From NCBI RefSeq assembly GCF_029223865.1, contig NZ_CP119520.1:1426001-1490000 (forward strand): a stretch of DNA of 64,000 nucleotides, written 5' to 3'. This document shows positions 1-64,000 of this stretch, piece after piece. The DNA is from Telluria mixta (GTDB lineage Bacteria > Pseudomonadota > Gammaproteobacteria > Burkholderiales > Burkholderiaceae_D). The position numbers were made by a program, and so were the translations under genes. Within the stretch, counting starts at the first letter, position 1. Every line of letters starts with the position of its first letter. The notes below the pieces were generated by a model. That model searched no databases and was not told the origin of the DNA. It saw only the letters and a program-made list of their open reading frames with translations.

Positions 1-1186
1 GGATCTGCACCTGGTGGTGCTTTTCCATCGTCGACGCCACGCCGCGCATCATGCGGATCGCGCGCTCTTCGCTCGGCTCGTCGACCTGGATGCTCTGGAA
101 GCGGCGGGTCAGCGCCGGGTCCTTTTCGATGTGCTTCTTGTACTCGGCAAACGTGGTCGCGCCGATCGTGCGGAGCGTGCCGCGCGCCAGGGCCGGCTTG
201 AGCAGGTTGGCCGCATCGCCCGTACCGGCCGCGCCGCCTGCACCGACGAGCGTGTGGGTCTCGTCGATGAACAGGATGATGGGCTTCTCGCTGGCCTGCA
301 CCTCGTCGATGACGGAACGCAGGCGCTGTTCGAACTCGCCCTTCATGCTGGCGCCGGCCTGCAGCAGGCCCACGTCCAGCGCCAGCAGCTGCACCTCTTT
401 CAGTGCGGGCGGCACGTCGCCGCGCGCGATGCGCTGCGCAAAACCTTCCACGACGGCCGTCTTGCCGACGCCGGCCTCGCCGATCATGATCGGGTTGTTC
501 TGGCGGCGGCGCATCAGGATGTCGACCATCTGCCGGATCTCGTCGTCGCGGCCCACGATCGGGTCCATCTTGCCGCTTCTCGCCTGTTCCGTCAGGTCGA
601 CCGTGAATTTCTTCAGCGCTTCCTGCTTGCCCATCTGCGCCGGGGCAATCGCACCGGATGTCTCGCCGGGCGCCGCGGCCTGGAAGCCGTCGCTGGCCGC
701 CATCTTCGCTTCCGGCGACTCCTTCAGCAAGGTGGCGAAGCGGTCGGACAGGTCATCGGCCTTGACGCGCTCGAACTGGCGGCTGATCGCGTACAGCGCG
801 TTGCGCAGGTTGGACGTCTTCAGCATGCCGAACACGAGGTGGCCGCTGCGCACCGACGATTCGCCGAACATCAGCGTGCCGAACACCCACGCGCGCTCCA
901 CCGTTTCTTCCAGCTGCGACGACAGGTCCGTCACCGACGTGGCGCCGCGCGGCAGGCGGTCCAGCGCGGCCGTCACGTCGCGCGCGAGCACGGCGGCGTC
1001 CAGTTCGTAGTGGCGGATGATGCGGTGCAGGTCGGAGTCCTGCAGTTGCAGGATCTGGTGCACCCAGTGGACCATCTCCACATACGGATTGCCGCGCAGC
1101 TTGCAGAACACCGTGCTGCTTTCGATCGCGCGATAGCACAGCGCGTTGAGTTTTCCAAACAGTGCGACACGGGAGATTTCGGCCAT
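1..1186 (-). CDS. tssH: Type VI secretion ATPase TssH/ClpV, 3' end cut off by the window edge
   Basis: Hexameric AAA+ unfoldase that disassembles contracted TssB/TssC sheaths in the cytoplasm so that the apparatus can be reused. About 395 N-terminal residues are present, beginning MAEISRVALFGKLN. A Clp-type N domain covers roughly residues 1-150, followed by the first AAA+ module with Walker A GEAGVGKT near residue 236 and Walker B ILFIDETH near 302. The second AAA+ module lies outside the window. The gene starts 21 bases after tssG stops and is the last visible member of the T6SS operon. The start is the ATG at 1186-1184. Identity is secure from the N domain, the Walker motifs and the context; ClpB is unlikely in this location. 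Confidence 0.95.
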   Translation of the reverse strand, partial: MAEISRVALFGKLNALCYRAIESSTVFCKLRGNPYVEMVHWVHQILQLQDSDLHRIIRHYELDAAVLARDVTAALDRLPRGATSVTDLSSQLEETVERAWVFGTLMFGESSVRSGHLVFGMLKTSNLRNALYAISRQFERVKADDLSDRFATLLKESPEAKMAASDGFQAAAPGETSGAIAPAQMGKQEALKKFTVDLTEQARSGKMDPIVGRDDEIRQMVDILMRRRQNNPIMIGEAGVGKTAVVEGFAQRIARGDVPPALKEVQLLALDVGLLQAGASMKGEFEQRLRSVIDEVQASEKPIILFIDETHTLVGAGGAAGTGDAANLLKPALARGTLRTIGATTFAEYKKHIEKDPALTRRFQSIQVDEPSEERAIRMMRGVASTMEKHHQVQI

Positions 1187-1207
1187 GATCGGTTCTTTCG
1201 CGTGGGG

Positions 1208-2215
1208 TCAGCCCTGGCGGGCGGTCGGGTTGATCAAGAGTTGACGGGCATCGCGCGCGGCCGGGCCGCTCGCGAGATAAGTGGTCCAGCCGAGGCGGCG
1301 CGCGCCCAGCTTCAGGGGTGGAACGTCGGGACGCTTGAGCACGAGGCGCACGTCCCAGTCGAGCACCGTGCCGGCGTAGCTCTTCACCCAGTCGACGACG
1401 CGTGTCATGCTGGCGCCGCCGGGCAGCATGCGCTCGTAGTCCTCGTAATCGAGCGGGCCGATCACGAGCCGGAACTTGTGCTGGCAATCCCACACCTTCG
1501 TGCCCAGCACGGCCGACGTGCCGAGGCGGTTGCCGCGGTCTTCCATGCCGATACGGGTCTGGCCGTCCAGCGGGATCTTCATCCAGTGGCCGACGAATTG
1601 TTCGAGTTCGACGGGCAGCTTGAAATACGCGCGCAGGATCGTCACGAGGCCCGCGGCCGGGCGGCGCTGGTTGGCCATCAGGCCGGCGAAGTGCAGCTTG
1701 GCGAAGTCGCCGATCTCGTCGCGCCCACGCAGGGCCGGCGCACCGATGCCGAACAGGCTGCCCACGTAATCGGCGAAGCGGTCGCTGTCCGGGCGGTCCA
1801 GGCTGATGGCCGGGTCGGCCGCGGCGCGCGCGCGATAGAACAGCGACACCATGCGGTGGTGGAACACGTCCAGGAACGCGACCAGCGTCGGGTCGTTGTG
1901 ATTGCGGGCGCGGTCGCGCGCATACTCCGTCAGGTGCAGCGGCAGCGGGCCGTTGGGGCCGAACAGGCCGAGGAAGTTCACCGCCAGGCGCGCGCGCGCA
2001 TCGCCTTCGGCCGGCGTGAAACCGGCCAGCGCGCCGGGCTCGAAATTGAGCGACGGGTCGCGGCCGAAGCGCACGGCGTCGTCGCGCGGACGCAGCGATG
2101 CGCCGATGCGGGGCTTGTCCGGGTGCGCGTTCTCCAGCAGGCGCAGGGCCTGGAAGAAGTCCATGCCTGTTCCGTCTTCTTGCAGGCTGCGTTCGACGTC
2201 TACAGGATCGCGCAT
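1208..2215 (-). CDS. tssG: Type VI secretion baseplate protein TssG
   Basis: Baseplate wedge component that works with TssF, TssE and TssK to anchor the contractile tail to the inner-membrane complex. The product is 335 residues, the usual size, starting MRDPVDVERSL. The LRLLENAHPDKPRIG block near the N terminus and the central VNFLGLFGPNGPLPLHLTEY block are typical of the ImpH/VasB family. Its start lies inside the end of tssF (16-base overlap), which indicates translational coupling, and tssH follows after 21 bases. No frameshift or truncation is seen. The assignment rests on family resemblance plus the canonical order tssE-tssF-tssG-tssH. Confidence 0.95.
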   Translation of the reverse strand: MRDPVDVERSLQEDGTGMDFFQALRLLENAHPDKPRIGASLRPRDDAVRFGRDPSLNFEPGALAGFTPAEGDARARLAVNFLGLFGPNGPLPLHLTEYARDRARNHNDPTLVAFLDVFHHRMVSLFYRARAAADPAISLDRPDSDRFADYVGSLFGIGAPALRGRDEIGDFAKLHFAGLMANQRRPAAGLVTILRAYFKLPVELEQFVGHWMKIPLDGQTRIGMEDRGNRLGTSAVLGTKVWDCQHKFRLVIGPLDYEDYERMLPGGASMTRVVDWVKSYAGTVLDWDVRLVLKRPDVPPLKLGARRLGWTTYLASGPAARDARQLLINPTARQG

Positions 2216-4080
2216 GCGCCCCCCGCTGCATTCCAGCGCATGATCTCGCCGCGGCCGACGGTGCGCACGACGGTCTCCGTGAACGAATTGATCGACACGT
2301 ATTGCGTGAAGAAGTGGCTGAGCACCCCGCCCAGCACGAACGCGCCGGCGCCTTCGAACGCGCCGTCGTCCATCGTCACCGTGATCTCCAGGCCGCGCCC
2401 GAACGTGATCGGCCCCGGCGCGGGCATGCGCCGCGTGACCGGTTTCGACGAGACCGAGCGCACGCCTTCCACCTGGCGCTGGCTTGCCGCGTCGAGCGGA
2501 TGGCAGTACAGCGCGAGCAGTTCGCGCAGCGCGCGCGCACCCTGGTCCGGGTCGGTGTCTGCCAGCGACAGGTAGTTCAGCGACAGCTGGTTGATGAGGC
2601 GCCACGCCATGCCGCCTTCGGCGAACGACGGGAAAGGCTGGCTCGGGCCGCCCAGCACGCGTACCGATTGCACCGGTCCGCCCTGCTCCAGGATGAAATC
2701 CGTCTTGCCGACGCCGAGCGACATCGTCAGCGGCAGGTCGCGGTTCGTGCACCACACGACGAGGCCGAGCTGGCGCAGGTTGTGGCGGTACGGCGCTTCC
2801 TGCGCGTCGACGAGCGTGATGAACGTCTCGGAGCCGACGTACGAGGAGCGCGGGCCGCGCTGGCGCTGGCGTTGCGACAGCAGCCGCGGCTCGCGCCGGA
2901 TCTGGTAATAGGCCTCGCCCGCGACGGCCGCGGCGCCCAGGTCGCGCGCGCTGTACAGCGGGTGGAATTCCTGTTCGGCGTCGGTGCCGGTACCGTAGCC
3001 CGTCACGCTCTCGATCTGGTGCACCTCGAAATCCATGGGCCGCGTGCGATCGGGCAGCACGTGGTATTCGAACTGGTCGCCGGTCAGGTTGATGCGGTCG
3101 GCGCGGCGCTGGAACAAATTCACGACGGGCGTGCAGTTCAGCGCGAAATTCGTGTGGTCGAGCGACTGTTCCAGGCGCGCGTCGCCGCGCGCCAGCAGCA
3201 CGATGATTTCGAGCTCTGTTTCCGCGCACGCCGCCACCGCCGGGCCCAGGTCCGCCAGCTCGACGAACAGGAAGCGCTGCGCGAACGCGAAGTATTCCTG
3301 CAGCAGGCGGTAGCCCTGGAAGCTGCGCTGGCCGCTGGGCAGCAGCGCGTCCTCCTCGGCGAAACCGCGCGGGCGCAGCGCCGTCTTCGGCAGCAGCGTG
3401 TGGCGGCCCTGCCGGCTGCCCGGCAGCGCGAGCACGCCGAGGACGCCGCCCAGCAGCCTTTCGTAGATCTGGCCCGGCATCTCGTCGCTGCCGCGCAAGT
3501 GCAGCGTGAGGCGGTCCAGTCCGAGTTTCGAGAACGGCATGCCGTTGGTCGTGCGCAGGCGCAGGCGCAGGCCCGCCTTCACGCCCGCCGGCAGCCTGGC
3601 CTCGACGCCGGCGATGGCGCCGCCGTGCGTGAAGAACTTCGCTTCGACGAGTTCGATCGGCCACAGGGTGACGTCGTGCGCCGTGCGGTACTCGCAGGCC
3701 GTGGCGTCGTCCTTGCCGAGGACACTGCGCATCGCCGCGCCGCGCGGAATGCGGTAGCCCGCGTTCAGCGCGGGGTTGCCGAGGTCGGGCTGCAGCTGCA
3801 CGATCGCCATCGACGGCGTCGGCGCGAGGAAGTGCGGGTAGACCAGCTCGGACAGGTGCTGGGTAAAACGCGGGAACTCGGCGTCGATCTTTATCTGCAC
3901 GCGTGCGGCCATGAAGGCGAAACCCTCCAGCAGGCGCTCGACGTACGGGTCGGCGCACTCGAAGCCTTCCAGGCCGAGGCGGCCGGCGATCTTCGGGTAC
4001 TGGACCGCGAATTCGCCGCCCATCTCGCGCAGGTGCTGCAGCTCCTGGCTGTAGTAGCGAAGCAGGCGTGGGTTGGTCAT
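2200..4080 (-). CDS. tssF: Type VI secretion baseplate protein TssF
   Basis: Largest baseplate wedge subunit (ImpG/VasA family), forming the TssF2-TssG heterotrimer in the cytoplasm. The product is 626 residues, the normal length. The N terminus MTNPRLLRYYSQELQHLREM and the following YPKIAGRLGLEGFECADPYVE block are hallmark ImpG sequences. The start ATG at 4080-4078 overlaps the tssE stop by four bases (ATGA), and the 3' end overlaps tssG by 16 bases. The upstream reading frame stays open because of high GC, but the ATGA coupling and conserved N terminus fix this start. Confidence 0.96.
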   Translation of the reverse strand: MTNPRLLRYYSQELQHLREMGGEFAVQYPKIAGRLGLEGFECADPYVERLLEGFAFMAARVQIKIDAEFPRFTQHLSELVYPHFLAPTPSMAIVQLQPDLGNPALNAGYRIPRGAAMRSVLGKDDATACEYRTAHDVTLWPIELVEAKFFTHGGAIAGVEARLPAGVKAGLRLRLRTTNGMPFSKLGLDRLTLHLRGSDEMPGQIYERLLGGVLGVLALPGSRQGRHTLLPKTALRPRGFAEEDALLPSGQRSFQGYRLLQEYFAFAQRFLFVELADLGPAVAACAETELEIIVLLARGDARLEQSLDHTNFALNCTPVVNLFQRRADRINLTGDQFEYHVLPDRTRPMDFEVHQIESVTGYGTGTDAEQEFHPLYSARDLGAAAVAGEAYYQIRREPRLLSQRQRQRGPRSSYVGSETFITLVDAQEAPYRHNLRQLGLVVWCTNRDLPLTMSLGVGKTDFILEQGGPVQSVRVLGGPSQPFPSFAEGGMAWRLINQLSLNYLSLADTDPDQGARALRELLALYCHPLDAASQRQVEGVRSVSSKPVTRRMPAPGPITFGRGLEITVTMDDGAFEGAGAFVLGGVLSHFFTQYVSINSFTETVVRTVGRGEIMRWNAAGGACAIL

Positions 4081-4583
4081 GTCCGTGTGCTGGAGAATTC
4101 GGTGAGGCTGATCTGGGCAAGATCGAGATCGAGCTCGGTCTTGAGGAACAGGCGCTCGGGATACGGTTGGGCCCACATGTCGGCCTGGATCTCGAACATG
4201 ATCTTGCTGATCGATTCCTGCTGCGGCACGACCTTGACGGTGACGGACGAGCGGATCAGGCGCGGTTCGAAATCCCAGATGGCCTGGCGGATCGCGCGCT
4301 CCAGGTCGGCCGCGCTCATGTTGGCCAGCGACGCACCGGACATGTCCGGCATGCCGTAGTTGAGGACGGAGTTCGCCAGGTGCGGCAGGCGCGGCACGTC
4401 GGAGACCGACAGCAGGTTGGTCGTGTTCAGCAGCCACGCGAGGTCGCGCAGCACGCCTTCGCGCAGGCCGCGCACCGACAGCACGCGCCGTTCGCGCGAC
4501 TCGACCTCCTGGTCGGGTTCATCGTCGGTGAGGCGGTCGAGCAGCGAAGGTTGCAGGCGCTCGCGCGGTGCCAGTTCAGCCAT
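4077..4583 (-). CDS. tssE: Type VI secretion baseplate protein TssE (gp25-like)
   Basis: Small baseplate subunit homologous to phage T4 gp25/lysozyme-like wedge protein, which starts sheath polymerisation. It has 168 residues. The N-terminal part carries LQPSLLDRLTDDEP and the acidic-arginine ESRERR segment, and the gp25-like core follows with LLNTTN and NYGMPD; the last matches the conserved glycine-rich family motif. The 5' end overlaps tagJ by eight bases and the 3' end overlaps tssF by four, so the genes are tightly coupled. Confidence 0.95.
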   Translation of the reverse strand: MAELAPRERLQPSLLDRLTDDEPDQEVESRERRVLSVRGLREGVLRDLAWLLNTTNLLSVSDVPRLPHLANSVLNYGMPDMSGASLANMSAADLERAIRQAIWDFEPRLIRSSVTVKVVPQQESISKIMFEIQADMWAQPYPERLFLKTELDLDLAQISLTEFSSTRT

Positions 4584-5358
4584 GTTCGGTGCTGTCGAAT
4601 TCGATCAGGCGCGCGTCCATCAATGGGAAGTCGTCGCTACCGTTCGTGAACATGCGCTGGCCGAGCGGGAACTCGCCCGTCCACTCGGTCTTGCGTGCGA
4701 GCTTGAGCGCGTCGTCACCGGCGTCGACGCTGCCCGGGTAACGGGTCGGGATCAGCCCGACGGCCTGGGCGCCGTTGGTCCAGGTGAAGGTGGCGGCCGT
4801 CCAGACGGCGTCGCGCAGGTCGGCCGGCGGGTCGATCTCGATGCGCGCGATGCGCATGAACGGCACCCACACGTAGCGGCCGTTGACGATCACTTCCAGC
4901 ACGGGGCCGAGGCGGCCGTCGGCATCGGCCAGCCAGTCGAAGCGCGTGCCGTCGAGGGTGCCGGGCGACGCGGGCGCGGCGTCGAACGCGGCGGCGCGCA
5001 GTGCGGCGGCGGCGTCCGGATCGGTGGCGTCCAGCTTCAGGGCTTCGGCCAGCTGGGCCATCCACGGCTGCGGCTCGCCGAAGATCACGGGGGCGCGGCG
5101 GCCGGCAAAGATCTCGGCGCGCAAGGCCTCGCACTGGATCGCCTCGCGATAGGTCTGCACCATCGGCAGCGCGCCGGCATCCATTTCGCCCGCGACGTTC
5201 AGCTGCGTCAGGGCGCGGTTCCACTGGCCCAGCACGGACAACAGCTGGAACAGGAACACGCGCAGTTTCGGGTCGGCGCTGTTCTTGCGCACCGCATCCT
5301 GCAGCGCGGCGAGCGCGCCGGCCAGGTCTCCATCACGAATCAGCTGTTGCGCAAGCAT
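4576..5358 (-). CDS. tagJ: ImpE/TagJ-family T6SS accessory protein
   Basis: Accessory T6SS protein of the ImpE family. In the Pseudomonas H1 system TagJ binds the N-terminal helix of the sheath protein TssB and is thought to modulate ClpV recruitment; it is absent from many T6SS subtypes. The product is 260 residues. The N-terminal about 100 residues are TPR-like (repeated AGALAALQDAVRKN and LLSVLGQWNRALTQLN helices), followed by an ImpE core with NGRYVWVPFMRIARIEIDPP. It sits between hcp and tssE, overlapping tssE by eight bases. It is separated from hcp by a strong hairpin. Its presence suggests an H1-like T6SS. Confidence 0.92.
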   Translation of the reverse strand: MLAQQLIRDGDLAGALAALQDAVRKNSADPKLRVFLFQLLSVLGQWNRALTQLNVAGEMDAGALPMVQTYREAIQCEALRAEIFAGRRAPVIFGEPQPWMAQLAEALKLDATDPDAAAALRAAAFDAAPASPGTLDGTRFDWLADADGRLGPVLEVIVNGRYVWVPFMRIARIEIDPPADLRDAVWTAATFTWTNGAQAVGLIPTRYPGSVDAGDDALKLARKTEWTGEFPLGQRMFTNGSDDFPLMDARLIEFDSTEHG

Positions 5359-5387
5359 CGCTCGTCCCCTTTAAAAATTCTGTAACC

Positions 5388-5421
5388 GGCTTGCCGGCCG
5401 CGCGAACGGCGGCGGCAAGCC
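5388..5421 (-). terminator. Hairpin downstream of hcp, possible partial terminator or processing site
   Basis: On the minus strand GGCTTGCCG and CGGCAAGCC form a perfect 9-bp stem with a 16-base loop that can pair further. It lies 17 bases after the hcp stop. An AATTTTTAAAG run follows about eight bases after the stem. The T run is not adjacent, so this is more likely a leaky terminator or 3'-end stabiliser that raises hcp message over the downstream genes than a full stop signal. Confidence 0.5.
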
Positions 5422-5437
5422 ATGCGCGGCTGCTCGA

Positions 5438-5929
5438 TCAGGCGTCGGCGTTTTCTGCGATGTTCCAGACAAAAGTCTTGTCGCCTGCGACCGTGCCCTT
5501 GCTGTCCTGCGGGGTGTAGGCGAAGGTCACCTTGGCGAAGTTCAGCGTGACGTTCTCGGTCAGGCGGTCCTCGCCGCCGCTGCCGCCGGTCGAGATCGAG
5601 GTGACCAGCACTTCTTCCATGGTGATCACGATGTATTTCTGCTGGCCTTCGCCGGCTTTACGCACCATCAGCACGCACTTGGCAATGTGCGAACCCTTGG
5701 CCAGGGCGGTCATCAGCGCGTTCGACGAGCTGTCGATGTACTTCGTGAACGAGATGTCCTGGAAGTTGGCCTTGCCGGCGCCGCCGCCACCGCCCATGTG
5801 GGTGGTGCCCGACTGGCTCATGCCCCAGCTCCACGCCAGCACGTCGATGTCGCCCTTCGGACCCTGGACCTTGTCACGCGACTCGCCCTTGATCTTGTCG
5901 CCCATGTTGATGAACATATCCAATGCCAT
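5438..5929 (-). CDS. hcp: Type VI secretion tube protein Hcp (TssD)
   Basis: Forms the hexameric rings of the inner tube that is fired by the T6SS and is itself secreted. It has 163 residues, the usual length, beginning MALDMFINMGDKIKGESRD. The Hcp core is seen in IDVLAWSWGMSQSGT, FTKYIDSSSNALM and the C-terminal LNFAKVTFAYTPQ. No signal peptide is present, as expected. A good ribosome site (AGGAGAATAAGAC) precedes the ATG. It is flanked on both sides by long hairpins (5388-5421 and 5964-5986), which would let its message accumulate independently of the sheath and baseplate genes. Confidence 0.97.
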   Translation of the reverse strand: MALDMFINMGDKIKGESRDKVQGPKGDIDVLAWSWGMSQSGTTHMGGGGGAGKANFQDISFTKYIDSSSNALMTALAKGSHIAKCVLMVRKAGEGQQKYIVITMEEVLVTSISTGGSGGEDRLTENVTLNFAKVTFAYTPQDSKGTVAGDKTFVWNIAENADA

Positions 5930-5963
5930 GTCTTATTCTCCTAGTTGGTTGTACTTCCGAATA

Positions 5964-5986
5964 CGCGCGGGCACGCGACCCGCGCG
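5964..5986 (-). other. Intercistronic hairpin between tssC and hcp
   Basis: CGCGCGGG and CCCGCGCG form a perfect 8-bp stem with a 7-base loop in the 73-base gap between tssC and hcp. There is no T run after it, so it is not a classical terminator. In the transcript it would cap the 3' end of the tssBC message or the 5' end of a processed hcp message. Confidence 0.5.
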
Positions 5987-6002
5987 GGACTTCAAAAACG
6001 GC

Positions 6003-7490
6003 TCAAGCCTTTGCCGACGGCAGTTTCGACACGAGGCGCAGCGACACGGTCAGGCCTTCCAGCTGGTAGTGCGGGCGCAGGAAGAACTTGGACGTGTAGT
6101 AGCCCGGGTTGCCTTCGACTTCTTCCAGCACCACTTCGGCGGCGGCCAGCGGTTTCTGGGCCTTGGTCGCTTCGCTGGAGCTGCCCGGATCGCCGTCCAC
6201 GTACTGCATGATCCACTTGGTCAGCCAGCGCTCCATCTCGTCGCGCTCCTTGAACGAACCGAGCTTGTCGCGCACGATGCACTTCAGGTAGTGCGCGAAA
6301 CGGCAGGTCGCGAACAGGTACGGCAGGCGCGCGGCCAGGGCGGCGTTGGCGCTGGCGTCCGGATCGTCGTACTCGGCCGGCTTGTGCAGCGACTGCGCGC
6401 CGATGAAGGCGGCGAAGTCCGTGTTCTTCTTGTGCACCAGCGGCATGAAGCCGTTGGCCGCCAGTTCCGCCTCGCGGCGGTCCGAGATTGCGATCTCGGT
6501 CGGGCACTGCATGTCGACGCCGCCATCATCGGTCGGGAAGGCATGCACCGGCAGGCCTTCGACCGCGCCGCCGGACTCGATGCCGCGAATGCGCGAGCAC
6601 CAGCCGTATTCCTTGAACGAGCGGTTGATGTTGACGGCCATCGCGTAGGACGAGTTGGCCCACGTGTAGTTCTTGCTGCCTTCCGCACTGGTGTCTTCCT
6701 CGAAGTCGAATTCCTCGACCGGGTTGCTCTTGGCGCCGTACGGCTGGCGCGCCAGGAAGCGCGGCATGGTCAGGCCGACGTAGCGCGAATCCTCGGACTC
6801 GCGGAACGAACGCCATGCGGCGTGTTCCGGGGTCTGGAAGATCTTGGTCAGGTCGCGCGGATTGGCCAGCTCGTTCCACGACTCCATCAGCATGACGGAC
6901 GGCGCGGCGGCCGCGATGAACGGCGCGTGCGCGGCGGCGGCGACCTTGGCCATCGACGACAGCAGCTCGACGTCCGGCGCGCTGTTGTCGAAGTAGTAGT
7001 CGGCGACGATGGAGCCGAACGGCTCACCGCCGAACTGGCCGAATTCTTCCTCGTACATCTTCTTGAAGATCGGGCTCTGGTCCCAGGCCGTGCCCTTGAA
7101 CTTCTTGAGCGTCTTGCCCAGGTCGTTCTTCGAGATGTTCATCACGCGGATCTTGAGCATCTCGTCGGTTTCGGTGTTGTTCACCAGGTAGTGCAGGCCG
7201 CGCCAGGCGCTTTCGACCTTCTGGAACTCCTCGGTGTGCATGATCAGGTTGACCTGCTCCGTGAGCTTCTTGTCGAGCGCGGCGATCAGGCCCTGGATCG
7301 TGCCCAGCACGTCGCTGGTGATCAGGTTGGTGCCGGCGAGCGCCTGCTCGGCCAGCGTGCGCACCGCGACTTCGACCGATTCCTTGGCCTTGTCGGATTG
7401 CGGCTTGAATTCCTTCTGCAGCAGCGCGCCGAAGTCGCTCATCTCGAGCGTACCCGACTCCTGCTGGCTTTGTGCTAACGCTTCGGACAT
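6003..7490 (-). CDS. tssC: Type VI secretion contractile sheath large subunit TssC
   Basis: Large sheath subunit (VipB) that interlocks with TssB to form the contractile tail sheath. The product is 495 residues, as is normal. Conserved family blocks include SAWRGLHYLVNNTET, EFGQFGGEPFGSIVADYYF, the ANSSYAMAVNINRSF segment and the C-terminal FLRPHYQLEGL motif. It follows tssB after 19 bases and precedes hcp. An AGACGGGAGAACGAC ribosome site precedes the ATG. No defects are seen. Confidence 0.97.
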   Translation of the reverse strand: MSEALAQSQQESGTLEMSDFGALLQKEFKPQSDKAKESVEVAVRTLAEQALAGTNLITSDVLGTIQGLIAALDKKLTEQVNLIMHTEEFQKVESAWRGLHYLVNNTETDEMLKIRVMNISKNDLGKTLKKFKGTAWDQSPIFKKMYEEEFGQFGGEPFGSIVADYYFDNSAPDVELLSSMAKVAAAAHAPFIAAAAPSVMLMESWNELANPRDLTKIFQTPEHAAWRSFRESEDSRYVGLTMPRFLARQPYGAKSNPVEEFDFEEDTSAEGSKNYTWANSSYAMAVNINRSFKEYGWCSRIRGIESGGAVEGLPVHAFPTDDGGVDMQCPTEIAISDRREAELAANGFMPLVHKKNTDFAAFIGAQSLHKPAEYDDPDASANAALAARLPYLFATCRFAHYLKCIVRDKLGSFKERDEMERWLTKWIMQYVDGDPGSSSEATKAQKPLAAAEVVLEEVEGNPGYYTSKFFLRPHYQLEGLTVSLRLVSKLPSAKA

Positions 7491-7509
7491 GTCGTTCTCC
7501 CGTCTTTCT

Positions 7510-8010
7510 TTATTCGGTGGGCTTCGGTGCGGACGTCAGCGCCTGCATCAGCGCCGGTTCGGCGAGCAGCTTGGAGATCAGCTCTTCCGCGCCGGTCTTG
7601 CCGTCCATGTAGGTCATCAGGTTGGCCAGCTGGCCGCGCGCCTCGAGCAGCTTGTTCAGCGAATCCACCTTGCGCGCGACGGCGGCCGGGGTGAAGTCGT
7701 CCATGCTTTCGAAGGTCATGTCGACGGCCAGGTTGCCCTCGCCCGTCAGCGTGTTCGGCACCTGCACCGCGACGCGCGGCTTCATGGCCTTCAGGCGCTC
7801 GTCGAAGTTGTCGACGTCGATCTCGAGGAACTTGCGCTCCGCGACCGGCGCCAGCGGCTCGGCCGACTGGCCCGACAGGTCGGCCAGGACGCCCATCACG
7901 AACGGCAGCTGCACCTTCTTCTCGGCGCCGTACACTTCGACGTCGTACTCGATCTGCACGCGCGGCGCGCGATTGCGTGCGATGAACTTCTGGCTACTTT
8001 CTTTGCCCAC
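7510..8010 (-). CDS. tssB: Type VI secretion contractile sheath small subunit TssB
   Basis: Small sheath subunit (VipA) whose N-terminal helix is the ClpV/TagJ contact region. It has 166 residues, with the family blocks RAPRVQIEYDVE, KKVQLPFVMGVLADLSG and FLEIDVDNFDERLKAMKPR. A clear GGAGGAGTAAACC ribosome site precedes the ATG. tssC follows at 19 bases, and tssA lies 40 bases upstream, so tssB and tssC form the core of one transcript. Confidence 0.97.
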   Translation of the reverse strand: MGKESSQKFIARNRAPRVQIEYDVEVYGAEKKVQLPFVMGVLADLSGQSAEPLAPVAERKFLEIDVDNFDERLKAMKPRVAVQVPNTLTGEGNLAVDMTFESMDDFTPAAVARKVDSLNKLLEARGQLANLMTYMDGKTGAEELISKLLAEPALMQALTSAPKPTE

Positions 8011-8050
8011 GGTTTACTCCTCCTAGATTGAACTGCTACCGGCCTGAATT

Positions 8051-9110
8051 TCAATAATCGTCCGACCCGTTGGACTCGCCCGGCTGGGGTCCACGGATCA
8101 CGTACAACTGCTGCAAGCTGTCCGGCGCCAAGTTCTCCATGACTTCCATGAAGGTCATCGGCGCGAGCTGCTTGGCCCGCTCCAGCAGCATCGGCACGGG
8201 GCTCGACGGCTCGTAGCGCTGGTAGTAAGCGAGAATCTTGTCGATCATGCGGACCACGTCGGCGCGGCTGGTCACGTCGCCCGTGATGCCGGCGGCGCGC
8301 GGTGCGGCCGTGCCGCCAGCCTGCGCCGCGGCGGCGTCACCGTCGGGTGCGGCGTCCGGGGCCTCGGGCGCGGCCTGCACACGGCTGGCCAGCAGGTCGG
8401 CCATGCGGCGCAGCTGGCGCGTGAGCGGCGTGAGGTTCAGGGACTGCGTGCTGCCCACGTGGTGCGCGAGCGCGGCCTCCAGGCTGACGATGCTGTCCAA
8501 CGCACCGTTGACGGCGCTGGTGGCCACCTGCATCGCGTCATCGGACACGTCGGCCAGCGCGGCGTCGATCGATTCGGGCGCCAGCGCGGTCTGCCCGTCC
8601 GGGACGGGTGCCTCGCCGTGCGCCTGCTCCAGCACGCGCAGGGTCAGGGGTCCGAGGCCGGGCAGCATGACGAAGGCGGTCTCGCGCAGCTCGCGCAGGG
8701 TCGTCGCCGGGTCGGTCAACTGGGCCAGGCAATTGATGCGCAAGGTGGGATCGTTGTCGTCGTCCGGATCGAGTTCCGGATGGACGCCGTCCCAGCGCTC
8801 GCCCACGAGACGTTCGAGCAGGCGCACGCCGTCGGCGAAGCCGGGCATGGCGTGCAGCGCCAGCAGCGCACGCACGAGCGGCATCGCCACGCGCAGGTCA
8901 CGCGTGCGGCCGAGCAGCTCGAGGGCCTGCTTCTTGACTTGCTTCCATTCAGGGGGACGGCGGGGACGATCGTGTCCCCATACTGGACTTCTGGCTTGCC
9001 GAGCGCACTCTGCTCGAGCTCCAGGAATGCGGGGTCATACTCGAGATTCGGTCCGCAAGGGCGGCCTCCTCCAAATCCTCGAGCAGGACATCGACGTCGA
9101 CAATACTCAT
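8051..9110 (-). pseudogene. tssA: Type VI secretion protein TssA (ImpA family), read through two apparent -1 frameshifts
   Basis: TssA caps or primes the growing tail. The conserved ImpA N terminus is spread over three frames. The ATG at 9110 opens MSIVDVDVLLEDLEEA; one base is missing in the C run at 9059-9061; the next frame reads PCGPNLEYDPAFLELE, the ImpA hallmark; a second base is missing in the C run at 8952-8956; the third frame then runs uninterrupted to 8051. With both bases restored the product is about 353 residues, a normal TssA length. An ATG at 8890 would give a 279-residue protein lacking the ImpA N domain. Both gaps are in homopolymers, so sequencing error is a serious alternative to true inactivation. 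It is the first gene of the T6SS operon. Confidence 0.85.
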
Positions 9111-9420
9111 GATTGTGCACGTTCTTACTAGTTTTAGGACATGTATTCGAACTCGTCGTCACGGCATCGGGGCCGCGCGCGGTTCTTATTTAGTTAGTTT
9201 CGTGAGGATTTTTCCCCCACGAATCGGGCACTATACGCCATTTGACGTGCTCGTCGTTAATAAGAAACCTAAATTTTTTTGCATTAAATCTTGCCCAAAA
9301 TGGTTGACAGCAGTTTTAGAACGCGATCATTTTCGGCACAGATGAGCCAAATGAAGGGCATTGATTGCCATTCATGGAACGATGGTTGTAATTTCTTTAC
9401 AGCAGATGTAAATATGGCAT
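9111..9420. promoter_or_regulatory. AT-rich intergenic region upstream of the T6SS operon
   Basis: This is a 310-base gap with no supportable gene, between the 5' end of tssA and the 3' end of the oxidase cluster, and is clearly more AT-rich than its surroundings. On the minus strand a TATAGT hexamer at 9235-9230 is a plausible -10 for the T6SS operon, giving a leader of about 110 bases. An imperfect hairpin (GTGGGGGA / TCCTCAC, 9201-9221) lies in that leader. No sigma-54 element was recognised. No obvious terminator follows the oxidase operon. Confidence 0.35.
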
Positions 9421-9762
9421 TCAGGCGCAGCCGGCTACCAACAGTAGCGGCACGCCCGTCCACGCCACCGCCACGAGGGCCAGCACGGCCAGCACGAGGC
9501 GGGCCCAGTCGAGCAGGCCGGCGTCGTCGCGCCGGGGCACCCCGCGCGCACGCCACGCGAGCCACGCGCACGCGCCGATGGCGCCGAGGGTGACGGCCCC
9601 GAGCAGCACGCGGTCCGGCCCGCCGGGACGCATGCCGGCCGGCGTGCACTGGGCCGCCGCGAGGCCGTAGGTGAAGGCGAAGTGCAGACTCCACACGAGC
9701 AGCGGCAGCGTCCCCGCCAGCAGGCGGCGCCAGAACGATTCGCGGGTGCGCAGCATCGCCAT
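9421..9762 (-). CDS. Small three-helix membrane protein at the end of the oxidase operon
   Basis: This 113-residue protein has three predicted membrane segments (about residues 12-35, 48-70 and 82-112) and short charged loops. The start ATG at 9762 lies two bases beyond the stop of the fused oxidase subunit gene; the ribosome site would lie within the upstream coding sequence. The position suggests an accessory or subunit-IV-like protein of the haem-copper oxidase, but no family motif was recognised. The only cysteines, one in the first periplasmic loop and one near the C terminus, do not form a CxxC site. Confidence 0.75.
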   Translation of the reverse strand: MAMLRTRESFWRRLLAGTLPLLVWSLHFAFTYGLAAAQCTPAGMRPGGPDRVLLGAVTLGAIGACAWLAWRARGVPRRDDAGLLDWARLVLAVLALVAVAWTGVPLLLVAGCA

Positions 9763-9764
9763 GG

Positions 9765-12242
9765 TCACGTCATCACCAACGGCACGAGCCGCACGACGAG
9801 CATCCCGGCGATGCCCTGCAACGTGGTCATGTGCCACACGAGCGCAATGGTGTCGAGCGATGCGCGGCTGCGCTCCCCCAGCAGCCCGCACCACGCGCGC
9901 GCGGCGAGATACGGCGCCAGCACGGCGAGCGTCGCGACATGCAGTCCCTGGTAGGACGCGAGCGCGGCGACGGCCGCGGCCCATGCGGTGGCAGTCGGAT
10001 CCAGTCCGGCATCGAACAGGCCGCGCACGTCGAGCGCACACGATGCGAGCACGCAGCCCAGCGCGGCGAGCACGAGCCACGGCAGGCGCCGCGTGGCGAC
10101 GGCGAGCGTCGCGAACCACACGAGCAGTGATCCCAGCACCAGCAGGCCGGCGGAGGCCAGCGCCACGTCCTGCGACGGCAGCGTGGCGCCGGGCGGCGGG
10201 CACACTGTCAGGCGCATCGTCACGTGCACGTAGGCGAACGCGAAGCACGCGAAGATGCTGAGGTCCACGACGAGCATCACGATGGCGGCCCACCACGCGT
10301 GCGATGCCGTGCCTGTGGCGCCGACCGGGATGCGTTCGCCGTGGCCGATGTCGACGTCGGCGTGCGCGTTCTCGCGGTCCGCCTGCCACATCCAGCCCAG
10401 CACCGCCGCGATGGCCGTCACGCCGCAGATCCAGGCGAGCACGTTCAGCTTCACGGTCAGCAGCAGGAAGAAGCCGGCCGTGCCGGCGGCGGCGATCAAG
10501 GGCAGCCAGCTGTCGCCGGGCAGGATGAGGACGTAGCGCGGGGTCGCCGCGACGGGACTCGTGGCGATGGTCTCGCGCGCACCCGTCGCCGTGCGCGGCA
10601 GGTAGTGGCGGCCCTCCTCCACGTCGCGTACGAGTTCCGGACGGTCCCACAGCGGGTCGATCGAGTCGATGCGCGGGATGCTGCGGTTGCCGTAGTCCTC
10701 GGACGGCAGCCATTCGAGGGTGGACGCATTCCACGGGTTGCCGACGGGGCGTTCCGGCTGGCGCAACGCACGCCACGCATCCCACGCGAACAGCACGACG
10801 CCAAGCGCGAACGTGAACGCGCCCACCGTCGACAGCATGTTCAGGCCATTCCATCCGAGGTCCGCCGCATACGTGTAGACGCGGCGCGGCATGCCGAGCA
10901 GGCCGGTCACGTGCATCGGGAAGAACGCGACATTGAACCCGACGAACATCAGGCCGAACACCCAGCGCGCGAGCCCTTCCGATAATCGGTTGCCGTTCAC
11001 GAGCGGGAGCCAGTAGTACAGCGCGGCGAACACGGGGAACACCATCCCGCCGATCAGCACGTAGTGGAAGTGCGCGACGACGAAATAGGTGTCGTGCACC
11101 TGCCAGTCGAACGGGATCACGGCGACCATCACCCCGGTCAGCCCGCCCAGCACGAAGATCGCCATGAAGCCGAGCAGGAACAGCGTGGGCGCGTTCGCCT
11201 TGACTTTGCCCTTCCACAGCGTGGCGATCCACGCGAACACCTGGATCGCGGTGGGCACCGCCACCGCCATGCTGGCCGCGGACACGAACCCCATCTCCAG
11301 CGTGCCGAGGCCCGCCGTGAACATATGGTGCGCCCACAGGCCGAAGCTGAACACGCCCACGCCGACGAGGGCCGCGATGATGGCGCGGCGCGCGACGAGC
11401 GGCGTGGCGGCGAGGGTCGGCACGATCGTCGACACCATGCCGGCGGCCGGTAGAAAGATGATGTAGACCTCGGGGTGGCCGAAGAACCAGAACAGGTGCT
11501 GCCACAGCAGCGGATCGCCGCCGCGGTCGGCGAGGAAGAACGGCCAGTCGAACGCGCGCTCCAGCTCCAGCAATGCGGTGCCCGCGATCACGGCGGGGAA
11601 CGCGAACACGATCATCACGCCCACGACCAGCATGGCCCAGGCATACACCGGCATGCGGCCCAGGGTCATGCCCGGCGCGCGTGTAAAGAGGATGCCGACG
11701 ATCAGTTCGATGGCGCCGGCGATCGCCGAGATCTCGATGAAGCCAATGCCCAGCAGCCAGAAGTCGGCGTTGAGGCCCGGCGAATATTTCAGGCCTGTCA
11801 GCGGCGGGTACATGAACCAGCCGCCGTCCGGTGCGAGGCCGACGAACAAGGTGCAGAAGAAGGCGAGGCCGCCAATTGCGTACGCCCAATATGCGTACGC
11901 GGACAGGCGCGGGAACGGCAGGTCGCGCGCCCCCAGCATGTTCGGCAGCAGGTACACGGCGATGGCTTCCACGATCGGGATCGCGAACAGGAACATCATC
12001 ACCGAACCGTGCATCGTGAAGACCTGGTTGTACGTTTCCGCGCCGAGGAAGCCATTGCCCGGCACGGCCAGTTGCACACGCATCAGGAGGCCCAGCACGC
12101 CGGCGAGAATGAAGAACAGCAGCGCCGTGCCGATGTACAGCAGGCCGATGTTCGTGTTGTTCACGGACGAGAAAAAGCGCCAGCCGCGCTGCGTGCGCCA
12201 GACGTCTTCCAACCGCGCGAGGTCGTTGTCCCGGGCCGTCAT
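9765..12242 (-). CDS. ctaD: Cytochrome c oxidase subunit I fused to a subunit III-like domain
   Basis: This is the catalytic subunit of an aa3/caa3-type haem-copper oxidase in the inner membrane. It is 825 residues, about 280 longer than a single subunit I, because a second multi-helix domain resembling subunit III occupies roughly residues 625-825. Catalytic ligands are all visible: the haem a histidine in TMHGSVMMF, the CuB His and cross-linked Tyr in GHPEVY, the CuB histidine pair in WAHHMF, and the haem a3 and low-spin histidines in AHFHYVLIGG. The ATG at 12242 overlaps the ctaC stop (ATGA), showing translational coupling. COX1-COX3 fusions are known in caa3-type enzymes. The fused region was identified by helix pattern, not by search. 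Confidence 0.93.
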   Translation of the reverse strand: MTARDNDLARLEDVWRTQRGWRFFSSVNNTNIGLLYIGTALLFFILAGVLGLLMRVQLAVPGNGFLGAETYNQVFTMHGSVMMFLFAIPIVEAIAVYLLPNMLGARDLPFPRLSAYAYWAYAIGGLAFFCTLFVGLAPDGGWFMYPPLTGLKYSPGLNADFWLLGIGFIEISAIAGAIELIVGILFTRAPGMTLGRMPVYAWAMLVVGVMIVFAFPAVIAGTALLELERAFDWPFFLADRGGDPLLWQHLFWFFGHPEVYIIFLPAAGMVSTIVPTLAATPLVARRAIIAALVGVGVFSFGLWAHHMFTAGLGTLEMGFVSAASMAVAVPTAIQVFAWIATLWKGKVKANAPTLFLLGFMAIFVLGGLTGVMVAVIPFDWQVHDTYFVVAHFHYVLIGGMVFPVFAALYYWLPLVNGNRLSEGLARWVFGLMFVGFNVAFFPMHVTGLLGMPRRVYTYAADLGWNGLNMLSTVGAFTFALGVVLFAWDAWRALRQPERPVGNPWNASTLEWLPSEDYGNRSIPRIDSIDPLWDRPELVRDVEEGRHYLPRTATGARETIATSPVAATPRYVLILPGDSWLPLIAAAGTAGFFLLLTVKLNVLAWICGVTAIAAVLGWMWQADRENAHADVDIGHGERIPVGATGTASHAWWAAIVMLVVDLSIFACFAFAYVHVTMRLTVCPPPGATLPSQDVALASAGLLVLGSLLVWFATLAVATRRLPWLVLAALGCVLASCALDVRGLFDAGLDPTATAWAAAVAALASYQGLHVATLAVLAPYLAARAWCGLLGERSRASLDTIALVWHMTTLQGIAGMLVVRLVPLVMT

Positions 12243-13168
12243 TGCAGGTGCTCGAGATAGGCCGCCAGCGCGCGCAGCGTGTCGCCGTCGGTGCCGGCGG
12301 CGGCGGGCATGAACACGCCCGGCTTGACGGCCTGCGGGTCCGCGATCCAGCCGGCGAGCGTGCTCTGGTGGGTGCGCAGCAGACCGGCGCCGATGTGCGC
12401 GCGGCTGCCGACGTGCGTCAGGTCGGGCCCGAGGCGCGCCGTCTCGGCCACGCCGCGGATGGTGTGGCACGTCTGGCAGCGCTGTTCGAGGAAGGCGGCG
12501 CGGCCCCGTTCCAGCAGCGCGCCCTGCGGCTCGCGTGCCGGCAGTGCCTGTCGCCGCAGCCAGTCGCGGAACGCCTCGGGTGTCAGCGCCACCACGTGCA
12601 GGGCCATGTTCGCATGCTGGGCGCCGCAGAATTCCGCGCACTGGCCGCGGTAGACGCCGGGCCGGTCGGCGCGCAAGGTGAGGCCGGTGACGCGTCCGGG
12701 GATCATGTCGCGCTTGCCGGACAACGACGGCACCCACAGGCTGTGGATCACATCGGCCGCGTTCAGGCCCACGTACACGGCCTGCCCGACCGGGACGTGG
12801 ATCTCGTTGGCGGTGACGATCTCGCGCCCGCCGGACGGATCGCGGTAGCGCACTTCCCACCACCACATGCGCGCCGTGACGGAGATCGACAGCGCGGCCT
12901 GCGAGCTTTGCGGCACGAGCTGCGCGCTGCGCCACGTGCTCCACGTGAGCAGCGCCGACAGCACGAGCACGGGAAACGCGACGCCGGCTCCCGCGATCCA
13001 CAGGCCGGGCCGCAACGGCCGTGCGTTGTTGCGCAGGCTGAGCGCCATCAGCGCCATCACGGCGACGAAGATGACGGTGGCGGCCCCGAACAGGACCCAC
13101 GCGAACTGTCTGATGACGGCGGCGTCGGCGCCGGCCGGGTGGAGGACGGATTGCAGCGTCCCATTCAT
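12239..13168 (-). CDS. ctaC: Cytochrome c oxidase subunit II with C-terminal cytochrome c domain (caa3 type)
   Basis: Takes electrons from cytochrome c and passes them to subunit I through the binuclear CuA centre. The product is 309 residues. Two N-terminal membrane helices (about 20-45 and 57-78) are followed by the periplasmic cupredoxin domain carrying the CuA signature CAEFCGAQHANM. A class I cytochrome c domain follows with haem site CQTCH and a distal methionine in GVFMP. The fused cytochrome defines a caa3-like enzyme. It overlaps the upstream cytochrome c gene and the downstream ctaD by four bases each (ATGA). Confidence 0.93.
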   Translation of the reverse strand: MNGTLQSVLHPAGADAAVIRQFAWVLFGAATVIFVAVMALMALSLRNNARPLRPGLWIAGAGVAFPVLVLSALLTWSTWRSAQLVPQSSQAALSISVTARMWWWEVRYRDPSGGREIVTANEIHVPVGQAVYVGLNAADVIHSLWVPSLSGKRDMIPGRVTGLTLRADRPGVYRGQCAEFCGAQHANMALHVVALTPEAFRDWLRRQALPAREPQGALLERGRAAFLEQRCQTCHTIRGVAETARLGPDLTHVGSRAHIGAGLLRTHQSTLAGWIADPQAVKPGVFMPAAAGTDGDTLRALAAYLEHLQ

Positions 13169-13554
13169 CGCAATGTGTACAAATAGGCGGCCATGTGTTT
13201 GGCCTCCTGTTCCGTCATGCCCATGTTCGGCATGATCGTGCCGGGCTTGAGGGCGGGCGGATCCAGCAGCCACGCCACGAGGCGCGGCGGCACGTTGGGG
13301 ATGCCGCCGGCGATGTAGCTGAGGCGCCCGAACTTTTCCAGGTCCGGGCCGGCCTCGCCGCCCGCGCCCGGGACGTCCGGGATCTTGTGGCACGCGCCGC
13401 ACTGGTATTGCGTGACCAGCTGCTTGCCGATCTTCGCATCGCCGCCGATGTACGGCTTGCGGAAGTCGTCGTCGCCACAACCGGCGAGCAGCCCCGCACA
13501 CGTCAATACGAGCGCGGCGCAGGCGATGGAAGAGCGTGACAGGGAGGTTGGCAC
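13165..13554 (-). CDS. Lipoprotein c-type cytochrome leading the oxidase operon
   Basis: Small monohaem cytochrome c expected to be lipid-anchored on the periplasmic side. The chosen GTG start at 13554 gives 129 residues. It follows a GGATT ribosome-site candidate and places a basic n-region, a hydrophobic stretch and the lipobox LLAGC correctly. An ATG at 13617 would add 21 charged residues in front of the signal and is less likely. The haem site is CGACH and the distal methionine is in GTIMPNMG. It is coupled to ctaC by a four-base overlap, so it probably serves as electron donor to this oxidase. Confidence 0.85.
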   Translation of the reverse strand: MPTSLSRSSIACAALVLTCAGLLAGCGDDDFRKPYIGGDAKIGKQLVTQYQCGACHKIPDVPGAGGEAGPDLEKFGRLSYIAGGIPNVPPRLVAWLLDPPALKPGTIMPNMGMTEQEAKHMAAYLYTLR

Positions 13555-13637
13555 GGTTGAATCCACGACGTTGAGTTGGCTTTTATAATACCGGAGACGA
13601 TGCATTTTTTTTAACACGATTCGTTTGGGACACTCGC

Positions 13638-14176
13638 ATGCCCGCCACGCGCACCCGCCTGATCATGATGACCGTCATCGCTACCCTGCTCGGATCGGGG
13701 ACGGTCGCCGCGCTCGGGGCTTCATCGTGCTGCGCGCCGGCTGGTACGACATCGGCGCCACCACGCAGCACTTCCCGTTCATCTACAGCATGCTCGAACA
13801 AGGTATGCATTACTCGGTGCGGCGCCATGCGAAGAGCGTGGCCGAACCCGCGCTGGGCAACCACGAGCAGGTGCTGCGCGGCGCGATCGTCTACCGCGAC
13901 AACTGTGCCCAGTGCCACGGCGGTCCCGGCACGGCGCCCGCCAAGCATGGCCTGAGCATGCAGCCGGTGCCCGGTCCGCTGGTGGACGCGACGCGCCACT
14001 GGAAGCCGCGCGAGGTGTACTGGATCACGCGCCACGGCATCAAGATGAGCGGCATGCCGGGCTGGGAATACCACCTGAGCGAGGACGAACTCTGGGCCAG
14101 CGTGGCCTTCATCATGCAGCTGCCCACGCTGAGCGCGGACGATTACCGGACGATGACGGCGGAGGCGAAAAAATGA
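13638..14176 (+). pseudogene. Membrane-anchored c-type cytochrome with one apparent -1 frameshift
   Basis: Encodes a monohaem cytochrome c with an N-terminal membrane anchor. The frame from the ATG at 13638 gives MPATRTRLIMMTVIATLLG. One base then appears to be missing in the G run at 13716-13719, and the next frame continues FIVLRAGWYDIGATTQHF to the stop at 14176. The haem site is CAQCH and the distal methionine lies in MSGMPGW. With the base restored the protein is about 180 residues and has no other defect. An ATG at 13625 opens the second frame but yields a histidine-rich start with no anchor. Divergent from the oxidase operon, it overlaps the next cytochrome gene by four bases. Sequencing error is likely. 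Confidence 0.8.
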
Positions 14177-14529
14177 ACCGGCTTGCTCTGGTACTGGCAG
14201 CGCTCCTGCTCGCCGGCTGCGGCGATGCCAACCGCGCGCCCGCCGGCCTGCAGGGGGACGCGGCGCGCGGCCGCATCGCCCTCGCGCAATACGGCTGCCG
14301 CGCATGCCACATGATCCCGGGCGTGACCGGATCGAAGGTCTACGTGGGGCGGCCGCTCGAAGAGATGGCCAAGCGCCCCGTCATCGCGGGCACGCTGCCG
14401 AACAACCAGGCGAACCTCGTGCGCTGGATCCGCAACCCGCAGGCCATCGACCCGCGCACTGCGATGCCCGTGCTGGGGGTGTCCGAGCGGGATGCGGTCG
14501 ACATGAGTGCCTGGCTGCTGTCACACTGA
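14173..14529 (+). CDS. Lipoprotein c-type cytochrome
   Basis: This 118-residue monohaem cytochrome c has a lipoprotein signal (MNRLALVLAALLLAGC), haem site CRACH and distal methionine in TAMPVLG. It resembles the leading cytochrome of the divergent operon, with a shared layout of lipobox, CxxCH and a C-terminal AWLL/AYLYTL helix, and may be a paralogue. The ATG overlaps the stop of the preceding cytochrome gene (ATGA). The last nine bases overlap the convergent MocR gene. The likely role is periplasmic electron transfer with the neighbouring oxidase. Confidence 0.92.
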   Translation: MNRLALVLAALLLAGCGDANRAPAGLQGDAARGRIALAQYGCRACHMIPGVTGSKVYVGRPLEEMAKRPVIAGTLPNNQANLVRWIRNPQAIDPRTAMPVLGVSERDAVDMSAWLLSH

Positions 14530-16002
14530 TGCCCGCTCGATGGCTTGTTCCAGGTCGGCCACGCCGGCACGGATCACGTCCGGCGTGAACGCGGAAAAGC
14601 CCAGCAGCAGCCCGGGATCGATGGCGCAAGCGGCACCCGCCTGCGGATTCGTGTAATAGCCCAGCGTGCGCACGTCCACGCCGAGATCGCGGGCGTGATG
14701 CGCGACCGTCTCCTCGTCCAGCCGCTCCGTGAAATGCACGCACAGGTCCAGGCCCGCGTCCGACGGGCCCTGGCGCAGCCGGCCTTTCAGGCGCGCATCG
14801 AGCGCATCGACGAGGGCTTGGCGGCGCTCGCCATACGCGTCGCGGGTGCGGCGGATGTGGCGCGCGAAGTGGCCGCCGGCGATGAAGTCGGCCAGCGTCG
14901 CCTGCGGCACGATGGGGCTGTGGCGGTCGACGACGGCTTTTGCGCGCGCCAGCGCGGCAGCCAGCGCAGGCGGCGCCACGACGTAGCCCAGGCGCAGCGC
15001 GGGAAACAGCACCTTCGACAAGGTGCCGACGTAGATCACGCAGCCCGCGCGGTCCATGCTTTGCAGCGACGCGAGCGGCGGCCCGGTGTGACGGTATTCG
15101 CTGTCGTAATCGTCCTCGACGATCCATGCGCGGTTCGCCTCGGCCCAGCGCAGCAGTTCGAGGCGGCGGCGCAGGCTCATGGTCACGCCCAGCGGCAGCT
15201 GGTGCGACGGCGTCGCGAACGCGAGGCGCGCATCAGGGTAGTGCCGGGCCGCGTACGCGACGTCCATGCCCTCGTCGTCGACGGGCACGGGACAGACGCG
15301 CGCACCGGCCACCGTGAACGGTGCCACCGCGCCCTGGTAGCCGGGCGATTCGATCCACATCGCTTCGCCCGGCGCGAGCAGCAACTGGGCCAGCAGGTAC
15401 AGCGCCTGCTGCGAACCGGACGTGATCACCACCTGGTCCGGCGTGCACTGCACGCCACGCGACGCCTGCAAATAGGCGCACAGCAGCTCGCGCAGCGGCG
15501 CGTACCCGGCGCCGGGACCGTAGCCGAGCGCCCCGGTCGAATGGCGCCAGTGCCGCGCTTCCAGCCGGCGCCAGACGTCGAACGGGAACAGGTCCAGCCC
15601 CGGCATGCTGGCACGGAAGGCCCGCAGCGGCCCCGCGTGATGCAGCACGCGCGCCATGCCGCCCGCGATGAGCTCTCCGCGCGCCGACAGCGGCCGCACC
15701 ATCGGCGCCGCGGCGGCGTCGCCCGCGCGCGCACCGGCCGGCAGCGACGCGCTGACGAACGTGCCCTTCCCCACCGTGCCCTGCAAATAGCCCTCGGCCA
15801 TCAACTGCTCGTACGCGGCCAGCACGGTCTGGCGCGACACGTTCAACAGGCCGCACAGGGTGCGCGTGGCGGGCAGGCGCACGCCGGCGGCGATGCGGCC
15901 GTCGAGGATCGCGTCCTTCAAATGGACGTACAGCTGGCGGAACAGGGGCGTGGCCGTGTCGCGCTCGAGCGTGGCGGCGGCGAGGATGTCGTGGACGTGC
16001 AT
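14521..16002 (-). CDS. MocR-family transcriptional regulator (GntR helix-turn-helix plus aminotransferase-like domain)
   Basis: This 493-residue chimeric regulator is of the PdxR/GabR type. The N-terminal winged helix (about 15-85) includes LFRQLYVHLKDAILDGRI and a recognition region LPATRTLCGLLNVSRQTV. The C-terminal fold-type I PLP domain includes the cofactor-lysine motif GTLSKVLFPALRLGY and VEDDYDSEYRH. Such proteins bind direct-repeat operators and respond to PLP or an amine ligand. It is divergent from the OsmC/PaiB pair. Two AATTGGT repeats in the shared 99-base gap make this pair and the gene itself probable targets. The ligand cannot be told from the sequence. Confidence 0.9.
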   Translation of the reverse strand: MHVHDILAAATLERDTATPLFRQLYVHLKDAILDGRIAAGVRLPATRTLCGLLNVSRQTVLAAYEQLMAEGYLQGTVGKGTFVSASLPAGARAGDAAAAPMVRPLSARGELIAGGMARVLHHAGPLRAFRASMPGLDLFPFDVWRRLEARHWRHSTGALGYGPGAGYAPLRELLCAYLQASRGVQCTPDQVVITSGSQQALYLLAQLLLAPGEAMWIESPGYQGAVAPFTVAGARVCPVPVDDEGMDVAYAARHYPDARLAFATPSHQLPLGVTMSLRRRLELLRWAEANRAWIVEDDYDSEYRHTGPPLASLQSMDRAGCVIYVGTLSKVLFPALRLGYVVAPPALAAALARAKAVVDRHSPIVPQATLADFIAGGHFARHIRRTRDAYGERRQALVDALDARLKGRLRQGPSDAGLDLCVHFTERLDEETVAHHARDLGVDVRTLGYYTNPQAGAACAIDPGLLLGFSAFTPDVIRAGVADLEQAIERASV

Positions 16003-16015
16003 GTCGATGCGATGG

Positions 16016-16101
16016 AATTGGTACTGTCATCTTCACGCTAATTGGTCATTTGAGCAAGCCATCCTTGAACTTAAGATGAAGGCTCGTTCGCACACGGAGA
16101 C
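16016..16101 (+). promoter_or_regulatory. Divergent promoter with AATTGGT direct repeats, probable MocR operator
   Basis: Two identical AATTGGT heptamers at 16016-16022 and 16040-16046 are in the same orientation, 24 bases apart. Just downstream a TTGAGC / TAAGAT pair with 16-base spacing (about 16051-16078) is a plausible promoter for the OsmC gene. Direct repeats next to the -35 are the usual arrangement for MocR-type activators. Binding is inferred, not shown. Confidence 0.45.
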
Positions 16102-16569
16102 ATGATGAAACGATTCGAAGCCACCCTGGCCTGGCAGCGCGGCGACCAGGCCTTCACCGACCTGCGCTACAGCCGCGCGCACCGCTGGCACTTCGACGGC
16201 GGCATCGACGTGCCGGCCTCGTCGTCGCCATTGTCCGTGCCCGTGCCGCTGTCCGACCCGGCCGCCGTCGATCCGGAAGAGGCCCTCGTCGCGGCGGCCG
16301 CCAGCTGCCACATGCTGTTCTTCCTGTCGCTCGCGGCCGCGCGCGGCTACGTCGTCGACCGCTACCTCGATCACGCCGTCGGCCTGCTCGATACCGGTCC
16401 GGACGGACGCCCGGCCATCACCCGCATCGTGCTCGATCCCGTCATCGCGTTCGACGGAGAGCGGCAGCCCGACCGCGCCGCGCTGGCCGAACTGCATCAC
16501 GAAGCGCACGCGCGCTGCTACATCGCCAATTCGCTGAAGGGAGACGTTGTCGTGGAGGGCTACGAATAA
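16102..16569 (+). CDS. OsmC/Ohr-family protein
   Basis: This 155-residue protein of the OsmC superfamily, cytoplasmic thiol peroxidases acting on organic hydroperoxides, carries the conserved resolving-cysteine helix as AAAASCHMLFFLSLAA and a C-terminal HHEAHARCYIANS block with the second cysteine. The N-terminal half contains the RAHRWHFDGG strand-turn typical of the family. The next gene begins inside its stop codon (TAATG), so the two are translated together. Divergent from the MocR regulator. Two tandem ATG codons exist; the first is used here. Confidence 0.9.
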   Translation: MMKRFEATLAWQRGDQAFTDLRYSRAHRWHFDGGIDVPASSSPLSVPVPLSDPAAVDPEEALVAAAASCHMLFFLSLAAARGYVVDRYLDHAVGLLDTGPDGRPAITRIVLDPVIAFDGERQPDRAALAELHHEAHARCYIANSLKGDVVVEGYE

Positions 16570-17144
16570 TGTACGTGCCGACGCAGTTTGCCGTGGCCGA
16601 CCAGGCCGACATGCTGGACCTCATCGCCGCCAATCCGCTGGGCGCGCTCGTGCGCCTCGGCCCAGGCGGGCTGGAAGGAGACCACATCCCGTTCGAGCTG
16701 GCGGCGCCCACCGACGCGGCGCCGCACGGCCTGCTGCGTGCCCACGTGGCACGCGCGAATCCGATCTGGCGGGCGGACGATGCATCGGTGCTCGTGCTGT
16801 TCCAGGGCGCGTCCAGCTATGTGTCGCCGCTGCTGTACGACGTCGAGACGGCCGGGGGACGCGTGGTGCCGACGTGGAATTACCAGGTCGTCCATGCGCA
16901 CGGACGGCTGCGCGCGATCGACGATCCGGCGTGGATTCTCGGCCAGATGACGCGGCTGACGGGGCGCCATGAAGATGCGCGCGACGGGTGGAAGGTAGAG
17001 GACGCGCCGCGCGAGTTCATCGACAGGATCGTGCGGACGACCGTCGGCATCGAGATCGCGATCGAGCGCCTCGAAGCGAAATTCAAGATGAGCCAGAACC
17101 GCACGCCCGACGAGCGGGCGCGCGTGCTGGCTGCGATGGCGTAG
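16569..17144 (+). CDS. PaiB-like FMN-binding protein
   Basis: This 191-residue protein of the PaiB family, flavin-binding split-barrel proteins annotated as negative regulators in Bacillus, starts MYVPTQFAV. Family blocks are DHIPFEL, RANPIWR, the FQGASSYVSPLLY stretch, VVPTWNYQVVHAHGR and the C-terminal IEIAIERLEAKFKMSQNR. The start overlaps the OsmC stop by one base. Pairing with OsmC under a MocR regulator suggests a response to oxidative or amine stress. Whether it regulates transcription or is an FMN enzyme cannot be told. Confidence 0.9.
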   Translation: MYVPTQFAVADQADMLDLIAANPLGALVRLGPGGLEGDHIPFELAAPTDAAPHGLLRAHVARANPIWRADDASVLVLFQGASSYVSPLLYDVETAGGRVVPTWNYQVVHAHGRLRAIDDPAWILGQMTRLTGRHEDARDGWKVEDAPREFIDRIVRTTVGIEIAIERLEAKFKMSQNRTPDERARVLAAMA

Positions 17145-17158
17145 TGCCGTGTGTCGGC

Positions 17159-17962
17159 TTATTTACCGGAAGTCGTTCCGGATTTAGCCATGTGCATCTG
17201 CTGGGCCGACTTCAGGTGCTGCTCGACGACCGGCATGTGCTGGTCGGCGAGCGCCTTCACGTCCGGATCCTTGATCTTCTTGGCGTCGCTGGTCAGCTTG
17301 GCCTTGGTGTCCTTGTGGTCCTTCACGCCGGCGCCTGCCATGTAGGCCTTGTCGAACGCGTCGCCGCTCAGTTTTTCCAGCTTGGCGGACATCGCCTTGT
17401 GCTTGGCGTCCAGCTCGGTCGGCAGGGTCACGCCGCGCGCCTGAGCCAGCGCCTGCACCTTAGACAGTGCCTGGCCGTGGTCGTCGACCATCTGCTGGGC
17501 GAAGGCTTTCACGTCGGCGTTCTGGCTCTTGCTCAGGGCCAGCTTGCCGGTCTCGACTTCAGCCATGTCTGCCATCGCCATGTCCTTGACGGCTTTCTCG
17601 TCGGACGCGCTCAGCTTGGCGCCGCTGGCTGGCGCACCCGCTGCGGCCTGGCCGGCACCACTGGCGCCCATGCTCGAGCTGGTCGAGGACTGGCCCAACA
17701 TGCCCGCGGCGCCATGACCGGTCATGCCGGCCGCGCCGGTCTGGTTGGCGCGGTTTTCCATGCCCGTGCTGTTGGTGTTGTCGATGGTGCCCTCGCGGGT
17801 GGTTTTACCCGAGGTGTTCTGTTTGCCGGGGGTGCTGCTGGTACCCGTCTGGCTCGGGGTCTGGCTGACCGCCGCCGTCTGGGCGTGGACGCCGACGGCA
17901 GTGAACATGGCGGCCACTGCCGACACGGCCAGCAGCCCTTTCAAGGTGTTCTTGTTCTGCAT
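17159..17962 (-). CDS. Exported DUF4142 protein
   Basis: This 267-residue protein has a Sec signal peptide ending near VGVHAQ (residue 28). A low-complexity Gly/Ser/Thr/Ala/Met linker covers roughly 30-118. A helical, ferritin-like DUF4142 domain covers about 120-258 (DMAEVETGKLALSKSQN, VKAFAQQMVDDHGQALSKV, HLKSAQQMHM). Proteins of this type are common periplasmic or envelope proteins of unknown function. It stands alone, convergent with the PaiB gene. The 286 bases upstream (17963-18248) hold no supportable gene. Confidence 0.88.
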   Translation of the reverse strand: MQNKNTLKGLLAVSAVAAMFTAVGVHAQTAAVSQTPSQTGTSSTPGKQNTSGKTTREGTIDNTNSTGMENRANQTGAAGMTGHGAAGMLGQSSTSSSMGASGAGQAAAGAPASGAKLSASDEKAVKDMAMADMAEVETGKLALSKSQNADVKAFAQQMVDDHGQALSKVQALAQARGVTLPTELDAKHKAMSAKLEKLSGDAFDKAYMAGAGVKDHKDTKAKLTSDAKKIKDPDVKALADQHMPVVEQHLKSAQQMHMAKSGTTSGK

Positions 17963-18248
17963 GTTTCGCTCTCCTGAACTCTGTTATGAAGTTGGCGCCT
18001 GGCGGGGGCCGCAGTGCGCAAGCTCGTGTTGGAATGACAACGGCCGTGGCAAAGTGTATCGCCGTGTTTTCTTGAACAGCGCGCGTTAGCCAACAGGAAA
18101 GTTTTATCGATATGCGCATTTTTCATGATGACTTGCATGCAATGGCTGACATGAATTCATTTCGCCCGGCGCTGAGATTTCCTCGTTTGTCCGGCCGGCG
18201 GCCATCCGCGAACATGGCGTCACCAACGACACTTTCAGGAGACGGAAC

Positions 18249-18987
<739 letters not shown>

Positions 18988-18998
<11 letters not shown>

Positions 18999-19911
18999 AG
19001 TCAGCGAATCCCCGGATCCACTCCACGACCGTCCGCACCCCCTGCAACCCTTCCCGGCTCTTCGGGACGACCAGGTGGTGCGCGGTCGCCTCGATGGCGA
19101 GTTCGCCGAACGGGCACACCAGCTTCCCCTGCCGCAGGTAATCGTGCACGAGCACCGTGCTCTCGATGCACATGCCGAGTCCGTTTTCCGCCGCGCTGAG
19201 CGTCATGAAGGCGCGGTCCAGGCGCAGGCCCCGCACGGGGCTGCCGCAATCCGGCGCGAAGCGCGCGATCCAGTCGTCCCACGACGTCAGCGAGACGTCG
19301 TTCTGGATCAGGTAGAAATTCTCGATGTCGCCCGGCGGCAAAGGCAGCGTCCAGCCCTCCACGAGCCCGGGACTGCACACCGGCACATAGCGTTCGCTCT
19401 CCGAAATCGGCTCGATGTGCACGCCCGTCGATGCCGGCGGCCGCCCATACGTCACCGCCACGTCGACGCCGCTGCTGGAAAAATCCGGCGCCTGGTGCAC
19501 GGCCCACAGCCGCACGTCGATCTCGGGATGGGCGCGCAGGAACGCGGGCAGGCGCGGCATGATCCAGATCGCGGCGTAGCTGGGCGCGCACTGGATCGTC
19601 ACCACCTGCTGGCGGCTGCTGCGGTCGAGGATCGTGCGCAGCTCGTCGTCGATGTCGGCGAACGAACGCCGGATCACGTCATACAGGCGCGCCCCTTCCG
19701 CCGTGGGTACGACGCCGCGCCGCGCGCGTTCGAACAGCAGGGTGCCCAGCGCCTCTTCCAAGGTCTGGATCGAATGGCTGACGGCGGACGACGTGATCGA
19801 CAGTTCCTGCGCGGCCGCCGCGAACGACCGGTGCATGTAGGCCGCCTCGAACGCCTGCAGTCCCTTGAGTGAAGCCTTGCGCAACGCGCGGTATCGCTGA
19901 ACTGGTTTCAT
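18988..19911 (-). CDS. LysR-family transcriptional regulator (GcvA-like)
   Basis: This 307-residue regulator has an N-terminal winged helix-turn-helix (about 15-75: LKGLQAFEAAYMHRSFAAAA, SITSSAVSHSIQTLE) and a C-terminal periplasmic-binding-like effector domain. It is transcribed away from the transketolase genes, whose start lies 84 bases off, so it most likely controls that operon and itself from the shared gap. Its 3' end overlaps the convergent SDR gene by 11 bases. The ligand is unknown. Confidence 0.92.
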
Positions 19912-19995
19912 CTATCGCCAAGAATTACTCGCTATACGGTCGGGACGGCCCTTCCTACACTGGACCCATTCGAACAACCGCAACCGGAGACACCA

Positions 19996-20838
19996 ATGGA
20001 ACATCCGCACGCCGCCCTGAAGAGCGCGGCCTACCGCATCCGCCGCTACGCCCTGCGCATGGGCGAGGTCCAGGGCCAGGGCTATGTCGGGCAGGCGCTC
20101 GGCATGGCCGACATCCTCGCCGTCGCTTACCGGCACGCGCTGCATTATCGGCCGGAAGCGCCGGAATGGGAAGGCCGTGACCGATTCCTGCTGTCGCACG
20201 GCCATTATGCGATCGCGCTGTACGCCGCGCTGCTGGAAGCGGGCATCCTGCCGGAAGAGGAACTCGAGACCTACGGCAGCGACGACAGCCGCCTGCCGAT
20301 GTCCGGCATGGCCACCTACACGCCCGGCATGGAAATCTCCGGCGGCTCGCTGGGCCAGGGCCTCACGATCGCCGTCGGCATGGCGCTGGGCCTGCGCCAG
20401 AAGAACAATCCGGCGTTCGTCTACAACTCGATGTCCGACGGCGAGCTCGACGAAGGCTCGACGTGGGAAGCGGCGCTGTCCGCGGCCCACTTCGGCCTCG
20501 GCAACCTCATCACGCTCGTCGACATCAACAACCAGCAGGCGGACGGCCCGTCGACGAAAATCCTCGGCTTCGAGCCGCTCGTGCAGAAGTGGGAATCGTT
20601 CGGCTGGTTCGTGCAGCGCGCCGACGGCAACGACATCGGCGCCGTGCTGGCCGCCTTCGATGCCGCGCGCAATCATCCGAAGGCGCAGCCGCGCGTGATC
20701 CTGTTCGACACGCTGATGGGCAGCGGGGTGCCATTCCTCGAACAACGCGACAAGAACCATTTCATCCGCGTCGAAGCCGACGAATGGCAGCAGGCCATCG
20801 CCATCCTCGACGCCCGCCACGCAGGAGACCAGTCATGA
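19996..20838 (+). CDS. Transketolase, N-terminal (TPP-binding) subunit
   Basis: This 280-residue subunit of a split transketolase binds thiamine diphosphate and carries the pyrophosphate domain. Family blocks include FLLSHGHYAIALYAAL, SGGSLGQGL and the TPP motif region SDGELDEGSTWEAA...DINN. The usual first glycine of the GDG motif is serine here, which is uncommon though the metal-binding Asp and NN are kept. The stop overlaps the start of the C-terminal subunit (ATGA). Split transketolases often serve specialised sugar pathways rather than the central pentose phosphate cycle. The substrate is unknown. Confidence 0.93.
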   Translation: MEHPHAALKSAAYRIRRYALRMGEVQGQGYVGQALGMADILAVAYRHALHYRPEAPEWEGRDRFLLSHGHYAIALYAALLEAGILPEEELETYGSDDSRLPMSGMATYTPGMEISGGSLGQGLTIAVGMALGLRQKNNPAFVYNSMSDGELDEGSTWEAALSAAHFGLGNLITLVDINNQQADGPSTKILGFEPLVQKWESFGWFVQRADGNDIGAVLAAFDAARNHPKAQPRVILFDTLMGSGVPFLEQRDKNHFIRVEADEWQQAIAILDARHAGDQS

Positions 20839-21836
20839 GCACCGCAACCCCGAACAAACCGCGCCTGACCACGTCGGCGATGATCGCCTCCATCGCCGCC
20901 GAAGGCCAGCGCACGCAGAGCGCCCCGTTCGGCAACGCGCTGGTGGCACTGGCGCGCGACCGCAAGGACATCGTCGGCATGAGCGCCGACCTCGCCAAGT
21001 ACACCGACCTGCACCTGTTCGCGCAGGCCTATCCGGAACGCTTCTTTCAGATGGGCATGGCGGAGCAGCTGCTGATGGGTGCCGCCGGCGGCATGGCCAA
21101 GGAAGGCTTTACGCCGTTCGTCACCACCTACGCCGTGTTCGCGTCGCGCCGCGCCTACGACTTCATCCACCAGGTCATCGCGGAAGAAAACCTGAACGTC
21201 AAGATCGCCTGCGCGCTGCCGGGCCTGACGACGGGCTACGGCCCCAGCCACCAGGCGACCGAGGACATCGCCATCTTCCGCGGCGTGCCGGGACTCACCA
21301 TCGTCGACCCGTGCGACGCGCTCGACACTGAGCAGGCCGTGACCGCGATCGCGGCGCACCAGGGCCCCGTCTACATGCGCCTGCTGCGCGGCAAGGTGCC
21401 GCTCGTGCTGGACGAGTACGACTACAAGTTCGAACTCGGCAAGGCGAAACTGCTGCGCGACGGCCGCGACGTGCTCGTGATCTCCAGTGGCATCATGACG
21501 ATGCGCGCGCTGGAAGTGGCCGAGGCGCTGAAGGCGGACAACGTCGGCGTGGCCGTGCTGCACACGCCCACCATCAAGCCGCTGGATGAGGAAGCGATCA
21601 TCCGCGAAGCGAAGCGCAGCGGCCGGCTGGTCGTCGTGGCCGAGAACCATTCCGTCGTGGGCGGGCTCGGCGAAGCGGTCGCGGGCACGCTGCTGCGCGC
21701 GGGCGTGGCACCGGCATTCCGCCAGATCGCGCTGCCGGATGCCTTCCTCGACGCCGGCGCGCTGCCGACGCTGCACGACCGCTACGGCATCTCGACGCAG
21801 GCGATGGCCGCCAGCATCAAGTCCTGGCTGCGCTGA
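20835..21836 (+). CDS. Transketolase, C-terminal (pyrimidine-binding) subunit
   Basis: This 333-residue partner subunit has the pyrimidine-binding domain containing the catalytic glutamate in QMGMAEQLLMGAAGG, followed by a C-terminal transketolase domain (VLVISSGIMTMRALEVAEAL, VVVAENHSVVGGLGEAV). It is translationally coupled to the N-terminal subunit by a four-base overlap. A separate MFS gene follows after 85 bases. Together the two subunits make a full heterotetrameric enzyme. The missing kinase and isomerase in the neighbourhood leave the substrate undetermined. Confidence 0.94.
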   Translation: MSTATPNKPRLTTSAMIASIAAEGQRTQSAPFGNALVALARDRKDIVGMSADLAKYTDLHLFAQAYPERFFQMGMAEQLLMGAAGGMAKEGFTPFVTTYAVFASRRAYDFIHQVIAEENLNVKIACALPGLTTGYGPSHQATEDIAIFRGVPGLTIVDPCDALDTEQAVTAIAAHQGPVYMRLLRGKVPLVLDEYDYKFELGKAKLLRDGRDVLVISSGIMTMRALEVAEALKADNVGVAVLHTPTIKPLDEEAIIREAKRSGRLVVVAENHSVVGGLGEAVAGTLLRAGVAPAFRQIALPDAFLDAGALPTLHDRYGISTQAMAASIKSWLR

Positions 21837-21921
21837 CAGCCGCCGCACGCGCGGCCGCGCACAGGAGGCACCAAGACTTCCGGCGGCCGCGTGACACAAT
21901 GAGAACGATCTGGAGACACGG

Positions 21922-23238
21922 ATGAAAACTTCTAGCGTCACATCGCCGGCCGCCCTGGCGGCCGCCGCCACCGACCTCGAAACGCGCGCCTACGCGAAAG
22001 TCACGCGCCGGCTCGTCCCCTTCCTCATGCTGTGCTACCTGGCAGCCTACCTCGACCGCGTGAACGTCGGCTTCGCCAAGCTGCAGATGCTGAGCGACCT
22101 GCGCTGGAGCGACACGGTCTACGGCCTCGGCGCCGGCATCTTCTTCCTCGGCTACTTCCTGTTCGAGGTACCCAGCAACCTGATCCTGCACCGCTTCGGC
22201 GCGCGCCGCTGGCTGGCGCGCATCATGATCACCTGGGCCGTCATCTCGGCCAGCTTCAGCGTCGTGGGCTCACCCACGGCGTTCTACGTCATGCGCTTCC
22301 TGCTCGGCGTCGCCGAAGCGGGTTTCGCGCCGGGTGTCATCCTGTACATCACCTACTGGTTCCCGCAGGCGCGCCGCGCCAAGGTGATGGCGCTGTTCTT
22401 CATGGCGATCCCGCTCGCGAGCATCGTCGGCGCGCCGCTGTCCGGCTGGATCCTCGAGACCTTCTCCGGCGTGCACGGCCTGCGCGGCTGGCAGTGGCTG
22501 TTCGCGCTGGAGGCGCTGCCCTCGCTGCTACTGGGCGTCGCGATCCTGTTCTACCTGGACGACAGCATCGACGCGGCCCGCTGGCTCGCGCCGGACGAAA
22601 AGGCCGTCCTGCAGCGCAATCTCGCCAGCGAGAACGGCGACAAGGTCGCGCACCACTCGGCCGCCGCGTTCCTGTCCGACCGCCGTTTGTGGCTGCTCAC
22701 CGCGATCTACTTCTGCATCGTGATGGGCCAGTACGGCATCACGTTCTGGCTGCCGGCCATCGTCAGGAACGCGGGTGTCAGCGGCGCCGGCACCGTCGGC
22801 CTGCTGGCGGCGATCCCGTATCTGGTGGCCCTCGCCTGCCTGCCCCTGATCGGCCGCAGCTCCGACCGCACCAAGGCACGCCGCCTGCACACCGGCGTGC
22901 CGATGCTGGTGGCGGCGGCCGCGCTGTTCGCCCTGCCGTACACGGACGGCGTCGGTATGGCGCTCGTGCTGCTGAGCCTTGCCGCGGCCGGCGCGATCGG
23001 TTGCACGTCGCAGTTCTGGACCTTGCCCACCGCCTTCCTCGGCGGCATGACGGCGGCGGCGGGCATCGCCACCATCAACTGCATCGCCAACCTGGCCGGC
23101 TTCTTTTCCCCGTCCCTCGTCGGCTGGCTGAACGACGTCACCGGCAAGCAGGGCGCGGGCCTGATGCTCACGTCGAGCGTCCTGCTGGTGGGCGCCTGCA
23201 TGCTGGCCTTCGTGCCGAAACAGATCGTCGACCGCTGA
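21922..23238 (+). CDS. MFS transporter, anion:cation symporter type
   Basis: This 438-residue inner-membrane permease has twelve predicted helices. Signature blocks are YLAAYLDRVNVGFAKLQM in helix 1, the FLLGVAEAGFAPGVILYITY segment of helix 4, and WFPQARRAKVMALF after it, typical of the ACS family that imports organic anions such as sugar acids and dicarboxylates with protons. It lies downstream of the transketolase genes on the same strand. It suggests that the pathway substrate is an acidic compound, which is an inference from family alone. Confidence 0.92.
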   Translation: MKTSSVTSPAALAAAATDLETRAYAKVTRRLVPFLMLCYLAAYLDRVNVGFAKLQMLSDLRWSDTVYGLGAGIFFLGYFLFEVPSNLILHRFGARRWLARIMITWAVISASFSVVGSPTAFYVMRFLLGVAEAGFAPGVILYITYWFPQARRAKVMALFFMAIPLASIVGAPLSGWILETFSGVHGLRGWQWLFALEALPSLLLGVAILFYLDDSIDAARWLAPDEKAVLQRNLASENGDKVAHHSAAAFLSDRRLWLLTAIYFCIVMGQYGITFWLPAIVRNAGVSGAGTVGLLAAIPYLVALACLPLIGRSSDRTKARRLHTGVPMLVAAAALFALPYTDGVGMALVLLSLAAAGAIGCTSQFWTLPTAFLGGMTAAAGIATINCIANLAGFFSPSLVGWLNDVTGKQGAGLMLTSSVLLVGACMLAFVPKQIVDR

Positions 23239-23332
23239 GCGGTTCCCTCCCCCTGCTGTAACAGGCCCTCGCATCGCGTGGGGGCCGGGGCGGCGCACGC
23301 CCACGCACACTACAACAATCATTGGAGACAAC

Positions 23333-24367
23333 ATGAAAGCATCGCCATTGCACCTGGCGTGGTGCCTGGCCGTCTGCGCCGGCGCGCAGGCCCAGTCGAA
23401 CGTAACCGTCTACGGCCTCGTCGACATGAACGCCGGCTGGACCTCGAACCTGGCGCCGAACGGCGGCAATACGCTGCGCGTGAATTCGGGCGGCATGAAC
23501 ACGTCGCGCCTCGGCTTCCTCGGCAGCGAAGACCTCGGCGGCGGCACGAAAGCCTTGTTTCAACTTGAGATGGGCATCGCGGCCGACACGGGCGTCGCCG
23601 ACAACCCGCTGTTCAAGCGCCAGGCCACCGTCGGCCTGACGGGACGCTGGGGCACGCTGCTGCTCGGCCGCGCATTCACGACAGTCTACGACTTCGTGCT
23701 GCCCTACGACCCGATGGGCTATGCGCCGATGTATTCTTGGGCGCCCGCCGGCAATGCGAGCGGCGCCAGCAAGTACGGCATGACGCTGGCGTTCGACAAC
23801 ATGGTCAAGTACGCAGGCAAGGTCGGCAACCTGAGTGTCGGCGCCAGCTACGGCGCGGGCGAGCAGGCGGCGACGGGCGACGGCGCCAAGGGTGCGGTGG
23901 CCGCGAATTATGCGGCCGGGCCGGTGTCCGTCGTGGCGACGTACGAACGGGTGAAAGGAAACCGGAGCGACGTCGCGACGGTCTGGCATCTGGGCGCGCT
24001 GGTCGACACGGGCCGCCTGAAGCTGCAGGCCGCGATGCGCGACTACCGGCTCGATCCATCGGCGCCTGGACCGGACGTGCGTGCGCGCCTGTACTGGGGC
24101 GGTGCCAACTACCTCGTCACACCAGGGCTGACCGCGACCGGCGCCGTCTACTACCAGGACGTGAGGAACGTCCCGCGCGGGACCGACGCCGACCCGGTCA
24201 TGATCGTAGGGCGCCTTCGCTACGCACTGTCGAAGCGGACGGACCTGTATCTGACGGGGGCGTATGCGAAGGCACGGCACGGCCAGCTCGTGAGCCTCGC
24301 GCGCGACGAAGCCGGCTTCGGCAGCACGCAGCGCAGCATCGTCGCCGGCATGCAGCACCGCTTCTGA
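23333..24367 (+). CDS. General porin (Gram-negative porin family)
   Basis: This 344-residue outer-membrane porin has a signal peptide ending AGAQAQ and a mature N terminus SNVTVYGLVDMNAGW. The L3-region motif RQATVGLTGRWGTLLLGR and the C-terminal GMQHRF, with a terminal phenylalanine needed for BAM-dependent assembly, match betaproteobacterial trimeric porins. A TTGGAGACAAC ribosome site precedes the ATG. It closes the transketolase/MFS group and is probably its outer-membrane entry route. The stop is only three bases from the convergent phosphatase gene. Confidence 0.93.
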   Translation: MKASPLHLAWCLAVCAGAQAQSNVTVYGLVDMNAGWTSNLAPNGGNTLRVNSGGMNTSRLGFLGSEDLGGGTKALFQLEMGIAADTGVADNPLFKRQATVGLTGRWGTLLLGRAFTTVYDFVLPYDPMGYAPMYSWAPAGNASGASKYGMTLAFDNMVKYAGKVGNLSVGASYGAGEQAATGDGAKGAVAANYAAGPVSVVATYERVKGNRSDVATVWHLGALVDTGRLKLQAAMRDYRLDPSAPGPDVRARLYWGGANYLVTPGLTATGAVYYQDVRNVPRGTDADPVMIVGRLRYALSKRTDLYLTGAYAKARHGQLVSLARDEAGFGSTQRSIVAGMQHRF

Positions 24368-24370
24368 CGG

Positions 24371-26008
24371 TCAGCGGAAGCTCAGCGCGCCCGTCAGGTC
24401 GCCTGGCGGACGCGCCCCGCGCGCCGCGAACGCCGCGTTGCGCGCGGCCAGGCCTTCCAGCAGCGGCAGGCCGTGCAGGCGCGTGATGAAGCGCAGGATC
24501 GACGTCGTGTCGTAGAAATTGTGGTCGACGGCGCCCTTCTTCGCGTACGGCGAGATGACGATGGCCGGGATGCGCGAGCCGGGGCCCCAGCGGTCGCCCT
24601 GCGGCGGCGCGACGTGGTCCCACCAGCCGCCGTTCTCGTCGAAAGTGACGACGACGACCATGTCCTTCCACTGCGGCGATTTCTTGAGGTGCTCGATCAC
24701 GTTGGCCACGTGGGCATCGCCGGATTCGACGTCCGAATAGCCCGCGTGCAGGTTCAAATTCCCCTGCGGCTTGTAGAAGCAAACGGCGGGCAGCCGGCCT
24801 GCGATGGCGTCGGCGATGAATTTGTTGGAGATCGGGCTGTCGCCCATGCCGCCGTCGCGCAGGTGCTCGGCGCGCGCCGCGGTGCCCGGTCCGAACTGCT
24901 TGAAGTAATTGAGCGGCTGGTGGTGGAACTGGAAGTTCGGGCGCTCGCCTTCGCCGCGGCCGTCCAGCGCCGCCTGCCACGCACCCGCATACCACGCCCA
25001 GCCGACGCCCTTTTCGGACAGCAGGTCGCCAATCGTTTGATAGGTCTGCGGCGGCAGCACGGCCGGGTCGTGCGGATCGGCCAGGTGCGCATCGCCGCCC
25101 GGCGCCGGACGCACCCAGCTCGGCTGGAACGGCGGCGCCATCGTGTTGACCGCGTAGCCGTCCGGCGTGATCGCGCCGTTGTTGACGAACTTCGGCTTGC
25201 CCTCCAGCGCCGACTTCGGCGAATCCGGCGCCAGCGCGAGACGATAGCCCGTCGGGCCGTCTTCCAGCACGGCGATCTTCTTCGCGGCCGGGGTGGACGC
25301 CGCATCGAAGAATTCCGGCACGCGGCCGCTGATCAGGAACTGGTGGTTCAGGTACGAGCCGCCGAACGCGCCCATGAAGAAGTTGTCGCACAAGGTGAAT
25401 TCGCGCGCGATCTGCCACAGGCCCAGGTTCTTCGACGTCTCGCCGTAATGCCCCATCGTCAGCGCGCCGTTGTCGCCCCACGCCACGAAGCCGTCGTTCT
25501 TGCCGCCGTTGATCTGCATCTGGTTCTGGTAGAACAGATGCCACAGGTCGCGCGTGATGATCGCTTCCGGCAGCGGCTTGCCCGCGGCGTCCGTCAGCTT
25601 GAACGGCGCGTTCGGCAGGTGCTGGATGTCGTCTTCCCTGATCAGGTAATCCTTGCCGCCGATGTTCTGGCGTGCCGGCACCATGCCGCCCCAGATCTTC
25701 GGCAATTCCGGGAGGACGCTGCCGTCGCGGTCCTTCTGCGGAACGGCGTTCGCCGGCAGCGGGTGCGCGAGGCCGGGAAAGTCCGCGAACAGGTTGTTGA
25801 AGCTGCGGTTCTCCAGGTAGATCACGACGACGTTCTTGACGTGCGCCTTCAGCTTGGCGTCCAGCGAGCCGGCGGTCGGTTTGACCGCCCTGGCAGCGGG
25901 CTTCGCGTCGGCGGCCGGGGCGATCGATGCCGACAGGCCCACGGCGGCCGCGGCCTGGAAGATGCGGCGGCGCGCAGGGCTGGCGGGGTAGTCGTCGTGG
26001 TCCTGCAT
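24371..26008 (-). CDS. Exported acid phosphatase / phospholipase C-like phosphoesterase
   Basis: Secreted phosphoesterase of the AcpA/phospholipase C superfamily, 545 residues. The N terminus carries a twin-arginine-type signal (SPARRRIFQAAAAVG), implying Tat export of a folded metal enzyme. Core motifs are YLENRSFNNLF near residue 65 of the mature part and FDENGGWWDHV toward the C terminus, the two conserved metal and catalytic blocks. The ATG at 26008 is preceded by AGGAGAACGCC; an earlier ATG at 26056 lacks this site. Its probable role is release of phosphate from organic esters. Divergent from the S41 protease gene. Confidence 0.9.
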   Translation of the reverse strand: MQDHDDYPASPARRRIFQAAAAVGLSASIAPAADAKPAARAVKPTAGSLDAKLKAHVKNVVVIYLENRSFNNLFADFPGLAHPLPANAVPQKDRDGSVLPELPKIWGGMVPARQNIGGKDYLIREDDIQHLPNAPFKLTDAAGKPLPEAIITRDLWHLFYQNQMQINGGKNDGFVAWGDNGALTMGHYGETSKNLGLWQIAREFTLCDNFFMGAFGGSYLNHQFLISGRVPEFFDAASTPAAKKIAVLEDGPTGYRLALAPDSPKSALEGKPKFVNNGAITPDGYAVNTMAPPFQPSWVRPAPGGDAHLADPHDPAVLPPQTYQTIGDLLSEKGVGWAWYAGAWQAALDGRGEGERPNFQFHHQPLNYFKQFGPGTAARAEHLRDGGMGDSPISNKFIADAIAGRLPAVCFYKPQGNLNLHAGYSDVESGDAHVANVIEHLKKSPQWKDMVVVVTFDENGGWWDHVAPPQGDRWGPGSRIPAIVISPYAKKGAVDHNFYDTTSILRFITRLHGLPLLEGLAARNAAFAARGARPPGDLTGALSFR

Positions 26009-26107
26009 GGCGTTCTCCTGGGGCGCAAAGCATCGATTATCTGTGCTTTTTGCCATCAGGAAAAGAAAAAAGCGGGCGTCAATACGGGCAAAAACGACAG
26101 CAATCGC

Positions 26108-26171
26108 TTACAACGCCTTAACGCCGATTTACCCCTCTTTAACCGCGCTTAACACCCCCGCAAGCCAGAAT
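26108..26171 (+). promoter_or_regulatory. Five helically phased TTA repeats ahead of a -10 box
   Basis: TTA-centred half-sites (CTTACA, CTTAAC, TTTACC, TTTAAC, CTTAAC) occur with their A at 26110, 26120, 26131, 26141 and 26151, spacings of 10, 11, 10 and 10. The last ends about eleven bases before CAGAAT (26166-26171), a plausible -10. This layout, direct repeats replacing the -35, is the one used by PhoB/OmpR-family activators. The target would be the S41 protease gene starting at 26201. Confidence 0.45.
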
Positions 26172-26200
26172 CTCGGGAACGAATCGACGAAAGGATCACC

Positions 26201-27571
26201 ATGAAACGCACCGCGCTCGCCGTCCTCGGCGCCCTCTCCCTGGCCTGCGCGCCCCTTGCCCACGCCGACGACACGGCCAAGCCTTCCCTGAAGCTGCCGC
26301 AGGCGCAGGTGGAACGTCTGCTGGAGGTCTATGCCCTGGTGAAGCAGAACTACGTCGGCGAGGCCGACGACAAGGCGTTGTTCGACGGCGCCCTGTCCGG
26401 CATGCTGGCCGCCCTCGACGCGCACTCGCGCTACCTGGACAAGGACGCCATGCGCGACGTCGGACGCGAGAACAGCGGCGAGTACGTGGGCATCGGCATC
26501 GAGGTCGAAGGCGACCGCAACCAGCTGCGCGTCGTCTCCGCCACCGAGGGCTCGCCGGCCGAACGTGCCGGCATCCGGGCGGGCGACACGATCGTCTCCG
26601 TGGATGGCGCACCCGTCGCCGCGATGGCCAACGACGACGTCGCGCGGCGCATGCACGGCGCGCCCGGGACGGTGGTCGCCGTCGGCATCGCACGCCGCAA
26701 CAAGGTCGAGACGCTGCGCATCACGCGCGCCGACCTGCACAACGACACCGTGCGCGTGAAGATGGCGGCGCCGGGCCTCGCGTGGATCCGCATCTCGGAA
26801 TTCGGCGGCGCCACGGCGGCCGACCTGGCGGCGGCGCTGAAAACACTGGAGACGCCGCGCGGCCTGATCCTGGACCTGCGCAACGATCCGGGCGGCCTCG
26901 TGGCGACGGGTGTCGCGGTCGCCGGCGCCTTCCTGCAGCCGGGCACCGTGTTGTTCTCGGCGCGCGGGCGCGAACCGGGCGCCAATGCCACCGTCACGGT
27001 CGACGAGCGCTATTACCGCCAGCAGGGCCAGCCCGACGTGCTGGCCGGCCTGCCCGCGTGGACGCGCACCGTGCCGCTGACGGTGCTCGTGAACGGCGCG
27101 TCCGCGTCGGCTGCGGAACTCGTCACGGGTGCCCTGCAGGACCAGCACCGCGCCACCGTCATCGGCACGCGCACGTTCGGCAAGGGGTCGATCCAGTCGG
27201 TCATCGGGCTGGACGAGGACAGCGGCATCAAGTTCACCGTGGCGCGCTACTTCACGCCGAACGGCCACGAGATCCAGGCGCGCGGCATCACGCCCGACAT
27301 CGTCGTGACGCCCGCGGCGGCGGCCGACGACGACCTGCTGCTGCGCGAGGCCGACCTGGCGAAACACCTGCCCGCGACGCAGCCGCTGGACACGACGCTC
27401 GAGGCGAAGCGCGAACCGCTGGAGTCGACGCGCACGTTCGGCACGCGCGACGACAAGGCCCTGCAGACCGCGGTGGCGGTACTGACGCCCGAGGACAAGC
27501 GTTCGTCCACGCTCGCGGCCCTGTTGCGCCGCTGGAGCGGAGCGCCGCTGGCGGCGACCGCTGCGCCGTAA
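26201..27571 (+). CDS. S41-family carboxyl-terminal processing protease
   Basis: This 456-residue periplasmic serine protease of the CtpA/Prc type has a signal peptide (residues 1-22, ending AHA). A PDZ domain follows at about 90-170 (GIGIEVEG, SPAERAGIRAGDTIVSVDG). The S41 catalytic domain carries Ser303 in NGASASAAE and Lys328 in GTRTFGKGS, 25 residues apart as expected for the Ser-Lys dyad. LRNDPGG is also present. A GAAAGGATCACC ribosome site precedes the ATG. It stands alone and probably trims or degrades envelope proteins. Confidence 0.93.
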   Translation: MKRTALAVLGALSLACAPLAHADDTAKPSLKLPQAQVERLLEVYALVKQNYVGEADDKALFDGALSGMLAALDAHSRYLDKDAMRDVGRENSGEYVGIGIEVEGDRNQLRVVSATEGSPAERAGIRAGDTIVSVDGAPVAAMANDDVARRMHGAPGTVVAVGIARRNKVETLRITRADLHNDTVRVKMAAPGLAWIRISEFGGATAADLAAALKTLETPRGLILDLRNDPGGLVATGVAVAGAFLQPGTVLFSARGREPGANATVTVDERYYRQQGQPDVLAGLPAWTRTVPLTVLVNGASASAAELVTGALQDQHRATVIGTRTFGKGSIQSVIGLDEDSGIKFTVARYFTPNGHEIQARGITPDIVVTPAAAADDDLLLREADLAKHLPATQPLDTTLEAKREPLESTRTFGTRDDKALQTAVAVLTPEDKRSSTLAALLRRWSGAPLAATAAP

Positions 27572-27683
27572 CGATCACGTCACAATCCGGCGTCAGAATA
27601 CGCATCGCTCCCAGGGAAGAGAGCACATGGCGGCTCGGCCGCCCTACCGGCGCCGGCGGTCGGGAAACATACCGGCACCAATT

Positions 27684-29204
27684 CTAGAAGCCCGCCTTGG
27701 CGCGCAGCCGGCCCTTGACGTGGCGGCGCGCGCGCGGCATCGCATCGAGGGCACGCGCGGCCAGCACGCCTTCGATGAAGCCGAGCAGTCCCGCCTCCTG
27801 CGGCACGCGGTCACGCAGCTGCGCGACCAGTTCGCGCGCGACGAAGGCATCGTTGATCTCGCCCAGCTCGTCCTGCATGCCGCTCAAGAGATCGTGCCGC
27901 CGGGTCGCCTTGCGGTCGTGCGACAGCGCGGCGAAGAACTCGCGCGCATAGCGTTCCTTCTTGGCCGCGATGCGCACCTTGTGCAGGCACTCCGGCCGTT
28001 TCAGGTCGTAGCCGCGGGCGCGCTTGCGCACGCGCGCGGCCGCGTGCTGCACGAGCTTCGGCGCGGCCTTCGCGATCTTCTGGTCGAGCGGGTCGGCCGG
28101 CAAGGCCGTGTTCTGCCAGCCCTTGCCCGCGATCCAGCCGCCCAGCGCCAGCATCAGGGTCGTGTAGCGCGGGCTGCCGACGGCCGAGCGCACGCGCGCC
28201 CGATGACGCTCCGCTTCTTCGCGCGCCGCGACCTCCACGCGCGCCATCGACGGTTTCTGCGCCTCCGTCAGCGGCAGGCCGGGCAGCACGGCGTCGAGGA
28301 ACACGTCCCAGTTGCGCGCGTCGCCCAGTTCGCCGGCGAGCCAGTCGATATCGGCCGCCAGCGGTTCCGGCAGCGCCACGAGCCCGTCGACCATGTCCTG
28401 GGCCGCGCGCAGGCGGCGCAGGCCGACGCGCATCTGGTGCAGGCTCTCGACGTCGCCCGCCAGCACGCCCCGCTCGTTGGCCTGCATCTGCTGCAGGCAG
28501 TTCTGCAGGATGCCGCCCAGCGCCTCGCCCAGCGTGGCCTTGCGCCTGACCGTCACCGGCGTGGCCTTGACGGCGTGCGCCTTGTCCTCGATCGCCAGCG
28601 CATAGCCGCGCTCGGCCTTGCTGACGTTCTCGATGCGCACGGGCGTCGCCTCGTGCACCCGCTGCGCCAGTTCGTACAGGCAGGCCGGATCGCCATCCTT
28701 CACTTCCAGCTCCAGCTCGCGCACTTGCGTCTTGCGCTCGCCATGCTGCAGCTCGCCCACGTCCAGCGCGCACTCGACGTGCGTGCCGTCCGGCAGGGCC
28801 AGCATCCACGTCGTGCGCTTCGTGCGGTTGACGAAGACCGGCTCGGGCGCGAGCTGCTGGCCGTCCAGGCTGTGGGCCAGGTCGGGCAACGCTTCACGCA
28901 GCTGGCGGTCGAACAGGTCGTGGTCGGGCACCTCGGACTGGATTTCGGCTTCCAGCTCGGTCCTCCGGTGCAGCCCGGCCACGGCGCTGCCGCCGCCCTT
29001 CAGGGTCTGCACATGACGCTCGCCGGCGCTGCGCACGCGCAGGGCGAAGCCGTGCTTCCACAAGTCGAAAGCGCCGGTATCGAAATAGCGGTCGACGTGC
29101 TCCTGATCGCGCGGCTTCGATACGGCGTGCTCGCGCAGCACGGCGGATTTTTTCAACTGCGCGGCGCTCGTCGCGTCCACGGCCAGTTTGATTTCACATT
29201 CCAT
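27684..29204 (-). CDS. CYTH and CHAD domain protein, probable inorganic triphosphatase
   Basis: This 506-residue cytoplasmic protein has a CYTH tunnel domain at about 1-200, starting MECEIKL (the ExExK motif), with acidic and basic residues lining the tunnel (HVDRYFDT, LRVRSAGERHVQTLKG). A CHAD helical domain covers about 215-500, with conserved histidines and arginines (VESLHQMRVGLRRLRAAQDM, CLHKVRIAAKKERYA). Homologues such as E. coli YgiF hydrolyse tripolyphosphate, and CHAD domains bind polyphosphate. It stands alone. The 112 bases downstream and 201 bases upstream contain no other gene. Confidence 0.93.
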   Translation of the reverse strand: MECEIKLAVDATSAAQLKKSAVLREHAVSKPRDQEHVDRYFDTGAFDLWKHGFALRVRSAGERHVQTLKGGGSAVAGLHRRTELEAEIQSEVPDHDLFDRQLREALPDLAHSLDGQQLAPEPVFVNRTKRTTWMLALPDGTHVECALDVGELQHGERKTQVRELELEVKDGDPACLYELAQRVHEATPVRIENVSKAERGYALAIEDKAHAVKATPVTVRRKATLGEALGGILQNCLQQMQANERGVLAGDVESLHQMRVGLRRLRAAQDMVDGLVALPEPLAADIDWLAGELGDARNWDVFLDAVLPGLPLTEAQKPSMARVEVAAREEAERHRARVRSAVGSPRYTTLMLALGGWIAGKGWQNTALPADPLDQKIAKAAPKLVQHAAARVRKRARGYDLKRPECLHKVRIAAKKERYAREFFAALSHDRKATRRHDLLSGMQDELGEINDAFVARELVAQLRDRVPQEAGLLGFIEGVLAARALDAMPRARRHVKGRLRAKAGF

Positions 29205-29405
29205 CGAATTCTCCTGTCATCCCATCTTCTTACTGTAGCGCATCGCCTTTGAGGTCGACACACGAATCGGCGCTCCCGTACCCGCGTTGGATCAAGCCGG
29301 TGTGCAAGCACGCCTGAGGCAGAACAGGCCGAGACCGGCCATGCGCCGCTACCGTACGGGTGCTGCCCGCGCATTCATGCAAGCGGCATTTCCAAGGAGA
29401 CAGAA

Positions 29406-30155
29406 ATGGCACGGTTCGGTGTCGAGGCGATCCGCTACTTCAGCCATGCGCGTGCGGCGCACGTGGACACGGCGGGGGACCTCACGTACACGTTCAATCG
29501 AAGTAACGGCCTGGACAATAAACTGCGCGGCGCCGGCCACACGCGCGCGTTCTACTGGGCCAACACGGATGTCTGGGAGACGGACATCCGCGACAGCGAC
29601 CAGGGCGGCGACGACCGCCATTGGGTCGACGACGTCGACCTGTTCTGGATCGAAACCCACGGCAACCACGACGACGCCGGCCACGTCGTGCTGTTGTACG
29701 ACACGCCCGCCACGGAATGGCTCGCCAATTCGGCGCGCTGGCAACTGGGCGAGGACTGGAACAACGAATGGGTGATGGCGTATTCGTGCGACACGGCGGC
29801 GCTGCCCACCGTCGCGGGCCTGTGGAACATCTTCGCGCGCATGCACATCTATTGCGGCGCCTGGGACCTGATGTGGGACGGCATCACGACGGACGAATGC
29901 GGCGAGGACGTGGGCGACAACCTCGTGCACGGCGACACGGTGGCGCACGCCTGGCACGACGGCGTCTCGGACTGGTGGGTCGACAACCACCCGATCACGG
30001 TGTGCGTGGGCGATGCCGCCACCTGGAACGGTGGCGCGATCCGCTGGGATCTCAGCGCCATCAACCGCGATCACCTGTGGGGCCACGGCACCGTGACCCC
30101 GGACCTGCCGCCTGCCCGGCAGGCCTGCCTGCTGTGGACCTGGACGGAGGGCTGA
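29406..30155 (+). CDS. DUF6345-like protein with possible caspase-fold His/Cys pair
   Basis: This 249-residue protein has no signal peptide and is unusually rich in Trp, His and Asp. It resembles proteins annotated as DUF6345. A predicted strand ending VDLFWIETHGNHDD places His85-Gly86, and a second strand EWVMAYSCDTA places Cys128, 43 residues later, matching the His-Gly and Cys pattern of caspase/gingipain-type (clan CD) peptidases. No known recruitment or prodomain is visible. A strong AAGGAGACAGAA ribosome site precedes the ATG. The next gene starts three bases after its stop. Proteolytic activity is an inference; the domain is officially uncharacterised as far as I know. Confidence 0.75.
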   Translation: MARFGVEAIRYFSHARAAHVDTAGDLTYTFNRSNGLDNKLRGAGHTRAFYWANTDVWETDIRDSDQGGDDRHWVDDVDLFWIETHGNHDDAGHVVLLYDTPATEWLANSARWQLGEDWNNEWVMAYSCDTAALPTVAGLWNIFARMHIYCGAWDLMWDGITTDECGEDVGDNLVHGDTVAHAWHDGVSDWWVDNHPITVCVGDAATWNGGAIRWDLSAINRDHLWGHGTVTPDLPPARQACLLWTWTEG

Positions 30156-30158
30156 ACG

Positions 30159-31097
30159 ATGAGCGACCACACCCTGCTGCACAAGCTGGCCGGCGCCTGC
30201 GCCAACGCGCGCATTCCCGAACAGGCCGACATCCTCCTGCTGCAGTCACCGACGCGGGAACAATTGCAGGCACGCGCCCGCCGCTTCGTCACCCTGCTCC
30301 AGGAACACGGCGACTGCCCGCACGACAATGGCGGCGCCTGGCAACAGCGCGACGACCACACGGTGATCCACCTGCCGGACGGCGCGCGCGCCATGGTCTA
30401 CCACGCGTCCGGCGCCCTGCGCTACGTCTCCGGCCTTGGCCCGGCGGAAGCAGCATTCGAGCATGACGCCGAGCGCGCCGTCCTGCAACGCCTCGTCGAG
30501 GAACGCGCGCGCAAATTGACCCTGTCCGACTGGGCCGGCCCGAACGGAGAGCTGCGCTTCGAGCGCCTGTTCCGCACGCTGGGCCAGGGCGCCGACCCGG
30601 CCGGCAAGACATCCGCAGCGACGCTGTTCCGCGCCCTCGGCGCCTGGCGCCAGGTCGCGGGCGGCATCCCGGTGCTGGGTGCCGCATCCGTCGCGCTGCG
30701 GCTCGCGGGCGACGGCCGGCTGGACGCGCTGTCGGTGCAGGTGCGCCCAGCCAACGGCGAAGTGCTGGACCGCGCCGCCATCATCGAACCGCAAACGGGT
30801 GCGCGCCAGATCGTGGCGCAACTGGCCACCTTGCTCGGCCAGAAAGAGGTCGCGGGCGACTTGGTGGAATCGGCGACCCTGCAGTTCGGCTACCTCGACC
30901 TGGGCAAGCGTAAGACGCAGCGCGTGCTGGCGCCCGCCTATGTCGCGCACGTCGTCCTGCGCCACAAGACGGGGCGCCAGGCGTATGTGCTTGCCGTGCG
31001 CGCGACGGAACGGGCCTATCTCGACCTGCCCGTGTATGGCAGCGGGATCGTGGCCGGACACGGGCGGACGGAGATTGCGCGCTGCGAGATACGCTGA
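30159..31097 (+). CDS. Protein of unknown function paired with the DUF6345-like gene
   Basis: This 312-residue soluble protein has no signal peptide, no membrane helix and no recognised motif. The N-terminal third is helical (LHKLAGACANARIPEQADIL, REQLQARARRFVTLLQEHG). The middle is mixed, and the C-terminal half is probably beta-rich (VLAPAYVAHVVLRHKTGRQA, AYLDLPVYGSG). It starts three bases after the DUF6345-like gene and is clearly co-transcribed with it. Codon use matches the neighbours, so it is not a recent acquisition. It could be a partner, inhibitor or substrate of the upstream protein; nothing in the sequence decides this. Confidence 0.8.
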   Translation: MSDHTLLHKLAGACANARIPEQADILLLQSPTREQLQARARRFVTLLQEHGDCPHDNGGAWQQRDDHTVIHLPDGARAMVYHASGALRYVSGLGPAEAAFEHDAERAVLQRLVEERARKLTLSDWAGPNGELRFERLFRTLGQGADPAGKTSAATLFRALGAWRQVAGGIPVLGAASVALRLAGDGRLDALSVQVRPANGEVLDRAAIIEPQTGARQIVAQLATLLGQKEVAGDLVESATLQFGYLDLGKRKTQRVLAPAYVAHVVLRHKTGRQAYVLAVRATERAYLDLPVYGSGIVAGHGRTEIARCEIR

Positions 31098-31118
31098 TGG
31101 ATACGCTGACCGGTACGC

Positions 31119-32057
31119 TCAGGCAGCCGGCTGTGGGTGCAGATCCAGCCTGCGGCCGGCCTTGACGATCTGGCTGGGCACCTCGTGGCCGACGAGGTCC
31201 TGCAGGCGGACAGCCGCCTGCAGCAACAGGGCCAGGTCGACGCCCGTGTCGTAGCCCATCAGCTCGAGCGCATGCACGACCTCCTCCGTGCACACATTGC
31301 CGGTGGCGCCGGGCGCATACGGACAGCCGCCGATGCCGCCGAGGGAGGCGTCGAAGCGGTCGGCACCCGCGTCGATGGCGGCCAGCACGTTCGCGAGGCC
31401 CATGCCGCGCGTGTTGTGGAAGTGCAGTGTGAGTTCGGTGCCGGGCCAGCACGCGCGTACCGCTTCCGTGAGCGCGCGCACCTGGGTGGGATACGCCATG
31501 CCGGTGGTGTCGCACAGCGTGATGCCGTGCACGCCGAGTTCGTCGACGAAGCGGGCGCACCAGTCCAGCACGTCCTGCTGCGGCACGTCGCCTTCCATCG
31601 GGCAGCCGAAGCTGCACGACAGCGACACGTTGACGGCGATGCCGTGGCGCCGCGCCAGTGCCGCGACGTCGGCCAGTCCCGCGAAGGATTGTGCACGCGT
31701 CATGCGCAGGTTGGACAGGTTGTGGCTTTCGCTGGCCGACATGACGAGATTCATCTCGCCGACACCGGCCGCGACGGCACGCTCGGCCCCGCGCACGTTC
31801 GGCACGAGGGCGCTGTACACGACGCCCGGTGCGCGCGCGATGCCGGCGAATACGTCGGCCGCATCCGCCAGCACGGGCACGGCCTTCGGCGACACGAAGG
31901 AGCTGACTTCGAGCTTGGCGAGACCCGCGCCCGACAGCAGGTCGGCCAGGGCGATCTTGTCGGCCGTCGGCACGAAGCGGCACTCGGCCTGCAGGCCGTC
32001 GCGCAGGCCGACTTCCTGGATGTGGATGCGGCGACCGGCGCCGTTCCAGGCGCTCAC
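31119..32057 (-). CDS. Hydroxymethylglutaryl-CoA lyase
   Basis: Cleaves 3-hydroxy-3-methylglutaryl-CoA to acetoacetate and acetyl-CoA. The product is 312 residues and a DRE-TIM metallolyase barrel. Visible motifs are EVGLRDGLQ with the metal Asp, SLSCSFGCPMEG, the HFHNTRGMG metal histidines and the GGIGGCPYAPGATGN loop with the catalytic cysteine. The GTG start at 32057 overlaps the CoA-transferase stop (GTGA). It is the last gene of a MFS/CoA-transferase/lyase operon. Other lyases of this fold, such as citramalate-related enzymes, are less likely given the GGCPYA loop. Confidence 0.9.
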   Translation of the reverse strand: MSAWNGAGRRIHIQEVGLRDGLQAECRFVPTADKIALADLLSGAGLAKLEVSSFVSPKAVPVLADAADVFAGIARAPGVVYSALVPNVRGAERAVAAGVGEMNLVMSASESHNLSNLRMTRAQSFAGLADVAALARRHGIAVNVSLSCSFGCPMEGDVPQQDVLDWCARFVDELGVHGITLCDTTGMAYPTQVRALTEAVRACWPGTELTLHFHNTRGMGLANVLAAIDAGADRFDASLGGIGGCPYAPGATGNVCTEEVVHALELMGYDTGVDLALLLQAAVRLQDLVGHEVPSQIVKAGRRLDLHPQPAA

Positions 32058-33271
32058 GCCACCACCTTGCGCGCGCGCAGCGCCGTGATCTGGTCTTCGG
32101 TGAGGCCGATCTCGCGCAGGACGGCATCCGTGTCCTCGCCCAGCCGCGGCGCCGCCGAGCGCACGCTGCCCGGCGTGCCCATCAGCTTCGGCACGATGCC
32201 GGGCACTTCCACCTCGTAGCCTTCTCTCGTCTGCTGCGTCAGGATCATGTCGCGCGCCCGGTAGTGCGGGTCTTCGGCAATGTCCTTCGCCGTGTAGACC
32301 TTGCCGGCCGGGACTTTCGCCGCGCCCAGCACGTCCAGGACGTCCGCCACGGTCCGCTCCGCCGTCCACGCGCCGATGGCCGCATCGATCTCGTCCACGC
32401 GCGCGACGCGGCCCGCATTGTTCGCGAGGTCAGTCGCGTCGCCCAGGTCGGGCCGGCCGATGGCCTGCATCAAGCGCTTGAAGATGCTGTCGCCGTTGCC
32501 CGCGACGAGCACGTAGCCGTCGACGCACCGGTAGGCGTTCGACGGGGCGATGCCCGGTAACGCGCTGCCGGCGGCCTCGCGCACGGCGCCGAACGCGCTG
32601 TATTCGGGAATGAGACTTTCCATCACGTTGAACACGGCTTCGTGCAGCGCGACGTCGATCACCTGCCCTTTGCCGCCGTTGACCTTGCGGTGGTACAGCG
32701 CCGTCAGCACGCCGATGGTGCCGTGCAGCGCGGCCAGGGTGTCGCCGATCGAGATGCCGCAGCGCACCGGTACGCGCCCCGGCTCGCCGGTCAGGTGACG
32801 CAGGCCGCCCATCGCTTCGCCGATCGCGCCGAAGCCCGGCAGGTCGCGGTACGGCCCCGTCTGGCCGTAGCCGGAAATGCGCAGCATGACGAGGCCCGGA
32901 TTCAGCTCGGACAGCACGTCCCACCCCATGCCCCAGCTTTCCAGGGTGCCGGGACGGAAGTTCTCGACGAGCACGTCGGCTTCGGCGATCAGCTTGCGCG
33001 CGATATCCTGCCCCTCCTCGCTTCTCAGGTCGAGGGCGAGCGAGCGCTTGTTGCGCGACTGGACCTGCCACCAGACGGAGGTACCGTCCTTCATCATGCG
33101 CCAGTTGCGCAGCGGGTCGCCCGCGCCCGGTGCCTCGATCTTGATCACGTCGGCGCCGAAATCGCCCAGCGTCTTGCCGGCGAACGGGCCGGCGATCAAT
33201 TGTCCCATCTCGATCACGCGCACGCCCTGCAGGGCGTTGGCGGACATCGTGTGTGCGGCCGTCATGCTCAT
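32054..33271 (-). CDS. CaiB/BaiF (type III) CoA-transferase
   Basis: This 405-residue family III acyl-CoA transferase moves CoA from a donor thioester to a free acid. Family blocks are GVRVIEMGQLIAGPFAGKTL, FGADVIKIEAPGAGDPLRNW, the SRNKRSLALDLRSEEG stretch and the catalytic Asp region following VLVENFRPGTLESWG. The ATG at 33271 follows GAGGACAAG and lies ten bases after the MFS stop; an ATG at 33265 is the alternative. With the downstream lyase it probably activates an imported dicarboxylate such as 3-hydroxy-3-methylglutarate. Confidence 0.9.
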   Translation of the reverse strand: MSMTAAHTMSANALQGVRVIEMGQLIAGPFAGKTLGDFGADVIKIEAPGAGDPLRNWRMMKDGTSVWWQVQSRNKRSLALDLRSEEGQDIARKLIAEADVLVENFRPGTLESWGMGWDVLSELNPGLVMLRISGYGQTGPYRDLPGFGAIGEAMGGLRHLTGEPGRVPVRCGISIGDTLAALHGTIGVLTALYHRKVNGGKGQVIDVALHEAVFNVMESLIPEYSAFGAVREAAGSALPGIAPSNAYRCVDGYVLVAGNGDSIFKRLMQAIGRPDLGDATDLANNAGRVARVDEIDAAIGAWTAERTVADVLDVLGAAKVPAGKVYTAKDIAEDPHYRARDMILTQQTREGYEVEVPGIVPKLMGTPGSVRSAAPRLGEDTDAVLREIGLTEDQITALRARKVVA

Positions 33272-33281
33272 CTTGTCCTCG

Positions 33282-34565
33282 TCAGTTTGCAGATTGTTCG
33301 CGCTGGCGCAGCCGTTCGGGCAGGCCGAACGCCAGCACACCGGCACAGACCACGCCCAGCGCCGCGATCACGTACAGGGCGGGCGTCGTGCTGCCGGTGA
33401 CGTCCTTGATGCGTCCCACCATCACCGGGCTGACGATGCCGCCCAACTGCCCCAGCGTATTGATCAGCGCGATGCCGCCCGCCGCGCCGGCGCCCGTCAC
33501 CAGTTTCGGCGGCAGCGCCCAGAACGCGGGGATCGACGCTACCACACCCGCACCCATCACGGCCAGTGCCGCGACCAGCAGGCCCGGCTGGTGGTCGAAC
33601 AGGCCGGCGCCGCAAAAGCCCACCGCGCCCAGCAGCACGAGGCCGATCACGAACTTCGTGCGCTCGCCGCTGGCGTCCGACAGCCGGCCCACGGTCACCA
33701 TCGCGATCGCACCGCACAGGTAGGGCACCGCCGTGAGCAGGCCGATGGTCGTCGGGCTCGTCGTGCCGGCGCTGCGGATCATGTGCGGCGCCCAGAAGTT
33801 CAGGCCGTAGGAGCTCACCTGGATCAGGAAATAGACGAGGCCCAGCGTGAAGAACCCCGGCGTCTTGAGGGCGCCCACCAGCGAGTGGCTGCCAATCTGG
33901 CGGTTCTGTTCGGCGATGCGCGTGGCCAGCAGCGCGCGTTCCTGCGGGGCCAGCCAGGATGCGTCCTCGACGCGGTCCTTCAGCACGAGGAACACGATGG
34001 CGCCGAGGCCGATGCAAGGCAGGCCGCCCACGAGGAACAGCCAGTGCCAGCCGGACATGCCCAGCACGCCGTCCAAGTGGGCCAGCACGAGGCCGGCGGC
34101 GGGCGCGCCGACGAGGCCGGAGAATGCCGAGGCCAGGAACAGCATCGAGGTGATGCGGCCGCGGTAGGCGGTCGGGAACCACAGCGTGAGGAAGTACAGC
34201 ACGTAGAACTGCCATTCGTTCTGCACCAGCGCCATCAGCGCGGTGGCGATGCCCCACGAGACCATGATGCGCGCGATCCAGCGCCGCGCGCCGACCTTGT
34301 ACAGCATCATGTTGCTGGGGACTTCGAACAGGACGTAGCCGACCGAGAACAGGCCGGCCCCGAGGCCGTACGCCGTGTCGGACAGCGACAGGCTGCTCTG
34401 CAGTGCGAACTTGGCGAAGCTGATGTTGATGCGGTCGAAAAAGGCGAACAGGTAGCAGATCATGATGAGGGGCATGATGCGCCATGCCACCTTCGCCACG
34501 ATCCGCGCCATGTCCGGCACGGCGGCGTCGGCCGCGCCGGCCGAGGCGGAAAGAATCTTGTTCAT
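33282..34565 (-). CDS. MFS transporter, ACS type, with most of helix 4 missing
   Basis: This 427-residue permease resembles the ACS-family carrier at 21922-23238 over its whole length (YLFAFFDRINISFAKFAL, VLFEVPSNMMLYKVGARRW). Between residues 123 and 124 it lacks about 18 residues that every relative carries: the sequence runs FYVL-YFLTLWFPTAYRGR where FYV-RFLLG..AEAG..PG..LYLT-WFP is expected. The reading frame is kept. This removes most of transmembrane helix 4 and would be expected to spoil transport, unless the assembly dropped a short repeat. It heads the CoA-transferase/lyase operon. Confidence 0.85.
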   Translation of the reverse strand: MNKILSASAGAADAAVPDMARIVAKVAWRIMPLIMICYLFAFFDRINISFAKFALQSSLSLSDTAYGLGAGLFSVGYVLFEVPSNMMLYKVGARRWIARIMVSWGIATALMALVQNEWQFYVLYFLTLWFPTAYRGRITSMLFLASAFSGLVGAPAAGLVLAHLDGVLGMSGWHWLFLVGGLPCIGLGAIVFLVLKDRVEDASWLAPQERALLATRIAEQNRQIGSHSLVGALKTPGFFTLGLVYFLIQVSSYGLNFWAPHMIRSAGTTSPTTIGLLTAVPYLCGAIAMVTVGRLSDASGERTKFVIGLVLLGAVGFCGAGLFDHQPGLLVAALAVMGAGVVASIPAFWALPPKLVTGAGAAGGIALINTLGQLGGIVSPVMVGRIKDVTGSTTPALYVIAALGVVCAGVLAFGLPERLRQREQSAN

Positions 34566-34704
34566 TGTTGTCTCCGGATGGATAAGTGTCGAATGACCCG
34601 CACGCTCTTGGTGGCGTGATGATGGAATTCTGGCAGCACTCCCCCAGGCGCGGAATGACCAAGGTGTGAACCCCGCTTTCGCGTTTCGCGAAAGCTCGCC
34701 CGTG

Positions 34705-35601
34705 CTAGGTGCCGGCGCCCAGATGGTCGACGAGCAGGCGCGCGTGGCGCGGCAGGGTTTCCAGGTCGCGCACGCCGATCAGGAGCTGGCGCCGCGCCCA
34801 CGCATCCGTCAGCGGGATCTGGCGCAGGTTCAGCGAGCGCACGAGCGCGCGCACGGCATCGGCGGGGAGCACCGCGACGCCGAGGCCGGCCGCCACCATC
34901 TGGCACATCGCATCGAAGCTGCGCACCTGAATGCGCACGCGCAGGCGCCGGCCCATCGCTTCCGTCTCGACCTGCAGGCGCTGCGCCAGCGACGTGCCCT
35001 GCGACAGGCTGACGACGTCGAAATCCGCCGCCTCCTCGAAGCCCAGGCTGCGCCGGCGCGCGAGCGCATGGCCGGCCGGGACGACGAGCACGAGGCGGTC
35101 TTCGCGATACGGCATCAGGTGCAGGCCGAGGGCGGGGGTGCGGTCGGCGAAGATGCCGATGTCGGCGCGGCCTTCGAGCACGCCCAGCACGATCTCGTTG
35201 CTGTTGAGTTCAGCGAGCTCGATCCGGATCGCCGGATTGGCCTTGGCGAAGGCGGCGATGTCGGCCGGCAGGAACTGGGTGATGGCGGAGGTATTGGCCC
35301 ACAGGCGCGCCACGCCGACGATGCCGCTGGCGTGGTCGTGCAGCTCGGCCGCCAGGAGGTTCACGTCGCCGAGGATGCGCTGCGCGTGCCGGGCCAGCGC
35401 GAGGCCGGCCGCGGTGGGCGTGATGCCGCGCGAATGGCGCTCGAACAGCGCGGCGCCGACGGCGGCCTCCAGGTCGGTGATCCGCTTGCTCGCCGCCCCG
35501 ACGGCGAGATTGGCGAGCAAGGCCCCCTTGCTGATGCTGCCGGAGCGGACGACGTGGCTGAACAGGGAAAGAGAGACGAGGTCGAGACGGTGCAGGTTCA
35601 T
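34705..35601 (-). CDS. LysR-family transcriptional regulator
   Basis: This 298-residue regulator starts MNLHRLDLVSLSLF at the ATG at 35601; a start further upstream would run into the AraC gene. The helix-turn-helix covers about residues 5-60 (VVRSGSISKGALLANLAVGA, ASKRITDLEAAVGAALFERH), with an effector domain after it. It lies 139 bases upstream of the MFS gene on the same strand and is the likely regulator of the MFS/CoA-transferase/lyase operon, though it is not divergent as is more usual. The AraC gene ends four bases before it. Confidence 0.9.
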   Translation of the reverse strand: MNLHRLDLVSLSLFSHVVRSGSISKGALLANLAVGAASKRITDLEAAVGAALFERHSRGITPTAAGLALARHAQRILGDVNLLAAELHDHASGIVGVARLWANTSAITQFLPADIAAFAKANPAIRIELAELNSNEIVLGVLEGRADIGIFADRTPALGLHLMPYREDRLVLVVPAGHALARRRSLGFEEAADFDVVSLSQGTSLAQRLQVETEAMGRRLRVRIQVRSFDAMCQMVAAGLGVAVLPADAVRALVRSLNLRQIPLTDAWARRQLLIGVRDLETLPRHARLLVDHLGAGT

Positions 35602-35605
35602 GATT

Positions 35606-36559
35606 TCAGTGTGACGAGACAAACCCGGCGCCGGGAAACGCCGGCGGAATGGCAAAGGTCGCCCGCATCCGCCTTGCCTCCGCTGCCGGGGTCAAGCCGA
35701 ACAGCCGCCGGAACTCGCGGCTGAACTGCGATGGACTCGTATAGCCCACCGCATGGCACGCCGCTTCCGCGGTCAGGTCGCTGCGTACCATCAGCAGGCG
35801 GGCCTGGTGCAGCCGCGTCGATTTCAGGTACTGCATGGGGGACGTCTGCGTGATCGCCTTGAAGTGGCTGTGGAAGGCCGGAATGCTCATGCCTGCTTCC
35901 CGCGCCAGCTGCGCCAGGTCGAGCGCTTCCGCGTAACCGGCATGGATGCGGCGCAACGCCCGGCCGATCTTGCCGTACTGGCCTTTCAGCGCGAGCGCCT
36001 CGCGCATCGAGCGTCCCTGCGCGCCGGTGAGCACCCGGAAATACAGTTCGCGCAGCAGGCCCGGTCCCAGTACGGCCGCCTCCAGCGGCCGGTTCAAGGC
36101 TTCCAGGAACCGCAGTACCGAGCCACGCATGTCCGCATCGATGGGACTCGACAACATGCTCTGCGGCGCCTGGGCAGGTTCGGCCAGGGCGTGGCGGTCG
36201 ATGTGCAGCATCAGGTCCGCGGCGACGGCGAAATCGAGATGCAGGTACAGCGCGAGCAACGGCTGCGCCGGCGTCGCCTCCGTCTCCATGTCGAACGGCA
36301 CGGGAACGGAGACCGCCAGGTAATGCTGCGCATCGTAGACGTACAGTCTGTCGCCGAAGTAGCCGCGCTTGCGGCCCTGGCCGACGATCACGATACCGGG
36401 ATCGTAGAGCACCGGCGTGCGCGTCAACGCGCGGTCGGAACGCAGGATCCGCACGGTAGGCAGCGCCGTGAGGTTGTAGCCCTCGTTGGGCGCCAATGCG
36501 CGCAGCAGCTCGACCATGCGCCGCTGCGCGTGGCCGGATGGATCGCCGCCGTCATCCAT
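35606..36559 (-). CDS. AraC-family transcriptional regulator
   Basis: This 317-residue protein has an N-terminal AraC_N-type cupin-like domain (about 20-170: ALTRTPVLYDPGIVIVGQGRK is its hallmark start) and a C-terminal double helix-turn-helix (about 215-305: LAREAGMSIPAFHSHFKAIT, CHAVGYTSPSQFSREFRRLF). The ATG at 36559 was chosen because the frame upstream is simply open and lacks protein-like sequence. It is divergent from an SDR gene 90 bases away, which it probably controls. Confidence 0.9.
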   Translation of the reverse strand: MDDGGDPSGHAQRRMVELLRALAPNEGYNLTALPTVRILRSDRALTRTPVLYDPGIVIVGQGRKRGYFGDRLYVYDAQHYLAVSVPVPFDMETEATPAQPLLALYLHLDFAVAADLMLHIDRHALAEPAQAPQSMLSSPIDADMRGSVLRFLEALNRPLEAAVLGPGLLRELYFRVLTGAQGRSMREALALKGQYGKIGRALRRIHAGYAEALDLAQLAREAGMSIPAFHSHFKAITQTSPMQYLKSTRLHQARLLMVRSDLTAEAACHAVGYTSPSQFSREFRRLFGLTPAAEARRMRATFAIPPAFPGAGFVSSH

Positions 36560-36649
36560 AGTTTTAGGCAAGATAAACAGTCGAATTGGGCTTATTGGGT
36601 CATCTCGCGAAGAATACCATGCAGCTTTCATCGATTCAGGAAAGAAGAC

Positions 36650-37483
36650 ATGGCAACCCATAAACTCCTGCTGATCACCGGCGTCAGCAGCGGCTTCGGC
36701 CGCGCCCTTGCGCAACAAGCCCTGGCCGACGGTCACCGCGTGGTGGGGACGGTCAGGAACGCGCAGGCCGCGGAAGCGTTCGCGGCAATGTGCCCGGCGC
36801 GCGCCCACGCGCGCATCCTCGACGTGACGCAATTCGATGCGATCGACGGCGTCGTCGCGGACATCGAAGCGAACGTCGGCGCCGTCGATGTCCTCGTCAA
36901 CAACGCCGGCTACGGGCATGAAGGCATCCTGGAAGAATCGCCGCTGTCCGATATGCGCCGCCAGTTCGACGTCAACGTCTTCGGGCCGGTCGCCATGATG
37001 AAAGCCGTGCTGCCGTTCATGCGCGCCCGCCGGCGCGGCCATATCGTCAACATCACGTCGATGGGCGGCTACATCACGATGCCCGGCATCGCCTACTACT
37101 GCGGCAGCAAATTCGCGCTGGAAGGCATCTCGGACACGCTCGCCAGGGAAGTCCAGCCGTTCGGCATCGCCGTCACCGCGATCGCACCGGGCTCGTTCCG
37201 CACCGATTGGGCTGGCCGCTCGATGCAGCGTACCGCGCGTTCGATTGCCGACTACGACGCGCAGTTCGACCCGGTGCGCAAGGCGCGCGAGGAAAAGAGC
37301 GGCAGGCAGCCGGGCGATCCGGCCAGGGCGGCGCGCGCGATACTGGCCGTGATCGAGGCAGACGCGCCGCCGACGCACCTGCTGCTCGGCAGCGACGCGC
37401 TGCAACTGGTGCGGGGCAAGCTGGCCGACCTCGGGCGCGAACTCGATGCCTGGGAAGAGGTCTCGGTCTCGACCGACGGTTGA
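36650..37483 (+). CDS. Short-chain dehydrogenase/reductase
   Basis: This 277-residue SDR has the nucleotide motif TGVSSGFGRALA, NNAG, the catalytic serine in NITSMGG and the YYCGSK catalytic pair. The C-terminal extension and the FGIAVTAIAPGSFRTDW block are like those of SDRs often annotated as oxidoreductases acting on aldehydes or ketones. The start ATG at 36650 follows AGGAAAGAAGAC. It is divergent from the AraC regulator, a frequent pairing, and its 3' end lies seven bases from the convergent enoyl-CoA hydratase gene. The substrate is unknown. Confidence 0.9.
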   Translation: MATHKLLLITGVSSGFGRALAQQALADGHRVVGTVRNAQAAEAFAAMCPARAHARILDVTQFDAIDGVVADIEANVGAVDVLVNNAGYGHEGILEESPLSDMRRQFDVNVFGPVAMMKAVLPFMRARRRGHIVNITSMGGYITMPGIAYYCGSKFALEGISDTLAREVQPFGIAVTAIAPGSFRTDWAGRSMQRTARSIADYDAQFDPVRKAREEKSGRQPGDPARAARAILAVIEADAPPTHLLLGSDALQLVRGKLADLGRELDAWEEVSVSTDG

Positions 37484-37490
37484 CAGCCGT

Positions 37491-38264
37491 TTAATCGAAC
37501 TTCGAAAAATCCGGCTTGCGCTTTTCGAAGAACGCCGTAAAGGCTTCCTTGGCCTCGGCACCGGTCAGCATCGCACTGAACCGCTCGTTCTCCGCCGCGA
37601 TGGTGTCTTTCACGAGCGCCGCGCGCGACCGCTTCATGAGCGCCTTGGTCGTGCGGATCGACGCGGCCGGCAGTTTCACCAGCTTGGCGGCCTGCCCCTG
37701 CGCGAACGACAGCAGTTCGGCGGCCGGCAGCACCTTGGCCACGATGCCCATCTCGAACGCTTCCTGCGCGCCGAAGGCTTCGCCCAGCATCAGCTTTTCC
37801 GCCGCGCGGGTGTAGCCGGCCGATTGCGCGACGAGCAGCGACGATGCGAACTCGGGGCACAGGCCCAGCTGCGAGAATGGCATCGAGAACTTGGCGTTGT
37901 CGGCGCAGTAGACGAGGTCGCAGTGCATCAGCAGGGTCGTGCCGATGCCGACGGCGGCACCGGCGACGGCCGCGACCACCGGCTTGCTGCAGCCTTCCAG
38001 CGCCTGCATGAACTGGAACACGGGACGGGATTCGAGCATCGAGCCGGGGCCCACGTTGTGCAGAAAGTCTTCCAGGTCGTTACCGGCCGTGAAGATCTCG
38101 GGCTTGCCGGTGATGAGGATGGCGCGGACCTGCGGGTCGGTGTCGGCCGCGCGCAGGGCGTCGGCCAGCAGGGTGTACATGGCGCCCGTGATGGCGTTCT
38201 TGCGTTCCGGGCGGTTGAATTCGAGGGTGAGGATGCCGTCGGCGGTGGTGGTCAGGATGTCCAT
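37491..38264 (-). CDS. Enoyl-CoA hydratase/isomerase (crotonase family)
   Basis: This 257-residue crotonase starts MDILTTTADGIL at 38264. The oxyanion-hole region is FTAGNDLEDF and the second glycine stretch is AVAGAAVGIGTTLLMHCDLVYC. The catalytic glutamate is in LCPEFASS. It lies 76 bases downstream of the thiolase gene on the same strand but beyond a strong terminator, so it probably has its own promoter or is expressed by read-through. It may hydrate or isomerise enoyl-CoA intermediates alongside the FadB-like enzyme. Confidence 0.9.
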   Translation of the reverse strand: MDILTTTADGILTLEFNRPERKNAITGAMYTLLADALRAADTDPQVRAILITGKPEIFTAGNDLEDFLHNVGPGSMLESRPVFQFMQALEGCSKPVVAAVAGAAVGIGTTLLMHCDLVYCADNAKFSMPFSQLGLCPEFASSLLVAQSAGYTRAAEKLMLGEAFGAQEAFEMGIVAKVLPAAELLSFAQGQAAKLVKLPAASIRTTKALMKRSRAALVKDTIAAENERFSAMLTGAEAKEAFTAFFEKRKPDFSKFD

Positions 38265-38286
38265 TGGGTGTCTCGTTTGTTCATAT

Positions 38287-38319
38287 AAAAAAGGGCGCTG
38301 CGGTTGTGCCACAGCGCCC
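38287..38319 (-). terminator. Rho-independent terminator after the thiolase gene
   Basis: On the minus strand GGGCGCTG and CAGCGCCC form a perfect 8-bp stem, extendable by GG/CC pairs, followed directly by six T. It lies 22 bases after the thiolase stop and ends the beta-oxidation transcript. Confidence 0.85.
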
Positions 38320-38340
38320 CTTCCGTTCACGTCGTGTGGA

Positions 38341-39537
38341 TTACACGCGTTCGATGATGCCCGCCGCGCCCATGCCGGCGCCGACGCACATGGTGACCAT
38401 GCCGTACTTCAGGTTGTTACGGCGCAGGGCGTGCACGACCGTGGCTGCACGGATCGCGCCGGTGGCGCCCAGCGGGTGGCCCAGGGCGATCGCGCCGCCC
38501 ATCGGGTTCACTTTGCTGGTGTCCAGGCCCAGGTCGCGGATGACGGCCAGTGCCTGTGCCGCGAAGGCTTCGTTCAGTTCGATCCAGTCCAGTTGGTCCT
38601 GCGTGATGCCGGCGGCGGCCAGCGCGGCCGGGATCGCGACCTTCGGACCGATGCCCATGATCTCCGGCGGCACGCCGCGCACGGCGAACGAGGAGAACTT
38701 GGCCAGCGGGGTCAGGTTGTGTTCGCGCAGGATCTTCTCGCTGACGACGATCAGCGCACCGGCGCCGTCCGACATCTGCGACGACGTCGCGGCCGTCACG
38801 CTGCCCTTGGCGGCGAAGACCGGCTTCAGCTTCGCCATGCCTTCCATGCTGGCGTCGGCGCGCGGGCCTTCGTCCAGGTCGACGGTGCGGCGCTTGACCT
38901 TGATCTCGCCGCTCGCCAGGTCCGGCGTGCGGGTGACGATTTCCACCGGGGTGATCTCGTCCTTGAACAGGCCGGCCTGCTGGGCGGCGATGGCCTTGCG
39001 GTGCGATTCCAGGCCGAAGGCGTCCTGGTCTTCGCGGCTCACCTTCCACTGGGCGGCGACCTTCTCGGCCGTCAGGCCCATGCCGTACGCCAGGCCCACG
39101 TTCTCGTCCTTGAACGTCTCCATGTTGATCGACGGGTGGTGGCCCATCATCGGCACCATCGACATCGATTCGACGCCGCCGGCGATCATCACGTCGGCCT
39201 CGCCGACGCGGATGCGGTCCGCGGCCATGGCCAGGGCAGTGATGCCCGAGGCGCAGTAACGGTTGACGGTCACACCGCCGACCGTGTTCGGCAGGCCGGC
39301 CAGCACGACGGCGTTACGGGCCACGTTGAAGCCCTGCTCCGCTTCCGGGAACGAGCAGCCGACGATGGCGTCGACGATCAGTGCCGGGTCCAGGTTCGGC
39401 ACGGCCGCCATCGCGCCGCGGATCGCGGCCACCAGCAGGTCGTCCGGACGGGTCTTGTTGAAGAAGCCGCGCGGCGCCTTGCCGATCGGGGTGCGGGTCG
39501 CTGCGACGATGTATGCGTCTTGAAGTTGTTTGCTCAT
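38341..39537 (-). CDS. fadA: Acetyl-CoA C-acyltransferase (thiolase)
   Basis: Thiolytic enzyme of fatty acid beta-oxidation, 398 residues. The active-site cysteine is in VGCSFPEAEQG, the histidine motif in GGAIALGHPLGATGA, and the second cysteine in TMCVGAGMGA, so all catalytic residues are present. It follows the FadB-like gene by 28 bases on the same strand, giving the usual fadBA order. A terminator follows. Confidence 0.94.
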   Translation of the reverse strand: MSKQLQDAYIVAATRTPIGKAPRGFFNKTRPDDLLVAAIRGAMAAVPNLDPALIVDAIVGCSFPEAEQGFNVARNAVVLAGLPNTVGGVTVNRYCASGITALAMAADRIRVGEADVMIAGGVESMSMVPMMGHHPSINMETFKDENVGLAYGMGLTAEKVAAQWKVSREDQDAFGLESHRKAIAAQQAGLFKDEITPVEIVTRTPDLASGEIKVKRRTVDLDEGPRADASMEGMAKLKPVFAAKGSVTAATSSQMSDGAGALIVVSEKILREHNLTPLAKFSSFAVRGVPPEIMGIGPKVAIPAALAAAGITQDQLDWIELNEAFAAQALAVIRDLGLDTSKVNPMGGAIALGHPLGATGAIRAATVVHALRRNNLKYGMVTMCVGAGMGAAGIIERV

Positions 39538-39565
39538 GTCAGTAGTCCTTAGTGTCGCGCCGCGA

Positions 39566-41962
39566 TCAGTTACGTACCGGTTTACCGTTTTGCATCATGC
39601 CCATGATGCGTTCCTGGGTCTTCGGATTGTTCAGCAGCGAGACGAATGCCTTGCGTTCCATGTCGAGCAGCCACTGCTCGGACACGACGCTGCCCTGGTC
39701 GATGTCGCCACCGGAGACGATCTCCGCGATCGTGTCGCCCAGCTGGTAGTCATAGGCCGAGATGAAGCCGCCGTCGCGCATGTTGACCAGCTGGCCGCGG
39801 ATCGTGCCCCAGCCGTAGCGGCCGGTGACGGTGACCGGGCGGCGCAGCGGTGCGCGGTAGCCGGCGTCGAACATCGAGCGCGCGGTGACCTTCGCCACGT
39901 GCAGCAGTTCGTACGGGTTGAAGACGATGATGTCGTCGTCCTTCAGGTAGCCCATCGCCTTCGCTTCCAGGGCCGATTTCGACACCTGCGCGGTGGCCGC
40001 GTTGGTGAAGCCGGTCTTCAGGAATTGCAGGATGTCGTTGCCCTTGGCTTCGTTGGCCGCGCGCACTGCCGCTTCCTTCAGGCCGCCGCCGGCCGGCACC
40101 AGGCCGACGCCCACTTCCACGAGGCCGATGTACGACTCGATCGAGGCGACGCGCTTCGATGCGTGCAGCGCCATCTCGCAGCCGCCGCCCAGCGCCAGGC
40201 CCGCCACCGCGGCCACGACCGGGATGTTCGAGTATTTCATCGCCATGAACGTGTCCTGCAGTTCCTTGACGATCGGGTCCATCGCTTTCGCGCCGCCCGC
40301 CATGAAGGCCGGCAGGGCCGATTGCAGGTCGGCGCCGGCCGAGAACGCGCCGCCGTCGGCCGCATCGGTATTCCAGATCACGATGCCCTTGAAGCCCTTC
40401 TCGGCTTCGGCCAGCGCGCGCTGGATGCCCTTGATGACGCCGTCGCCGATCACGTGCATCTTCGTCTTCAGCGAGATGACCAGCACCTCGTCGCCCGAGT
40501 GCCACAGGCGCACGGAATCGTCCTCGAACACGGTGGTGCCGGCGGTCTTCGGATCATCGCCGCCCGCACCGACGACCGGCGCACGGAACTGCTGGCGCTC
40601 GTAGACCGGCAGGTCGGAACGCGGCACATAGGCGTTCTTCGTGACCGAGTACGAACCTTCAGGCGTGTGCACGCCCTTCTCCGCGACCGGCGCGCTGAAC
40701 ACCCATGCCGGCAGCGGTGCATCGGTCAGGGCCTTGCCCGCTTCGATGTCTTCCTTGACCCACTGGGCGATGGTGTTCCAGCCGGCGGCCTGCCACGTTT
40801 CGAACGGGCCGACGCTCCAGCCGAAGCCCCAGCGCATCGCGAAGTCCACGTCGCGCGCGTTGTCGGCGATCGAGTCCAGGTGGAACGCGATGTAGTGGAA
40901 GGCGTCGCGGAAGATCGCCCACAGGAACTGCGCCTGCGGGTTGGTCGATTCGCGCATCGCCTTGAATTTCTTGACCGGGTCCTTCTCTTTCAGGATGCGC
41001 GCGACGATGTCGGCCGCCTTGGCGCCGCCCGGCACGTATTCGCCGGTCGCGGTGTCCAGGCGCAGGATGTCCTTGCCGACCTTTTTATAGAAGCCGCCGC
41101 CCGTCTTCTGGCCCAGCGCGCCCTTTTCGATCAGCTTGGCCAGCACGTCCGGCGTCTTGTACACGCTGAAGAACGGGTCGTCCTGCAGGTTGTCCTGCAT
41201 CGTCTTGATGACGTGGCCCATCGTGTCCAGGCCGACGACGTCCGCCGTGCGGAACGTGCCCGACTTGGCGCGGCCCAGCTTGGCACCGGTCAGGTCGTCG
41301 ACGACGTCCACGGACAGGCCGAACTTCTCGGCTTCGTGGATCGTGGCCAGCATGCCGAAGATGCCGACGCGGTTGGCGATGAAGTTCGGCGTGTCTTTCG
41401 CACGCACGACGCCCTTGCCCAGCACGGACGTCAGGAAGGTCTCGAGCTGGTCGAGGATTGCCGGCTTCGTGGCGGCGGTCGGGATCAGTTCGACCAGGTG
41501 CATGTAGCGCGGCGGGTTGAAGAAGTGCACGCCGCAGAAGCGCGACTTCAGTTCGGCGTCGAAGCCTTCGGCCAGCTTCTCGATCGACAGGCCCGACGTG
41601 TTCGACGCGAAGATCGCGTTCGCGCCGATGTGCGGTGCGACCTTCTTGTACAGGTCGTGCTTCCAGTCCATGCGCTCGGCGATGGCTTCGATGATCAGGT
41701 CGCAGCCGGCCAGCACGTCGAGGTTGTCCTCGTAGTTGGCGGCTTCGATCAGCGCCGCGTCTTCCTTGTTGCCCAGCGGTGCCGGCGACAGTTTTTTGAG
41801 GTTCTCGATGGCCTTCAAAACGATACCGTTTTTCGGGCCTTCTTTTGCCGGCAGGTCGAACAGCACGACCGGGACCTTGGCGTTGACGCAGTGCGCAGCG
41901 ATCTGCGCGCCCATCACGCCGGCGCCCAGCACGGCGACTTTCTTGACGATGAAATTAGTCAT
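39566..41962 (-). CDS. fadB: 3-hydroxyacyl-CoA dehydrogenase / enoyl-CoA hydratase fusion
   Basis: Bifunctional beta-oxidation enzyme of 798 residues. In contrast to E. coli FadB, the NAD-binding dehydrogenase half comes first (VAVLGAGVMGAQIAAH; catalytic HFFNPPRYMHLVEL) and the crotonase half is C-terminal (GGAFSAGADLQS; AVAGLALGGGCEMALH). This order is typical of betaproteobacterial enzymes. It lies in the middle of an acyl-CoA dehydrogenase, fadB-like, fadA run. The 160-base gap upstream holds a palindromic repeat pair. Confidence 0.93.
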   Translation of the reverse strand: MTNFIVKKVAVLGAGVMGAQIAAHCVNAKVPVVLFDLPAKEGPKNGIVLKAIENLKKLSPAPLGNKEDAALIEAANYEDNLDVLAGCDLIIEAIAERMDWKHDLYKKVAPHIGANAIFASNTSGLSIEKLAEGFDAELKSRFCGVHFFNPPRYMHLVELIPTAATKPAILDQLETFLTSVLGKGVVRAKDTPNFIANRVGIFGMLATIHEAEKFGLSVDVVDDLTGAKLGRAKSGTFRTADVVGLDTMGHVIKTMQDNLQDDPFFSVYKTPDVLAKLIEKGALGQKTGGGFYKKVGKDILRLDTATGEYVPGGAKAADIVARILKEKDPVKKFKAMRESTNPQAQFLWAIFRDAFHYIAFHLDSIADNARDVDFAMRWGFGWSVGPFETWQAAGWNTIAQWVKEDIEAGKALTDAPLPAWVFSAPVAEKGVHTPEGSYSVTKNAYVPRSDLPVYERQQFRAPVVGAGGDDPKTAGTTVFEDDSVRLWHSGDEVLVISLKTKMHVIGDGVIKGIQRALAEAEKGFKGIVIWNTDAADGGAFSAGADLQSALPAFMAGGAKAMDPIVKELQDTFMAMKYSNIPVVAAVAGLALGGGCEMALHASKRVASIESYIGLVEVGVGLVPAGGGLKEAAVRAANEAKGNDILQFLKTGFTNAATAQVSKSALEAKAMGYLKDDDIIVFNPYELLHVAKVTARSMFDAGYRAPLRRPVTVTGRYGWGTIRGQLVNMRDGGFISAYDYQLGDTIAEIVSGGDIDQGSVVSEQWLLDMERKAFVSLLNNPKTQERIMGMMQNGKPVRN

Positions 41963-41985
41963 CTCTCGTAATCCTTAGTTAGGTC

Positions 41986-42101
41986 GTCGTTCCCGCGGAG
42001 GCGGGAACCCATGCTGAGCTTCGGAAACCGGTCGATTCGCCTTGATGCATGGCTTCCGAATTCGGTTCTTCAGTATGGGTCCCCGCTTTCGCGGGGACGA
42101 C
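41986..42101. repeat. Inverted pair of REP-like palindromes
   Basis: The first unit, 41986-42019, begins GTCGTTCCCGCGGAGGCGGG; the second, 42071-42101, is the same element on the opposite strand (GTCGTCCCCGCGAAAGCGGG). Each folds as a CCCGC/GCGGG hairpin with a four-base loop, followed by AACCCAT or GACCCAT. TTCGGAA and TTCCGAA inside extend the pairing. This is the layout of REP/BIME elements mobilised by REP-associated transposases. It fills the gap between the acyl-CoA dehydrogenase and fadB-like genes and may act as a message stabiliser. Confidence 0.75.
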
Positions 42102-42122
42102 GGGTAGATTTGATGGTGCGAT

Positions 42123-43913
42123 TTAGAACAGGTCTGCGTCCAGCGCCGTCAGGTTGCTTGCGCCCGAACGTGCCTGGCGGATCAGCATCGCGGTTTCCGG
42201 GTACAGGCGGGCGAAGTAGAAGCGTGCGGTCGCCAGTTTCGATTCGTAGAACTTGTCGCCCGAATCCTTCTTGGCCAGCGCGATCTTCGCCATCTGCGCG
42301 AAGAAGTACGAGAACACCATGTGGCCCACGACGCGCAGGTAAGGCACGGCGGCGGCACCCACTTCGTCCTGGTTCTGGAAGGCCTTCATGCCGATTTCCA
42401 TCGTCAGCTTGCCGACCTTCTCGCCCAGTTCGCCCAGCGGGCTCACGAATTCGGCCATCTGCTCGTCCAGGCCGTTCTCTTCGACGAACGCCTTGACCTT
42501 CTCGCCGAACGCGCGCAGCTTGGCGCCGTTGTCCATCAGGATCTTACGACCCAGCAGGTCCAGCGACTGCACGGTGTTCGTGCCTTCGTAGATCATGTTG
42601 ATGCGGGCGTCGCGCACGTACTGCTCCATGCCCCACTCGGCGATGTAGCCGTGGCCGCCGTACACCTGCATCGCTTCCGACGTGGCGATCCAGCCGTTGT
42701 CGGTGATGAAGGCCTTCACGATCGGGGTCAGGAGCGCGACTTCGCCGGCGGCTTCCTTGCGGACTTCTTCGTCCGGGTGGTTCAGTTCGCGGTCGATCTG
42801 CAGCGCGACGTACGACGTCAGGGCGCGCGCGCCTTCGGCATAAGCCTTGGCGGTCAGCAGCATGCGGCGCACGTCCGGGTGGACGATGATCGGGTCGGCC
42901 GGCTTGTCCGGTGCCTTCGGGCCCGACAGGCTGCGCATCTGGATGCGGTCTTTCGCATAGACCAGCGCGTTCTGGTACGCGACTTCGGTCAGGCCCAGCG
43001 ACTGCATGCCGACGCCCAGGCGGGCGGCGTTCATGAACACGAACATCGCGTTCAGGCCCTTGTGCGGCTGGCCGATCAGCGTGCCGATGGCGCCGTCCAG
43101 GTTCATCTGGCAGGTCGAGTTGCCGTGGATGCCCATCTTCTCTTCGATGGCACCGCAGGTGATGCCGTTGCGGGCACCGACCGAACCGTCGGCGTTCGGC
43201 AGGAACTTCGGCACGAGGAACAGCGAGATGCCTTTCGAGCCTTCCGGTGCGTCCGGCAGGCGGGCCAGCACCAGGTGGACGATGTTTTCCGACATGTCGT
43301 GCTCGCCGGCCGAGATGAAGATCTTCGAGCCGGTGATGCTGTACGTGCCGTCGGCCTGCGGTTCGGCCTTCGTGCGCAGCAGGCCCAGGTCGGTGCCGCA
43401 GTGCGCTTCGGTCAGGCACATCGTGCCGGTCCATTCGCCCGAGACGAGCTTCGGCAGGTAGAACTTCTTCTGGTCGTCGGTGCCGTGTTCCTTCAGGCAC
43501 TCGTACGCGCCGTGCGACAGGCCCGGGTACATGGTCCATGCCTGGTTCGAGGAGTTCAGCATCTCGTAGAACGAGTTGTTCAGCGAGACCGGCAGGCCCT
43601 GGCCGCCGTATTCGGGATCGCAGGCCAGTGCGGCCCAGCCGCCTTCCACGTACTGTTTATAGGCTTCCTTGAAACCCTTCGGCGTGGTGACGGCCTTGGT
43701 GGCGGCGTCGTAGTGGCAGCCTTCGCGGTCGCCGCTGTGATTCAGCGGGAACAGCACTTCCTGCGTGAATTTCGCGCCTTCTTCCAGCACCTGGTTGATG
43801 ATGTCGGCGTCGATCTCCTGGTACGCCGGCAGGTTCTTGAATTCTTCGGTGACGTTGAGGAACTCGTGCAGAACGAACTGCATATCCCGAAGTGGCGCGA
43901 CGTACTGACCCAT
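42123..43913 (-). CDS. Acyl-CoA dehydrogenase with N- and C-terminal extensions
   Basis: FAD enzyme of 596 residues introducing the first double bond in acyl-CoA oxidation. It starts MGQYVAPLRDMQFVLHE, the short helical extension seen in the DmdC-like acyl-CoA dehydrogenase group. Core blocks are CLTEAHCGTDLGLLRTKA, KIFISAGEHDM, QVYGGHGYIAEWGMEQYVRD and the catalytic glutamate in NMIYEGTN. A C-terminal helical extension follows. The ATG at 43913 has an AGGAGAACACC ribosome site; the open frame upstream is not protein-like. A TetR gene lies 37 bases upstream. Confidence 0.93.
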   Translation of the reverse strand: MGQYVAPLRDMQFVLHEFLNVTEEFKNLPAYQEIDADIINQVLEEGAKFTQEVLFPLNHSGDREGCHYDAATKAVTTPKGFKEAYKQYVEGGWAALACDPEYGGQGLPVSLNNSFYEMLNSSNQAWTMYPGLSHGAYECLKEHGTDDQKKFYLPKLVSGEWTGTMCLTEAHCGTDLGLLRTKAEPQADGTYSITGSKIFISAGEHDMSENIVHLVLARLPDAPEGSKGISLFLVPKFLPNADGSVGARNGITCGAIEEKMGIHGNSTCQMNLDGAIGTLIGQPHKGLNAMFVFMNAARLGVGMQSLGLTEVAYQNALVYAKDRIQMRSLSGPKAPDKPADPIIVHPDVRRMLLTAKAYAEGARALTSYVALQIDRELNHPDEEVRKEAAGEVALLTPIVKAFITDNGWIATSEAMQVYGGHGYIAEWGMEQYVRDARINMIYEGTNTVQSLDLLGRKILMDNGAKLRAFGEKVKAFVEENGLDEQMAEFVSPLGELGEKVGKLTMEIGMKAFQNQDEVGAAAVPYLRVVGHMVFSYFFAQMAKIALAKKDSGDKFYESKLATARFYFARLYPETAMLIRQARSGASNLTALDADLF

Positions 43914-43950
43914 GGTGTTCTCCTGACAGGTAAATATTTTGTGTGTTGAA

Positions 43951-44586
43951 TTACTGAGCGCGGACGGTATCCGCCTGGCTGCTTTGCTTGTTGGGGTTGC
44001 GGTAATCTTCGACCAGGCGCGCGAAGCCGCGGTGTGCGCGGTCGACGGCGCCCGGGATGCGCAGGAAGCGCGCATCGTGGTGCACCGCCAGCACGAGGCC
44101 ATACATCTCGTACACGAGTTGCTCCGGGTCGGTGCCCGGCTTCAGGTCGCCGCATTCGATCGCCTGTTGCGCGCAGCGCAGCAAGGCGCCCTGCCACGTG
44201 CGGACCATGGCGACGAGTTCTTCGCGGATCGGGCCCGGACGGTCGTCGTATTCGACGGCACCACTGATATAGATGCAGCCGGACGCGATCTCCACCGACA
44301 CGCGCTTGAGCCAGTGGTTGAACATCGCTTGCAGGCGCGGCAGGCCGCGGGCTTCCTTCAGGCTGGGGAAGAAGACTTCCTGCTCGAAGCGGCGGTGGTA
44401 CAGCTTGAGCACGTCGATCTGCAGGTCTTCGCGCGACCCGAAGTGCGCGAAGACGCCCGATTTGCTCATGTTCATGCGGTCGGCCAGCAGGCCGATCGTC
44501 AGGCCTTCCAGACCGTCGCGGCTGGCGAGCTCGAGCGCAACATCGAGGATGGCGGCCCGCGTCATCTCGCCCTTGCGCATGCTCAT
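43951..44586 (-). CDS. TetR-family regulator of the beta-oxidation genes
   Basis: This 211-residue protein has an N-terminal helix-turn-helix (about 10-55: MTRAAILDVALELASRDG, LLADRMNMSKSGVFAHFGSR) and a TetR C-terminal ligand-binding domain. As the first gene of the acyl-CoA dehydrogenase/fadB/fadA run it is probably a repressor sensing acyl-CoA or a fatty acid. A good promoter with an overlapping dyad lies just upstream (44653-44691), consistent with autorepression. Two in-frame ATG codons lie at the start; the first is used. Confidence 0.9.
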   Translation of the reverse strand: MSMRKGEMTRAAILDVALELASRDGLEGLTIGLLADRMNMSKSGVFAHFGSREDLQIDVLKLYHRRFEQEVFFPSLKEARGLPRLQAMFNHWLKRVSVEIASGCIYISGAVEYDDRPGPIREELVAMVRTWQGALLRCAQQAIECGDLKPGTDPEQLVYEMYGLVLAVHHDARFLRIPGAVDRAHRGFARLVEDYRNPNKQSSQADTVRAQ

Positions 44587-44652
44587 GCTTTTCGCTGTCG
44601 TATTAATAATATGCCTCGCGTAAGAGAGGATTTAATCTAGCCGAAAAAATCC

Positions 44653-44691
44653 GAACGCTCGTACTATTATCTACCAGCCGTGAAATGTCAA
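44653..44691 (-). promoter_or_regulatory. Promoter with overlapping ACGxxCGT dyad upstream of the TetR gene
   Basis: TTGACA at 44691-44686 and AATAGT at 44668-44663, with 17-base spacing, form a good sigma-70 promoter on the minus strand. GTACGAGCGTTC at 44664-44653, a dyad with ACG/CGT arms, overlaps the end of the -10 box. This is where an autorepressor would bind. The leader to the TetR start is about 65 bases. Confidence 0.55.
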
Positions 44692-44724
44692 ACGGGAACT
44701 TAGAGGCGACGTTCTAGTGTGTTG

Positions 44725-45108
44725 TCAGCCGCCCGCACGGGTGATGGCGCGGCGGTCGCGCTTGGTCGGGCGGCCCTTGATCGTGCTGCCCGGTTCGGGG
44801 AACAAACGGCGTGCTTCCTGGTCGTTTTCGCGGCGCACGATGCTCTCTTCCGTCTCGCGGTACAACGCCTGGGCGACAGGCGCCGGGCCCCGTTTGTCGG
44901 ACAGGCCCAGCACGACCACTTCCCAGCGATTCGAACCGTTGTCGATGAAAATCTTATCATCGACCTTGACGGAGCGGGCGGGTTTGACGGGCTCGCCGCC
45001 GATCCGCACGCGGCCCCGGTCGACCGCATCCGCCGCCAGCGAGCGCGTCTTGAAGAAGCGCGCGGCCCACAGCCATTTGTCGATCCTTACGTTGTCATTG
45101 TCCGTCAT
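44725..45108 (-). CDS. hslR: S4-domain RNA-binding heat-shock protein Hsp15
   Basis: This 127-residue protein of the HslR family binds stalled 50S subunits carrying nascent chains and helps recycle them. The S4 domain spans about residues 8-70 (RIDKWLWAARFFKTRSLA, RVRIGGEPVKPARSVKVDD). A basic C-terminal tail with KGRPTKRDRRA follows. Length and motif spacing are normal. It sits 12 bases downstream of the cardiolipin synthase-like gene. Confidence 0.93.
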   Translation of the reverse strand: MTDNDNVRIDKWLWAARFFKTRSLAADAVDRGRVRIGGEPVKPARSVKVDDKIFIDNGSNRWEVVVLGLSDKRGPAPVAQALYRETEESIVRRENDQEARRLFPEPGSTIKGRPTKRDRRAITRAGG

Positions 45109-45120
45109 AGCGTCTTTCCA

Positions 45121-46281
45121 TCATGCGTAGCCGATCGCGACGACCCGCATGGTCATTTTATAGAGAAGATAGGCCATTTCGTGGCCGCAGCGGCGCACCC
45201 AACCAAGTTGCCGCAAATCATCCAGGCAGACCTGCACGCCATCGGCCACGCCCCGCTCGATCTGGCGGGCCAGCGTACCGGCAAATTGCGCATCGCGCAC
45301 GACGACATTCGCTTCCTGGTTGACGAACAGCGACAGCCCGTCGCAATTGCTGGACCCGACCGTGGCCCAGTTGTCGTCCACGACGCAGACCTTCGCGTGC
45401 AACTGCGTCTTGCGGTATTCGACGATGCGGACGCCCGCCGCCAGCAACTGGGGGTAGAACGACGACGCGACAGCATCCTGCATGCGGAACTCGCCCACGC
45501 CGATCATGAGGCAGACGTCGACGCCGCGCCGCGCCGCCTGGCACAGTGCCTCACGGAACTTGCGGCCCGGCGCGAAATACGGCGTGGCCATCAGCACCCG
45601 CTTGCGCGCGCGGCCGATCGCCTGCAGGTAGGCGCGCTGGATCGTGCGGCGGTTGCGCAGGTTGTCGCGCACGACGAATGCCGCCCGCATTGGGTGGTCG
45701 CCCAGCGCGGCCGGCTGCTTGCGCATTTCCCGGAACAAATTAATCCGTCGAACGAGCGGCAAATGGCCCGCGCGCGTCCACTGAGCCTGCGCTTCGCGGT
45801 GGATTTCGGCGACGAGCGGCCCTTGCACGCGCACGGCGAAATCCCAGCGGGGTGCCGGCAGCGGCGCGTGCGGCTCGTAATCGTGCAGGTTGTCGTCGTT
45901 CGTGTTGATGCCGCCGACGAACGCGACCTGGCGGTCCATCACGGCGATCTTGCGGTGGCTGCGCGCGGCGCCGCGCTTGAACCACGGATTGAACATGCGG
46001 TAGTGCACGCAGGCCGCGCAGAATTCCTCTTTCAGCCGCAAGGCGACGCGGTTGCCGGTGCCGAACCAGTCGGCCAGCACGCGCACCTTGACGCCGCGCT
46101 TCGCAGCACGGATCAGTGCGTCGGTGACGGCGCGCGCCGTGTCGTCCTCGGCATAGATATAGGTCTCGTACAGGATCTCGTGCTTGGCCGAGTCGATGGC
46201 AGCCAGCAGCGCCGGGAAATAGGTGCTGCCACTTTCGAGGAGGGTAACGTCGTTGTTGGCTACATAGGTAACGGTGCGCAT
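45121..46281 (-). CDS. clsB: Cardiolipin synthase B-like phospholipase D family protein
   Basis: This 386-residue phosphatidyltransferase has two PLD catalytic motifs: HRKIAVMDRQVAFVGG near residue 108 and HAKVCVVDDNWATVGS near 300 (HxKxxxxD both intact). The start ATG at 46281 lies two bases after the stop of the upstream endonuclease/exonuclease/phosphatase gene, the same pairing as ybhP-clsB in E. coli. ClsB makes cardiolipin or phosphatidylglycerol at the inner membrane. The frame upstream remains open but is not protein-like. Confidence 0.92.
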   Translation of the reverse strand: MRTVTYVANNDVTLLESGSTYFPALLAAIDSAKHEILYETYIYAEDDTARAVTDALIRAAKRGVKVRVLADWFGTGNRVALRLKEEFCAACVHYRMFNPWFKRGAARSHRKIAVMDRQVAFVGGINTNDDNLHDYEPHAPLPAPRWDFAVRVQGPLVAEIHREAQAQWTRAGHLPLVRRINLFREMRKQPAALGDHPMRAAFVVRDNLRNRRTIQRAYLQAIGRARKRVLMATPYFAPGRKFREALCQAARRGVDVCLMIGVGEFRMQDAVASSFYPQLLAAGVRIVEYRKTQLHAKVCVVDDNWATVGSSNCDGLSLFVNQEANVVVRDAQFAGTLARQIERGVADGVQVCLDDLRQLGWVRRCGHEMAYLLYKMTMRVVAIGYA

Positions 46282-46283
46282 CG

Positions 46284-47111
46284 CTATGCCAGCTGCAGGT
46301 TGGCCACGATCGGTGCGTGGTCCGACAGGCGCGCCCACTGCGGGCCGTGCAGCACTTCGGCATGCTCGACCTTGAAGCCGCGCACATAGATCCGGTCGAG
46401 CCGGAACCAGGGTAGCGCGGCAGGAAATGTCCGCGCCGGCACCAGGCGTTTTTCGCGCCCGGCCGCATTGCGCACGATATCACCAATCCGCGCGCCGAGC
46501 CGCGCCGGCCGCTCCAGTTCATCGAATACCTCAACCACGCCCAGTTTCAGGCGCAGGCAATCGCTCAGGGTATTGCGCCAGTCGTTGAAGTCGCCGGCGA
46601 TGATGACGGGCTCGTCCGCGCGTGCCGAGTCCTGCACGCACTGGACCAGCGCTTCGGTCTGGCGCCGGCGGCTTACTTCGAACAGGCCCAGGTGCACGAC
46701 GTAGCAGTGGACGTTGCCGGACGGCGTCTCCAGCACGCAGTGCAGGATGCCGCGCTGTTCGTAGGCGTGGTCGGAGACGTCGTGGTTGTTCTGGTTCGAG
46801 ATCGGAAAACCGGACAGCAGCGCATTGCCGTGGTGGCCGTGGTCGTACACGGCATTCATACCGTAGGCGGCATGCAGGTTTTCACCCGCAAAGAATTCGT
46901 GCTGGGCCTTCTCGGGCCAGTGGTGATGGGGAGTGCGTACCTTTTCGCCGTAGCGGGCCTGGTAGCGGTCGTGCCGGCCCTGCACCTCCTGCAGGAACAC
47001 GACGTCCGCATCGAAGGCACCGATGGCTTTTTTCAGCGCCAACACGCGCGGCGTACTACGGAAGGAAGAGACGCCCTTGTGGATGTTGTAGGTCGCAACA
47101 CGGATTTTCAT
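46284..47111 (-). CDS. Endonuclease/exonuclease/phosphatase family protein (YbhP-like)
   Basis: This 275-residue metal-dependent phosphodiesterase of the EEP fold starts MKIRVATYNIHKGV. Catalytic blocks are FLQEVQGRHDRY, the YVVHLGLFE histidine block, IIAGDFNDWRN and RLSDHAPIVA. It precedes the clsB-like gene by two bases, a conserved ybhP-clsB pairing, so a role in phospholipid metabolism is plausible, though the substrate is not known. Confidence 0.92.
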   Translation of the reverse strand: MKIRVATYNIHKGVSSFRSTPRVLALKKAIGAFDADVVFLQEVQGRHDRYQARYGEKVRTPHHHWPEKAQHEFFAGENLHAAYGMNAVYDHGHHGNALLSGFPISNQNNHDVSDHAYEQRGILHCVLETPSGNVHCYVVHLGLFEVSRRRQTEALVQCVQDSARADEPVIIAGDFNDWRNTLSDCLRLKLGVVEVFDELERPARLGARIGDIVRNAAGREKRLVPARTFPAALPWFRLDRIYVRGFKVEHAEVLHGPQWARLSDHAPIVANLQLA

Positions 47112-47228
47112 GGGAACATTGTAACCCCATCAGTCCGTGCCTTTGCGGGGCGGGGAGCGCAATCGTGCGCCGGGTGAAAACGTGGAGCCCTCCCCGGCTT
47201 CTGGCCAGGAAGGGCCTTGGGGGACTGC

Positions 47229-47423
47229 TCAGGGGGCTACGGCGGCGTGCCTGAAATCGCCGTTCGGCAGAGGACGCGCTTCAGGTGGCATGACGGGGTC
47301 CCGGTAGACCGGGTTGGTGCGCAACGGACCCATCAGGCGGAGACCGCTCAATAGCTCGATGCACAGGTAATCGTTATCGACGCCAACGTCTTTGACCTTC
47401 TGCTCGTGTCTGCGTTCGCTCAT
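47229..47423 (-). CDS. Small protein of unknown function
   Basis: A 64-residue reading frame, MSERRHEQKVKDVGVDNDYL onward, has one of the best ribosome sites in the window (AAAGGGAGGAATC before the ATG). The sequence has balanced composition with a proline-rich C-terminal half and no membrane segment or cysteine motif. It stands alone: 117 bases to the YbhP-like gene and 204 bases of AT-rich DNA behind it. No family was recognised. The ribosome site is the main evidence that it is expressed. Confidence 0.55.
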   Translation of the reverse strand: MSERRHEQKVKDVGVDNDYLCIELLSGLRLMGPLRTNPVYRDPVMPPEARPLPNGDFRHAAVAP

Positions 47424-47627
47424 GATTCCTCCCTTTGTTGGACATTGCTAAATTGAAAAGTCGCCAGAAACGACTTGTGGAACTTAATGAAATCATTTCT
47501 AGCTGTCAAACAAGCGATTGTATTGTGTGCATCAAATTTGAGTAAATTTAATTCCGTTTATACAATGAAGGGGAAACGCCCGATGTAACAATCGAGGACA
47601 ATTGGTCATACCAAAGGTCGCAAATAA

Positions 47628-48368
47628 TCACGATGCCTGATGGGTTTGCAGCACCCGATCCAGCACCTTTTGCTCCAACGCACCGAACTCCACGCTGCCC
47701 CGCGCGCGCGGCCGCGCCAGGCCGACGTCCAGGTCGAGCGCCAGCCGCCCCTGCTCGATCAGCAGGATGCGATCCGCCAGCACCACGGCTTCCTGCACGT
47801 CATGCGTAACGAGCACGGCCGTAAAGCCGCGCGCTGTCCACAGCGATTCGATCAGCTGCTGCATCTCGATGCGTGTGAGGGCGTCGAGCGCCCCGAGGGG
47901 CTCGTCCAGCAACAACAGCTGCGGTTCGTGCACGAGCGCGCGCGCCAGGGCCACGCGCTGGCGCTGGCCGCCGGACAGCGCGGCCGGCCAGTCGTCCGCA
48001 CGATCCGGCAGGCCGACGCTCTGCAGCGCCGCACGGGCCCGCTCCTCGCCATCCTTCAGGCCCAGCGCCACGTTCTGCAGCACGGTCTTCCACGGCAGCA
48101 GGCGTGCGTCCTGGAACATCATGCGAACTTCAGGCTTCTGCCCGCCACCGCTGATTCTGACCTGGCCGGCGTCAGGAAGTTCCAGGCCCGCGATCGCGCG
48201 CAGCAACGTACTCTTGCCGCAGCCGCTGCGGCCCACGACGGCGACGAATTCGCCCGGCTCGATCTTGAGGTTGACGGCATCGAGCACGGTGCGGCCGGCA
48301 TAGCGTTTGGTCAGGCTGCGCACGTCGAGGTGCGCACCCACCCGGATGTCTTGATTGTCTTTTGGCAT
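47628..48368 (-). CDS. ssuB: Aliphatic sulfonate ABC transporter ATP-binding protein
   Basis: ATPase of the sulfonate importer, 246 residues. Walker A is GRSGCGKST, the Q-loop is [11 protein letters not shown], the ABC signature is LSGGQRQR and Walker B is [12 protein letters not shown], with the switch histidine in VTHDVQE. It is last in the ssuEADCB cluster, following ssuC by six bases. The cluster and the SsuD enzyme separate it from the closely related taurine and nitrate importers. Confidence 0.92.
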
Positions 48369-48374
48369 GAAGGA

Positions 48375-49193
48375 TCAGCGGTAGGCGGGATTCCAGCGCA
48401 GGAAGCGGCGTTCCAGGCCGCGCGCCGCCAGGTCGGCAGCCTTGCCCAGCAGGGCGTACAGCAGCACCCCGACCAGCACGACGTCGGTTTGCAGGAATTC
48501 GCGCGCATTCATCGTCATGTAGCCGATGCCGGCCTGCGCAGAGATGGTTTCGGCGACGATGAGAAGCACCCACACGAGACCCAGCGAGAAGCGCACGCCG
48601 ACGAGGATCGAAGGCAGCGCGCCGGGCAGGATCACGTCGCGGTACAGGGCCCAGCCGGACAGGCCGTAGCTGCGCGCCATCTCGATCAGGCCGGCGTCCA
48701 CCGAACGGATGCCATGGAATGTATTCAGGTAGACGGGGAAGAACACGCCCACGGACAGCAGGAACAGTTTCGCGGCCTCGTCGATGCCGAACCACAGGAT
48801 CACGAGCGGGATCAGCGCCAGCGCCGGGATGTTGCGCACCATCTGCACCGTCGTGTCGAGCAGGGTGGCCGCGCGCCGGCTGCTGCCGTTCAGGAGGCCC
48901 AGCGCGAGGCCCAGCGCGGCGCCGAGGCCGAAGCCGGCCGCCGCGCGCCACAGGCTTACGCGCAGATGCGTCCACAGCTCGCCGGACACGGCCAGGTCAC
49001 CGAACGCTTTCGCGACGGCCAGCGGCTCGGGCAGGATGCGCGTCGACAGCAGGCCGGTGCGCGACGCGGCCTGCCATGCGACGATCAACAGGACCGGCAG
49101 CGCCCACGGCGCCAGCGGCGCGAGCAGGCGTGCAAGCGACGCGCCGCCGCGCGGCTGCGCGGACGCCGGGAGGGTCCGGACCGCGCGCTGCAT
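48375..49193 (-). CDS. ssuC: Aliphatic sulfonate ABC transporter permease
   Basis: Inner-membrane permease of 272 residues with about six helices and a BPD-type EAA-like loop (AGLIEMARSYGLSGWALYRDVILPGALP). The start ATG at 49193 overlaps the ssuD stop by one base. Family resemblance includes the N-terminal ILPEPLAVAKAFGDL stretch of SsuC/TauC-type permeases. Codon overlap and order tie it to sulfonate uptake. Confidence 0.92.
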   Translation of the reverse strand: MQRAVRTLPASAQPRGGASLARLLAPLAPWALPVLLIVAWQAASRTGLLSTRILPEPLAVAKAFGDLAVSGELWTHLRVSLWRAAAGFGLGAALGLALGLLNGSSRRAATLLDTTVQMVRNIPALALIPLVILWFGIDEAAKLFLLSVGVFFPVYLNTFHGIRSVDAGLIEMARSYGLSGWALYRDVILPGALPSILVGVRFSLGLVWVLLIVAETISAQAGIGYMTMNAREFLQTDVVLVGVLLYALLGKAADLAARGLERRFLRWNPAYR

Positions 49194-50344
49194 CACGCCA
49201 CCTTCTTCGGCAGGATGTCGACGGCCATCACCTCGCCGAACGGACCGGTAATGGAATGCTCGCCGTGCTCCTTGCCTTTGCCGAGCAGCGGGAACACGAG
49301 TTCCGCGAAGCGGTACGACTCTTCCAGGTGCGGGTAGCCGGACAGGATGAACGTCTCGATGCCGAGGTCCTGGTACTCGCGCATGCGCGCGGCCACCGTT
49401 TCGGGATCGCCCACGAGCGCCGTGCCCGCGCCGCCGCGCACGAGGCCCACGCCGGCCCAAAGGTTGGGCGACACTTCCAGCTTGTCGCGCCGGCCGCCGT
49501 GCAGGGCGGCCATGCGGCGCTGGCCCACCGAATCCATCTTCGCGAACGCCGCCTGGGCCTTGGCGATGGTGGCGTCGTCCAGATGGCTGATCAACTTGTC
49601 CGCCGCAGCCCACGCTTCCTCGTTCGTCTCGCGCACGATCACGTGCAGGCGGATGCCGAATTTCACCGTGCGGCCGTGCTTCGCGGCGCGCGCGCGGATG
49701 TCGGCGATCTTCGCGGCCACGGCGGCCGGCGGCTCGCCCCAGGTCAGGTAGACATCCATCTGTTCGGCGGCCAGTTCGTGCGCCGCGTCCGACGAGCCGC
49801 CGAAGTACAGCGGCGGATACGGCTTCTGTACGGGCGGATAGAGCGTGCGCGCGCCTTTCACCGTCAGGTGCTTGCCCGAGAAGTGATAGCCCTCGTCGCC
49901 GCCCTCCCCGGCCAGCGCGGCGCGCCAGATGCGGATGAATTCATCCGAGATCTCGTAGCGCGTCTCGTGGTCGGCAAAGACGCCGTCCGCTTCCAGCTCC
50001 GCCTGGTCGCCGCCCGTGACGACGTTGATCAGGAGGCGGCCGTTGGACAGGCGGTCGAACGTCGACGCCATGCGCACGGAGAGGCCCGGCGTCGACAGGC
50101 CGGGACGGATCGCGACGAGGAATTTCAGCTTGCGCGTGGCGTGGATCAGCGACGACGCGACGACCCACGCATCCTCGCACGAGCGCCCGGTGGGCAGCAG
50201 CACGCCGTCGTAGCCGAGCGTGTCGGCCGCCACGGCGATCTGGCGCGTGTAGTCGGCGTCGACGGGGCGGGCCCCCTTGCTGGTGCCGAGATAGCGGCTG
50301 TCGCCGTGGGTCGGGATGAACCAGAAAACGTTCGGCGTACTCAT
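49193..50344 (-). CDS. ssuD: FMNH2-dependent alkanesulfonate monooxygenase
   Basis: Bacterial luciferase-like monooxygenase of 383 residues that releases sulfite from C1-C14 alkanesulfonates using reduced flavin from SsuE. It starts [20 protein letters not shown], an SsuD signature. Other conserved blocks are [16 protein letters not shown], the INVVTGGD flavin-phosphate region and [13 protein letters not shown]. It lies three bases after ssuA and overlaps ssuC. Confidence 0.95.
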
Positions 50345-50347
50345 TGC

Positions 50348-51349
50348 TTATTCCTTCGCGAGCAGGTTGGCGGGCGGCTGCGCATCGCGCACGACGATCG
50401 GTTTCGGGATCAATTTGAGGCTGTGGAACGTGTCCGCGATCTTCTGCTGCGCGGCCAGCACGTCCGGGGTCACCGTGCGCACGCCGTACGCGTAGCGCCG
50501 CGCCGCGAGGGCCACGACGTCCACGGGCAGGCCCGTCTGCGCCGCGAGGATGGTCGCGACTTCCTGCTGGTGCGTGCGGCCCCATTCGTCGACCTTGGCC
50601 AGTTCGTCGATCACGGTGCGCACGACGTCGCCATACTGCTCGGCGAACGGGCGCGCGGCCACGTAGAACTGGTGGTTGGCGGCGAGCCCCTTGCCATCGG
50701 CGAGCACGCGCGCGCCCAGCTGCTTCTCGGCCGCGGCCAGGAACGGGTCCCAGATCACCCAGGCGTCCACGGCGCCGCGCTCGAACGCGGCGCGCGCCTC
50801 GGCTGGCGGCAGGTACACGGTCTGGATGGCGCGGTAATCGACGCCGGCCTTTTCCAGCGCCTTCACGAGCAGGTAGTGCACGTTCGAGCCCTTGTTGAGC
50901 GCGACCTTTTTCCCTTTCAGTTCCGTCACGCTGCGTAGTAGGGAATTCTTCGGCACGACGATCGCCTCGGAGTCCGGCGACGGCGGCTCGTTGCCGACGT
51001 AGACCAGGTTCGCGCCCGCGGCCTGGGCGAAGATCGGCGGCGCTTCGCCGACCGTGCCGAAGTCGATGCTGCCCACGTTCAGGCCTTCGAGCAGCGCGGG
51101 GCCGGCCGGGAACTCGGTCCATTTGACCGTGATGTTCTTCTCGGCCAGGCGCTTTTCCAGCGTGCCGCGGCCCTTCAGCAGCGTGAGCGTGCCGTATTTC
51201 TGGTAGCCGATGCGCACCTCGCGCGGCGCGCCCGCGGCCTGGGCCTGCGGCAGATCGGCGAACGGGGCGGCGACGGCTGCCGCAAACAACAGGCCGAGCG
51301 TACGACGGCGCTGGCCGCGCCGCGTGCCGGCATCGAATGAATCGGTCAT
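50348..51349 (-). CDS. ssuA: Aliphatic sulfonate ABC transporter substrate-binding protein
   Basis: This 333-residue periplasmic binding protein has a long basic n-region with tandem arginines (RRGQRRRTLGLLFA) suggesting Tat export, cleavage near QAQAAG and then VRIGYQKYGTLTLLKGRGTLE, the SsuA ligand-domain start. NVGSIDFGTVGEAPPIFAQA is a further family block. It lies between ssuE and ssuD. The assignment to sulfonates rests on the neighbours as well as the sequence. Confidence 0.93.
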   Translation of the reverse strand: MTDSFDAGTRRGQRRRTLGLLFAAAVAAPFADLPQAQAAGAPREVRIGYQKYGTLTLLKGRGTLEKRLAEKNITVKWTEFPAGPALLEGLNVGSIDFGTVGEAPPIFAQAAGANLVYVGNEPPSPDSEAIVVPKNSLLRSVTELKGKKVALNKGSNVHYLLVKALEKAGVDYRAIQTVYLPPAEARAAFERGAVDAWVIWDPFLAAAEKQLGARVLADGKGLAANHQFYVAARPFAEQYGDVVRTVIDELAKVDEWGRTHQQEVATILAAQTGLPVDVVALAARRYAYGVRTVTPDVLAAQQKIADTFHSLKLIPKPIVVRDAQPPANLLAKE

Positions 51350-51376
51350 GGGGGGTGATCCTTTTTATCGTGATGG

Positions 51377-51940
51377 TCAGGCGGCGACGGCGAGCACGTG
51401 GGCGGCCGGTGTAATGCGCTGCAAGTCGTCGTGCAGCTGCGCGACGCCGGCGGCAATGCGCACGGCGATGGCCGGCGCCGGGCGCAGGCCCAGCTCCGGA
51501 TCCCACGGCAGCTGCTCCGACGTCGCGAAGATGCTGGGCAGGATGTGGCGCGGCGCGAGCGAGGCGAGCACGGGGCGCAGCGCGTAATCGAGCGCCAGCA
51601 TGTGCGACTGGCTGCCGCCGGTGGCCAGCGGCAGCACGAGCTTGTCCGCCAGGCCGTCCTGCGGCAGCAGGTCGAGGAACGCTTTCAATACGCCGCTGAA
51701 GGACGCTTTATAGACAGGGGTGCCGATGACGATCGCATCGGCGTCGCGCACGCGGGCGACGGCGTCCGCGATGGCCGGGTCCCTGACGTCGGCGCGCAGC
51801 AGCGCCAGCGCGGGCAGCTCGCGCACCTGCAGCGCGCCCGTGCGATGGCCCAGCGCGGCCAGGCGTTCACCCACCAGTTGCTGCAGGCGCCATGTCGTCG
51901 AGGGAGAGGATGGGCTTCCGCCCAGCAGGAGAACAGTCAT
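51377..51940 (-). CDS. ssuE: NADPH-dependent FMN reductase
   Basis: This 187-residue flavodoxin-fold reductase supplies FMNH2 to SsuD. It starts MTVLLLGGSPSSPSTTWRLQ, with the FMN phosphate loop GGSPSSPS. The GTPVYKASFSGVLKAFLDLLP block is the flavin and dimer motif of the SsuE/MsuE family. It is the first gene of the ssu operon, so the promoter must lie in the 132 bases upstream. Confidence 0.93.
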   Translation of the reverse strand: MTVLLLGGSPSSPSTTWRLQQLVGERLAALGHRTGALQVRELPALALLRADVRDPAIADAVARVRDADAIVIGTPVYKASFSGVLKAFLDLLPQDGLADKLVLPLATGGSQSHMLALDYALRPVLASLAPRHILPSIFATSEQLPWDPELGLRPAPAIAVRIAAGVAQLHDDLQRITPAAHVLAVAA

Positions 51941-51989
51941 GGTCGTTCCGGGTCGATGAGATGGACACAGGCTACTGCTGCCCTCATCG

Positions 51990-52045
51990 ATGCGGAACGA
52001 ATGCTTTTACGTTTTGATATGCCGTTTTCGTTAAAAGATTTCGCG
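51990..52045 (-). promoter_or_regulatory. AT-rich control region of the ssu operon with a short direct repeat
   Basis: Upstream of ssuE an AT-rich block contains two related elements in the same orientation, ATGCTTTTACGTT (52001-52013) and ATGCCGTTTTCGTT (52019-52032), 18 bases apart. Sulfonate operons are commonly controlled by LysR-type CysB/Cbl/SsuR proteins that bind such AT-rich stretches. The regulator gene itself is not in the window. Confidence 0.3.
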
Positions 52046-52072
52046 CATATGAAACTGCGGGAACTGCGGCGG

Positions 52073-53748
52073 CTAGATGACGACGCCCGCCTCGGGCACC
52101 GGCCGGAAGCGCGGCAGGACGACGCGGAAGCGGGTGCCCACGCCCACTTCGCTGTGCACCTCGAAGCGGCCGCCGTGCTTCTGCACGATCCCGTACGACA
52201 GCGACAGGCCGAGGCCGGTGCCTTTACCCACCGGCTTGGTCGTGAAGAAGGGCTCGAAGATGCGCCCCAGCCGGTCCTCGGGGATGCCGGTGCCGGTGTC
52301 CTCCACTTCGATCCACACGTGCTTCTCGTCGTGGGCCGTGCGCAGGGTGATGCGGCCGTGCTTCTCGATCGCATGCGCCGCATTGACCAGCAGGTTCATG
52401 AAGACCTGGTTCAGTTGCGACGGGTAGCACTCGATCTGCGGGATGCTTCCGTACTCCTTGGTCACCTCGGCCTTGTACTTGATCTCGTTCCAGACCACGT
52501 TCAAGGTGCTGTTCAGGCCCGCTTCGAGGTCGGCGTACTGCAGGTCGCCGCCGTCGACGTGCGAGAAATCCTTCATGTCCTGCACGATGCGGCGCACACG
52601 GTCGATGCCGTCGAGCGATTCGCGCAGCAGCGGCTCCAGGTCCTCGCGCAGGTACTCGGCGTCGACTTCGTCCTTCACCCGTGCGATGTCGGCACGGTCT
52701 TCGGGGCTGAACGATCCTTCCAGCGCCGCGTAGCTGTCGAGCAGCCGGAGCATGCCTTGCGCATATCGCTGCAGGCTGCCCAGGTTCGAATTGACGAAGC
52801 CGATCGGATTGTTGATCTCGTGCGCGACGCCGGCCGCCAGCACGCCGATCGACGCCATCTTCTCCGACTGCAGCAGCTGGCTCTGGGCCTCGCCCAGCTT
52901 CTTGATCAGCTCCGCCTGGCGCGCCTTTTCCTTTTCCAGGGTCGCATTCGCTTCCTGCAGGTCGCGGGTGCGTTCGCGCACCTTCGATTCGAGCTGGTCG
53001 CGCGACTCGCGCAGCGCTTCCTCGGCCCGGTGGCGCTCGGTGACGTCGGTGTAGCCGAACACCCGCCCGATGATGCGCTCGCCCAGGAACTGGGGCGCGA
53101 GCGGCATTCGAAGAAGCGGCCGTTCGTCAGGCGGAACAGGTCCTGGGTCTCGGTCGTATCGGCCACCTGCCGCAGCCGGGTGCGGATCAGGTCGCCCTGC
53201 TCCACCTGGCCCGCGATGTATTCGATGATGCCGTCGTCGTCGCCCGCCTCCAGCAGCGCGGCCGGGATGCCCCACATCGCCGAGAACAGCCGGTTCATGC
53301 TCGTGATCTTGCCATGCCAGTCGATCACGAGGATGCCGTCCGCGGTGGATTCCAGCGTCGTGCGCAACTGGGCCAGGGTCTGTTCGAGCAGGGCCTCGAC
53401 CTGGCGCTCATGGCGGCAGTCCTGCGCGCGCACGAGCAGCAGCGGGCGGTCGCCTTCGTGGATCACGCGCACGGACTTCATCACCGTCAGCATCGACGCA
53501 TCGGCGCGCAGGTACTCGCCTTCCTGCGCCTCGACGTCGAGATACTGGCCGCCGCGCACGTCCTCCCAATAGAACACGTCCTGCAGCGAGCTTTCGATGT
53601 CGGTGATGACCATGTCGCGCAACTGCGCGGCCGCGTAACCGAGCGTCTGTTCGACCATGCGGTTGGCGACGAGGATGCGCAGGTCGGCCGGATCGACCAG
53701 CATCATCATGTGCGGACTGTGGTCGACCATCTGCTGGTGCAGGTTCAT
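52073..53748 (-). pseudogene. PAS-domain sensor histidine kinase with one apparent -1 frameshift
   Basis: Soluble histidine kinase of about 558 residues after correction. It starts MNLHQQMVDHSPHMMMLV at 53748, overlapping the HD-GYP stop (ATGA). Two PAS domains occupy about 1-105 and 115-235. In the second, after [14 protein letters not shown], one base is missing from the C run at 53092-53095; the next frame continues [21 protein letters not shown] coiled coil follows, then the phospho-acceptor [11 protein letters not shown], the N box [15 protein letters not shown] and the ATP-lid motifs DTGTGIPE and GTGLGLS. No transmembrane helix or receiver domain is seen. Sequencing error is a likely cause of the shift. 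Confidence 0.85.
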
Positions 53749-55031
53749 GGCTGGCTCCTCCGCGCCGGATCGCCGGCGTCGAAGTAGTAGCTGACGCGCT
53801 TGCGCGGGCTGAGGTAGTTGTAGATGTCCTTGGGCACCTGCGACGGGCGGATCGACTTCACGATGTTCAGGTCCGGCTGCGTATCGAGGTTGACGACGAT
53901 CGCCTCCTCGCGCGGCACGCTGGCCTCGTAGATCATGACCTGCGGCCTGGTCGGCTTGGCGGTGTTGACGTTGACGCACATGCCGACGACGCCGTTGGCC
54001 AGCTGGACGATCGTGCCCGGCGGGTACACGCCGAGGCAGCGGATGAACACCTGCAGCAGCTTCGGGTCGAACCGGCTGCGCATCTTGGCGAACATCAGCG
54101 ACAGGGCCTCGTGCGGCGTGAGCGATTCGGCCGGATTGCGCGGATTGCACAATTCGTCGTAATGGTTCGCGATCGCGACGATACGCGCGAGGATGTTGAT
54201 CGCCTCCCCCTGCAGGTGGCGCGGATAGCCGCTGCCGTCGAACATCTCGTGGTGGTCGCGGATGATGGCCAGCGCCGGTGCCGCGAGGCCCAGCTTCTGG
54301 GCGATCTCGAAACCGCCGTGGCTGTGCGTTTCGACCAGCGCCTGCTCGGCGTGGTTATACGCATCGAGCTTGTTCAGCACCTTGTCGGGAATATTCTTCG
54401 TCCCGACGTCGTGGAACAGCGCGCCCATGCCCAGCACGCTCGCCACCTCGTGCGGCAGCTTGATGTCGCGCGCGATCATCATCGACAGCATCGTGACGTT
54501 GAGCGAGTGGACATAGATTTCCTCGCCGCCCAGCTTGTCGCCCATCAGGTTGATCGCCAGCTCGGGCGCGGACAGGATCGAATCCGTGATCTGGCCGATC
54601 AGCTTGCCGGCCACGCGGACCGTCTCGGCCGGCTGGGAAAACAGGTTGCGGTCGATGTCGCGGATGGCACGCGCCGTGTTCACGAACGCCTGCTCGACAC
54701 GCGCCGCGTTCTCGCGCTGTTCGCGGATGCGTTCCATCATCTCCCGTTTCGCCGCCATGACCGGCGACTCGGCACGCGACTCCGGCGACACCGCTGCCGG
54801 GACGGGCTGCGCCGGCGCGGACGCCGCTGCCGCCGTGGGCACCGGCACGTCGCTGAGCGCGGGATCGACGCGGACCGTGGCCAGGCCCAGGCCGCGCAGG
54901 ATGCGCAGCTGGTCCTCGGTCTTGACCTTGAAATGGCTGAACGCGAACGGATGCTGGAACCATTTCAGGTCCAGGTAGACATACAGGCCGATCTGGACCT
55001 GGTCGATTGGGATGGTGACTGTATCGGCCAT
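53745..55031 (-). CDS. HD-GYP domain protein, probable cyclic-di-GMP phosphodiesterase
   Basis: This 428-residue protein has an N-terminal DUF3391 domain (about 1-60, IPIDQVQIGLYVYLDLKWF), an Ala/Pro linker (65-90), a coiled stretch and an HD-GYP domain (about 145-345). Metal residues are visible in YVHSLNV, FHDVGT, HSHGGFEIAQ and DHHEMFDGSGYP. The usual lysine of HDxGK is threonine here (HDVGTKNIP). It is followed by the histidine kinase gene with a four-base overlap. Such proteins hydrolyse cyclic-di-GMP to GMP. The altered HD motif leaves activity uncertain. Confidence 0.9.
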   Translation of the reverse strand: MADTVTIPIDQVQIGLYVYLDLKWFQHPFAFSHFKVKTEDQLRILRGLGLATVRVDPALSDVPVPTAAAASAPAQPVPAAVSPESRAESPVMAAKREMMERIREQRENAARVEQAFVNTARAIRDIDRNLFSQPAETVRVAGKLIGQITDSILSAPELAINLMGDKLGGEEIYVHSLNVTMLSMMIARDIKLPHEVASVLGMGALFHDVGTKNIPDKVLNKLDAYNHAEQALVETHSHGGFEIAQKLGLAAPALAIIRDHHEMFDGSGYPRHLQGEAINILARIVAIANHYDELCNPRNPAESLTPHEALSLMFAKMRSRFDPKLLQVFIRCLGVYPPGTIVQLANGVVGMCVNVNTAKPTRPQVMIYEASVPREEAIVVNLDTQPDLNIVKSIRPSQVPKDIYNYLSPRKRVSYYFDAGDPARRSQP

Positions 55032-55140
55032 GAATATGCGCCTCCTTCAAGACCGAAAGTATCAATTCCCAGCCATTTCGGTCAAGAAACATTTGTTGCC
55101 ATGTGGAATTGATGACACAATCCCGGCGGCGCCGCCACAA

Positions 55141-56817
55141 TCAGGCCCCCGTCACCACCCGGTTGCGGCCCTGCTGCTTGGCACGGTACAGCGCCTTGTC
55201 GGCCGCCCAGAACAGCGCCTCGGCATCCTGGGCATGGGCCGGATAAGCCGCGACGCCGAACGACGCCGTCACGCGTTCCGGTCCCTCGCCCTGGGGATGC
55301 GGCGCGATGGCGGCCAGCGCGATGCGGATCGCCTCCGCGCGCGTGCCCGCGTCCGCCGCCGCGCATTCCGGAAGCAAGAGTACCATCTCCTCGCCGCCGT
55401 AGCGGCACGCGATGTCGCCTTCGCGGATGCCCAGACGGAGCTGTTGCGCGATGGTGCGCAGCACGGCGTCGCCGACGGCGTGGCCGTAGTCGTCGTTGAC
55501 ACGTTTGAAATGGTCGATGTCGACCAGCACGAGACTGACGGGCACGTTCTTGCGGCGCGCCCGGGCCAGTTCGCGTTTCAGCGCGGCGTCGAAATGGCGC
55601 CGGTTGAACAGGCCCGTGAGCGGATCGAGCACCGACTGGCGGCGCAGCGATTCGCGCAGGCGCGCATTGCCCAGCGCCAGCGCGAGCTGCTCGGCGACCG
55701 TCACCGCGAGGCGCTCCTGTTCTTCGTAGTCCGCCCCGGCGGCGAGGCCCTCGAGGTGCAGCATGCCGACCAGTTCATCGTGCGTCACGAGCGGAACGCA
55801 CAGGCGCCCGGAGGCCTCATCCGCCGGCTTGCGGTAGTGTGCGCACGGCAGGTCGTTGGGGCCCGCCGTGCGGTAGCGTGCCCCATGGCGCAGCGACCAG
55901 CACGACTCGATCCCGATCTCGGGCGGCTGTTCGGACGGCGTGCCCCATTGCGTATGCAGGTCCAGCATGTGGTCGTCCTCGTCGCGCAGCAGGAACAGCG
56001 TGCCGGACACGCCGGGCAAGAGTTTCGGCAGCGAGCGCGCGATCACGGGTGCCGCGTCGGGGACCGACGGCACGGCCTCCACGGCGCGCAGCAGTTCGGC
56101 GACCTGCTTCAGTTCGCGGTTGTGGCGCGTCGTCAGGGCGACGGCCTCCGCGAGCTGGCCGGCCTGCGCTTCCAGCTGCCCGGCGATGACGCGGCGCGCG
56201 CGCAGCATGCGCATCACGATCAGCAGGAGCGCCCCCAGCACCAGGATATCGAAGACGGTGGCGGCGACGCTCACGACGAACGACCGGTTCGAACGGGCCA
56301 GCAGGTCGGCCTGCAGAGCGTCGTGCCGCACCCTGCTCCGCGCATCCTCTTCGGCGACCAGGCGGCGCAGGTCGTCCATGTACTGCTTGCCGCGCAGGGT
56401 GCTGACGGCGCGCTCCGTCGCGTCGAACCCCGCACGGCGGCGGAGCTGGATGATCTCCTCGACTTCGGCCAGCTTCAGTTCGGCCAAGCGCGCGATGCGC
56501 CACGCGGTGGCGCGCTCGGCATCCGTGCGCGCCTTGTCCTTCGCGTCGCGCAGCGCCGCGGGCAGCGTGCCCCGGATCCGTTCGTACGGTTCGAGGAAAA
56601 CATCGTTGCCGGTGATGACGAAGCCGCGCTGCGCCGTCTCGGCGTCGCGCATGGCGGTCAGGATGTCATCGAGGCGCTGCTGCGCGAGCAGTTCGGCGCG
56701 CGATTGCGCCAGCAGATCGTTGACGGAGCGGTTCAGCCAGAACGGCACCGCCGCGATCAGGACCATGACGATGAAGACGGCCAGGGCGACGAACTTCAGA
56801 TGTCTTGCGCTGCGCAT
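55141..56817 (-). CDS. CHASE3-GAF-GGDEF diguanylate cyclase
   Basis: This 558-residue membrane sensor has an N-terminal helix (about 8-30), a CHASE3 periplasmic domain (about 35-180, LDDILTAMRDAETAQRGFVI), a second helix (about 185-205), a coiled coil, a GAF domain (about 240-395) and a GGDEF domain (about 400-555). The active-site motif is GGEEM rather than GGDEF or GGEEF. The inhibitory RxxD site is present five residues before it (REGD). It is on the same strand as the HD-GYP gene, 109 bases upstream of it, so synthesis and breakdown of cyclic-di-GMP are encoded side by side. Confidence 0.9.
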   Translation of the reverse strand: MRSARHLKFVALAVFIVMVLIAAVPFWLNRSVNDLLAQSRAELLAQQRLDDILTAMRDAETAQRGFVITGNDVFLEPYERIRGTLPAALRDAKDKARTDAERATAWRIARLAELKLAEVEEIIQLRRRAGFDATERAVSTLRGKQYMDDLRRLVAEEDARSRVRHDALQADLLARSNRSFVVSVAATVFDILVLGALLLIVMRMLRARRVIAGQLEAQAGQLAEAVALTTRHNRELKQVAELLRAVEAVPSVPDAAPVIARSLPKLLPGVSGTLFLLRDEDDHMLDLHTQWGTPSEQPPEIGIESCWSLRHGARYRTAGPNDLPCAHYRKPADEASGRLCVPLVTHDELVGMLHLEGLAAGADYEEQERLAVTVAEQLALALGNARLRESLRRQSVLDPLTGLFNRRHFDAALKRELARARRKNVPVSLVLVDIDHFKRVNDDYGHAVGDAVLRTIAQQLRLGIREGDIACRYGGEEMVLLLPECAAADAGTRAEAIRIALAAIAPHPQGEGPERVTASFGVAAYPAHAQDAEALFWAADKALYRAKQQGRNRVVTGA

Positions 56818-56900
56818 GCGGGGGTGATCGGGACTCGGTTGCTATAAGGCAAGGCAAAATAGCACAGTTTCCGCCGCGCACGGTTGAAATGGACGATTGT

Positions 56901-57353
56901 TTACTTGTCGCCCACGTGACGGGGTAATTGCAGGATCGCTTCCGCGTTCGACGCAGAGAAGCACCGATCTGCCGCTTCCAACAACGGCAGCCATGCATAT
57001 TGCAAGTGCTCGCGCGGCGCGAGGGTGATCGGGATGTCGCGCGGGACGCAGACGGAGAACACGTGTTCCGTGTTGTGGGTGACGCCGGGCGCGTAGCGGT
57101 GGCGCCAGGTCTGGTAGATCTCGTAGATGTTCGACAGATGCCAGTCGACGAGGACGATCTTGTCGCCGTCGGCGACAATGCCCGTTTCCTCGAACAGTTC
57201 GCGCGTGGCCGTTTCCAGCAGCGGTTCGTCGGGATGGTCGAGGGACCCGGTGACGGATTGCCAGAAGCCGGGTCGGTCGGCGCGTTCGATCAGGAGCACG
57301 TCCAGGTCGGCGGTGTGGATAACGACAAGGACCGATTGGGGAATCTTATGCAA
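56901..57353 (-). CDS. nudB: Dihydroneopterin triphosphate diphosphatase (Nudix), TTG start
   Basis: Removes pyrophosphate from dihydroneopterin triphosphate in folate synthesis. The product is 150 residues. It reads IPQSVLVVIHTADLDVLLIE near the start, with the Nudix box GSLDHPDEPLLETATRELFEETGI-like block intact (G..E..REL.EETG). No ATG is available: the first codon consistent with the family is TTG at 57353, directly after the stop of the upstream HNH gene, with AGGA about nine bases before it inside that gene. Related genomes usually have nudB right behind aspS. The inserted gene therefore seems to have replaced its native leader. Confidence 0.88.
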   Translation of the reverse strand: MHKIPQSVLVVIHTADLDVLLIERADRPGFWQSVTGSLDHPDEPLLETATRELFEETGIVADGDKIVLVDWHLSNIYEIYQTWRHRYAPGVTHNTEHVFSVCVPRDIPITLAPREHLQYAWLPLLEAADRCFSASNAEAILQLPRHVGDK

Positions 57354-58901
57354 TTAATTTATCCTAACAGGATTGACATGTACTATACATTCATCGTTCG
57401 GGATAAATTCTACATCAACCTGTCCAGATTGATTCTCAACAATTTTTACGGCCTTCATAGCCGAATAGTCGAGAAGAATTAGTGGAAGCGCGAATTGACT
57501 ACCAAAAATATTTATCAGCGACCCAAATTGTTGCTGCAATTGAAGTGGAGCATATTCACCAAGAATCTTCTCCCTATAGTCAGCTGCCCCTGAGGGGAGT
57601 GCTTCGAATGTTACCGTTATTCCCCCTACCTTCCTTCCTTTCCGCTTTGGCAGCTCGACAAACACATTATAAAGATATTCGATTTCCTTTATCTGATCGC
57701 CTGAGATTCGCAAACCGTCGACAAAGTTTACATCTACGCCAAGAAATTTCAACACGCCCCTCGCATTGCGTATATATCGTAGCATCGCAAATATTGACTG
57801 AGCATCTGACGCTTTTATAAATTCCGCGCTCTCGCCTTTTATTACCTCATCCCCATCCACCTCAAGTATTACCCGAACAGGAGCTCCGCTTGCAGCAGCC
57901 TCATAGAATTTATATATTCGAGAAAAAAATGGAAGCTGAGATAGCAGCTTACCACTCCACAGCGAATAATGATGCTCCAATGTTACCGTAGATTTTTTCC
58001 TTGTATCCTGAGTAAAGTCTACGGTCATCTTAAACGTAAGGTAACCTTCAAATGTGTCACCAACGAACGTTACTGATTTCGCACCACCTATCAAAAATCC
58101 CTTGACGTCGTCGAGCAATACACGTGTCGCGTCGTCATCGCCGATAGACAACTTGCAAACCGCAACCTTCTTCTTTGCAGTTTCAATAACAAGATTGCCA
58201 TTACAGCCGTTATGTAGATCAAAAAGGGGCGAACCTGTTAAGCGTATCGCAGCCGAGTCAATTTCCAGTGCAGTTCCGTGTTCGATTAGGTCAGTGTACT
58301 TCTTTTGAAATTCTTCACCAAAATGTTCGATTACTGTAGCTTGACATATGACATCCTGCCAAGCAGAGAATGTGTAGATTGTTTGACCGGATTTGAATTC
58401 AACATCAACACCAAATCGCGGATCTATCCGCTTTAATTCTTCTGCAGATAATCGACAAATTTCCCCTACGGCGCTAGGTATGCTCTTTTTAGCGATACCC
58501 CCCATAACAACTGCCTTTAAAGCATCGTGTGTTCTTCGCGGTATCGGACTGACTCCCAACTCATCAAGCGCATCCTGCTCAGCCTGCGCTTTCCATGACT
58601 TCAAAAGCCCAACGGTATATTTCGCCTCATCCCTATCGATTAAAGTAGAGCAATTAACGCAGAGCCAAATTGCGTTTAGTATCGATTTGCGTTCATCAGG
58701 AGATTGATTTTCGTCATATCTCGGCCCTCCCTTCGAGGCAGCAGCAATATGAGCCGCAATCCCAATGCAATTTGCGCCCGCTGGAGACAGAGTTGGGCCA
58801 GAAGTGGATACTCTGCATTCAGGATTAGAGCAATGCCCGTTAACTCGCCTCTCGAGTTTCGAGATCACAGGCTTTGGAAAATTGTCTCGCCCAGTCTTCA
58901 T
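57354..58901 (-). CDS. HNH-type zinc-finger nuclease domain fused to a large unknown domain; AT-rich insertion
   Basis: This 515-residue protein is visibly lower in GC than all its neighbours. Residues 1-110 form an HNH-like module: Cys24 and Cys29 in HCSNPECR, His51 in IAAHIAAASKGGPRY, Asn76 in LNAIWLC, and Cys81 and Cys84 in CVNC, then LKSWKAQAEQ. This module occurs as the effector part of several bacterial defence proteins. Residues 110-515 match no family I recognise and look mostly beta-rich with a helical centre. It lies between aspS (behind its terminator) and nudB, and its stop abuts the nudB start. It is probably a horizontally acquired nuclease with a sensor domain. No CD-NTase, helicase or methylase partner is adjacent. 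Confidence 0.8.
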   Translation of the reverse strand: MKTGRDNFPKPVISKLERRVNGHCSNPECRVSTSGPTLSPAGANCIGIAAHIAAASKGGPRYDENQSPDERKSILNAIWLCVNCSTLIDRDEAKYTVGLLKSWKAQAEQDALDELGVSPIPRRTHDALKAVVMGGIAKKSIPSAVGEICRLSAEELKRIDPRFGVDVEFKSGQTIYTFSAWQDVICQATVIEHFGEEFQKKYTDLIEHGTALEIDSAAIRLTGSPLFDLHNGCNGNLVIETAKKKVAVCKLSIGDDDATRVLLDDVKGFLIGGAKSVTFVGDTFEGYLTFKMTVDFTQDTRKKSTVTLEHHYSLWSGKLLSQLPFFSRIYKFYEAAASGAPVRVILEVDGDEVIKGESAEFIKASDAQSIFAMLRYIRNARGVLKFLGVDVNFVDGLRISGDQIKEIEYLYNVFVELPKRKGRKVGGITVTFEALPSGAADYREKILGEYAPLQLQQQFGSLINIFGSQFALPLILLDYSAMKAVKIVENQSGQVDVEFIPNDECIVHVNPVRIN

Positions 58902-58960
58902 CTCATCAAATAAAAACTAAAAATACAAATTACCGAAACTGCAAAGCTAACCACTCAACA

Positions 58961-58997
58961 AAAAAGGGCTCCCGTTAACCCATAACAGGAGCCCTTT
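58961..58997 (-). terminator. Terminator of the fmdB-DUF502-aspS transcript
   Basis: On the minus strand AGGGCTCC pairs with GGAGCCCT (8 bp), extendable by GTTA/TAAC, followed by TTTTTT. It lies 22 bases after the aspS stop and separates aspS transcription from the HNH gene. The other strand has a weaker T run, so it may act in both directions. Confidence 0.85.
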
Positions 58998-59019
58998 ATA
59001 ATTCACGTCTTTGGATTGA

Positions 59020-60822
59020 TTACGCCACTTTCGGCTCGTTACGCAGGCGGATATGCAGCTCTTTCAGCTGCTTCTCGTCGACTTCCGACGGCGCGTTGGT
59101 CAGCAGATCCTGCGCGCGCTGCGTCTTCGGGAACGCGATCACGTCGCGGATCGACTCGGAGCCGGTCATCAGCGTGATCAGGCGGTCCAGGCCGAACGCC
59201 AGGCCGCCGTGCGGCGGGGCGCCGTATTGCAGGGCGTCGAGCAGGAAACCGAACTTCAGCTGCGCTTCTTCCGCATCGATCTTCAGCGCGCGGAACACCT
59301 TGCTCTGGACTTCTTCGCGGTGGATACGGATCGAGCCGCCGCCCAGTTCCCAGCCGTTCAGGACCATGTCGTAGGCCTTGGCGATGCAGGCGCCCGGGTT
59401 CGTCTCGAGCATGTCTTCGTGGCCGTCCTTCGGTGCCGTGAACGGGTGGTGCGTCGCGTTCCAGCGGTCGCCGTCTTCGTCGTACTCGAACATCGGGAAG
59501 TCGATGACCCACAGCGGCGCCCAGACGTCGTCGAACAGGCCGGCCTTCTTGCCGAATTCCGAGTGGCCGATCTTCACGCGCAGCGCGCCCATCGAGTCGT
59601 TCACGACCTTGGCTTTATCGGCACCGAAGAAGATCAGGTCGCCGTCTTCGGCGCCGGTCAGTTCCAGCACCTTGGCCAGGACGTCGTCCGAGATGTTTTT
59701 CACGATCGGCGATTGCAGGCCGTCGCGGCCCTTGGCCTTCTCGTTGACCTTGATGTAGGCGAGGCCCTTGGCGCCGTAGATGCCGACGAATTGCGTGTAC
59801 GCGTCGATTTCCGAACGCGGCATCGAACCGCCCTGCGGCACGCGCAGGCCGATGACGCGGCCGCCCGCCATGTTGGCGGCGTTGTTGAAGACCTTGAATT
59901 CGACGGTCTTCATCAGCTCCGTCAGTTCGGTGAACTGCAGTTTCACGCGCATGTCCGGCTTGTCCGAGCCGTAGGAGCCCATGGCGGTGGCGAAGTCCAT
60001 CACCGGGAACGGATTCGGCAGGTCGATGCCGGCGGCGTTCTTGAAGACCACGCGCATCATGTCTTCGAACAGGTCACGGATTTCCTGCTCGGTCAGGAAC
60101 GACGTTTCGCAGTCGATCTGGGTGAATTCCGGCTGGCGGTCGGCGCGCAGGTCTTCGTCGCGGAAGCACTTGGTGATCTGGTAGTAGCGGTCGAAGTTGG
60201 CGACCATCAGCAGCTGCTTGAACAGCTGCGGCGACTGCGGCAGCGCGAAGAAGTTGCCCGGGTTGACGCGCGACGGCACCAGGTAGTCGCGCGCGCCTTC
60301 CGGCGTGGACTTGGTCAGCATCGGGGTCTCGATGTCGATGAAGCCCAGGTTGTCCAGGTACTTGCGCACTTCCATCGACACCTTGTAGCGCAGTCGCAGG
60401 TTGTGCTGCATCTGCTGGCGGCGCAGGTCGAGCACGCGGTGCGTCAGGCGCGTGGTTTCCGACAGGTTGTCGTCGTCCAGCTGGAACGGGACCGGCACCG
60501 AAGCGTTCAGCACTTCCAGCCTGGTGGTGTTGATCTCGATCTTGCCCGACTTCAGGTTGGCGTTGGCAGTGCCCTCCAGGCGGTTCACGACGGTACCCGT
60601 CACGCGCAGGCAGTACTCGTTGCGCACGTGCTCGGCGACCTTGAAGACCTCCGCATTGTCGGGGTGGCAGACGACCTGCACGAGACCTTCGCGATCGCGC
60701 AGGTCGATGAAGATCACGCCGCCGTGGTCGCGACGACGGTGCACCCAGCCGCACAGGCTGACGGTTTGGCCCAGCAGCTCTTCGGTCACGAGGCCGCAGT
60801 AGTGAGTACGCATGGAGGACAT
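59020..60822 (-). CDS. aspS: Aspartyl-tRNA synthetase
   Basis: Class IIb synthetase of 600 residues, the bacterial type with a GAD insertion. It has an N-terminal OB-fold anticodon domain ([20 protein letters not shown]). Class II motif 2 is [19 protein letters not shown] and motif 3 is [13 protein letters not shown], with the flipping-loop region [11 protein letters not shown]. The C terminus is complete. The start is taken at 60822 ([10 protein letters not shown]); the ATG at 60813 is equally possible. It lies downstream of DUF502 and fmdB in what appears to be one transcript. Confidence 0.96.
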
Positions 60823-60898
60823 AGTTTTTCGATCCTGGTTGGTTGATTCGGTGGGCCTGCTCTTGGCCGGCCCTGGATTCTTTGCTGCCTTGTTGGTT

Positions 60899-61522
60899 CT
60901 ATTCCGCGGTGGCGGCGGCCTGCGCCTCTGCGACCGCGTCGGCCGGCGCCGCCGGCGCCACGACGCCCATCGAGACGATGTACTTGAGGGCCGCGTCGAC
61001 CGTCATGTCCAGCTCGACGACGCGGCTCCGTTCCATCATCAGGAAAAAGCCGGACGTCGGGTTGGGCGTGGTCGGCACGTACACGCTCACGTACTCGCCC
61101 ACCAGGTGATTCTTGACGTCGCCGCCCGGCACGCCGGTCAGGAAGGCGATCGTGTACGAATTCTCGTGCGGGTACGGGATCAGCACGGCCTTGCGGAACG
61201 CGTTGCCCGAGGACGAGAACAGCGTGTCCGACACCTGCTTGACGCTGCCGTACACCGAATTCACGACGGGGATGCGCTGCAGCAGCCGCTCCCACATGCG
61301 CACGAACCATTTGCCGACCAGGTTATTGGTCAGCACGCCGGTCAGGAACACGATCGCCAGCGTGATGATGGCGCCCAGGCCCGGGATGTAGGTGCGCGGC
61401 TGCCACTCGCTCGGCACGAGTACGAGCGACTGGTCCAGCGTGCTGATCACGAAGTTCAGCACCCAGGCGGTGATCGCCAGGGGAACCAGGACCAGCGCGC
61501 CTGTGATGAAATATTTACGCAT
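60899..61522 (-). CDS. DUF502 membrane protein
   Basis: This 207-residue inner-membrane protein of the DUF502 family has two N-terminal helices (about 5-30 and 50-75: [20 protein letters not shown] and a second around [17 protein letters not shown]), followed by the family core [20 protein letters not shown] and [18 protein letters not shown]. The Ala-rich C-terminal tail is disordered. The ATG at 61522 gives the usual family N terminus; an ATG at 61567 would add 15 polar residues. The fmdB-DUF502-aspS order is conserved in betaproteobacteria. The function is unknown. Confidence 0.9.
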
Positions 61523-61599
61523 CGATTGTCGTGACGGATCTCGTCCGATGATTTGTCGGGTGCTCATTATGCGCCGGCCGCGATGGGCCGGCGCCGCGG

Positions 61600-61920
61600 T
61601 CAGGTACTGCTGCTGTCCTTCGCCGGCGCGGCGGCGGGCGCCGATGCGGGCGACGCGTCGGTGCTGCCCGCGCTGCTTGTGCCGCCCGTGCTACCGTCGG
61701 ACGACGTCGCTGGTGCCGTGCCGGTTGCCGGCGCAGAGCCACCGCGGAAGTCGGTCACGTACCAGCCGGTACCTTTCAACTGGAAACCGGCGGCGGTGAC
61801 TTGCTTCTTGAACGATGACTTGCCGCACGACGGGCAAACGGTCAGAACCGGATCGGAAATCTTTTGCAGCACATCCTTGGCAAAACCGCATTCATCGCAG
61901 CGGTAGGCGTAAATCGGCAT
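61600..61920 (-). CDS. FmdB-family zinc-ribbon protein
   Basis: This 106-residue protein starts MPIYAYRCDECGF at the ATG at 61920, preceded by GGAGTATTCAG. Two CxxC pairs (CDEC, CPSC) form the zinc ribbon of the FmdB/putative regulatory protein family, and QLKGTGWYVTDF is the conserved second block. The C-terminal half is a Ser/Thr/Ala/Pro low-complexity tail. An ATG at 61935 would add five residues. First gene of the aspS transcript. Confidence 0.9.
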   Translation of the reverse strand: MPIYAYRCDECGFAKDVLQKISDPVLTVCPSCGKSSFKKQVTAAGFQLKGTGWYVTDFRGGSAPATGTAPATSSDGSTGGTSSAGSTDASPASAPAAAPAKDSSST

Positions 61921-61953
61921 CTGAATACTCCGCAAAAATCATCAAAACCCTGA

Positions 61954-62015
61954 ATTATAAAGCTTTTACGGAGCAGATGGACGCCTGGCCGACTTGCTGC
62001 ACTGTGGAAACAGTG
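61954..62015 (-). promoter_or_regulatory. Probable promoter of fmdB-DUF502-aspS with an upstream dyad
   Basis: TATAAT at 61959-61954 on the minus strand is a perfect -10 about 34 bases before the fmdB start. No good -35 is seen at 16-18 bases. A perfect dyad CACTGT-GGAA-ACAGTG at 62000-62015 lies about 40 bases upstream of the -10 and could be an operator. Confidence 0.45.
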
Positions 62016-62081
62016 TTGTTTTTCGTCAGCGCACGATTGGTTCTGTTTGCCGAACATCAACTTAACTGATTAAATAGCATT

Positions 62082-62201
62082 CTTAGCAGCAATGCTGCGC
62101 AAGGATTAAGAAACAGAAGTTTGCGCGACCGGCTTCCGGCCCGCCGCAATACCGAAGAAAAGCACTTCAAATCGGGGCCCGCTTGCGGGCCCTTTTCTTT
62201 T
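62082..62201 (+). ncRNA. Candidate small RNA with its own promoter and terminator
   Basis: On the plus strand TTGCCG (62047-62052) and TTAAAT (62070-62075), with 17-base spacing, are followed about 120 bases later by a strong terminator: GGGCCCGC/GCGGGCCC (62175-62192) then TTTTCTTTT. No reading frame with a ribosome site lies between. The transcript could fold into GCAGC-AAT-GCTGC (62088-62100) and GCGCAA/TTGCGC hairpins. Both flanking genes are on the minus strand, so the plus-strand terminator is otherwise unexplained. No known RNA family was recognised. Confidence 0.4.
62174..62201 (+). terminator. Plus-strand Rho-independent terminator
   Basis: A perfect 8-bp palindrome GGGCCCGC/GCGGGCCC with a two-base centre is followed by TTTTCTTTT on the plus strand. 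The opposite strand has no T run after the stem, so it suits a plus-strand transcript, not the methyltransferase gene, whose stop codon lies inside the T run. Confidence 0.65.
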
Positions 62202-62802
62202 ATCGGCGTTGCCAGATCATCCAGCGTTCCTTGCCGGCGAACACGGGAATCGAATCCTCGACGGCCTCATCGGCCACGCACTCGAACGCGGGCTTCAACA
62301 AGCCATCCAGTTCCTCACGCGTGATGCCGAACGGCGGCCCCTTCGGCGCCTCGTCGAAATAAAAATAACCGGCCAGCAGACCACCCTGCCCCAGCAGCTC
62401 CGCCCAGCGCCGTGCCATGTCCGGTCGTCGTGCATGCGGCAACGCGCACAGGAACGCCTGCTCGTAGACGAGGTCCAGCGGCTTCTCCGGTGCATACGCA
62501 AAGAAATCGGCTTGCCGGATGCGGTCCGCCCACGGCCCGGCCAGCGCGCGGGCGCGGGCGACGGCTTCGGGCGAGAAATCGATGGCGGTAGCGTCCCAGC
62601 CGGCCTCGCACATCAGTTTCAGTTCGTGCGCGGAGCCGCAGCCCGGCACCAGCACGACGCGTGGCTGAGAAGAGGCCACGAACCGACGCAACGCCAGCGA
62701 CACCCCGCCCCGCTCCCACGGCGTGAAACTGCGCTCAAAGCGCTCGTCCCAGAATTGCGGCGACAGCGGATCGCGGCTGGCGAAATCCGGTGCCAAGGCC
62801 AT
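62200..62802 (-). CDS. Class I SAM-dependent methyltransferase, thiopurine S-methyltransferase-like
   Basis: This 200-residue methyltransferase resembles the TPMT family: SPQFWDERFERSFTPWERGG at the N terminus (WExxxTPWD-like), the SAM motif VLVPGCGSAHELKLM, the acidic ATAIDFSPEAV and DLVYEQAFLCALP. The start ATG at 62802 overlaps the ubiB stop (TAATG). Proteins of this type methylate thiols, selenols or other small molecules. The physiological substrate is not evident. Confidence 0.88.
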   Translation of the reverse strand: MALAPDFASRDPLSPQFWDERFERSFTPWERGGVSLALRRFVASSQPRVVLVPGCGSAHELKLMCEAGWDATAIDFSPEAVARARALAGPWADRIRQADFFAYAPEKPLDLVYEQAFLCALPHARRPDMARRWAELLGQGGLLAGYFYFDEAPKGPPFGITREELDGLLKPAFECVADEAVEDSIPVFAGKERWMIWQRR

Positions 62803-64000
62803 TACAGGCCCCAGTTCCAGTGGTCCGCGAGATGCATGCCGACGACGAGCACGGCCAGCACGCCCGTCACGCACGCGACGAACATCAAGAGACGGTTCGT
62901 GCGGCGCTGCTCGACCAGCAGCATGGCCATGACGGCGTCCTGGTCGATCTCGCGATGCGCATGCCTTTCCAGCACCTGGTGCGCCAGGCGCGGCAGTTGC
63001 GGAAAGATCGCCGCGTAACGGGGCGCCTCGTCGCGCAAGTGGTCGACAAAGGCGCGCCAGCCGACCTGCTCGGCCATCCAGCGCTCCAGGTACGGTTTCG
63101 CGGTCTTCCACAGGTCGAGGTCCGGGTCGAGCTGGCGGCCCAGGCCTTCGATGTTCAGCATCGTCTTCTGCAACAGCACGAGTTGCGGCTGCACTTCGAC
63201 GTTGAAGCGGCGCGACGTCTGGAACAGGCGCAGCAGCACCTGACCGAAGGAAATGTCTTTCAGGGGACGGTCGAAGATCGGCTCGCACGTGGCGCGCACG
63301 GCGGCTTCCAGTTCGTCGACGCGGGTCTCGCGCGGCGCCCAGCCCGATTCGATGTGCGCCTCGGCCACGCGCTTGTAGTCGCGACGGAAGAACGCGAGGA
63401 AGTTCTGCGACAGGTAGTCCTTGTCGAAATCGTTCAGCGTGCCGACGATGCCGAAGTCCAGCGCGATGTAGCGCCCGAACGTGTCAGGATCGATCGACAC
63501 GAGGATATTACCCGGGTGCATGTCCGCGTGAAAAAACCCGTCGCGGAAGACTTGCGTGAAGAAGATTTCGACGCCATCGCTGGACAATTTCTTGAGGTCG
63601 ACGCCGGCCGCGACGAGACGGTCCGTCTGCGAGATCGGGATGCCGTTCATGCGCTCCATCACGATCACGCTGCTGGAGCAATAGTCCCAGTACATCTCCG
63701 GCACCATCAGCAAATCGGAATTCGCAAAATTGCGGCGCAGCTGGCTCGCATTGGCGGCCTCGCGCATCAGGTCGAGCTCGTCGTGCAGGTATTTATCGAA
63801 CTCGGCCACGACCTCGCGCGGCTTCAAGCGGCGGCTGTCGGCCCACACCTTTTCGATGAGACTGGCGGCCATCTGCATCAGGGCAATGTCTTCGTCGATC
63901 GTGGTCTTCATGCCCGGACGCAGCACTTTCACCGCGACCTGCTTACCATTCTTGAGCTCGGCAAAGTGCACCTGGGCGATCGATGCGGATGCGACCGGCG
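62802..64000 (-). CDS. ubiB: UbiB-family atypical kinase, N terminus outside the window
   Basis: Membrane-linked ABC1/COQ8-type ATPase needed for ubiquinone synthesis. About 399 C-terminal residues are present. Visible are [13 protein letters not shown] from the Ala-rich nucleotide loop, the VAVKVLRPG lysine, the [19 protein letters not shown] segment, [12 protein letters not shown] and ALDFGIVG (the DFG-like metal site), with two C-terminal membrane helices near the end. The KxGQ extension lies beyond the window edge. The methyltransferase gene begins inside its stop codon. Confidence 0.94.

Follow-up and report, generated by a model that had tools for sequence, protein, structure and literature searches.

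Genes at the aspS-nudB Locus

The window analyzed here, the whole 64,000 nucleotide stretch of Telluria mixta DNA, carries between the housekeeping genes aspS and nudB a gene whose product joins an N-terminal HNH module to a long C-terminal region that resembles AbiGii (Table 1). The sequence-only reading that preceded this analysis described a 515-residue gene with a GC content below that of its surroundings, bounded by the aspS terminator and the nudB start, and this description holds. The interval it gave, 57354 to 58960, is right at the stop end, but the gene starts at 58901, position 58960 lying near the terminator.

Table 1. Features of the aspS-nudB locus, in window positions.
Feature	Position	Strand	Details
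aspS, upstream housekeeping gene	59020..60822	-	Best PDB match Asp-tRNA ligase, E 1.4e-242
aspS terminator-like hairpin, upstream boundary of the HNH gene	58963..58997	-	15 pairs plus T tail
HNH-AbiGii-like gene	57354..58901	-	515 aa including Met; ATG start; stop codon included
HNH/zinc module, residues 1-116 (C24, C29, H51, N76, C81, C84)	58554..58901	-	
C-terminal AbiGii-like region, residues 117-515	57357..58553	-	hhalign E 1.4e-6, 299 columns
Part of the AbiGii match with the strongest support, residues about 364-515	57357..57812	-	hhalign E 6.6e-7, 154 columns; hmmsearch E 2.6e-6
nudB, downstream housekeeping gene	56901..57353	-	PDB match dihydroneopterin triphosphate diphosphatase, E 4.6e-25

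The composition of the gene is foreign. Its GC content is 44.3% (GC3 0.39), against 63.5% (0.90) in aspS, 62.0% (0.82) in nudB and 70.2% (0.89) in the GGDEF gene, and among the 47 non-overlapping ORFs of at least 100 aa in the window, a GC content under 58% is seen only in this gene and in an ORF that overlaps its end. ATA codons are used at 35 per thousand, with none in aspS or the GGDEF gene. The gene is present as a single copy in the genome.

The TAA stop of the HNH gene (57356-57354) directly abuts the TTG at 57353 that is the earliest start codon in the nudB frame. An AGGA precedes this TTG at 57365-57362, within the final codons of the HNH gene, and translation of nudB thus probably takes place behind the foreign gene. 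In the 15 relatives in which the codon at the nudB start was read, it is ATG in 12, GTG in one (L132) and TTG in two (L133 and L139).

nudB was present in 60 of the 61 genomes searched, 37 of these belonging to the same genus, the window's own included. Seven same-genus genomes gave no locus, and 30 loci were examined, one being the window's own; both flanks are visible in 28 of the other 29, the L130 locus ending before aspS. In all 28, aspS lies beside nudB and the HNH gene is absent, with gaps of 55-529 bases that are too short for it. The HNH-AbiGii-like gene is therefore a recent arrival at this junction. The sequence-only reading had suggested comparing this junction across relatives for other defense genes; none was recognizable in the 15 same-genus junctions read by eye. 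A pair of small ORFs, DUF4160/DUF2442-like by eye, occupies the gap in L133 (529 bases) and in L139 (403 bases). The site accepts small inserts at times, and "hotspot" is too strong a term for it.

The HNH Module and Its Family

The N-terminal module is of the Cap5 type, as had been proposed from the sequence, with the fold, zinc cysteines, catalytic His and AHI residues found in Cap5, and by homology it is predicted to be a metal-dependent DNA nuclease. A first protein search returned 33 full-length sequences, one of them the window protein, the 32 relatives aligning at 22-51% identity. These were combined with loci taken from GTDB genomes, IMG/VR and plasmids into an 80-row alignment spanning Burkholderiales, Gammaproteobacteria, Desulfobulbaceae, Geomonas, Sulfuricurvum and Cyanobium. 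The six residues previously assigned to the zinc module (C24, C29, H51, N76, C81 and C84) are each at least 90% conserved across the 80 rows, window protein included. Mean pairwise identity is 50% in the HNH part and 22% in the remainder, and columns conserved to at least 90% number 31 of 115 in the former and five of 399 elsewhere. Such a conserved nuclease module beside a divergent C-terminal part would fit an effector joined to a sensor engaged in an arms race.

Whilst CBASS Cap5 (HNH-SAVED) shares the N-terminal HNH module, its C-terminus is a SAVED domain where that of the window protein is AbiGii-like. In the window protein, the SAVED_HNH models of PADLOC match residues 7-110 only, and the SAVED models (E 0.1) match none of 50 C-terminal sequences of the family. 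The Cap5 operon also has a CD-NTase gene, whereas the flanks of the window gene are aspS and nudB; no match to SMODS (PF18144), the CD-NTase model used, was found in the whole genome, and four of 14 control genomes matched it. The same HNH module begins PADLOC PDC-M68A, ORF2 of P2-EC46, where it lies within a gene that carries a lysogenic conversion annotation, and a protein of Yersinia phage 31.17, where the match overlaps a gene annotated likewise. In PDC-M68A and these phage proteins, similarity to the window protein ends at residue about 115. PHROG 29098, which has no assigned function, matches over residues 2-407 (E 1.4e-44) and so covers the HNH module and much of the C-terminal region, ending about 100 residues before the end of the protein.

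The loci examined encode 146 proteins with the HNH module, 140 of which have at least 40 residues behind it. These 140 fall into 34 C-terminal groups (phmmer links at E 1e-4), with 57 proteins in the group of the window protein and 83, of 193-1474 aa, in 33 others; this latter figure is indicative, as the set stems from the best 80 of 340 matches, contains some loci more than once and may lack distant links. The module with other C-terminal groups occurs in prophages and genomes (L091, L093, L098-L120 and others), and HNH proteins with such C-termini form a wide unexplored set.

Within the bacterial family, profile matches occur in 19 of 294 genomes, most in the HNH part only and one, G150, at positions 306-360 only, and the full-length protein is found in three of the 294, its own genome included. 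The spread is patchy. The gene has a higher AT content than its flanking DNA in 47 of 49 loci, by more than five points in 42.

Similarity of the C-terminal Region to AbiGii

AbiG is a lactococcal abortive infection system described in the 1990s, to which the still poorly understood phage-resistance protein AbiGII belongs. The window protein itself matches no Pfam family and is not matched by the PADLOC AbiGii model, which recognizes just two of 50 C-terminal sequences of the family (best E 1.8e-4), and two of 33 relatives match Pfam AbiGii_2 below its cut-off, at E 0.03 or worse. In relative P0006, residues 382-481 align to positions 234-323 of the PADLOC model (E 3.2e-4), the offset expected if the whole of AbiGii corresponds to the C-terminal region; none of the nine further relatives scanned beside it matched this model.

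AbiGii relatives were gathered with the PADLOC model and tblastn, giving a set made up of the abiG operon proteins of S. salivarius and Lactococcus (L185, L193), L187 and L181, and, as further AbiGii-like genes, L182, L188, L186, L194 and L195, the last two being counted as such solely through likeness to L186. PADLOC AbiGii recognizes all three of the latter that were scanned (L182, E 1.4e-13; L188, 4.9e-13; L186, 8e-10 over model positions 15-355 of 378). Pfam AbiGii_2 matches L193, L185, L187 and L188 above cut-off (L188 with 31.9 vs. 25 bits) and does not match L182, L186, L194 or L195.

A profile of 50 C-terminal sequences of the family (A3) was searched against 1868 sequences, consisting of 931 real ORFs, their reversals and six AbiGii, with the database size set to 24736. 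L186 came first (E 2.6e-6), a reversed decoy second (E 0.19), and L188 (0.24), L187 (1.7) and L182 (4.4) third to fifth; L185 and L181 were missing from this list. In hhalign, A3 matched the AbiGii-like set (A5) at E 6.6e-7 over 154 columns, L186 with L194 and L195 at 1.7e-6, L182 with L188 at 0.0023, and all eight AbiGii-like proteins at 1.4e-6 over 299 columns. Against the AbiGii of AbiG operons the value was 0.066, or 0.028 with L181 added, which is barely better than the best decoy. The AbiGii-like proteins are themselves connected, both to each other (L186, L194 and L195 vs. L182 and L188, E 8.1e-9, 386 columns) and to the AbiG-operon set (A5 vs. A6, E 4.6e-7). The best values among 43 decoy families were 0.10 against A3, 0.13 against A5 and 0.11 against A6, and reversed-alignment controls gave 0.38-0.63. 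Upstream of residue 364, the match is covered by the wider comparisons only, and residues 118-514 gave no row well above background against solved folds. Judged from these profiles, homology to AbiGii is well supported for the last 150 residues and likely for the whole C-terminal region, so that the roughly 400 residues earlier termed unrecognized appear to be AbiGii-like.

The C-terminal region is similar in length to AbiGii (PF16873, PDLC02332; about 400 aa) and colinear with it in the profile match, but it is fused to a nuclease and has no Pfam match in a direct scan. In AbiG, an AbiGi gene lies upstream of AbiGii, whereas aspS lies upstream of the window gene. Among the AbiGii-type genes themselves, L187 has abiGi-abiGii between HsdS-like and HsdR-like ORFs (by eye), and the AbiGii-type genes of L187 and L186 are located within or next to type I restriction loci, and so is the HNH fusion in L175. 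Just upstream of the AbiGii-like gene in L182 is a small ORF with an EAKK motif (2967-3464, minus strand), nuclease-like by eye and with no Pfam match.

Pfam describes AbiGii_2 as a putative toxin, and lactococcal AbiGII belongs to an abortive infection system while having no HNH domain, which could mean that the protein holds two effectors in one chain, with a toxic AbiGii-like part and an HNH module that senses or binds DNA, or with both parts acting. This is considered quite improbable, as only five C-terminal columns reach 90% conservation, unlike in most enzymes, and a profile of five AbiGi proteins detected nothing similar among the ORFs of at least 80 aa in the related loci (best E 2). 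In addition, of the lactococcal two-gene Abi proteins cloned singly, only AbiEii is reported to inhibit Escherichia coli, with neither AbiGi nor AbiGii doing so (PMC3985639); a regulator fits AbiGii better than a toxin in this respect.

Neighborhoods of Related Genes

No neighbor recurs among the relatives: when the 463 ORFs located up to five places away in 51 loci were clustered, the largest cluster was present in four loci. Ten neighboring genes picked by eye from eight loci were scanned for domains, a chosen sample that is not to be read as an enrichment count. Pfam identified tyrosine integrases adjoining two relatives (L002, L085), TniB and TniQ near another (L004), a sacsin-type ATPase (L013), a KAP NTPase (L045), two AAA_15/AAA_21 ATPase genes (L056), an RT-TIR protein (L073) and a caspase (L003). 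Of these ten, seven were also scanned with PADLOC, the names given being TniQ, TmtA, PDC-S49, AriA/GajA, Ppl and type XII retron, with none for the caspase. In annotated records, the Sulfuricurvum copy is surrounded by a type I restriction operon, and the Acidovorax copy has IS21, an integrase and iteA nearby; the Acinetobacter copy has metal-resistance genes around it, the P. veronii copy is near an SOS-associated peptidase and conjugation genes, and ordinary genes surround the loci of many other relatives.

By eye, few loci have restriction genes within two places. This speaks against a restriction function, in which the C-terminal module would read foreign DNA by its modification or sequence and the HNH module would cut it, in the manner of type IV systems and with no cell death. 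No recognized DNA-reading domain is found among the weak Pfam and PADLOC matches of the family, and AbiGii of AbiG operons has no nuclease domain by Pfam, making restriction an unlikely reading.

The solitary, AT-rich gene is inserted exactly between two others, and integrases or Tn7-like genes adjoin some relatives, as would be seen with a homing-type or element-borne HNH nuclease that serves its own spread and has no defense role. The sites vary, however, from aspS-nudB to one between tyrA-like and aroA-like ORFs in L006 and one before a recA-like ORF in L024, with no fixed target; the HNH module is closest to the defense nuclease Cap5, and the C-terminal part is AbiGii-like. Such a selfish nuclease is very improbable.

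The relative in L006 (9096-12940) fits tightly between its two neighbors, and that in L024 (3447-6160) overlaps the recA-like ORF by four bases, the identities of these neighbors being assigned by eye. Relatives may repeatedly be coupled in this way to a gene that is needed.

Proposed Function

We lean, by a modest degree, towards a horizontally acquired single-gene anti-phage protein, in which a Cap5-type HNH nuclease is combined with an AbiGii-like sensor and the outcome is abortive. The C-terminal module would restrain the nuclease until it senses infection, through a phage protein or the state of a nucleic acid, upon which the HNH pair would be rearranged and DNA cut, and this cleavage would abort the infection. 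A sensing role is suggested by the divergence of the C-terminal part, its few fixed residues, the many C-termini found behind one HNH module and the report on singly cloned Abi proteins. Against this reading stand the weak direct comparison with AbiGii of AbiG operons and the several relatives that have housekeeping or metal-resistance genes around them. The sequence-only reading had likewise proposed single-gene defense at a hotspot, and the foreign composition, patchy spread, lack of a recurrent partner and some defense or mobile neighbors are in keeping with the first part of this, whilst the hotspot is weak. What would be new is the HNH-AbiGii combination, a variant of single-gene nuclease defense.

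A broader proposal can be put forward only tentatively, and we think it rather less probable than otherwise. In this proposal, AbiGii would be no toxin but the prototype of a phage-sensing module, which relies on a partner protein in AbiG and, in the window protein, drives the Cap5-type nuclease fused to it. The HNH module would then serve as a shared effector for dozens of sensors that can replace one another, forming a large and mostly undescribed class of single-gene immunity, parallel to CBASS but operating without a second messenger.

If the proposed function is true, AbiG would be tied to a nuclease effector of known structure, and its mode of action would become testable within one protein. 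The finding further hints at a modular class of HNH proteins, many of whose C-terminal sensors have yet to be explored.
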